Positions 1 to 28,668 of a stretch of DNA of 28,668 bases are shown here, piece by piece; the first letter of the stretch is position 1; the number at the start of each line of letters is the position of its first letter. The notes under the pieces are model-generated. The model searched no databases, was not told where the DNA came from, and saw nothing but the letters and a program-made list of their open reading frames with translations. This DNA is from a virus. A program made the position numbers and the translations under genes. The stretch lies in IMG/VR virus record IMGVR_UViG_3300030104_002014, positions 1 through 28,668 of that record; one strand, written 5' to 3'.

Positions 1-98
1 GTAGCGACAACCCTTCCGTCATCAAGTTTCATTTCTGCATAAAATTTTACAGAATAAGATTTTGGTTCGTTTTTCATTTTTAAGATATTTAAAATTTT
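1..98. repeat. 98-bp direct terminal repeat (circular closure), left copy
   Basis: Bases 1-98 are identical to 28571-28668. The repeat lies inside an open gene and reads through in frame, as expected when a circular or circularly permuted genome has been cut open with an assembly overlap. The unique genome length is therefore 28,570 bp. A true 98-bp physical terminal repeat cannot be excluded from sequence alone. Confidence 0.95.
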
Positions 99-113
99 TT
101 CGATTGTTCCCAT
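1..113 (-). CDS. Scaffold-like protein, N-terminal part (continues across the junction to 28015)
   Basis: The minus strand has an ATG at 113-111 followed by an open frame that begins MGTIEKILNILK and then reaches the ATG at 77-75. After the circle is joined this frame runs on to the stop at 28015, giving about 222 residues. The first 12 residues are visible only from this end of the window. I prefer the ATG at 113 because it is in frame and lies in the short gap behind the protease gene; the ATG at 77 would give 210 residues. No Shine-Dalgarno sequence precedes either. See the entry at 28015-28668 for the function. Confidence 0.75.
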   Translation of the reverse strand, partial: MGTIEKILNILKMKNEPKSYSVKFYAEMKLDDGRVVA

Positions 114-152
114 AACATTAATATATATAAAAGTATTAGTATTGTTTATTTT

Positions 153-1154
153 CTATCTCTTGACAGTCTTGTTTTTAATTGCTGAACAGACCTTTGCAGC
201 CGTTTCTTTGTTTCCGTATTCTTTTATTTGATCTTTCATACAATCATCCCAAGAATACTTTAACATTGCTTTTCTTTTAGCAAATGATACATATTCTAAC
301 ATTTTGTATTTTCTTTTTCGTTTCTTTTTTTTGTCGTGGTCACCTTCCATTTCTTCACGCATAGTAGCAGAAGAATGATCTACACAGGGCATATATAACT
401 TAACACCATCTACATTATGAGGATGTGATCCTGAGCAACCTTTAAACATTTCTGCATATATTTCTGCTTCTTCTTTATTTCTAAATAATGGCTCACCATC
501 TAAACTTCCAACAGGATTTAATTCATTAGCTAAAATGAGATTTTTTATTTTTCCCAACATAACCTCATCAGGACAATCCTCACAAACTTCATCAAGTATA
601 TCAACCTCTTTTGATTGCTCAATTAATTTGTCTGTAAAATAACCTTCAATGCTAAATCCTCGTACTTCTTTGTTTTTTATTTTTTCCCAAATTTCAGGAT
701 TGTTTTCTGCAGATACTTGAACAAACCAAGTTCCAACGGGCATATTATTAAAGCCATACATATTAGATTTGTCATATTTTTTATTTTCTTTAATCCACGA
801 TTCTACGACAGTTAATCCTTGTACAGGATCTTTGTGTTCAAGAGTATGATTATTGTTGTTTAAACTTGACATAAATAGCTTTTGAGCCTGTCTAATAGTT
901 TCTTTTGTAAAGTACACATCATATTCTTCGTTTGTTTCTTTATTTAAACGTGGAATTTTTTTATCTGGAATTAATACTGCACCGATTAACTGCTTTTGTT
1001 CTTCATCTATTTTTGCAAGACTTAGAAAATCATTATTAAAAAAAACAAAGTTTTCTTCAATAGCAGGAAATTTAACAACAGAAATTGCATCAACGCCAAA
1101 ATGTTCTGCCGTTTCGTCAATTATTAATTCAATAAGTTTTTTCTTTTTAGCCAT
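153..1154 (-). CDS. XkdF-like prohead (capsid maturation) protease
   Basis: A 333-residue protein, probably the prohead protease that trims scaffold and capsid during head maturation. Residues about 20-175 resemble the XkdF / Peptidase_S78_2 family: an N-terminal beta-rich stretch, a His region (H103 and H107 in HTLEHKDP), a conserved MPVGTWFVQV block and a serine in VRGFSIEGYF (S168). H107 or H103 and S168 are the candidate catalytic residues. The C-terminal third has a Cys/His-containing segment (SHPHNVDGVKLYMPC, about 246-260) and a basic tail ending in a WDDCMKDQIKEYGN block also seen in related Bacteroidetes phage proteins. It lies just upstream of the scaffold and capsid genes, the usual place for this enzyme. 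The family call is by motif recall, not by search. Confidence 0.75.
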   Translation of the reverse strand: MAKKKKLIELIIDETAEHFGVDAISVVKFPAIEENFVFFNNDFLSLAKIDEEQKQLIGAVLIPDKKIPRLNKETNEEYDVYFTKETIRQAQKLFMSSLNNNNHTLEHKDPVQGLTVVESWIKENKKYDKSNMYGFNNMPVGTWFVQVSAENNPEIWEKIKNKEVRGFSIEGYFTDKLIEQSKEVDILDEVCEDCPDEVMLGKIKNLILANELNPVGSLDGEPLFRNKEEAEIYAEMFKGCSGSHPHNVDGVKLYMPCVDHSSATMREEMEGDHDKKKKRKRKYKMLEYVSFAKRKAMLKYSWDDCMKDQIKEYGNKETAAKVCSAIKNKTVKR

Positions 1155-1186
1155 ATCATCTATAAATATAAAGTTTGTAATTTTGT

Positions 1187-2668
1187 TTATAATGTAGCTT
1201 GTAAATCTAATTCAGATTGTAATGCTTGTGAATTAGAAATATCAGTTTCTACTACAAATGCCTGAACAGGTTGTGCACCATCATCACCTGCAGGTGAAAT
1301 GTTTTCTAAATTTGGTATCATTCCACCTATTCCACCTACTACTTCTGTTGGTGGAGCAGGAACATCACCACCACCACCACCTGCTGCTGCATCTCCACCC
1401 CCACCATCATCACCTGTAGACATTATTTTTTTAACATTAGCCATACCCATAGCAATAATACCACCTGCTGATAAAGCACCAAATATACCACCTTGTGCTA
1501 ATGCTTTTGTTGCTCCAAGAAATGTGTCACGAATTGCCATACCGACTTGAATAGCTTTTGCTGCCTTGCTTTCTTCACCTAAAATAGCAACAACATCAGA
1601 AACAGCTTTCCTTTGTAACATCTTTTTATTTTCAGCTAATAATTTGGCATTTTTTAAATCCAAATCATCTTGTTTCTTTTTGTCTGCAATTCCTTTTAGT
1701 CTGTCTTTCTCTTTTTGGTCATCTATCTTTTTTTGGTCATCTATTGCTTTTTGTTTTGCATCTTCTACTCTTTTTATTTCGGCTATCTCTGCATCTGCTT
1801 TTTCTTTCTCTAATGCTTTTAAATTAGTTAATTGTTCCGATCTTTGTCCTGTAATTCTTTCGTCAAGATCAGCCATTTCAGTTTTAGCATTTATTACTGC
1901 TACTTGTAAATCAACATTATCTTTATTACGTGATAATTCTAATTCTGCTAAATCTAATTTTTTTTGTGCTAATGCCTGTTCTTCGGCAAACTGCTCATCT
2001 AAGATTTGGCCTAATTTTTCATTTGCTGCAATACGTTCTTCAAAAGTTAAACTTATATCATCACGTAATTGTCTTTGAACTTCTGCGTCTTTTTGGTATT
2101 GTAATTGCAATAATCTTTGATTTGCTTCTGCTAACTTCACTTCTTTATTTAGGTTCGTTAGTGCTTTTGCAAATGCGACAGTTTCTTTTGCACTCTCTTT
2201 TGCGTTTTCAACAAAATCTGAAAAGCTACCACTACTGCCCACTACTGCATCTTTAACACCATTAAATGATTCTTTTGCTAAATCACCTGCTTCTTTGAAT
2301 TCACCTTTTAAAACCTTTCCAATTGCCTTTCCTAATAGACCTAATGACTTGACAACTGCCATAACTGTATTTACTAATTTTTGGAAAATGTCACCGATCA
2401 CTGCAGATGCAAGATTCACTTTGTCCATTACAGCTTGATTTTCTCCCAATGCGTCTTTTAATGCTACAAATGCCGAAACAATAAGACCTACACCCATTGC
2501 TTTGAAAGCTAATCCAACCCCCTTTATTCCAGATTGCATAGCTGAAAACCCTTTTTTAGAATTTTTTGCACCTTTTCCTGTTGCTTCTACGCCCTTTTTT
2601 AATTTTTCAACTTGCTTGATGCCGTCTTTAGCATCAACATTAATTTTAATCGTTTTGTCTACCGCCAT
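1187..2668 (-). CDS. Tail tape measure protein
   Basis: A 493-residue protein that would span the tail lumen and set tail length. It begins with a small basic region, then hydrophobic helices (about 50-75 and 90-115), a long charged coiled coil rich in K, E, D and Q (about 155-355), and a second hydrophobic helical region (about 370-415) followed by a Gly/Ala/Pro-rich tail. This hydrophobic-coil-hydrophobic layout is typical of siphovirus tape measures, though 493 residues is short and suggests a short tail. The ATG at 2668 overlaps the end of a 57-residue gene by 10 bases, and the distal tail genes lie upstream. A short tandem repeat in the DNA encodes the repeated DDQKK units in the coil. 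Confidence 0.85.
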   Translation of the reverse strand: MAVDKTIKINVDAKDGIKQVEKLKKGVEATGKGAKNSKKGFSAMQSGIKGVGLAFKAMGVGLIVSAFVALKDALGENQAVMDKVNLASAVIGDIFQKLVNTVMAVVKSLGLLGKAIGKVLKGEFKEAGDLAKESFNGVKDAVVGSSGSFSDFVENAKESAKETVAFAKALTNLNKEVKLAEANQRLLQLQYQKDAEVQRQLRDDISLTFEERIAANEKLGQILDEQFAEEQALAQKKLDLAELELSRNKDNVDLQVAVINAKTEMADLDERITGQRSEQLTNLKALEKEKADAEIAEIKRVEDAKQKAIDDQKKIDDQKEKDRLKGIADKKKQDDLDLKNAKLLAENKKMLQRKAVSDVVAILGEESKAAKAIQVGMAIRDTFLGATKALAQGGIFGALSAGGIIAMGMANVKKIMSTGDDGGGGDAAAGGGGGDVPAPPTEVVGGIGGMIPNLENISPAGDDGAQPVQAFVVETDISNSQALQSELDLQATL

Positions 2669-2832
2669 AGTATTTTTATTATTTCTTTTAACATTCTTCT
2701 AAAACTTGTGTGATATTCCTGCAATCCATAAGCAAAATCCAATTCCTTATCTTTGTAATCAACTAATTGTAAATGATCAATGCTTGGAATAATTAAATCT
2801 GATGTTGCTTCTATGTATTTTTTTAGTTCCAT
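2659..2832 (-). CDS. Small protein between distal tail protein and tape measure
   Basis: A 57-residue frame starts at the ATG 2832-2830 (MELKKYIEATSDLIIPSIDH) and stops at 2659. It overlaps the upstream 1174-residue gene and the downstream tape measure gene by 10 bases each, so it fills exactly the only sizeable gap in this block. It is mixed helical and charged with a basic C-terminus (MLKEIIKILWR) and no clear membrane segment or motif. The double overlap and the lack of any other explanation for the 154-base gap make it a likely translated gene. Function unknown; a small tail assembly factor is possible from context. Confidence 0.65.
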   Translation of the reverse strand: MELKKYIEATSDLIIPSIDHLQLVDYKDKELDFAYGLQEYHTSFRRMLKEIIKILWR

Positions 2833-5800
2833 ATTAATCTATCTAAATTTTGAAAATCTATATATTTAGCGTTCTGATATATTGCAAAATTTTCATTATA
2901 TCCTAATGCCATATTACTAATTTCATTAACATCAATTTCTGCTGTCAAAGTCCATAACCTTATAGTGTCTGTCTGACTATCTTGTAAACCGAATTGCAAA
3001 ATACCATCAGAATCTATTAAGATGTTAAGTGTACAAGTAACAGGGTTAGATCCTTCTCGTAACTGAAATTCAACCTCACCACCTACTGCACCTAATTGTT
3101 TTTTTGTTCCACCTTGAATTACAAAAGCTGTAAATGATGCAAAGGCATCAGTTGTTCCTAATGTATAAGTGGCACTTGTTCCACCGACTACTGTGCTAAT
3201 GCCCTTAACTCTAATAACGATATTTGAATTATCAGGTACATACAAAGGTTTTGCAAATTGATCTCCACTAGGGTATGCGTAACCAAGCGTATTTCCATTA
3301 GTTTGACCTGTTAAAATCATTCTATGTGATTCACCTCTGTATTGAGGTATTTTTGAATTTGTTGGTCTGTATTTAATTACTATGTCATCACCATAATAAT
3401 TTAAAATTTTAGATGCGTATTTATTATTATCAACACCTGTTACTATTGGTCTATGAGTTCCCCCAATTTTTCCACTTATAATAGATTTTAATTGACTAGG
3501 CATAATCAATGCTGTATTTCCAAAAATGCTCTGCATAGTTAATGGCAAACTTCCTGCATTTGCATAACACATATACTCGCCAGGATTAGATGCTTGTTCT
3601 GTATTAGTCAATATAATACCACCATTACAGGTACAACATTCAGGAGATGTGAAAAGACCTAATGCCGTTCCTGATGTAGATGGTGTGCAAGTTGGATCGT
3701 CATCAGGACACCATACCCAATAGTTCCCCCAAGTATTAGATCCATTGCTTAATGCTCCAATTACATCATTGCAACCACTACAATTTAAACGTGTATCTAA
3801 TGATTTTATTAATGTAACCTTTGTAGATGCTTTTGCACCTACCTGATAATTTGAAATACTAAGAACACGCCAATATGTATCTTTTATAAAATACTCATCT
3901 GAAAAACTAAAATTGAAAATATCAACTTCACTTAAATTCAAATAGCATTCCATAATTCTAGCATCATCAGAATAGATATTGTCCAAATATGGTTTCCAAT
4001 ATTTGCCGTATAATGTATTATTAAACCAACTACCAAAATTGAGATCATAATTAAATACACTTAAACCCCCTACTATTGGTGGTGTAGCATTCCAATAAAC
4101 TGACTGATTGTTAGACGTTAATGTTGATGTTGTTACTGCTTGTAAATCAAAAGGACTACAAAGGGCATAATTCTTAAAGCGTAAAGCTGTTACACCATTC
4201 GCTGTTGCTCTATGAAAATAAATATATATTTGATCTCCACTTGTATTTAATATGTTTGTCCTTGTTCCACTATAATAGAAAATTTTTGGTTTTGTGGCTG
4301 TTGGTTTATTTTCTACTAATGTTGCGCTTGTTCTTTCATAAGTAAAATCATATTGCACAGTTAAGTTCGGCAGGTATGTTCCTGCTTGTTCATCTTCACT
4401 AACAAATACTTGACCATTTATAAAAGGTGAAAAAATAGCTTGATTCTTTAATTCGCCTGTTGCTAATTCATTTTCAAAGTCATCTATTCTTATATGTCCA
4501 TATACATTAGCATTTGGATAATTCTCTTTGATTGATTTATTATAAAGATCTTCATCTTCTAAATCTGTTAAATGTATTGTCTTTTTTTGTAGTGATGTAG
4601 TGTCTTTGACAACTATCTCTTTTGATAGATCTAACTTATTTGTCCAATCCTTTAATTCACCACTATTGATAAAATCATTATATGGTTGTATTAATAAATT
4701 AGAAGAATCATTTGGATCAGTTAAAACAACTAAATTGAATCGTTGAATAATATCTTTTAAAAATCCATTTTGCGTTAATTCAGGATCAACACAAGCTGGT
4801 ATATCTATTGTTTGATCATATATACTATTAGCAAAACCTGCCCAATTCATATCTACAAAACCATATAGTGTTCCACAACCAGGTGTTTGAATAGCACCTA
4901 TGACAAATTTTGTATCACAAGCAACACTTTGATTTTCCATATATACTGGCCCCCATACATCAACAAGAATCTGTGCAGATGAATTAGGTGCCATTCCTTC
5001 TGAATTTATATAAGCATTTACTGATCCTATTGCAGAAAATGAAGAACACCCATAATTAGATTCAGATAAATTAATATAAACTGTTGTTTCACTATCAGGC
5101 ACATCTTCGCCTGTTGATACATTATTTGCTACATCCCAATATACAAGCCTGTAATCTAATCTGATAACATTATCATTTGTATTCCAAGAGCTTCTAACAT
5201 TTCTAAAATTATGAGTGTGATTAACTCTAACCTGTTCCATAGAGGTATCAGCTTTTGTAAAATAATGGTATGTAGTATTCCAAACACTATCTGCATCAGT
5301 AAATTGATCGCAGTCACCAATACTCGTTGTATTTGCAGGAACGACAATATCAACGATAGTTACATCATCACCTTGTCCGTTTACTAATTCACTACTAAAT
5401 TCACCCCATTCGTTCTGCATAGCAACTGCAAAATTACCACTTTGTGCAGCTAATGTATTAACGGTTGGTGCAACAGATAAGCCTGTATAATTAGCTAATG
5501 TCATAAAAAGTTTACCAAAAAACTTGTCTGTATAATCACCTGTTCCATCTATAAAATCAGATGTATATGTAAATCCTGCTCTGGCAATAATTAATCTTAA
5601 CAAGGTTCTTAATTGTATTGCAGGTTTGAATTGACTAAAATTTACAGCCTTAGACCACGCTGCCTGAACTCCACCATTCGCATCATTTACAATAGCATCA
5701 GTAGCAGTTTGATCCATATTTAAAAATCTTTCTTGCGCACCATCATAATAGAAATTCTGTTCTGTAACGCTAAAAGGATATATTATCTGACCAATACCAA

Positions 5801-6347
5801 TATCAGAATCATACAAGGCATCTCCTGCTGTGTTTGGTATACCAGAACCCCACGATTTGTAAAGTGTATTATCATACCAATTTGTGTATGTGTATACATA
5901 ATTATAATAGTCAGTATAAGAACCATCATCATTTTTAAAAACATCTTTGAGCCTTTGGTTTCCTATGACAGTAAATAGTGTAGCACTATTAGATAATAAA
6001 ACTACTTCATAGTATTGAGCCTTTTGATATACGCTTTTAAGCTGTAACATACCTTCAAATTGAGGTACACTACCAACATATAAAACTGCATCAAATTTTG
6101 TCTTTGTATTAAAAACTAATGTTTCTAAATTTACATTAAACCAATACTGAAAGAATGTATTATTGTTATCTGTGAAAGGCAATTTAAATGTTTGTGAATA
6201 ACTACCCTTTCTTGACTCAGGTTCTCTAATATCTGAGAACTGATAATTCAAAGGTATGTTTGGTTCTTCTTGGAGATCTAACTGAAAAGTGCTATCTGCC
6301 GTTGCTGAACTTGTTGCTTTTCTATATGCTACTAATCTTACTTTCAT
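2823..6347 (-). CDS. Large distal tail / baseplate-like protein
   Basis: At 1174 residues this is the largest protein in the genome. Its N-terminus (PLNYQFSDIREPESRKGSYS, followed by TFKLPFTDNNNTFFQYWF) matches a block I recall from large tail proteins of Bacteroidetes phages that seem to act as the tail hub or baseplate. The middle is beta-rich with many aromatic and Asn/Thr residues. A cysteine-rich stretch around residues 855-930 (NCSGC, PECCTC and others) may bind metal or form disulfides. It begins on the last base of the 489-residue tail gene (shared base 6347) and ends overlapping the small gene at 2659-2832, so translation is coupled. Receptor binding or tail-tip assembly is inferred; no enzymatic motif was recognised. 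Confidence 0.65.
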   Translation of the reverse strand: MKVRLVAYRKATSSATADSTFQLDLQEEPNIPLNYQFSDIREPESRKGSYSQTFKLPFTDNNNTFFQYWFNVNLETLVFNTKTKFDAVLYVGSVPQFEGMLQLKSVYQKAQYYEVVLLSNSATLFTVIGNQRLKDVFKNDDGSYTDYYNYVYTYTNWYDNTLYKSWGSGIPNTAGDALYDSDIGIGQIIYPFSVTEQNFYYDGAQERFLNMDQTATDAIVNDANGGVQAAWSKAVNFSQFKPAIQLRTLLRLIIARAGFTYTSDFIDGTGDYTDKFFGKLFMTLANYTGLSVAPTVNTLAAQSGNFAVAMQNEWGEFSSELVNGQGDDVTIVDIVVPANTTSIGDCDQFTDADSVWNTTYHYFTKADTSMEQVRVNHTHNFRNVRSSWNTNDNVIRLDYRLVYWDVANNVSTGEDVPDSETTVYINLSESNYGCSSFSAIGSVNAYINSEGMAPNSSAQILVDVWGPVYMENQSVACDTKFVIGAIQTPGCGTLYGFVDMNWAGFANSIYDQTIDIPACVDPELTQNGFLKDIIQRFNLVVLTDPNDSSNLLIQPYNDFINSGELKDWTNKLDLSKEIVVKDTTSLQKKTIHLTDLEDEDLYNKSIKENYPNANVYGHIRIDDFENELATGELKNQAIFSPFINGQVFVSEDEQAGTYLPNLTVQYDFTYERTSATLVENKPTATKPKIFYYSGTRTNILNTSGDQIYIYFHRATANGVTALRFKNYALCSPFDLQAVTTSTLTSNNQSVYWNATPPIVGGLSVFNYDLNFGSWFNNTLYGKYWKPYLDNIYSDDARIMECYLNLSEVDIFNFSFSDEYFIKDTYWRVLSISNYQVGAKASTKVTLIKSLDTRLNCSGCNDVIGALSNGSNTWGNYWVWCPDDDPTCTPSTSGTALGLFTSPECCTCNGGIILTNTEQASNPGEYMCYANAGSLPLTMQSIFGNTALIMPSQLKSIISGKIGGTHRPIVTGVDNNKYASKILNYYGDDIVIKYRPTNSKIPQYRGESHRMILTGQTNGNTLGYAYPSGDQFAKPLYVPDNSNIVIRVKGISTVVGGTSATYTLGTTDAFASFTAFVIQGGTKKQLGAVGGEVEFQLREGSNPVTCTLNILIDSDGILQFGLQDSQTDTIRLWTLTAEIDVNEISNMALGYNENFAIYQNAKYIDFQNLDRLIWN

Positions 6348-7816
6348 TAACTATTTGTATTTACAGGATTTGCATATTCTATCTGTATTGTGTATTGTAT
6401 TAATTTATCATTTGCTTGTGTTTTTTTCATAATAGATTTGTCAACTATCATAACACCTTGCGTAAATTCTGTGTCAGTATTTTCAACTATATAAACATCT
6501 GTTGACATTATTAATTTTTCCACTAAATATGCTTGTTCTTCTGATAACCAATCTGTGTTTAATGTTTCTTTTAAAACTGCTGTAACCTGCCTTGTTTGTT
6601 TCCCTCTTTGTGTATTATTATATCTCCATTTACTACCATTAAATGTTCCTAAAATACTGCTATAATTGTTTCTTGTAACTTCAATTCTTTGAGTAGATTT
6701 TTTTGTGAAATTTAAATAATCATAACAACCTAAACTATTTCGCCAAGCTAATCTTCTGACCTTAAATCCTTTGCAACTACCATCTTGTTTTATAAAATAA
6801 TATGGTGCTGTTTCTGCTGTTGCTAATGCAGGATTTGTGTTTGTTGTACTTGTTCCTCTAATTGTATAATACGCCCACCCTGCGTTGTTTGATGGTTTAG
6901 CATCTGAATTATCGCTTTGCCCTTCTAAGTTTCCTGGCCCACATCCAAAATATAATAAACGCCCTGCATCTGTTAAACTTCCGTCATTAGGTGGTATTCC
7001 ACCATTACCTGTGATATTAGCAATATATTCTGCGTCATTAATAAGAACATTACTTGAATTATAATAAGCAATTTGAATGTAATCTAAATCACTTGTAAAT
7101 TTAGAAAAATCATTTAAAAATCCTATTGTATGATAATCTGTGTCTTGAACATAATTAATTCTGCCTGAAATTCCATAATCACCTGATCCACTTTTTACAT
7201 CACTTAAAAATAAATCCGTAGGACTACTTGCTTGGTATGGTTGAAATGCCGTTCCTTGTATATAGTTAGAATCAGTATCACGTGCTGTAAACAACGGCAA
7301 TGATGCAGGTATATATACTTGTGTGTCTGTTATATTTACTGCTGTGTTTTGTGTAGGTAATACTGATTCACCTGTACTATATTCTTGATATGCTTTTATA
7401 AAAATAGTTTGAACCTGTGTTTGATCTGTTCTACTATCACCATTAAAGCTATATGGTTCAGCAGGTACATTAACACCTATTTTGTGTATTGTTTCAAATG
7501 GTATTCCTGTTTGGTTTTGGTCAAATACTGTGTTTACTAATTGACTATTGACAATGTCTCTAAGATCGAAAAATGCTCTTGCTTCTTGAGCACCAACATC
7601 TGGCCCATAACTATTTCTTCTTTGTTTTATTTTAGCAATTAATTCACCAGAAGCATCATCAATCCTTACTTCCATTATTAACTTAAAAAAATACAGACCA
7701 CTAATATCATCTTGATGAATCATATATCCGATCATAGGATTCCAATTGGTTATTACAGGCACTTTATCTGCTGTGTTAACAGGGTATTGTTTAATCGTTA
7801 TGTTTCCTATTGCCAT
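6347..7816 (-). CDS. Distal tail-like structural protein
   Basis: A 489-residue protein, beta-rich with many Thr, Asn and Tyr residues and no signal peptide or membrane segment. It sits between the gp10-like protein and the 1174-residue tail protein and shares one base with the latter. The N-terminal half carries NWNPMIGYMI and a RAFFDLRDIVNSQL segment; the C-terminal part has a CYDYLNF motif and a region rich in basic residues. It resembles unnamed tail proteins of Bacteroidetes phages that come just before the hub protein. Distal tail or baseplate is the best reading from position and composition; the exact role is not visible. Confidence 0.55.
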   Translation of the reverse strand: MAIGNITIKQYPVNTADKVPVITNWNPMIGYMIHQDDISGLYFFKLIMEVRIDDASGELIAKIKQRRNSYGPDVGAQEARAFFDLRDIVNSQLVNTVFDQNQTGIPFETIHKIGVNVPAEPYSFNGDSRTDQTQVQTIFIKAYQEYSTGESVLPTQNTAVNITDTQVYIPASLPLFTARDTDSNYIQGTAFQPYQASSPTDLFLSDVKSGSGDYGISGRINYVQDTDYHTIGFLNDFSKFTSDLDYIQIAYYNSSNVLINDAEYIANITGNGGIPPNDGSLTDAGRLLYFGCGPGNLEGQSDNSDAKPSNNAGWAYYTIRGTSTTNTNPALATAETAPYYFIKQDGSCKGFKVRRLAWRNSLGCYDYLNFTKKSTQRIEVTRNNYSSILGTFNGSKWRYNNTQRGKQTRQVTAVLKETLNTDWLSEEQAYLVEKLIMSTDVYIVENTDTEFTQGVMIVDKSIMKKTQANDKLIQYTIQIEYANPVNTNS

Positions 7817-7822
7817 ATTTTT

Positions 7823-8353
7823 TTATTTTATTATTGTTTCAATTGCTAACTCTAAATCATCAGCAAATGCTTTTGTTATATTTTCCATTTGGTTGTCTAA
7901 CTCTTGCGTGAATGGTTTACTAAAAAATTGCGTTCTTGTTAATCCTCTTTGATATATTGCTCTTTGTATTAAGAACCCCAAGCTGTCATTACTTATAAAT
8001 CGACCTTTTTTGTTTCTACCTTTTATGCCTTTGCTTTTAATCCAATTAATTAATGGCTGTCTTGGTGGCATCTTAGTAGTGTATTTAAATGGACTGCCTT
8101 GTCCTCTCATTTTTCCACTACCTTTAAAACCACCTGCACCTCTCACCCCTTCATCTACAAATGCCCAATAATCTTCTGCACCCCCAAATTCAAACTCTAA
8201 TGTTACATCTGAATCTGATGCTGTTACTAAATAATCAAAGTCATTATATAATTTTCCACTTGCTTTTTTTGTCTTTTTTAGAATAGATCTTCCCTCACTG
8301 ACAACATCGCCACCAAGTTTCTGCATTGCTTGTATGGTATTCTTAAACTGCAT
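7823..8353 (-). CDS. HK97 gp10-like neck / tail completion protein
   Basis: A 176-residue protein. It has an N-terminal helix, a beta-rich centre containing the VDEGVRG and MPPRQPLINWIKSKG blocks, a basic Gly-rich loop and a C-terminal helix (QLDNQMENITKAFADDLELA). The VDEG block followed by a PPRxPL segment is typical of HK97-gp10-like proteins, which complete the head-tail joint or tail end. Its start shares bases with the stop of the upstream tail terminator-like gene (TAATG, 8353), so the two are translationally coupled, as is common for this pair. The family call rests on these motifs and on position. Confidence 0.65.
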   Translation of the reverse strand: MQFKNTIQAMQKLGGDVVSEGRSILKKTKKASGKLYNDFDYLVTASDSDVTLEFEFGGAEDYWAFVDEGVRGAGGFKGSGKMRGQGSPFKYTTKMPPRQPLINWIKSKGIKGRNKKGRFISNDSLGFLIQRAIYQRGLTRTQFFSKPFTQELDNQMENITKAFADDLELAIETIIK

Positions 8354-8859
8354 TAGCTATTAGGTGTTATTGGTACAACACATAAATCATTTGTATTTGG
8401 CACTTGAATAACTAAATTTGATGCCCACCCTGTTAGTGTATTATCGAATCGTGCCGTAAATGGTTCAGCGTTTACAGGCAAACTCAATACAACCTTCTTA
8501 TCAACATAAGAAAATTGAGCACCAGCTTGAGTATACAAATTCTGATGAAATTCTGTAATCACATCTTGCATTATATTTAGTGTTTGTGAATACGTATCTA
8601 TTCGACCTAATCTTTGCCTGTTTGGATCACTTCCAATTTGATCACTTACCATATCCATTACATAAATAGAAAAATTATATGTTAATACGCCCTTGTCTAC
8701 AACTACTGTGCCAGGCTCTGCATATAAAACAATATAATCAGTAGCACCAAGTTTGTTAATGTCTACTTCATCCATTTGTCCTGAGTGAAAGCTATTAATC
8801 ATATGATGCTTTTCTGCAATAGTTTCTAAATATCCGACTACATTTCTAAATGTTATCAT
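8353..8859 (-). CDS. Tail terminator-like protein
   Basis: A 168-residue protein with an alpha/beta pattern. It has an N-terminal helix (ITFRNVVGYLETIAEKHHMI), strands around VLTYNFSIYVMDMV, a central helix (TYSQTLNIMQDVITEFHQNL) and a C-terminal beta stretch (GWASNLVIQVPN). This order resembles small siphovirus tail terminator or minor tail proteins, and it is directly upstream of a gp10-like gene. The ATG at 8859 lies 14 bases inside the end of the frameshifted chaperone reading frame. Assignment is mainly by context and predicted fold, so a related neck protein is an alternative. Confidence 0.45.
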   Translation of the reverse strand: MITFRNVVGYLETIAEKHHMINSFHSGQMDEVDINKLGATDYIVLYAEPGTVVVDKGVLTYNFSIYVMDMVSDQIGSDPNRQRLGRIDTYSQTLNIMQDVITEFHQNLYTQAGAQFSYVDKKVVLSLPVNAEPFTARFDNTLTGWASNLVIQVPNTNDLCVVPITPNS

Positions 8860-9091
8860 AATTGTTTCTTTGTTTATTATTGTGATCTTGAGTATAAGCT
8901 AAATATGTCAGCGTTTCCAAAATCGGCACTTTTGTTATTTTATCAATATTTAAAATGTTATCATTACATAGTGAATAGAGTATATTGTACCACCCCCACT
9001 TACTCTGCATGCTTACACCCTTTGTTGTTTCAGTTCCTGTACTTTCAAAAAGTTGTGCGAAATCCTCGCCAATCTTTCGCCTAAATTCAAA
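8846..9091 (-). CDS. Tail assembly chaperone, -1 frameshift extension (GT-type C-terminus)
   Basis: This is the part of the -1 frame used after slipping at 9091-9097. It adds 81 residues beginning FEFRRKIGEDF, giving a fusion of 168 + 81 = 249 residues. The extension contains SKWGWYNILYSLCNDNILNI and ETLTYLAYTQ, a WGWY-plus-helix pattern I recall from the T-domain of tail chaperones in related phages. The open frame extends upstream to 9130 but has no good start of its own there, and the first 118 bases overlap the short product, so an independent gene is less likely. It ends 14 bases inside the next gene. Confidence 0.7.
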   Translation of the reverse strand, partial: FEFRRKIGEDFAQLFESTGTETTKGVSMQSKWGWYNILYSLCNDNILNIDKITKVPILETLTYLAYTQDHNNKQRNNYDNI

Positions 9092-9594
9092 AAAAAACCT
9101 AAGCTTGATAACGCTATATCCATTGGGCAATCTTTGAATAATTCTTCTTTAAACTGATCTGGATTGTAGCTTTCAATAGTATATCTTTCGTTCCTTTCAA
9201 ATGTAACTTTCCTGTATAGTATTGACATTATTATATGCAAATTCTCAATAGGATTTTTACAATATGTTTCAAGGTCTATATACTCGCCTGTGGTTATTCC
9301 AGATAGATTAGGACAAAAGCCGTATTTTTCTTTTTTAAACATAAATGTCTTTCTAAACTCTTCTTTGTCTGGTTCTGTATCAATCATTTTTTTAATTATG
9401 CTCATTATCTCTAATAGATCCTTATACGCCATTTTCTTAACTACAAAAGGACTTACACCACATAACAATGACAAACTCTTTATAACCTTGTTTTTGTCAC
9501 TTTCTTTGCTCTCTTGTATTACTACATATTTTTGATAGGTTTCTATCGTTATATCTGACCACCTATCTGGTATTGTTAATTTAACCTCTTTCAT
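9013..9594 (-). CDS. Tail assembly chaperone, short (G-type) product
   Basis: A 193-residue, mostly helical protein beginning MKEVKLTIPDRWSDITIETY. It would bind the tape measure during tail assembly, as lambda gpG does. Near its 3' end the minus strand carries nine T residues (9097-9089), read in this frame as GGT TTT TTT TTG. A -1 slip there joins it to the open frame ending at 8846, giving a gpGT-like fusion of about 249 residues. The normal stop gives this shorter product. It follows large terminase by 33 bases and precedes the tail genes. The N-terminus resembles short tail chaperones of Bacteroidetes phages. The -1 open frame, heptamer and position together support the call. Confidence 0.75.
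   Translation of the reverse strand: MKEVKLTIPDRWSDITIETYQKYVVIQESKESDKNKVIKSLSLLCGVSPFVVKKMAYKDLLEIMSIIKKMIDTEPDKEEFRKTFMFKKEKYGFCPNLSGITTGEYIDLETYCKNPIENLHIIMSILYRKVTFERNERYTIESYNPDQFKEELFKDCPMDIALSSLGFFLNLGERLARISHNFLKVQELKQQRV
9091..9097 (-). promoter_or_regulatory. Slippery heptamer for programmed -1 frameshift
   Basis: On the minus strand the heptamer T TTT TTT (9097-9091) lies in the right phase (X XXY YYZ) for the 193-residue frame, within a run of nine T residues. After the slip the ribosome reads TTT GAA TTT in the -1 frame, which stays open to 8846. I did not identify a stimulatory hairpin or pseudoknot by eye. Confidence 0.7.
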
Positions 9595-9627
9595 TACTAA
9601 TAAATATAAATTGTTGTTATTTGTTTT

Positions 9628-10785
9628 TTATAGTATGTAATACTTACCACTATGATTTATTGAAAGTTTATTTAAACATAAATATCTTGTTGCATCAATA
9701 AGATGATCATTCACCTTTACAGGTGCATTTAGTACATCACCATTTTTATCTGTTGCCCATTTGTACCCCCTAAATTCTTTGATTGCATTTAAACTATCTT
9801 TTGTAATATGTAGTTTATATCTTCTCATTATATCAATACCCAAGTGTATTCCTGCACCTTTTTTAGCAGGTTTTATATTAAATCCTTGTCTGTATATTTC
9901 TTCAATTGATTTTGGTTCTGCTGAATCACCCACTATTTCTGTTTGTCTATCAATTCCAAGTTCTCTTAATTTATTTGCTAAATCAGTATTTGTTAATCTC
10001 TTTTGATATAACAATTCTCTGACATATAAATTATCATCTTGCATTCTAACTTCTACAAGAGCAGTAGGTGAATTAGTAAATCCAAAGTCAAGACCATAAC
10101 CAATTAATCTGCCCTGCATATCATCTACTAAATCAAAGTTCCTGAATATCATAGTTTGTATTGTTCCTATTTCACCAAGACCATATACACGCCAATAATC
10201 AGGATCTATGTCTTTCAGCCTTTCGATCTCTGCAATAGTTTCTTCATCTAAAAATGGATTTGCTAAATATGTAGATTTAATAAATGTGCAATCATCTCTG
10301 ACTATCACCTTTTCATATATCCAAGAATATGGATCAGATGGGTTGTAATCTAAATAAATTTTGCCTGTTGTTCTTAATGCTAATTGTGTCCAATCCTCAT
10401 AGCTGAATTCATTAGCTTCATTTAGCCATAAATAATCACGCTTTCGTCCACGAATCTTTTGTGGTTGATCGACTGAAATAAACTCAATTAAATTTCCATT
10501 AAGGTTGTATGATAATTCTGATTTATTGTGATATTCTTCTGAGTAGAATTCAAGTTCTTTAAGTAGCTGAATTATATCTCTGTATGCTGTACCCTTTAAT
10601 GCTGGTAGTGTTTTTCTACAAATAGTAAATACTTTGCCTGTTTCATTTAATGCTTTTATAATAAATAATTGACAAAGCGAATAGGTCTTTGAACTTCTTG
10701 TCCCCCCCTGAAGACAAGTGATTCGTGTGTCAGACCTAAACGCCTTGTGAAATACATTTGTTGTTTTAATCTTTGCCTGTGTCAA
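9628..10785 (-). CDS. terL: Large terminase subunit (PBSX-like / Terminase_3)
   Basis: A 385-residue packaging motor. The ATPase domain has a Walker A-type loop GGTRSSKT (27-34) and a Walker B YLWLNEANE (118-126). The RNase H-like nuclease has acidic residues at D233 (GLDFGF), D287 (GDSAEPKS) and D360/D364 (NDHLIDATRY). Length and motifs fit the PBSX-type terminases, many of which package by headful; this agrees with the circularly closed assembly. The only usable start is a TTG at 10785, because an in-frame TAA directly precedes it and no ATG lies before the Walker A loop. It overlaps the small terminase gene by 20 bases. Confidence 0.95.
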   Translation of the reverse strand: MTQAKIKTTNVFHKAFRSDTRITCLQGGTRSSKTYSLCQLFIIKALNETGKVFTICRKTLPALKGTAYRDIIQLLKELEFYSEEYHNKSELSYNLNGNLIEFISVDQPQKIRGRKRDYLWLNEANEFSYEDWTQLALRTTGKIYLDYNPSDPYSWIYEKVIVRDDCTFIKSTYLANPFLDEETIAEIERLKDIDPDYWRVYGLGEIGTIQTMIFRNFDLVDDMQGRLIGYGLDFGFTNSPTALVEVRMQDDNLYVRELLYQKRLTNTDLANKLRELGIDRQTEIVGDSAEPKSIEEIYRQGFNIKPAKKGAGIHLGIDIMRRYKLHITKDSLNAIKEFRGYKWATDKNGDVLNAPVKVNDHLIDATRYLCLNKLSINHSGKYYIL

Positions 10786-11113
10786 TTACTTCAATTTTAA
10801 TATCAGTTATGGATTTGCCACCACTTGTTATATCAAGATTTGATTTTTCTGTATATCCTCTTTCTTTTGCTTTTGATTTTAAATAAAAAATTATGCTTGT
10901 CTCTCGACCATTTGCAATGTTCTTTATTAACTGGCCTTCTACATAATCAATCTGTGCTTCTTGTATCTCTTGTACTTTCTTAGCAAATTCAGGATCCTCT
11001 TTTAAATATCTGTAATATGTAGACCTGCTTATGTTTCCTGCTTTTTTACAAGCGTGAGCAATCAAACCTTGTGTTTCTTCTAATGCTTTTAAAAGTTTTT
11101 CTTTTTTATTCAT
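10766..11113 (-). CDS. terS: Small terminase subunit
   Basis: A 115-residue protein that would recognise the packaging site and hand DNA to the large subunit. The N-terminal half is a helix-turn-helix (GLIAHACKKAGNISRSTYYR, about 17-36), followed by a helical segment (FAKKVQEIQEAQIDYVEGQL) and a short beta C-terminus. This arrangement and size are typical of terminase small subunits of the homeodomain-like class. It overlaps the large subunit by 20 bases and its ATG overlaps the stop of the 45-residue zinc peptide (ATGA). HTH regulators are an alternative in isolation, but the position makes the packaging role likely. Confidence 0.85.
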   Translation of the reverse strand: MNKKEKLLKALEETQGLIAHACKKAGNISRSTYYRYLKEDPEFAKKVQEIQEAQIDYVEGQLIKNIANGRETSIIFYLKSKAKERGYTEKSNLDITSGGKSITDIKIEVIDTGKD

Positions 11114-11247
11114 TTTTTATCTTTATGTGAATTATAACATTCAGGTGTACAAAATACTAAATTATCAGGCACTAATTCTATATATTGAATTAAATTAATT
11201 TTTCCACAAATAATACACTTTAATGTTTCTTTTTTATTATGTACCAT
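11110..11247 (-). CDS. Small zinc-finger-like protein upstream of small terminase
   Basis: A 45-residue frame runs from the ATG at 11247 to a TGA at 11110 that overlaps the small terminase start (ATGA). It carries CIICG near residue 11 and FCTPECYNSH near residue 32, giving four cysteines in two CxxC/CxxxC pairs plus a nearby His, a pattern for a single zinc-binding knuckle. It fills the 139-base gap between the glycosyltransferase and terminase genes, and its coupling to terS suggests real translation. Function unknown; nucleic-acid or protein binding is plausible for this kind of fold. Confidence 0.65.
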   Translation of the reverse strand: MVHNKKETLKCIICGKINLIQYIELVPDNLVFCTPECYNSHKDKK

Positions 11248-11252
11248 TTGTA

Positions 11253-12119
11253 CTATTTAATCTGTTTAACTTCCATTCCATAATTATTAATTCCTTTGTT
11301 TATTTTTACACCTTTCTTTTTAATTAATCTATTGCCTTTAAATTTAGTGTAATCTACATAATGGTGTACCCTGTTAAATCTCCATACGATCTTAGATACA
11401 TCAGGGTGTACCTTTACTTGCATTTGTGATTTTGGTAGTGTACCCTCTTTGTCGTAAAACTCTTCACTATTTCCACCTCTTAATACTTGTGTAGTTGTTT
11501 TTAATTGCATAAAGGCATTAAACTGAATAGTACAATACCCATCTTTTAACATATCTAACGATAGTATAGTGTCCTCATTATATCTTCCACGCCATCTATA
11601 AGGTGCATCATTTTTAATTAGATTACAACTATATATTCTTGTATTTGATACAAAGGGTGGTTGTACTTTTTTACGAGGTACAAACATATAGTAATTTGGC
11701 CCAGCCATAGTTACATTAGTATATCTGTCACAAAAATCTTCCATACACCTAAATATAGCACCATTCCCAACAGGAATTTGTAGATTCTTATTCATTCTTA
11801 AAAATCTTTCAATGTTATCATCCATTACCCAATGTCTTTCATATCCTAATTTTATTGAATGCTCCCATACAAAGTTACGTGCTGCTCCTGGTCCTTTTGA
11901 TTTTGTATTGCCTAAATCATCACAAGTATCATACTCATCTTGATATTTTTTATCAAGAACTAAGATCTTTTTTTCATCTATTACTTTTGCATAATCGTCA
12001 TACTCTTGTTCTTCAATTACAATAGAATAAGGAACATTCATTTTTTCTAATGCCTTACTTGTCAGCCTTGAATCTGCTCTGCCCTTTGATACTATATATA
12101 ATGGATATTTAGGATTCAT
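11253..12119 (-). CDS. TET-associated-type glycosyltransferase (TAGT-like), candidate DNA-modifying enzyme
   Basis: A 288-residue protein resembling the TET-associated glycosyltransferase family, proposed to add sugars to oxidised bases in phage DNA. Visible motifs are PLYIVSKGRAD (6-16), a nucleotide-sugar binding region; GPGAARNF (76-83); HWVMDDNIERF (96-106), with the DD pair expected to bind metal and sugar nucleotide; and RYNEDTI (179-185), a likely acid/base region. No signal peptide or membrane segment is present, so it acts in the cytoplasm. It overlaps the ParB-glycosyltransferase fusion by four bases (ATGA), implying coupled translation and a joint task. No TET/JBP oxygenase or hydroxymethyl-pyrimidine enzyme is recognisable in the genome, so the acceptor is unknown. 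Protein or surface glycosylation is the alternative. Confidence 0.7.
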   Translation of the reverse strand: MNPKYPLYIVSKGRADSRLTSKALEKMNVPYSIVIEEQEYDDYAKVIDEKKILVLDKKYQDEYDTCDDLGNTKSKGPGAARNFVWEHSIKLGYERHWVMDDNIERFLRMNKNLQIPVGNGAIFRCMEDFCDRYTNVTMAGPNYYMFVPRKKVQPPFVSNTRIYSCNLIKNDAPYRWRGRYNEDTILSLDMLKDGYCTIQFNAFMQLKTTTQVLRGGNSEEFYDKEGTLPKSQMQVKVHPDVSKIVWRFNRVHHYVDYTKFKGNRLIKKKGVKINKGINNYGMEVKQIK

Positions 12120-13642
12120 TCTGATAATGTTTTACGCCATTCATTACCCAATATATGCTCAGCCTCTTTTGCTAATAAACAATCACTATTTAAGTTGTTC
12201 CAAAAGTCATTAGTTAATTTAGGTGATTTATTAAATGCTGATTCAATAAAGTGCTGTACAATATATGATTCTTTTAAAATAGTATCTATTGTTGGTAACT
12301 TAAAACCAAACAATTCTGTATTTCCATTTAATCGTGTAGGTGATTCAATAGAATAACATTTGCCCTTACCTAACCACGATGGAATAGGACAGAAAGCAGA
12401 AGGGGGGTATACCTTCAATCTGTTATCTATTTTCATTATATCTTTTATTGTCCATATAACATAATTCCAAGCATTAGAATCTGTTTTTGGTTTACTCTTT
12501 AATGAGTTTATTATTTTATCTGATAACATCATAATGTGCTGTTCCATAGTTTCACTAACCTTAATTGGAAATGCTCCTAATGCTTTTCCATCCCAACTAT
12601 TATCCCAAACACTTAATGGTGGGTGTGATTCACCCCATTTAGGTGCAAAGCCACCTGTTAATTTTGCTGGCATAGAAGCAAACCAACCATCCTCTTTTGG
12701 CAGTTCTTTTAACAATACAGCATCCATATCTAATACAATACCATTACACGAAGCTGCAGATTTTAATCTTACACAATCAGATATGTGAGCAATACTATGC
12801 CCTGCTATTAAAGAATCATATGCCTGTTCAGGTGAAAGTATCTCAGAAGGATCTTTCAATTCAATTCTATTATCAATCTGCCCTTCTTCAAATTCTTGAT
12901 AGCTATATAACACTACATTATTATTTAGTTTTAAATGTGAAGCCATAGCCAACTTATGAATAGGTGACAAAGTTAATTTTCTATTTTTCCAAGTATCATA
13001 GTCAATATCAATATTTTTATCAAACTCACTCCAAAATAATATATGTTTTACACCTTCTTTCTCAGAAACATAAAGTTTGTCAAACTGCTTTGTGTTTTCT
13101 ACTTTAGGAAACCATAATGACTTTGTTTTTTCTGTTATCTTTTGATCAATTAACTTAGCAAAATCTTGTATATCATCATCATTATTAAATGAAATTATTA
13201 ATTGCTTGTGGGGTGTTAAATCTTCATTATCAAATTCAGGCATTCCTTCCCATTCTTCATTAGCATCTATTTTATCTATATTTAAACCAAGATCAACGTG
13301 TCTAAACCCCCAATCAACTAAATTATCAAAGTCAAACTCATTAGCAAGAATATCCATATCAAAAGCACCTGTATTTTTATTAAGCCTAATGTTCAACTCT
13401 CTTTCTTCTTGCTTAGATAAATCAACTACAACACATTTAACTTCTGTAAAATTTAATTCTTTACATACTTTCAATCTTTGATGACCACCTATGACAGTTA
13501 GATCCTTGTTGATAATGATAGGATCGACCAAACCAAACTTAGTAATTGAATCTTTTAAATCCTTGTACTGCTTAGTTGTTATTTGTCGTGGATTGTATTT
13601 AGCAGGTTTAAGTTTATCAATTATTTTATTTTCTATATTCAT
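12116..13642 (-). CDS. ParB-like domain fused to a GT32-like (DxD) glycosyltransferase domain
   Basis: A 508-residue two-part protein. Residues about 5-120 form a ParB/Srx-like domain: KYNPRQI, then TVIGGHQRLKVCKEL (GGHQR 52-56), then LNKNTGAFDMDILANEF and WGF, as in phage ParB proteins usually fused to DNA methyltransferases. A linker with WEGMPEF and EKTKSLWFP follows. From about 200 it resembles GT32/capsular sugar transferases: HILFWSEFD, then SDCVRLKSAASCNG (288-301), then VLDMDAVLLKEL (303-314) with a DxD motif at 305-307 that would hold metal and sugar nucleotide. So the methyltransferase usually tied to ParB in phages appears replaced by a glycosyltransferase. It is coupled to the TAGT-like gene (ATGA) and overlaps the HNH gene by 17 bases. 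DNA base glycosylation is inferred, not shown. Confidence 0.7.
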   Translation of the reverse strand: MNIENKIIDKLKPAKYNPRQITTKQYKDLKDSITKFGLVDPIIINKDLTVIGGHQRLKVCKELNFTEVKCVVVDLSKQEERELNIRLNKNTGAFDMDILANEFDFDNLVDWGFRHVDLGLNIDKIDANEEWEGMPEFDNEDLTPHKQLIISFNNDDDIQDFAKLIDQKITEKTKSLWFPKVENTKQFDKLYVSEKEGVKHILFWSEFDKNIDIDYDTWKNRKLTLSPIHKLAMASHLKLNNNVVLYSYQEFEEGQIDNRIELKDPSEILSPEQAYDSLIAGHSIAHISDCVRLKSAASCNGIVLDMDAVLLKELPKEDGWFASMPAKLTGGFAPKWGESHPPLSVWDNSWDGKALGAFPIKVSETMEQHIMMLSDKIINSLKSKPKTDSNAWNYVIWTIKDIMKIDNRLKVYPPSAFCPIPSWLGKGKCYSIESPTRLNGNTELFGFKLPTIDTILKESYIVQHFIESAFNKSPKLTNDFWNNLNSDCLLAKEAEHILGNEWRKTLSE

Positions 13643-13961
13643 AATTTTTTAATCTTTTGTTTAATTCTATTAATGAGTACACCTGAACACATACATTTTC
13701 AAGGTGTTTTATTCTACAATACATATTAAAACATTTATCATTCTCTGCATTAATATGACAATCTCTACAAAGTCCAACCAAGTTTTCAATATAATCATTT
13801 GTCACTTTGTTTCTTGTTCTTCTTTCAAGGTGATGTATATCAACTGCTCTTTCATTACACATCTCACAAGGAATAAAATCTTGTTCAGCATAATTAAAAA
13901 AGTCCAAATAAATTTTAGTGTGTTTCTGCAATTTGTTTTTTCTTTTTACGTTTAAAATCAT
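13626..13961 (-). CDS. HNH endonuclease
   Basis: A 111-residue protein from the ATG at 13961; a TTG 15 bases upstream is possible but less likely. It has an HNH fold with two zinc pairs, PCEMC (31-35) and LCRDCH (64-69), a catalytic-type DIHHLE (41-46), an N in ENLVGL (60) and the final H69. These are the ordered ββα-metal elements of HNH nucleases. It could nick or cut DNA in packaging, recombination or homing; HNH proteins near terminase often help packaging, and here the small terminase is four genes further downstream. Its first 47 bases overlap a small zinc-ribbon gene and its end overlaps the ParB fusion by 17 bases, so it is part of the operon rather than a free-standing homing insertion. 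Confidence 0.8.
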   Translation of the reverse strand: MILNVKRKNKLQKHTKIYLDFFNYAEQDFIPCEMCNERAVDIHHLERRTRNKVTNDYIENLVGLCRDCHINAENDKCFNMYCRIKHLENVCVQVYSLIELNKRLKNYEYRK

Positions 13962-14067
13962 CACTCGGACAAGCAACTACAAATTTGCCTTTACAAAAAT
14001 AACATTTACTATTTTCCATTAATGTCATTCTAACACACCTGCAACAAAATCTAAATATCTGACTCAT
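13915..14067 (-). CDS. Small zinc-ribbon-like protein overlapping the HNH gene
   Basis: A 50-residue frame starts at an ATG (14067) overlapping the stop of the upstream gene as ATGA and ends 47 bases inside the HNH gene in another frame. It has CCRC (8-11) and CYFC (22-25), two metal-binding knuckles, and then a strongly basic tail (DDFKRKKKKQIAE). The cysteine pairing and the ATGA coupling support a real gene. It may be a small nucleic-acid-binding protein; no specific function is recognised. Confidence 0.55.
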   Translation of the reverse strand: MSQIFRFCCRCVRMTLMENSKCYFCKGKFVVACPSDDFKRKKKKQIAETH

Positions 14068-14414
14068 ACCTCACAGCTATTTTTATATATTTGTTCTAAT
14101 CTTTCTAATGTACTTCTGACACAACTACTACAAGTACTTGCTTCTTTTTTTTCATTAAATACTTTATTATATAATCTGATTAATATAGCTTGATCTTGTC
14201 CACTAATAGATCCTTTTATTCTGGGCATTACTGATTCATATATAGACATTTCATCTTTTGTAAATTGTCTTGCATACGGAAAGATTTTGTTCAATGCTTC
14301 TTTTCTTTTATCACAACCACAATCATCACCAAGAACTTTTTTAGCAACCTTGTCTATTCCTGTTGCTTTTAAAATCTTTTCAACTGAATCACCCAATCCT
14401 TTACTCTTTGTCAT
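14064..14414 (-). CDS. Conserved phage protein with Cys motifs, function unknown
   Basis: A 116-residue protein beginning MTKSKGLGDSVEKILKATGI, then GDDCGCDKRKEALNKIFPY. The GLGD...KATGI...CGC..RK...LN..FPY pattern recurs, as I recall, in small unnamed proteins near the packaging genes of Bacteroidetes phages. A second cysteine pair (TCSSC) lies near the C-terminus, so the protein may bind one metal ion. It overlaps its upstream neighbour by 14 bases and its downstream one by ATGA. No enzymatic motif is seen; structural or DNA-binding roles are possible. Confidence 0.6.
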   Translation of the reverse strand: MTKSKGLGDSVEKILKATGIDKVAKKVLGDDCGCDKRKEALNKIFPYARQFTKDEMSIYESVMPRIKGSISGQDQAILIRLYNKVFNEKKEASTCSSCVRSTLERLEQIYKNSCEV

Positions 14415-14640
14415 TATTTAATCCTTTTAAAATTTTATCTTTTATTTTAACATCATCAATAATATCGAATGTTTTATGTAAAATCGTATTAATCGCCTGT
14501 GTAATTATATTCATATATTGTTTTTGTTCAGCTAAAAAATACTCTTTTTGCTTTTCATCTCTAAATGACAATACACGATCCTTTTCAAATTCTGTACTTT
14601 TACATTTTTTTAATGCTCTGATAATTCTTGTTTTTTTCAT
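14401..14640 (-). CDS. Small helical protein, unknown
   Basis: A 79-residue basic, mostly helical protein with a KKTRIIRALKKC start, a charged middle (RDEKQKEYFLAEQKQY) and a C-terminal half predicted as helix. Its ATG at 14640 overlaps the stop of the 31-residue membrane peptide (ATGA) and its end overlaps the next gene by 14 bases. No known domain was recognised. The tight coupling on both sides is the main support. Confidence 0.55.
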   Translation of the reverse strand: MKKTRIIRALKKCKSTEFEKDRVLSFRDEKQKEYFLAEQKQYMNIITQAINTILHKTFDIIDDVKIKDKILKGLNNDKE

Positions 14641-14732
14641 AATATAGCAATTGCTAATAAAGTTAATACTGATATTGTAATTATTCCAACTATTGCATTG
14701 GCCACTATTTCTTCTTCTCTATCGTTAAACAT
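14637..14732 (-). CDS. 31-residue single-span membrane peptide
   Basis: A short frame from the ATG at 14732 encodes an acidic N-terminus (MFNDREEEIVANAI) followed by a hydrophobic stretch of about 18 residues (VGIITISVLTLLAIAIL) running to the C-terminus. It overlaps the sigma-like gene by 8 bases and the next gene as ATGA. A gene this short is uncertain, but the double overlap and the clean membrane segment argue for it. A host-membrane effector is possible; function unknown. Confidence 0.5.
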   Translation of the reverse strand: MFNDREEEIVANAIVGIITISVLTLLAIAIL

Positions 14733-15240
14733 TTTTCTTTTCTTTTATTAAATACTTTTTGACATTATTAATCGCCTTAAATAGCGTGTTTCTATTGATC
14801 TTTGTTGCCTTTGCCATACTATTCAAACTATGTTCTTCTAAATAATAAACTTTAAAAACTTGAGAATCAAACCAATAACAATCTTTTAATTTGTTCTCAA
14901 TCCAATCTAAGCGTTTCTCAATTTCTTGTTTGTCTTTTATTGTATATTCTGTATTGTCAGGTGTAATACCTTCTATTGTAGATGTAGTATGGAATTCGTA
15001 ATACTTATTGTATTTGTAGTAGTATCGACTTGTTTTTGAGTGATATTGATTTAACATTACTCTTGCTATATAAAATGTTAATTGATTGTTTTTTATTATA
15101 TCATTAATTCTCTCTTGGTCACATTTGTAAAGTTCTTCAATAACAAAACTTAACAGATCATCTTTGCCCTTTTTACCTGCTATATTGTATGCCATATCTT
15201 TTAGCTTGTCATAATTCTCTATCAGATATTTGTTTAACAT
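14725..15240 (-). CDS. Sigma-70-like transcription regulator (candidate late gene activator)
   Basis: A 171-residue mostly helical protein. The N-terminal part (about 1-90) resembles sigma region 2-like helices (DDLLSFVIEELYKC, then YIARVMLNQYHSK), followed by a charged linker. The C-terminal part (about 125-165) has EEHSLNSMAKATKINRNTLF, a region-4-like helix-turn-helix. Proteins of this kind in phages act as alternative sigma factors or late activators. It stands near the middle of the leftward operon, between the replication block and the packaging and structural genes, fitting a switch to late expression. It overlaps the upstream gene by 7 bases. Confidence 0.55.
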   Translation of the reverse strand: MLNKYLIENYDKLKDMAYNIAGKKGKDDLLSFVIEELYKCDQERINDIIKNNQLTFYIARVMLNQYHSKTSRYYYKYNKYYEFHTTSTIEGITPDNTEYTIKDKQEIEKRLDWIENKLKDCYWFDSQVFKVYYLEEHSLNSMAKATKINRNTLFKAINNVKKYLIKEKKNV

Positions 15241-15515
15241 ATTTTTATAACCGAATGTGTATTTTTTTGTTTTAGTAAATTGTATTCTACATTAGAAATT
15301 CTGCTTGTTTCAACTTCAATTATATTATCAAATCTATTGTATAGTTTTTTATAAATATAATTTAATATATTTTTGTTTTCTTTCAAATCTCTTAAAATAA
15401 AACTGAGTGTTGCACCAGAATCAAAGAAAATTATAAACAAATAATTGTTGATATCTTCATAATTAGAATAAATATGTTTGTTTCTGCTATTGAAAAATGT
15501 TCTTTTAATTCTCAT
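15234..15515 (-). CDS. Small hypothetical protein
   Basis: A 93-residue protein when started at the ATG at 15515 (MRIKRTFFNSRNKHIYSNYE). A longer frame upstream is open but would cover the end of the neighbouring 46-residue gene and lacks a better start. It is basic with several aromatic residues, has a short hydrophobic stretch (YLFIIFFDSG) and an EVETSRISNVEYN region near the end. No family recognised. It overlaps both neighbours by 7-11 bases, as is usual in this block. Confidence 0.5.
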   Translation of the reverse strand: MRIKRTFFNSRNKHIYSNYEDINNYLFIIFFDSGATLSFILRDLKENKNILNYIYKKLYNRFDNIIEVETSRISNVEYNLLKQKNTHSVIKIC

Positions 15516-15645
15516 TTTTTTGTTCTTGATCAGCATACTCACTTGCTTCTGCATCTGCATTATTGTAATAAGTATTAATAAATGAACCATATGCTCTATA
15601 CCATTCTAATTCTGATTTGATCTTTTCTAAATATAATTTTGTCAT
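15505..15645 (-). CDS. 46-residue hypothetical protein
   Basis: A short frame from the ATG at 15645 to 15505 encodes MTKLYLEKIKSELEWYRAYG followed by an acidic tail (DAEASEYADQEQKNEN). It overlaps the next gene by 11 bases and starts 4 bases after the preceding small gene ends, so it fits the overlapping gene chain. Helical and acidic; function unknown. Confidence 0.45.
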   Translation of the reverse strand: MTKLYLEKIKSELEWYRAYGSFINTYYNNADAEASEYADQEQKNEN

Positions 15646-15649
15646 AATT

Positions 15650-15757
15650 TTATTTATTTACTATTGTTTCTATTCTTTTAATTAATTCCCATACATCAAT
15701 ACCACCCAACTCAAATTCTTGTAATTGATCTTTTATATCTTGTTTTAATTTTGTCAT
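15650..15757 (-). CDS. 35-residue hypothetical protein
   Basis: A frame of 35 residues starts at an ATG (15757) overlapping the VRR-NUC stop as ATGA. It reads MTKLKQDIKDQLQEFELGGI and ends near VDWE-like charged residues (DVWELIKRIETIVNK). It begins with the same MTKL as the next small gene, but similarity beyond that is not clear. It fills the 96-base space between the nuclease and the 46-residue gene. Confidence 0.4.
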   Translation of the reverse strand: MTKLKQDIKDQLQEFELGGIDVWELIKRIETIVNK

Positions 15758-16089
15758 TGTTTTAAATAGTTTTTAATTAATTTAATTGCTTCATCTACAC
15801 CTGTACAAACCTGAGCCATATAACCTCTTTCATTTAGCTTTTTAATCCATTCCACCTGCTCTTTAGTTGGTTTGTTATATCCAACTTTTAATTCAATAGC
15901 AAGTCCACTATAATGCCCTCTTGGTTCATATATAAACAAATCAGGAAATCCTTTTTTGTAACCTGTTTGTTTTGCTTTTATTCTTTGTGATTTAAAAACT
16001 TGATACTGACCACCCATAGATCCACAAAATAATATATTATTTAAATCTAAGTATTTGCAAACCTCTTTTTGTAATTGGTATTCTTTCAT
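15754..16089 (-). CDS. VRR-NUC family nuclease
   Basis: A 111-residue PD-(D/E)xK nuclease. It begins with EYQLQKEVCKYLDL (the usual helix), then MGGQYQVFKS, KKGFPDLFIYEP with the catalytic D50, GLAIELKVG with E66 and K68, and TKEQVEWIKKLNERG. This is the ordered VRR-NUC signature; 111 residues is a typical length for the single-domain phage form. Such enzymes cut branched or damaged DNA, and here it sits with replication proteins. It overlaps the DUF4373 gene by four bases and the 35-residue gene by ATGA. Confidence 0.85.
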   Translation of the reverse strand: MKEYQLQKEVCKYLDLNNILFCGSMGGQYQVFKSQRIKAKQTGYKKGFPDLFIYEPRGHYSGLAIELKVGYNKPTKEQVEWIKKLNERGYMAQVCTGVDEAIKLIKNYLKQ

Positions 16090-16838
16090 TTTTTAATCCA
16101 TTTTTGACCTGCATTTGGATTATACTCTGTTGTATATCCTAAATTTTTCAAGTGTTGTTCGTATTCTTTTTTAGATGAGTCATCCATTCTTTTCATAAGC
16201 AATGAATCAAAGTAATCAGGAAATCTTGATTTTTGTTTATTGAAATTATTACTTGCCCACCTTTTTATTCTCCTTGATAAATCCCAAGTTTTTTCAAGTT
16301 CAAATCTTAATTTAGTTTGTGATTTATTTGGTTCTGTCCAGTAATCTATAAAAGCATTTTTGTCATCTTCACTTATTCCTTTTATTGATTGAATGGATTT
16401 TTTAAAATCCACTATTTTATTTTCTATACTTTTGCTTATGCTTTTGCTTTTATCTACTATACTAGCATTGCTGTCGCTTTGCTCTGGCTTTGCCTTAGCA
16501 TTACCAACCCATCTTTTTGATGCATTTTCTTTAGCTTTTTTGCTTTTTAAATTAATTTCTTCAATCTGATTATTTAATCTTCTGCTGTAAAAACAATTAT
16601 CTTCAATTACAAATAAATCAAAATCTTCAATAACTTGTTTTAATATATTAGAATCACATTGTAAACCAAAAGCAAGTGTATTATAATCTTCAATACATAG
16701 TTTATTTTCTTCTGTAAACAATAATTCTAATAATGCCCAGAATATACCATACCCTTCATAACCAAGCTTAGATCTCAATTTTATTATTCTGAAATCATTT
16801 TTTGCTGTACTATCGTGATTGAAATAAGTTTTTTTCAT
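16086..16838 (-). CDS. DUF4373-domain replication protein (initiator / helicase loader-like)
   Basis: A 250-residue protein. Residues about 3-90 match DUF4373 / Lin1244-type N-terminal domains: YFNHDSTAKNDFRIIKLRSK, then GYEGYGIFWALLELLF, a winged-helix fold found in phage replication initiators of the DnaD kind. A charged, Ser/Lys-rich linker follows (KSKSISKSIENK), then a C-terminal domain with WTEPNKSQTKLRFELEKTWD and ending in GQKWIKK. Its likely role is origin binding or helicase loading. A perfect 13-bp inverted repeat lies directly upstream. It overlaps the VRR-NUC gene by four bases. The match is by motif recall. Confidence 0.7.
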   Translation of the reverse strand: MKKTYFNHDSTAKNDFRIIKLRSKLGYEGYGIFWALLELLFTEENKLCIEDYNTLAFGLQCDSNILKQVIEDFDLFVIEDNCFYSRRLNNQIEEINLKSKKAKENASKRWVGNAKAKPEQSDSNASIVDKSKSISKSIENKIVDFKKSIQSIKGISEDDKNAFIDYWTEPNKSQTKLRFELEKTWDLSRRIKRWASNNFNKQKSRFPDYFDSLLMKRMDDSSKKEYEQHLKNLGYTTEYNPNAGQKWIKK

Positions 16839-16855
16839 ATTATATGTGTTAAGAC

Positions 16856-16914
16856 AATACCTGTATCAAATTTTAACTAAACTAACAAATAAAAATATAT
16901 ATGATACAGGTATT
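16856..16914. other. 13-bp perfect inverted repeat upstream of the replication gene
   Basis: AATACCTGTATCA (16856-16868) and TGATACAGGTATT (16902-16914) are exact reverse complements, separated by 33 AT-rich bases. They lie in the only sizeable gap of the replication block (16839-16925), between the OB-fold gene and the DUF4373 gene. Possible roles are origin or initiator binding site, operator, or long-loop RNA hairpin. No T-run follows, so an intrinsic terminator is unlikely. Confidence 0.7.
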
Positions 16915-16925
16915 ATCAGGATTAA

Positions 16926-17249
16926 TTAAAACGGAGGATTGTCGCTTGTAATGTTTTCAATAATTTGTCCTTCTTTTACTCTAACATCTTTGACCATTAA
17001 AGAATTGTAAAACCTTCCTTTGTATTCTCTGCTTTTTATATAAAAATCTATATCAACTATTTGACCTTGAGAAAGTTTTTTGCTATGCTCAATTAAATTA
17101 ATTTTTTCTTCACCAAAGATTTCAAATTGATATTGGTTTTTAAAATCAGTTATTTCTTCTATTGTTACTAATTTTTTTAGAAAATCACCTTTGTCTGTGT
17201 TAATTTGTTGATCTTCAATGTTTGTTATTTTACCTCTTATTGTATACAT
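16926..17249 (-). CDS. DUF3127-like OB-fold protein (SSB-like)
   Basis: A 107-residue protein beginning MYTIRGKITNIEDQQINTDK. It has beta strands typical of a small OB fold, a QFEIFGEEKINL segment and a C-terminal acidic tail ending DNPPF. The short length and acidic C-terminus ending in PF resemble single-stranded DNA-binding proteins, whose tails recruit partners; DUF3127 is the closest family I recall. It lies between a candidate recombination gene and a replication gene, so protecting single-stranded DNA during replication is the natural role. Confidence 0.7.
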   Translation of the reverse strand: MYTIRGKITNIEDQQINTDKGDFLKKLVTIEEITDFKNQYQFEIFGEEKINLIEHSKKLSQGQIVDIDFYIKSREYKGRFYNSLMVKDVRVKEGQIIENITSDNPPF

Positions 17250-17262
17250 ATTTATTTATTTA

Positions 17263-17658
17263 TTAATTATTACTTTTTTTGAATGATTCGCTTTCATCTT
17301 CTCCAAAGACACCAAGCTGATAAAAACCTGCTAATTTAAGGACTGCCCTTGACATTGCTCTTTTTTCAGCCATCTCCATTACATACCAACTATTAGTGTT
17401 TCCATCTGAATAGCTTTTGCCCTTTAAAGCACTACCAAATGTTTCTATAAATTCATCACCTGCTTCTGCTTTTGCTTTTAGCACTGCAAAATTTGGTTCA
17501 CATTTTATTACTACATATTCAATATATATTTCCATATTAGCTTGTATCTTGTCAATACCTGCTCTTGTTATTATTGTATAATGTTGATGCTTAAAAACAT
17601 CTTCATCTGTCAAATTATTCTCTACAAATAATCTGTTTAAAATATCTTTTTTATTCAT
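17263..17658 (-). CDS. Putative recombination / ssDNA-annealing-associated protein
   Basis: A 131-residue protein. It carries HYTIITRAGIDKIQ near the N-terminus, an ETFGSALKGKS segment, and near the end MAEKRAMSRAVLKLAGFYQL followed by GVFGEDESE. A helix ending in KRAxSRAVLKL is reminiscent of the AxxRAxxRALxxLG helix in phage single-strand annealing proteins, and its neighbour is SSB-like, but the rest does not clearly match ERF, Sak or RecT. Homologues by recall occur in Bacteroidetes phages next to SSB. It overlaps the repressor by 8 bases. DNA-end or annealing role is inferred. Confidence 0.45.
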   Translation of the reverse strand: MNKKDILNRLFVENNLTDEDVFKHQHYTIITRAGIDKIQANMEIYIEYVVIKCEPNFAVLKAKAEAGDEFIETFGSALKGKSYSDGNTNSWYVMEMAEKRAMSRAVLKLAGFYQLGVFGEDESESFKKSNN

Positions 17659-17872
17659 CTCTCTTTTTTAATGTTATTAATTCATTTAAATCAATATCTA
17701 AATAACTACATAATTCATCAGCTTCACTAATATATAGTGTTGACGGATTTTTTAATTTAGATAATATGGTTGGATATGAAACACTTAATTCCATTGCCAA
17801 CTCCTTTTTAGTAATTTTATGTTGAAACATAGCCAATTCAATTATTGACCTACGCTTTTCATTATTATTCAT
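17651..17872 (-). CDS. Cro/CI-like HTH repressor
   Basis: A 73-residue protein from the ATG at 17872; a TTG at 17899 would add nine residues but is less likely. It has an XRE-type helix-turn-helix at about 20-41 (ITKKELAMELSVSYPTILSK) and a short helical tail (ISEADELCSYLDIDLNEL), the size of a Cro-like regulator without a dimerisation or cleavage domain. It is first in the leftward operon, facing the rightward genes across the divergent region with repeated TTAACAA half-sites, so it probably binds there and controls one or both directions. It overlaps the next gene by 8 bases. Confidence 0.8.
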   Translation of the reverse strand: MNNNEKRRSIIELAMFQHKITKKELAMELSVSYPTILSKLKNPSTLYISEADELCSYLDIDLNELITLKKRDE

Positions 17873-17946
17873 ATCATATATTTTATAATTAAAGTACAAT
17901 TATATCAATTATTTTTGACATTAACTAAAATTTATTTGATACTTTA

Positions 17947-17976
17947 TTAACAAAATGATTGTTAACAACTTGTTAA
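17947..17976. promoter_or_regulatory. Operator-like cluster of four TTAACAA half-sites
   Basis: Within 30 bases are TTAACAA (17947-17953), TTGTTAA (17959-17965), TTAACAA (17962-17968) and TTGTTAA (17970-17976). They form inverted pairs, including the perfect palindrome TTGTTAACAA at 17959-17968. The site lies in the divergent gap next to the repressor gene and is the likely binding site for it or for another phage regulator. Confidence 0.65.
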
Positions 17977-17993
17977 ATTTTTTTTACTTTGTA

Positions 17994-18025
17994 TTGATAG
18001 GTGTATTAAAATTTCTTTATATTTG
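17994..18025 (+). promoter_or_regulatory. Bacteroidetes-type promoter for the rightward early operon
   Basis: TTG (17994-17996) and TATATTTG (18018-18025) match the -33 TTG and -7 TAnnTTTG elements of Bacteroidetes sigma factors with a 21-base spacer, inside the known range. The first rightward gene starts at 18054. The operator half-sites lie just upstream of the -33 element rather than over it. Confidence 0.65.
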
Positions 18026-18053
18026 TAGTATTATTAATTAAAACTAACTAACT

Positions 18054-18377
18054 ATGAAACCAATTAGAATAACATTTTATCAGTATGCAATAGTAGAAAT
18101 AATTGCAGAAAGAATTTTTTACGACAGACATAAGTTTTTTGAAAAGGTAAAAGATAAGAACGGAGAACCAATAAAAATATATGACCACCCTGAAGATCCT
18201 GAAAATTCTATGTATGACTTTGTATATAAACAAGTTAAAAGAATATCTAAAAAACAATGCATTAAATGGATTAAAGGTGCTCTTGGTTCTATTGGTAGTG
18301 GTGATGCATATGATTTTACCTTTCTAGATATTGACTACAAATTAGCGGAAGAATTAATTGAAAAATATAACTTATAA
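18054..18377 (+). CDS. Early protein, unknown
   Basis: A 107-residue acidic/basic mixed protein, first of the rightward operon and 29 bases past the promoter -7 element. It begins MKPIRITFYQYAIVEIIAER, with a charged middle (KDKNGEPIKIYDHPEDPE), a basic KQVKRISKKQCIKWIKG segment and an acidic C-terminus. No domain recognised and no membrane segment. First-expressed small phage proteins often act on host RNA polymerase, nucleases or defence; that is only context here. Confidence 0.7.
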   Translation: MKPIRITFYQYAIVEIIAERIFYDRHKFFEKVKDKNGEPIKIYDHPEDPENSMYDFVYKQVKRISKKQCIKWIKGALGSIGSGDAYDFTFLDIDYKLAEELIEKYNL

Positions 18378-18385
18378 TAATAACA

Positions 18386-18404
18386 GGGGGGTGTAATTCC
18401 CCCC
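18386..18404 (+). other. GC hairpin between first and second early genes
   Basis: GGGGGG (18386-18391), a seven-base loop and CCCCCC (18399-18404) form a strong stem in an otherwise AT-rich gap. There is no T-run after it on the plus strand, so it is not a classic terminator. It may be an attenuator, an RNA end stabiliser or a processing signal separating the first gene from the rest of the operon. Confidence 0.6.
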
Positions 18405-18423
18405 AATTAAACTAAATAAAACT

Positions 18424-18609
18424 ATGAAAAAATCAATTATTAAACTAGGATTAGATGCTTTAGAACTTAAACTAATGCAACAACGTCAAGAAGCAAAAAG
18501 AGAAGGAAATTTTGCTGACTATGATACCATCAACAACTATATGGAAATTGTTAGAGAGTATCAAAAAGAATTGGAAACAGAAGGTGAAATTAAAATTACT
18601 TTACAATGA
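18424..18609 (+). CDS. Small helical early protein, unknown
   Basis: A 61-residue protein, almost wholly helical and charged (LGLDALELKLMQQRQEAKRE, then NNYMEIVREYQKELETEGEI), likely a short coiled coil. Its stop overlaps the start of the next gene as ATGA (18606-18609), so the two are translationally coupled. No family recognised. Confidence 0.6.
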   Translation: MKKSIIKLGLDALELKLMQQRQEAKREGNFADYDTINNYMEIVREYQKELETEGEIKITLQ

Positions 18610-18833
18610 GAACAATAGAAATAAAAGAAATTAATGTTTCAACTAAACAAGGGCGTTTAGATTGGTTAGAATACAAAGCTAAGGACGATTGGAAATACTT
18701 GGCTGAAACAGGTGTAAAAGTATTATTTGAAAGAATAACTGAACAAGTTTCTAATTGTTGTAATGCTAAATTAATTAATGAATCAGATGTTTGTTCTAAA
18801 TGCAATGAACATTCTAAAATAATAAATATATGA
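18606..18833 (+). CDS. Small early protein with C-terminal zinc ribbon
   Basis: A 75-residue protein. The N-terminal part is charged and helical (RLDWLEYKAKDDWKYLAETG); the C-terminal part has SNCCNAKL and CSKCNEH, two cysteine pairs as in a small zinc ribbon, a common ending in small phage proteins. It is coupled at both ends by ATGA overlaps (18606-18609 and 18830-18833). Possible nucleic-acid or protein-binding adaptor; no defined function. Confidence 0.65.
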   Translation: MRTIEIKEINVSTKQGRLDWLEYKAKDDWKYLAETGVKVLFERITEQVSNCCNAKLINESDVCSKCNEHSKIINI

Positions 18834-19096
18834 AAAACTGGATAATAATGGGCAAAGGATATGTTAATTGTGGTGTTAACAATCCTTACAACCTTAATCT
18901 TGAAATAACAGATTTAAAATACAAGTATAATCAAATTGAATTAACTGCAACAGAAGAAGATCTTGAAGATTTTGTTAGAGAATTAATCAAAGATGAATCT
19001 TCGTTTAAAATGATAGATTATTTTGAAAAGAACTCAGAAGAACACGAGTTGTACACGTATGGACCTAATAAAATGTTTAAACCTAAAAATATATAA
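18830..19096 (+). CDS. Early protein, unknown
   Basis: An 88-residue protein starting at the ATGA overlap with its upstream neighbour. It begins MKNWIIMGKGYVNCGVNNPY, continues with a beta-like section (NLNLEITDLKYKYNQIELTA) and an acidic helix (TEEDLEDFVRELIKDES). The next start (19098) follows by one base. No family recognised. Confidence 0.6.
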   Translation: MKNWIIMGKGYVNCGVNNPYNLNLEITDLKYKYNQIELTATEEDLEDFVRELIKDESSFKMIDYFEKNSEEHELYTYGPNKMFKPKNI

Positions 19097-19097
19097 T

Positions 19098-19394
19098 ATG
19101 AAAACAAGTATCAGAGAAGAACTTACAGAATACATAAATGACAATAAAAATGACTACACTAATGAATTACATTATCACTTATTTAATGAAGATTATTATT
19201 TAATTGGTTATTGTAAAGCAGAAGAATGGTTACAAGAGCATAATTTATCAACATTTGAAGCATTAGATACTATTAGAGAATACGAAGAATTTCATTTTGG
19301 AGAGACACAAAGCTATACTGATGCAGAGAAAACAGTCAATATGTTAGTATATATATATGGTGAAGAATTATTAGCTGAAATGGATCTAATTTAA
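19098..19394 (+). CDS. Small conserved phage protein, unknown
   Basis: A 98-residue acidic helical protein when started at the ATG at 19098 (MKTSIREELTEYINDNKNDY); an upstream start at 19023 would overlap the previous gene by 74 bases and is unlikely. The segment HYHLFNEDYYLIGYCKAEEW and the ending VNMLVYIYGEELLAEM resemble, by recall, a widespread family of unnamed small phage proteins with (F/L)N(E/T)DYY(I/L)IGY and GEELL motifs. No catalytic site is evident. Confidence 0.65.
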   Translation: MKTSIREELTEYINDNKNDYTNELHYHLFNEDYYLIGYCKAEEWLQEHNLSTFEALDTIREYEEFHFGETQSYTDAEKTVNMLVYIYGEELLAEMDLI

Positions 19395-19399
19395 CTATT

Positions 19400-19582
19400 A
19401 TGAATTACAAAAACTTACACGATATTAATACATTTTCTTGTTCAGATAATGAAATTTATTTATCAGGAACAGATGAAAATGGTGATGAACTAACTATTAT
19501 ATTAAATGCTTTTGAGGTGTTACAATGGTTAGATGTTAAATACATTAAAAAACAAACAATTAAATATATTAAACAACTATGA
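19400..19582 (+). CDS. Small early protein, unknown
   Basis: A 60-residue protein with an acidic beta-like N-terminal half (ISLSG-like pattern seen in DNEIYLSGTDENGDELTIIL) and a helical, basic C-terminus (WLDVKYIKKQTIKYIKQL). It starts five bases after its upstream neighbour and overlaps the next gene by four bases (ATGA, 19579-19582). No family recognised. Confidence 0.55.
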   Translation: MNYKNLHDINTFSCSDNEIYLSGTDENGDELTIILNAFEVLQWLDVKYIKKQTIKYIKQL

Positions 19583-19809
19583 ATACAAATTTTAAATGGG
19601 GTACTCACAAACAGATCGTTTTTGATTATCTAAGCAAAGGAAAAACACTAACAACAAGAACAGCTATGATCGATTTAGGAATAGGAGATCTACAAGGCAC
19701 AATACGAGATTTAAAAGAATCAGGTGTTTCTATTGAATCTAAATACATCTCTGTACCTACAAGATATGGCAAGAATGCAACAATAAAAGAGTATAAATTA
19801 TCGACTTAA
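19579..19809 (+). CDS. HTH_55-like winged-helix protein
   Basis: A 76-residue protein resembling the HTH_55 family of small phage DNA-binding proteins. It has a first helix (THKQIVFDYLSKGKTLTTRT), the recognition region AMIDLGIGDLQGTIRDLKES and a wing (GVSIESKYISVPTRYGKNA). It is last in the rightward operon, coupled by ATGA to its neighbour, and its last 12 bases overlap the end of a leftward gene. It may regulate phage or host promoters, with the divergent region one candidate target. Confidence 0.7.
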   Translation: MNTNFKWGTHKQIVFDYLSKGKTLTTRTAMIDLGIGDLQGTIRDLKESGVSIESKYISVPTRYGKNATIKEYKLST

Positions 19810-19938
19810 AATTTTAGCTAAATTGCTAAATTGCTTTTTAAGTTTTTTAATGTTATAAACTTTTTTATAGTTGCTGTCATATTTATATTCAACCTCTAAG
19901 TTTATTGGTTTACTATATGTATGTTCAGTTTTGTTCAT
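19798..19938 (-). CDS. 46-residue convergent protein, unknown
   Basis: A short frame from the ATG at 19938, overlapping the metallophosphoesterase stop as ATGA, to a stop at 19798, inside the end of the rightward HTH gene by 12 bases. It encodes MNKTEHTYSKPINLEVEYKY followed by a strongly basic helix (NYKKVYNIKKLKKQFSNL). The ATGA coupling makes it likely to be translated. It is the last gene of the leftward chain, and no intrinsic terminator lies between the converging operons. Function unknown. Confidence 0.6.
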   Translation of the reverse strand: MNKTEHTYSKPINLEVEYKYDSNYKKVYNIKKLKKQFSNLAKILSR

Positions 19939-20663
19939 AATTTCATTAGTAAATTTACAGGCAATTTTCCGTTATTCAAAACGACAGCACACCCAATAGC
20001 TGGTTTTTTTCCATATTTAGCGTAGGCCATAGCATAGGAATCGTGATCAATCCCACAGCCAACTTGTATTCCATATACTCTGAATTTTTTGCCTACATAA
20101 TGTTCACAATATGCTTGTGTATGTAGATGACCTTGTACAGTGTTCATCATATCAGCACGACATTTTGTTCTTGCCGTTCCACCTTCGCCGTGAATATATT
20201 GCACACCATTCTTTTCGTATCTTTCAACAAAATTCCATTCAGGCACTTCTAATACTTCTTTGTATGACTTGATCCATTTAGTAGGTATAGCAGATGACTT
20301 TGCTTTTCTCATAACCATACGATCGTGGTTTCCTATTATCACAGTGGCTTGTGGAAATGCTTTGTACCACCTTGAAATTCTTTTTATAGAAAGATCTAAT
20401 TCATCAGCACCCCCCATACCATCACTATCTGTTTCGTGATATGAAGCATAGTGATTATCAATAATATCACCAATAAAAACAACTTCATTACAGCTAAATT
20501 CTATATATTTTTGTATGCAAAAGTCAAGATATTTGTCAAGGCAAAAAGGTTCGTGCAGGTCGCCAATTACTAAAATGTTATTGTTTTCGGTATTGTCGTT
20601 GTCTCTATAATCTTTTATGAGATCCCATTCTGTTCTTGATATTCTTGGTCTGTAATAATTCAA
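19935..20663 (-). CDS. Calcineurin-like metallophosphoesterase
   Basis: A 242-residue enzyme with the full set of metal-binding motifs in order: GDLH (34-37), GDIIDNH (65-71), GNHD (111-114), HGE (158-160) and GHLHT (178-182), which would hold two metal ions and hydrolyse phosphoesters in DNA, RNA or nucleotides. The TTG at 20663 is the only reasonable start, since the next ATG falls after the second motif; it overlaps the upstream stop (TTGA). It sits downstream of the lysis genes, an unusual place. A role in DNA processing, nucleotide degradation or countering host signalling is possible; the substrate cannot be told from sequence. Confidence 0.9.
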   Translation of the reverse strand: MNYYRPRISRTEWDLIKDYRDNDNTENNNILVIGDLHEPFCLDKYLDFCIQKYIEFSCNEVVFIGDIIDNHYASYHETDSDGMGGADELDLSIKRISRWYKAFPQATVIIGNHDRMVMRKAKSSAIPTKWIKSYKEVLEVPEWNFVERYEKNGVQYIHGEGGTARTKCRADMMNTVQGHLHTQAYCEHYVGKKFRVYGIQVGCGIDHDSYAMAYAKYGKKPAIGCAVVLNNGKLPVNLLMKL

Positions 20664-20896
20664 ATTTTACATTTTTTATCACACTTTCTACATTCAAACA
20701 TAGATAAACACAACGGCAAAATACCGATAGCACAAAGCACAACACCCTCCCAACTAATGCTTTCACCCATAGTATTAAGAGCATATATGACTATTGCGCC
20801 ACCGATAGTTCTTTTTGCTGACCATCTTTTTAAATCACCAAATTTTTTATCTTTAAAAATTGATGTGATGTCAATAAATTTCAATATATTATTCAT
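20660..20896 (-). CDS. Two-span membrane protein, holin candidate
   Basis: A 78-residue protein from the ATG at 20896; a GTG at 20905 is possible, but a strong Shine-Dalgarno sequence (AGGAGG) sits 8 bases before the ATG, which decides the start. It has an amphipathic N-terminus (ILKFIDITSIFKDKKFGDLK), two hydrophobic segments (about 31-43 and 50-66, around TIGGAIVIYAL and WEGVVLCAIGILPLCLSM), and a basic Cys-containing tail (ECRKCDKKCKI). Next to an endolysin this suggests a holin, with the neighbouring one-span proteins as other candidates. The overlap with its neighbour supports coupling. Confidence 0.6.
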   Translation of the reverse strand: MNNILKFIDITSIFKDKKFGDLKRWSAKRTIGGAIVIYALNTMGESISWEGVVLCAIGILPLCLSMFECRKCDKKCKI

Positions 20897-21065
20897 GCTG
20901 TCCACCTCCTTTTTTGTAGTTAGGAATTATTGCATTGAAGATGCTATCTAAATATGAAAAAACCTGATTGTCATCTTCTGTTGGTGTTAGGTTAGTAACA
21001 ATTTTAATGAAAGCCATAAAGCCAATTAATAATTCTAACCAATTTGAAAAAATAAAATCTGTCAT
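20889..21065 (-). CDS. Single-span membrane protein, lysis-associated
   Basis: A 58-residue protein from the ATG at 21065. It has one clear hydrophobic segment (WLELLIGFMAFIKIVTNL), then an NLTPTEDDNQ motif and FSYLDSIFNAIIPN, a pattern I recall from small membrane proteins beside endolysins in Bacteroidetes phages. Its last codons contain the Shine-Dalgarno sequence of the next gene. Possible holin or antiholin; not assignable further. It starts 14 bases after the endolysin stop. Confidence 0.6.
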   Translation of the reverse strand: MTDFIFSNWLELLIGFMAFIKIVTNLTPTEDDNQVFSYLDSIFNAIIPNYKKGGGQHE

Positions 21066-21079
21066 AATAATAAATTTAA

Positions 21080-21463
21080 TTAATAATAAGTCCACAAAAC
21101 TTGTTGTGGTTTGTCTTTGTCTATGTCACAATGAATAAAATTGTTTCCAATTCCAATCCTATTTATTCCAACGATCATTAATGCCGTTACAATTTTAAAT
21201 CTCATATATGAATCTTTGACATATATATCTGCTGCTAATCCTTTTGTATGTGATGAATTTTTTGAGGTTTTATATCCTTGTTCTAATAATGCTTTGTTAT
21301 ATTCTGGCGTTCTGTATCCTGATGTGATCTTAAAAGGCACTTCTGCAAAGCCTCTTGCATCATCTAATAAACACACAAATTCCTTATTCATATTGTCTAT
21401 TCCTTTGCCTTTTCCACTCTTACAATCAAACTCTTTCCAACTGAAATACTTGAAATCGTCCAT
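21080..21463 (-). CDS. M15-family D,D-peptidase endolysin
   Basis: A 127-residue peptidoglycan peptidase. It has SGYRTPEYNKAL (48-59), SHTKGLAADIYV (71-82) giving H72 and D79, and HCD (111-113) giving the third zinc ligand H111. This is the M15A (VanY/L-Ala-D-Glu endopeptidase-like) signature. It would cut cross-link peptides to release progeny. There is no signal peptide or cell-wall-binding domain, so it needs a holin; three small membrane proteins flank it. It overlaps the upstream 57-residue gene by one base (TAATG). Confidence 0.9.
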   Translation of the reverse strand: MDDFKYFSWKEFDCKSGKGKGIDNMNKEFVCLLDDARGFAEVPFKITSGYRTPEYNKALLEQGYKTSKNSSHTKGLAADIYVKDSYMRFKIVTALMIVGINRIGIGNNFIHCDIDKDKPQQVLWTYY

Positions 21464-21636
21464 TATTTGCGTTTTAAAAGACTTTTAACAAAATTATATA
21501 TATCCTTGCTTAACATAGCAACAAAACCCCCTAGAAGCCCTAAAATGATTGTTTCTGCTAATGTTTGCGTTGGTATCATTCCGACTGTTAAAAGGTTTCC
21601 ACAAAAGAAACAACCAAAGTATTCTAATTTTTCCAT
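21463..21636 (-). CDS. 57-residue membrane protein before the endolysin
   Basis: A frame from the ATG at 21636 to a stop at 21465-21463 that overlaps the endolysin ATG (TAATG); its own start shares a base with the stop of the upstream gene in the same way. It encodes a Cys-containing N-terminus (EYFGCFFCGN), one long hydrophobic stretch (ETIILGLLGGFVAMLS) and a basic tail (VKSLLKRK). Double TAATG coupling makes it a real gene, and the membrane span plus position suggest a lysis role (holin or spanin-like). Confidence 0.6.
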   Translation of the reverse strand: MEKLEYFGCFFCGNLLTVGMIPTQTLAETIILGLLGGFVAMLSKDIYNFVKSLLKRK

Positions 21637-22166
21637 TATATTATTTTTGTATAAGCATAAGTTACGTAAACATCACAAGACCAACCACCATTAAAAGCCG
21701 CATTTGACCACATCTTAAAGGGTTTATTAATCAGCATACCTGCATCAACACCACCACCAGGTTGATGTCCTGTAAATTGATAAGAAGCGTCAGCACTTTT
21801 TGCACCCATAAATCGAGAACCCAAATCCCAATATAATATAGTTTGTGAATCATCATATCCAAGATATAAACTAACATTAGAACTTTCTGTATTTGCAGCA
21901 TAGGTGCATAATACTGTCACATTATAAATAGTCGGCATATATCCACTTAACGCACCAACAAGTGTTTTGGATGTTGTGCTTAATGCTTGAACCTCTGTGT
22001 TGTTTAAAGAATACTTGTCCGTTTGAATAACATATTTAAAATCTGTTTTCTTAGATGTTCCTGCGCTACTACCTGTGGTGTCGTTTACATCCACAAGCAT
22101 AAGCAAGTCACCACTACCTGCTTGTTCTTCTAGTGCTGTCTTGTCGGTCAGTCTTTGTCCAGCCAT
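21636..22166 (-). CDS. Structural / appendage-like protein
   Basis: A 176-residue protein. Its N-terminus (QRLTDKTALEEQAGSGDLLM, then VDVNDTTGSSAGTSKKTDF) resembles an N-terminal block seen, by recall, in neck or tail appendage proteins of Bacteroidetes phages. The rest is beta-rich with aromatic and Asn/Ser/Gly residues and a WSCDVYVTYAY ending, like a small host-binding or decoration domain. It lies between the connector and lysis genes and couples to the latter by TAATG. Receptor binding or head decoration is inferred. Confidence 0.5.
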   Translation of the reverse strand: MAGQRLTDKTALEEQAGSGDLLMLVDVNDTTGSSAGTSKKTDFKYVIQTDKYSLNNTEVQALSTTSKTLVGALSGYMPTIYNVTVLCTYAANTESSNVSLYLGYDDSQTILYWDLGSRFMGAKSADASYQFTGHQPGGGVDAGMLINKPFKMWSNAAFNGGWSCDVYVTYAYTKII

Positions 22167-22245
22167 AATTTAATTTTTTAATATAGTTTTTAAGTTTCTT
22201 AAAATTCTCCTTGCTTGGAGCATATGTTTTTCTTTTAACACCCAT
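22114..22245 (-). CDS. Possible 43-residue basic protein
   Basis: A frame from the ATG at 22245, overlapping the connector stop, encodes MGVKRKTYAPSKENFKKLKN and then a basic tail. It covers most of the 68-base gap and runs 53 bases into the next gene in another frame, longer than the other overlaps here. The first 28 residues look protein-like; the rest is read from the neighbouring gene and may not be selected. Listed with low confidence. Confidence 0.3.
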   Translation of the reverse strand: MGVKRKTYAPSKENFKKLKNYIKKLNYGWTKTDRQDSTRRTSR

Positions 22246-22816
22246 ATATTGTAATTCCTGTGCCTTGTAAATAGCTTTTCAATCTGTTACTTCTTGGTGT
22301 TGTTGGATCTAAGTTAATTCCTGCAAAATAGTTATTTGTTGTCGGATTGAGATCTGCACCTGTATTGCTTGTGTACTCAGGAAACAATGTTGAGTTGTTT
22401 CTTAAATAATCAATCATTCTTTGACGATAAAATTCTGCTGCATCAGTAGCTGTGTCCATTACAGGTTTTAAATCATCATAGGTTGCACTTGAACTTTGTT
22501 CTGTTGACCCCATAACTACAACTGCATTATTTACAAATCTTAATCTTAAATAAGGCATTAATTGTGTAAATGAAAATTGAACCAATGCAGGTTGTAAATA
22601 TGTTTCAACTAGCGTCTTGTAATCTCCTGCTAAGGTTCCTGCTTGAATAAATGCTTTTAATTTATTATCAAGGTCAGTTCCTAAGATTGGTAAAATGTGC
22701 ATATCTTGAGCTAATAAGATATACGGCATAATTAGATCATCTGAAACAGAACCCCCAAGTGCTGAATCTTTTTTTAACCTTGTTGAACTTATATATAATG
22801 TGTGTTGTATTGCCAT
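22235..22816 (-). CDS. Head-tail connector-like protein (DUF6712-like)
   Basis: A 193-residue protein, helical in the first two thirds: LIMPYILLAQDMHILPILGT, DNKLKAFIQAG, then VETYLQPALVQFSFTQLMPY and RQRMIDYLRNN. The LAQDMHILPILGTDL block is typical of small head-tail connector or head completion proteins grouped under DUF6712 in Bacteroidetes phages. It follows the portal gene by 14 bases, the expected position. Likely binds under the portal ring. Confidence 0.65.
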   Translation of the reverse strand: MAIQHTLYISSTRLKKDSALGGSVSDDLIMPYILLAQDMHILPILGTDLDNKLKAFIQAGTLAGDYKTLVETYLQPALVQFSFTQLMPYLRLRFVNNAVVVMGSTEQSSSATYDDLKPVMDTATDAAEFYRQRMIDYLRNNSTLFPEYTSNTGADLNPTTNNYFAGINLDPTTPRSNRLKSYLQGTGITIYGC

Positions 22817-22830
22817 AGTTTAAATTTATT

Positions 22831-25068
22831 TTATACAGGCGTTGACCTGCTTCTTTCTGTTTCTCTTCTTGGTTTTAAAAATCCGTGATTTTTCATTTTC
22901 CACGTTGTTTTTCTCATCTCTGCATCATCTGGCATTTTTATTTTATTATTTGCAAATTGTTGCGATACTTCTCGGAAATTATTTAGCGTACCATTAGGCA
23001 AAAATTCTCCACCTTGATACTCTTTACCATCTACATCAACAAACACTCTGCCTTTTGGTACTTGTCTTCTGAAATAAAAAACACGAATCCATTTATGTTT
23101 ACAATTAGCACCACCCTTGTATAAGGCGATATTATATGTATTTGAACCATTAGGGCCAAATCCTTTGTTTACTGCTCTTTGTGATGCTTTTTTTAGATCT
23201 TCCATTCTATACAATGTGCCTTGTTTAGATTTTGCAACCATTTTTTCACAAAATTTTCTGCTTGTCACTTCTCCTGTTTTTTTACTTATAGATAATGTTT
23301 GAGAATATCTATATAAAATTCTGAACATACCTTCATCACTTGAACTATCAGCTACATTTGGTGTTCCTGCAGGAGCATAAGCAAATTCGTGATATCTTGA
23401 ATCAAAAGAATGTTCATCTAATTCTTCTTCGTATGCTTCAAACCATTCTTCATCATCTAATGTAATTCCAACTTCATCAAAATAATCTAAACAAACATCA
23501 TCATCTTCAACATTAATAAACATATCTTCACGAACGCCATCAATTTCTTTGACTTTTTTCTCTGCCCAAGATTGACCTGCATCTCCACCCCACAATGCCC
23601 AAGCTATACGACCTGCACTTGGAAAGCCATCTTGCCCTGGCTCAAAACCCTCTCCACCCTTTGAACTTTTTTCGTGTCTAGCAAAAAAACTATTCATTCG
23701 TTTTATAGTTTTTATTGATAAATTCTTAGCATTAGCAATATCTCTTGCTCTTGCTACACCAACCTCTGTTCCACCTCTTTTATATTCTCTACGCCATTCA
23801 AGACCTTTTTTAGCTTCTTCAATCATTCCTTTTGTTGGTTTAGTGTCTATGTCTTTTAAATCTTTAAATTCCTGTTTCAAATTATCAGAATCAATATTTT
23901 CTTTTGTAACACCCTCTTTCTCTTGATCTTCTTCTGATTGTGTCTTAGTAACTTCAAGATCAATAAAATCAGCAGGTTTAAGCGTTTTAAAGTACAAATC
24001 AAGGTTTATATCATTAACCCTAAAAATCTTGTCTAAACCCTTTAAAAGAGTTGCTTGGAATGGTATTATGACTGTATTATTAAATAAGCTATATGCATCA
24101 CGTAATTCATCAGCATTATTTCCAAGACCACCACCCTCTGCACGAATACCAAATAATATCGGTGATGTAACTCTATGACCTGCTAAAATTTGAGATACAG
24201 ATTGTTTTGACATCTCCACCCAAGCTGACTGAGCATCATTCATTTGGATTGGTTCTATAATAGGTGCTGTATCTTTACCATCATTAAAAGTGATGAGTAT
24301 TTTGCCAGCGTTACCAGTACCTGCAAATTTTTCATTTAGTTGTCTTTCGATTGTTCGCCTTTCTTCATCAGTAGGTACACCATTTGAAAAACCAACGTGC
24401 ATAGATGGTGTCATTCCAGATGTTATATTAGATAAATGAAATTGTGCAATCTCTAATTCCATTTGAATCCAATCTGTAGCTGCAACATAATCAGGTGCAA
24501 AGCCATAAAATAATGCAGGATTTTTATCTCTAATCATTAGAATTTGACTTGCCTGTGTTCTATCCTCTGTGCTAAATGATTTGTAAGCACGTGGTTTGTA
24601 TTCAGATTTTTTATGTTTTGACCAGTCAGCAGAATAGTAATAATGCTCAATTTCTCCATCTATCATTTTACCAGAACGAATATATTGCGCAGGTATATGT
24701 TTCATCTTTGCTATTCGACTACGATCTCTTGACCATATTACATTAACATAACAGCCACCAAATAATTTTAAATCAAGAGCAAGATCTTTTAAAACATCAT
24801 CATCTGAATTGTGTAATAATTCTGTTAATCTTAAATATGATTCTTTTGTATCTGTAGATTCATCAGCATTTGTTGCTTCTAATCCTTCGCCATATATCAT
24901 AGCACCTATTGATTTAACTAATGCACCATTAATAGCACTACCAAGAAATAGATCTAATAAATAGTTTGGATATAAATTGTCTTGACCAAAACTAATCCAA
25001 TCTTGGTTAGTGTTTTCCACTAAGTGTGGAATGTTATAATGTGATAATTTTACTAAATTTAAATTCAT
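22831..25068 (-). CDS. Portal protein with two C-terminal extension domains
   Basis: A 745-residue protein. Residues about 1-370 look like a PBSX-type portal: NTNQDWISFGQDNLYPNYLL, LALDLKLFGGCYVNVIW, IPAQYIRSGK and PILFGIRAEGGGLGNNADEL. After an acidic linker, residues about 411-510 form a separate domain (KKGLEWRREYKRGGTEVGVA, FFARHE, FPSAGRIAWALWGGDAGQSW) seen as a module in various phage head proteins. Residues about 580-665 form a third (SRKFCEKMV, NKGFGPNGSNTYNIALYKGG, NCKHKWIR) like a domain attached to minor head proteins of related phages. An average portal is about 400-500 residues, so this is a fusion carrying the minor head functions. It overlaps the upstream gene by four bases. 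Confidence 0.8.
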   Translation of the reverse strand: MNLNLVKLSHYNIPHLVENTNQDWISFGQDNLYPNYLLDLFLGSAINGALVKSIGAMIYGEGLEATNADESTDTKESYLRLTELLHNSDDDVLKDLALDLKLFGGCYVNVIWSRDRSRIAKMKHIPAQYIRSGKMIDGEIEHYYYSADWSKHKKSEYKPRAYKSFSTEDRTQASQILMIRDKNPALFYGFAPDYVAATDWIQMELEIAQFHLSNITSGMTPSMHVGFSNGVPTDEERRTIERQLNEKFAGTGNAGKILITFNDGKDTAPIIEPIQMNDAQSAWVEMSKQSVSQILAGHRVTSPILFGIRAEGGGLGNNADELRDAYSLFNNTVIIPFQATLLKGLDKIFRVNDINLDLYFKTLKPADFIDLEVTKTQSEEDQEKEGVTKENIDSDNLKQEFKDLKDIDTKPTKGMIEEAKKGLEWRREYKRGGTEVGVARARDIANAKNLSIKTIKRMNSFFARHEKSSKGGEGFEPGQDGFPSAGRIAWALWGGDAGQSWAEKKVKEIDGVREDMFINVEDDDVCLDYFDEVGITLDDEEWFEAYEEELDEHSFDSRYHEFAYAPAGTPNVADSSSDEGMFRILYRYSQTLSISKKTGEVTSRKFCEKMVAKSKQGTLYRMEDLKKASQRAVNKGFGPNGSNTYNIALYKGGANCKHKWIRVFYFRRQVPKGRVFVDVDGKEYQGGEFLPNGTLNNFREVSQQFANNKIKMPDDAEMRKTTWKMKNHGFLKPRRETERSRSTPV

Positions 25069-25523
25069 AGTGGGTTTGTTAAGTAAATGCTTTCTGTGTC
25101 TGCATCATTAGTTGTATACTCTGTATATTTCACTGATTCTGTTGTGTTCGTGTTTCCTGATATATTTATTAAGCCATTCCAAATAACAGGCAGACCTGTT
25201 GTGTCAAGATTATTATCATCTGTATTTTGGTATAATATAGTATCATAAAATCCCATTGGAAATTCTTTTGTGCCTAATTGTATTTTTGCTTCCAATAAAT
25301 CTTCTAAATTTAACATTCTTGTTGTAAAAAAACTTAAAGAAATATATCTTTCTTTGTTTGTGTATATTGTATTGACAGACACTGTTTTTGACTTTCCTGT
25401 AAATTGACTCGTTAAAGTTAATAAGACACGACCAGAATCTGTTGTCATTTTGTCGTGAATATCTAAATAAAACGTATTTAGCAAAAGTGTATCACCTATA
25501 TTTTCGATTTTAACTTGCATCAT
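25065..25523 (-). CDS. Structural protein, paralogue 2 of a tandem pair
   Basis: A 152-residue beta-rich protein clearly related to its upstream neighbour. Both share LGTxxFPxGFYDxxxYxN in the middle, a GNLD- or NNLDT-type segment, a WNGLxNxxxxT stretch and a YNTNDxDTExxxxT-type ending (here YTTNDADTESIYLTN). The N-terminal halves are more divergent. It sits between small genes and the portal and overlaps the portal by four bases. Likely a virion or assembly protein; the role is unknown. Confidence 0.6.
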   Translation of the reverse strand: MMQVKIENIGDTLLLNTFYLDIHDKMTTDSGRVLLTLTSQFTGKSKTVSVNTIYTNKERYISLSFFTTRMLNLEDLLEAKIQLGTKEFPMGFYDTILYQNTDDNNLDTTGLPVIWNGLINISGNTNTTESVKYTEYTTNDADTESIYLTNPL

Positions 25524-25527
25524 AATT

Positions 25528-25974
25528 TTAAAATGTTATCCAAACAACTTCTGTGTCTGAATCATTAGTATTATAATCTTTGTATTCAACTGCAGGATTT
25601 GTTGATTCAGGAATTAAATTCATTAAACCAGTCCATACTATTTTAATTGCATTTGCAGGATCTAAATTTCCTGATATATTATTTTCATAAATAGTAACAT
25701 CATAAAATCCATAAGGAAAATCTGTTGTTCCAAGTTGTAAATATCCAATTAATGGATTTGGATTACTTGCAATAGTATAATAAAATAATAACATATATCT
25801 ATCAGTGTAAAATGGTCCACTTGTTGGCAAAAAACATACTTCTTTTTTTGTTGCTTGACTTTTATAACAAATTAATGGTTTAATTGCTGTGTTAGAAATA
25901 TCGTCTCTTATACTTTGCCAAAAGCTAGTGACTGCAACAGGTGTGTCAGAAGTTGTTTGTGTTACCTCAATCAT
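25528..25974 (-). CDS. Structural protein, paralogue 1 of a tandem pair
   Basis: A 148-residue beta-rich protein with LGTTDFPYGFYDVTIYENNI, SGNLDP, VWTGLMNLIPE and YNTNDSDTEVVWITF; each block has a counterpart in the next gene four bases downstream, so the pair arose by tandem duplication. No known domain. Its ATG overlaps the stop of the 41-residue gene as ATGA. Context, between capsid/tail tube and portal, suggests a virion part such as a head decoration or small adaptor. Confidence 0.6.
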   Translation of the reverse strand: MIEVTQTTSDTPVAVTSFWQSIRDDISNTAIKPLICYKSQATKKEVCFLPTSGPFYTDRYMLLFYYTIASNPNPLIGYLQLGTTDFPYGFYDVTIYENNISGNLDPANAIKIVWTGLMNLIPESTNPAVEYKDYNTNDSDTEVVWITF

Positions 25975-26096
25975 TCTCCATAGTATTTATCCATATCATT
26001 TTCAAAATTATCTAAAATTATTGCTTTTACTTCATCTGTATATTCATCAAAATCTCTGTAAACATCTTTCAATGTGAACTTATCTCTCCAACTCAT
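25971..26096 (-). CDS. 41-residue acidic protein, unknown
   Basis: A short frame from the ATG at 26096, overlapping the upstream gene by 17 bases, to a TGA that overlaps the next start (ATGA). It encodes MSWRDKFTLKDVYRDFDEYT, then an acidic helix (DEVKAIILDNFENDMDKYYG). It fills an otherwise unexplained 105-base gap, and coupling on both sides supports it. Possibly a small chaperone-like assembly protein. Confidence 0.5.
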   Translation of the reverse strand: MSWRDKFTLKDVYRDFDEYTDEVKAIILDNFENDMDKYYGE

Positions 26097-26247
26097 CTTT
26101 TTTCTTTTTAGGTTTTGCTTTTGTGAAATATAATTCTTTATAGTGATCACCTAATCCTCTAATTTGTTTTTCATTTAAATCTCCTAAATAATAATTGAGA
26201 TGTGGTAGTTTCAAGTTTTCAAATTCTTTTTTTACTTTCCAAGCCAT
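26080..26247 (-). CDS. 55-residue small protein, unknown
   Basis: A 55-residue protein from the ATG at 26247 (MAWKVKKEFENLKLPHLNYY). A longer frame to 26385 would read through a hairpin terminator and the end of the tail-tube gene, so the short start is chosen. The C-terminus is very basic (TKAKPKKKKDELER). It is the first gene after a terminator and may have its own promoter (26267-26298). Structural or assembly role inferred from context only. Confidence 0.55.
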   Translation of the reverse strand: MAWKVKKEFENLKLPHLNYYLGDLNEKQIRGLGDHYKELYFTKAKPKKKKDELER

Positions 26248-26266
26248 AGCGTGTTTATTATAAATA

Positions 26267-26298
26267 TAAATATAAGTGATTTGTTTTTTAGTGTACAA
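26267..26298 (-). promoter_or_regulatory. Candidate promoter after the terminator
   Basis: On the minus strand TTG (26298-26296) and TATATTTA (26274-26267) are spaced 21 bases, the same spacing as the early promoter, with one mismatch to TAnnTTTG. It lies just past the terminator and ahead of the 55-residue gene at 26247. The DNA is very AT-rich, so chance is a real possibility. Confidence 0.35.
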
Positions 26299-26322
26299 AA
26301 AAAGGGGCAAAAAACCCCTTTT
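26297..26322 (-). terminator. Intrinsic terminator after the tail-tube-like gene
   Basis: AAAAGGGG (26300-26307), a seven-base loop and CCCCTTTT (26315-26322) form a symmetric stem. Read leftwards the stem is followed by a run of seven T residues, as in an intrinsic terminator. It lies 23 bases past the stop of the gene at 26345 and should end or reduce transcription of the capsid block. Confidence 0.75.
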
Positions 26323-26344
26323 CTCTCTGTATAATTGGTAGCGA

Positions 26345-26962
26345 TTAATATGCTGGTGAAATAGTAAGGGCAGCATCTGCATCACCTAAACTATCAAATG
26401 GATAGTCAGCTGCATTCACATCACCTCCTGTTTTCTTCACCATCCACAATGGTGTGATCTCATCTGCTGACCATTCCATAGTATAGCCTTGCATATCACC
26501 CATAGCCGTACCTGTAATAATTGTTCCACCTGTTAAGTCACAACCATTAGTAGCACCCATCATCCACAAATTATCGTTTGTATCTAAAATAAAGATCTGT
26601 GGCCTAGCATATCCAATAAGTTTTAACTCATTATTCATAGCTGCATCAAGTTTTTGTAATGTAACAGATAATGTTTGCGTGTAAAATGTTGTGCCATTAT
26701 CTTTATTAGCTGTAACATTTACTGTCATAGAACTAAGATTTGGTCGAAGCTCATATCTATATAATGTCATTACATTCGTGTCTGCAGATGACCAGTTAGC
26801 AAAACCCATAGTGTCAATTTGCAAAGCATCTGTTCCGTTAGCTACAAATGTTGCATTAGTAACTGCATTGTTTGCGTATGCCTTACCTATGAAAATGGTT
26901 TTAATTCCACCCAAAGTATCTTTACACGATACTAATCTTCCTGCCGATAAATTACAACTCAT
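26345..26962 (-). CDS. Major tail (tube)-like structural protein
   Basis: A 205-residue protein. It begins MSCNLSAGRLVSCKDTLGGI (ending KTIFIG), has a NGTTFYTQTLSVTLQKLDAA block and then KLIGYARPQIFILDTNDNLW and GGTIITGTAMGDMQGYTMEW. I recall this set of blocks from proteins annotated as tail tube or major structural proteins in flavobacterial phages. A beta-rich fold with a GTAMGDxxGYT turn suits a tail tube. It follows the capsid gene behind a hairpin and ends before a terminator, so its expression is set separately. A head protein is the alternative. Confidence 0.5.
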   Translation of the reverse strand: MSCNLSAGRLVSCKDTLGGIKTIFIGKAYANNAVTNATFVANGTDALQIDTMGFANWSSADTNVMTLYRYELRPNLSSMTVNVTANKDNGTTFYTQTLSVTLQKLDAAMNNELKLIGYARPQIFILDTNDNLWMMGATNGCDLTGGTIITGTAMGDMQGYTMEWSADEITPLWMVKKTGGDVNAADYPFDSLGDADAALTISPAY

Positions 26963-26976
26963 ATTATTATTGTATT

Positions 26977-27006
26977 AAAAGTTAATAAAAGGGAGGTGTA
27001 TTTCAA
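26977..27006 (-). promoter_or_regulatory. Weak candidate promoter before the tail-tube-like gene
   Basis: On the minus strand TTG (27006-27004) and TAACTTTT (26984-26977) lie 19 bases apart, the usual Bacteroidetes spacing, with one mismatch to TAnnTTTG. The TTG falls in the loop of the capsid terminator hairpin. Chance matches are common in DNA this AT-rich. Confidence 0.25.
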
Positions 27007-27012
27007 CCTCCC
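26986..27012 (-). terminator. Terminator-like hairpin after the major capsid gene
   Basis: GGGAGGT (26991-26997) and ACCTCCC (27006-27012) pair across an eight-base loop; read leftwards the stem is followed by TTTTATTAA, a short T-rich tail. It begins 14 bases after the capsid stop. It would partly stop transcription or protect the 3' end of the abundant capsid mRNA. Confidence 0.6.
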
Positions 27013-27026
27013 ATTTAAAGTTTCTA

Positions 27027-28004
27027 TTAAGTCCAAACAGTTGATCCGTATACACCATCTGTTGCTACTGCAACTTGAACACCGACTGCAAAGTTCATAA
27101 CAATTCTTACATTGTCAGAACCATCATATTCGTATGTAGGTATTAATCGAACCTCAGTCCAGTCAGTAGCATTGTTAGTTCCAAATACTAAATTCTCAGG
27201 GTACGTTGCAACAATAACATCATTAAACATTCCTGGGCAAACGTAAATTGGGAAGCCCATATATGTTAATGCATCAAAATTACCTGCTGCACCTAATTGT
27301 TGGAATGTAGTAGCTGCCGCCAAAGCTTGACAATAGAATGAATATGTTTGTGCATTCATATAAAATCCAAATCCTGGCTTAGTTAGTATTTGTGGTAGAT
27401 TTGCTGCTGCACTACTATATACTGCTTTTAAGCCATCAATAATGTCGCCTGCATCTAAAGGGTTTGCAAAAGTAACTTCACTAAAATCTTTCAATGCACT
27501 TGCATCAGCACCTGCTTCATCTTGTGTTCCATCGTCAGATAAGAATCCAACACCGAAAGGTGCTGCACCTTGCCATATTCCGATCTCTAATTGTTGTGCT
27601 GCCTTACCTGCAACAACCTGTAATACAAAGTCAGAGAATGCTTGTGGAAGGTTTCCGTTTCTGTCCATTCCTTGACCCATCCAAGTTGGAAACACTGTTC
27701 CTCTACAAATTTGCTCATTTACTTTTAAATCAGTTAAAGTTAAAACTTGCTCTGTTGTAGAAATTGTAGTTGTATTATCAAAATCACAACCTGCAGCCTG
27801 AACAGGATTTGCAGATGCAATGTTATTAATAACTGCACTTTTTGTTAAACCATCTATTGTTCTCACATATCCCTTCGCTATTGTATCAGGCGTTCTGACA
27901 ACAGCAGTTACATAGGGCATTGCGTGGACACCTGCATAAGTATCGCCATTAATTACGATATCAGTTGCAAAGTCACGTTTTTTTGAAATTTGATATTTGC
28001 TCAT
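27027..28004 (-). CDS. Major capsid protein (HK97-fold, likely)
   Basis: A 325-residue protein with a mixed alpha/beta composition typical of HK97-fold capsids. Features include an N-terminal charged arm (SKYQISKKRDF), a TWMGQGMDRNGNLPQAFSDF region, VLQVVAGKAAQQLEIGIWQG, a segment resembling the P-domain helix (LDAGDIIDGLKAVYSS) and LPQILTKPGFGFYMNAQTYS, then YMGFPIYVCPGM, a strand pair near the C-terminus. It lies right after a scaffold-like gene and a protease, and before a terminator hairpin, the layout of an abundant product. The family is inferred from context and overall pattern rather than from a strong motif. Confidence 0.8.
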   Translation of the reverse strand: MSKYQISKKRDFATDIVINGDTYAGVHAMPYVTAVVRTPDTIAKGYVRTIDGLTKSAVINNIASANPVQAAGCDFDNTTTISTTEQVLTLTDLKVNEQICRGTVFPTWMGQGMDRNGNLPQAFSDFVLQVVAGKAAQQLEIGIWQGAAPFGVGFLSDDGTQDEAGADASALKDFSEVTFANPLDAGDIIDGLKAVYSSAAANLPQILTKPGFGFYMNAQTYSFYCQALAAATTFQQLGAAGNFDALTYMGFPIYVCPGMFNDVIVATYPENLVFGTNNATDWTEVRLIPTYEYDGSDNVRIVMNFAVGVQVAVATDGVYGSTVWT

Positions 28005-28014
28005 CTTTTTATAA

Positions 28015-28668
28015 TTATTTATTGTTAATGTAATATGCTGCCCTCTCCTGTGATGACAGTTTTCCTAAATCCATAGTGGTTGTAGCATTAGATCCTTCTG
28101 GTGAATATGTAATACCTTCTTCAGCAGGTTCGCTACTAAGTTCTACGATTTTGCTTTTTAGTTCTTCAACCTCACTCATAAGGTCTCCGATAACATCTTC
28201 TGAACTCATTTCAGTTTTTTCTTCTGAAAGTTCTTCTGTTTCTTCTTCTGCTTTTTTTCCAAATACCTTGTCTTCAAGTTTAGCCACTCGGTCTTTCATT
28301 TCTTCAAATGTTTTTGCCCAGTCAGTATCTTCTGCATCAGCCATTTCTTCTTTTACTTCTTCAACTTCTTCTGATAATTCTTCTTCGGCAGATGCTTCTT
28401 CAACATCCTCAGCTTCTTTTTCTTCGCCTAAATCAAGTATTTCAGAATTTTCTCCGATAGTTAATTTGTTTCCATTTTCCATTGTGTAGTTTCCTGCTTC
28501 TAATGCTTCTGCATTCCCATCATCACTAACAGCAAATACTTTTGAGCCGATCATAAATTGATCATCTTCGGTAGCGACAACCCTTCCGTCATCAAGTTTC
28601 ATTTCTGCATAAAATTTTACAGAATAAGATTTTGGTTCGTTTTTCATTTTTAAGATATTTAAAATTTT
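28015..28668 (-). CDS. Scaffold-like acidic coiled-coil protein (main part; N-terminus at 1-113)
   Basis: Together with bases 1-113 this encodes about 222 residues. After an N-terminal domain (SYSVKFYAEMKLDDGRVVAT) the protein is very acidic, with Glu/Ala-rich helices, two coiled-coil segments (WAKTFEEMKDRVAKLEDKVF and DLMSEVEELKSKIVELSSEP) and a C-terminal basic-ended helix (GKLSSQERAAYYINNK). Acidic helical proteins between protease and capsid are typical internal scaffolds that guide head assembly and are then cleaved. The frame is open across both ends of the window. An anti-sense shadow frame on the other strand is not a gene. Confidence 0.7.
   Translation of the reverse strand, partial: KILNILKMKNEPKSYSVKFYAEMKLDDGRVVATEDDQFMIGSKVFAVSDDGNAEALEAGNYTMENGNKLTIGENSEILDLGEEKEAEDVEEASAEEELSEEVEEVKEEMADAEDTDWAKTFEEMKDRVAKLEDKVFGKKAEEETEELSEEKTEMSSEDVIGDLMSEVEELKSKIVELSSEPAEEGITYSPEGSNATTTMDLGKLSSQERAAYYINNK
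28571..28668. repeat. 98-bp direct terminal repeat (circular closure), right copy
   Basis: Exact copy of bases 1-98. The scaffold reading frame is still open at 28668 and continues at base 99 on to its start at 113, which supports joining the ends into one circle. Confidence 0.95.

Follow-up and report, generated by a model that had tools for sequence, protein, structure and literature searches.

Introduction

The closest described systems are the tail chaperone genes of phages lambda (gpG/gpGT) and HK97 (gp13/gp14), in which a short form and a -1 extended form are made from one gene in the tail gene module, located between the tail tube and the tape measure genes. The recoding of tail chaperones is textbook ribosomal frameshifting; the slip sites are varied, and several of the phage tail chaperone shifts work without strong stimulators. 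To our knowledge all phage tail chaperone shifts that have been studied are ribosomal, and no report of transcriptional slippage for a phage tail chaperone was found in the literature. A run of nine identical bases that is kept in homologues and avoided elsewhere has been described for Thermus dnaX and IS elements (PMC5009743, PMC1088944), and several of these cases have been proven at the RNA or protein level.

Here we describe a gene in a 28,668-base stretch of viral DNA (the window, meaning the whole stretch that was analysed). It is a conserved two-product gene of the G/GT kind that is new in position and sequence and possibly also in mechanism. It has no detectable sequence similarity to the lambda and HK97 genes, it follows the large terminase gene instead of lying between tube and tape measure, and its slip site is, unlike theirs, a homopolymer of nine T (T9). 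In the number of identical bases, their conservation and their avoidance elsewhere the family resembles Thermus dnaX and the IS elements, but the evidence here comes from sequence comparison.

The locus and its predicted products

The gene is encoded on the minus strand. Its frame 0 ORF (9013..9594) translates into 193 residues, a G-like short product, and matches phrog_32199. Near the 3' end of this ORF, which is read from 9594 to 9013, sequence inspection and comparison with relatives placed a T9 tract at 9089..9097 (minus strand); the surrounding frame 0 codons are GGT TTT TTT TTG AAT (9099-9085). Neither strand of the window has another run of at least nine T. From the tract the -1 frame continues without interruption to its stop codon at 8848-8846, and this extension (8846..9091, minus strand; 81 codons and a stop) encodes a T-like C-terminal domain, FEFRRKIGEDFAQLF...SKWGWYN..., with the KWGWY motif at 8987..9001 (minus strand). 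In the other large genes of the window that were tested, a -1 frame open for at least 81 codons was found for 0.04% of the codons taken as starting points.

Joining the frames through a -1 shift, or through one additional U in the mRNA, gives a predicted GT-like fusion of 249 residues (8846..9594, minus strand), with the junction SLGFFFEFR in the translation of the minus strand. The first-pass annotation, made from the window alone, had predicted products of 193 and 249 residues, a -1 frame open to 8846 and the same junction, and all of these were reproduced. Its in-phase heptamer T_TTT_TTT within the T9, at 9097-9091, proved exact to the base when the sequence was re-read; for a translational shift, this heptamer (9091..9097, minus strand) would be where the ribosome slips. 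However, any T9 holds an in-phase T_TTT_TTT whatever its register, so the correct phase tells no more than the presence of the run.

For the frame 0 product a fold of the alpha/beta type was predicted with confidence (AlphaFold2 mean pLDDT 81.7). The model of the -1 domain is helical and of poor confidence (pLDDT 59.9). The second W of KWGWY (W34 of the -1 domain) does not vary across the wide alignment of the family.

Relatives in cultured phages and probable hosts

The same pair of frames is present, unrecognised, as gp38/gp39 in the Nonlabens (Persicivirga) phages P12024S and P12024L (Inhavirus). The gp38 of P12024S resembles the frame 0 protein of the window (hhalign probability 98%, E 4e-14), and its -1 frame, which opens at C-T9-A and runs through the annotated gp39, reads FRERL..LYPELY...KWSWY, similar to that of the window. 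Both phages share with the window the T9 and the gene order from terminase to gp42. P12024S differs in that its T9 is located one base earlier relative to the codons and in that its frame 0 protein has 175 aa, and its gp38 and gp39 are annotated as two hypothetical proteins. Both halves of the gene match PHROG families with lengths equal to those of gp38 and gp39 and with the function annotated as unknown; phrog_32199 is apparently the family of gp38. The C-terminal domain has thus been missed or mis-annotated in the databases, where phrog_32199 and phrog_38404 stand as separate families without a function. P12024S and P12024L on Nonlabens offer one cultured system for testing slippage.

When genome contigs were searched with a wide profile of the family, seven loci were found, mainly in Bacteroidota and including Flagellimonas, Winogradskyella and Psychroflexus; one of the seven bins was labelled Epsilonproteobacteria and is probably misbinned. 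Because these matches come mainly from Bacteroidota assemblies, the hosts are probably marine Flavobacteriia. The near-family profile gave no matches in genome contigs, and the window gene gave no close matches in the phage collection at either the DNA or the protein level. Two members of the family used as queries (L301 and L220) found nothing or near copies only.

Conservation of the T9 tract

The relatives comprised 431 loci, and their 236 unique frame 0 proteins formed 49 clusters at 70% identity. The tract was T9 in 47 of the 49 clusters (46 counted by script and one, L432, by inspection) and T10 in the other two (L297 and L352). A first scan had yielded 80 viral contigs with 74-95% identity, each with the T9 and, where the contig reaches far enough, with a -1 frame open for about 80 codons. 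A scan led by the P12024S gp38 gave 80 loci with 26-57% identity and T9 at the same place, one of them cut by the contig end at the run. The codons GGT TTT TTT TTG were fixed in 106/106 sequences, while nearby Phe and Leu positions use TTC and several Leu codons. The tract is kept down to about 26% identity and occurs in codon registers 0, 1 and 2 across the family, meaning that its length is kept and its register is not. The sequences in the wide alignments A4 and A5 have diverged too far to allow a pattern search.

The homologues were also checked for frames that are joined, or separate without a slippery run, against the earlier proposal of a frameshift; the run was present in essentially every sequence, and the proposal withstood this check. 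Sequencing error was rejected as an explanation. Judged from the sequences compared, the T9-linked pair of frames is not due to chance.

In one locus (L317, in the L220 cluster) a T10 joins both frames in the DNA, either as a natural fused variant or as a sequencing indel. This locus would fit phase variation, in which replication slippage in the T9 switches the gene and only T10 genomes make the fusion. Against this, the great majority of the unique sequences are T9 and unfused, and the other two T10 lineages have re-adjusted frames. We regard phase variation as hardly credible, and recoding of the T9 gene is considered further below.

Selection on the two frames

The entropy at the three codon positions of frame 0 in the window family was 0.55/0.37/1.04 upstream of the tract and 0.44/0.83/0.62 in the overlap. 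The most variable position thus shifts after the tract from 3 to 2, where the -1 frame has its wobble. In the overlap, the number of amino-acid changes per base change in the window family was 0.44 for the -1 frame, 0.54 for frame 0 and 0.68 for the +1 frame; in the largest other group the -1 frame had 0.40 as compared to 0.68 and 0.68, and it was the lowest in every group tested. Beyond the frame 0 stop, strong constraint is seen on the -1 frame (0.21 vs 0.69 and 0.74). In many distant homologues frame 0 runs on for some 50-80 codons over the -1 domain. Downstream of the run selection acts on the -1 frame. The comparison shows that two frames are under selection, that the tract is conserved and that a change of frame is needed.

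In GenBank the gp38 and gp39 of P12024S are two separate genes, and the corresponding reading of the window would have a second gene start from the ATG at 9010-9008 and encode a 54-aa protein. This ATG (9008..9010, minus strand) is located in the -1 frame directly past the frame 0 stop and could be an internal start; most members of the window family have an ATG here as well, and gp39 is annotated as a gene of its own with 55 aa. However, about 27 codons ahead of the ATG are conserved in the -1 frame, one relative (L022) has a non-ATG codon at this position, the ATG is absent from many homologues, and in many distant homologues the conserved core has no start codon nearby. Many homologues also lack an ATG, GTG or TTG that could start the KWGWY core, and in several the -1 frame has a stop codon 5-23 nt ahead of the tract; where no usable -1 start precedes the core, independent translation of the -1 domain therefore fails. 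Two separate genes would, in addition, leave the T9 tract unexplained, and this arrangement seems to us very improbable.

Slippage by RNA polymerase or by the ribosome

In the mechanism that we propose, one gene makes two proteins by recoding at the obligatory T9 tract. Most transcripts or ribosomes would stay in frame 0 and give the 193-aa protein, and a minority would enter the -1 frame at the tract and give the 249-aa protein with the additional small helical KWGWY domain. By analogy with lambda G/GT, the 193-aa protein would be the abundant and the 249-aa protein the rare form of the chaperone. RNA polymerase may slip on the T9 and produce a U10 mRNA, and ribosomal -1 slippage at U_UUU_UUU may add to the polymerase slippage or act alone. 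An extra U in the mRNA and a ribosomal -1 slip lead to an identical protein here.

The first-pass annotation had called the site a programmed -1 frameshift. The linking of the frames by a conserved shift into the -1 frame was borne out, but the ribosomal nature of the shift was not, as polymerase slippage fits at least as well: the sequence data favour it at least as much as ribosomal -1 slippage, and both may act. In our judgement it is an evenly balanced proposition that RNA-polymerase slippage on T9, and not ribosomal frameshifting, determines how much of each form is made in this large family of marine Bacteroidota phages.

Two features by which transcriptional slippage is recognised were found, namely a homopolymer of about nine A/T whose length is conserved irrespective of register, and an avoidance of long runs in the other coding sequence of the same genomes. 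In 838 kb of coding sequence from related loci, one run of at least nine T was observed outside the chaperone-like gene, as compared to 12-25 in codon shuffles, and runs of at least nine A numbered 21 as compared to 71-101. Runs of T7-T8 with an in-phase heptamer were no more avoided than those without. The strong avoidance of A and T runs of at least nine would indicate that runs of this length slip readily in these phages or their hosts. The E. coli RNA polymerase slips from T7 upward, with 5-10% at T7/T8 (PMC6260861), and insertions in runs, which are mainly of one base, become more frequent the longer the run (PMC5574713); the RNA:DNA hybrid of RNA polymerase is about 9 bp (PMC5574713; PMC5009743). 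Some of this can be read otherwise. The T9 is partly forced by dual coding, with FF in frame 0 and Phe/Leu in the -1 frame, the avoidance of T9 elsewhere may stem from replication slippage, and the E. coli rules for heptamers and for RNA polymerase may not be valid in Flavobacteriia.

Programmed -1 ribosomal frameshifting at U_UUU_UUU would have two tRNA-Phe slip back by one base without a stimulator and give a few percent of the 249-aa product, in the manner of lambda G/GT. There is family precedent for a ribosomal shift (PMC5009743), and two HK97-type chaperone genes have been measured at 6-7% frameshifting (PMC3711429). The in-phase heptamer is present in all relatives, and the T9 positions outside it can be explained by conserved residues of both frames. 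An in-phase X_XXY_YYZ heptamer, as expected for -1 frameshifting, is nevertheless unavoidable in any T9 run and does not discriminate, and the slip sequence hardly varies in a family that has diverged to about 26-30% identity. When the tract is in register 1, replacing the T at tract position 8, the last of the heptamer, by C is silent in both frames and gives U_UUU_UUC, which belongs with U_UUU_UUU to the same, high-efficiency class in E. coli (PMC4066793). This doubly silent C was seen in 0/38 clusters; for comparison, TTC makes up 35% of the Phe codons of frame 0 genes, and in the -1 domains CTA and CTG together account for about 31% of the Leu codons CTA/CTG/TTA/TTG.

No conserved stimulatory RNA structure was found downstream of the tract (mean z about -1 to 0, no covariation and no match to a described RNA family), and a GCGA..TTCGC hairpin downstream in the window was rejected as a stimulator, being broken in many relatives. 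No Shine-Dalgarno element, which is optional in phages, stood out by eye upstream of the tract in the sequences inspected. A ribosomal shift as the sole mechanism is quite possible but falls somewhat short of an even chance.

If polymerase slippage is indeed at work here, this would be the first case found for a phage tail chaperone. A family with less than 30% identity that keeps T9, rarely T10, in any register would offer a clean test of polymerase slippage setting a protein ratio.

Gene order and probable function

The large terminase subunit gene (9628..10785, minus strand) is directly upstream of the chaperone-like gene. Downstream, and also on the minus strand, are a tail-terminator-like gene of 168 aa (8353..8859; position as gp41 of P12024S), which starts at 8859 and shares 14 nt with the end of the -1 frame, and an HK97-gp10-like gene of 176 aa (7823..8353; phrog_29822, gp42 of P12024S) with a putative function in neck or tail completion. 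The probable tape measure protein of 493 aa (1187..2668, minus strand) is encoded over 6 kb downstream of the chaperone-like gene and not adjacent to it as in lambda. The names terminator-like, gp10-like and tape measure are based on sequence features and position. In most loci with enough flanking sequence the large terminase, chaperone-like, terminator-like and gp10-like genes were found together, some loci having an insertion behind the terminase, and the probable tape measure gene was over 5 kb downstream in the loci where both were found. The location between large terminase and terminator-like gene, away from the tape measure, had been pointed out from the window alone, and comparison of the flanks established it as a real and conserved trait of the family.

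A tail assembly chaperone similar to lambda G/GT is the best functional guess and a probable one, based on architecture, synteny and elimination. As in G/GT, the relatives keep a pair of overlapping frames that a -1 shift connects close to the end of the first frame, whereas the gene does not lie between tail tube and tape measure genes as G/GT does. Layout, gene context and elimination speak for the chaperone assignment in the first-pass annotation but similarity does not, as no match to known chaperone families was obtained in Pfam, NCBIfam, PHROG, PDB sequences or profile comparison. Known chaperones are very diverse, so this lack of similarity weakens the chaperone role and does not exclude it. 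A match to phrog_166 'tail protein' was weak (E 0.007-0.02, 3/29 members) and was not relied on.

The recoding could also be real, by whichever mechanism of shift, and the protein be a different one with two forms, acting in packaging or at the head-tail joint. In most of the loci examined the gene follows the large terminase closely, its sequence matches no known chaperone, and the frame 0 product has a predicted alpha/beta fold, which would all suit such a protein. On the other hand, the terminator-like and gp10-like genes nearly always come right after the gene, the window has no other candidate immediately before the probable tape measure gene, and tail chaperones are characterised by the G/GT layout. 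We consider this alternative unlikely. With the tail chaperone reading, a probable chaperone need not be located near the tape measure gene.

Other features of the phage genome

A gene at 26345-26962 (minus strand), which adjoins the putative major capsid gene, looks by sequence like a tail tube gene; it lies away from the chaperone-like and tape measure genes and matches only a PHROG annotated as of unknown function. A TET-associated glycosyltransferase (PF20691, E 2e-44; phrog_842) and a ParB-N-domain protein are encoded side by side at 11253-12119 and 12116-13642 (minus strand), and this pair suggests a DNA base hypermodification module in the window phage. In the portal protein (22831-25068), residues about 402-529 hold a domain of roughly 105 residues. 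It shares 61-66% identity with segments from Roseobacter CRP phages that carry a capsid or portal annotation and is also related to Synechococcus S-CBS phages, while the remaining portal resembles that of P12024S. From these similarities the domain appears to be mobile.
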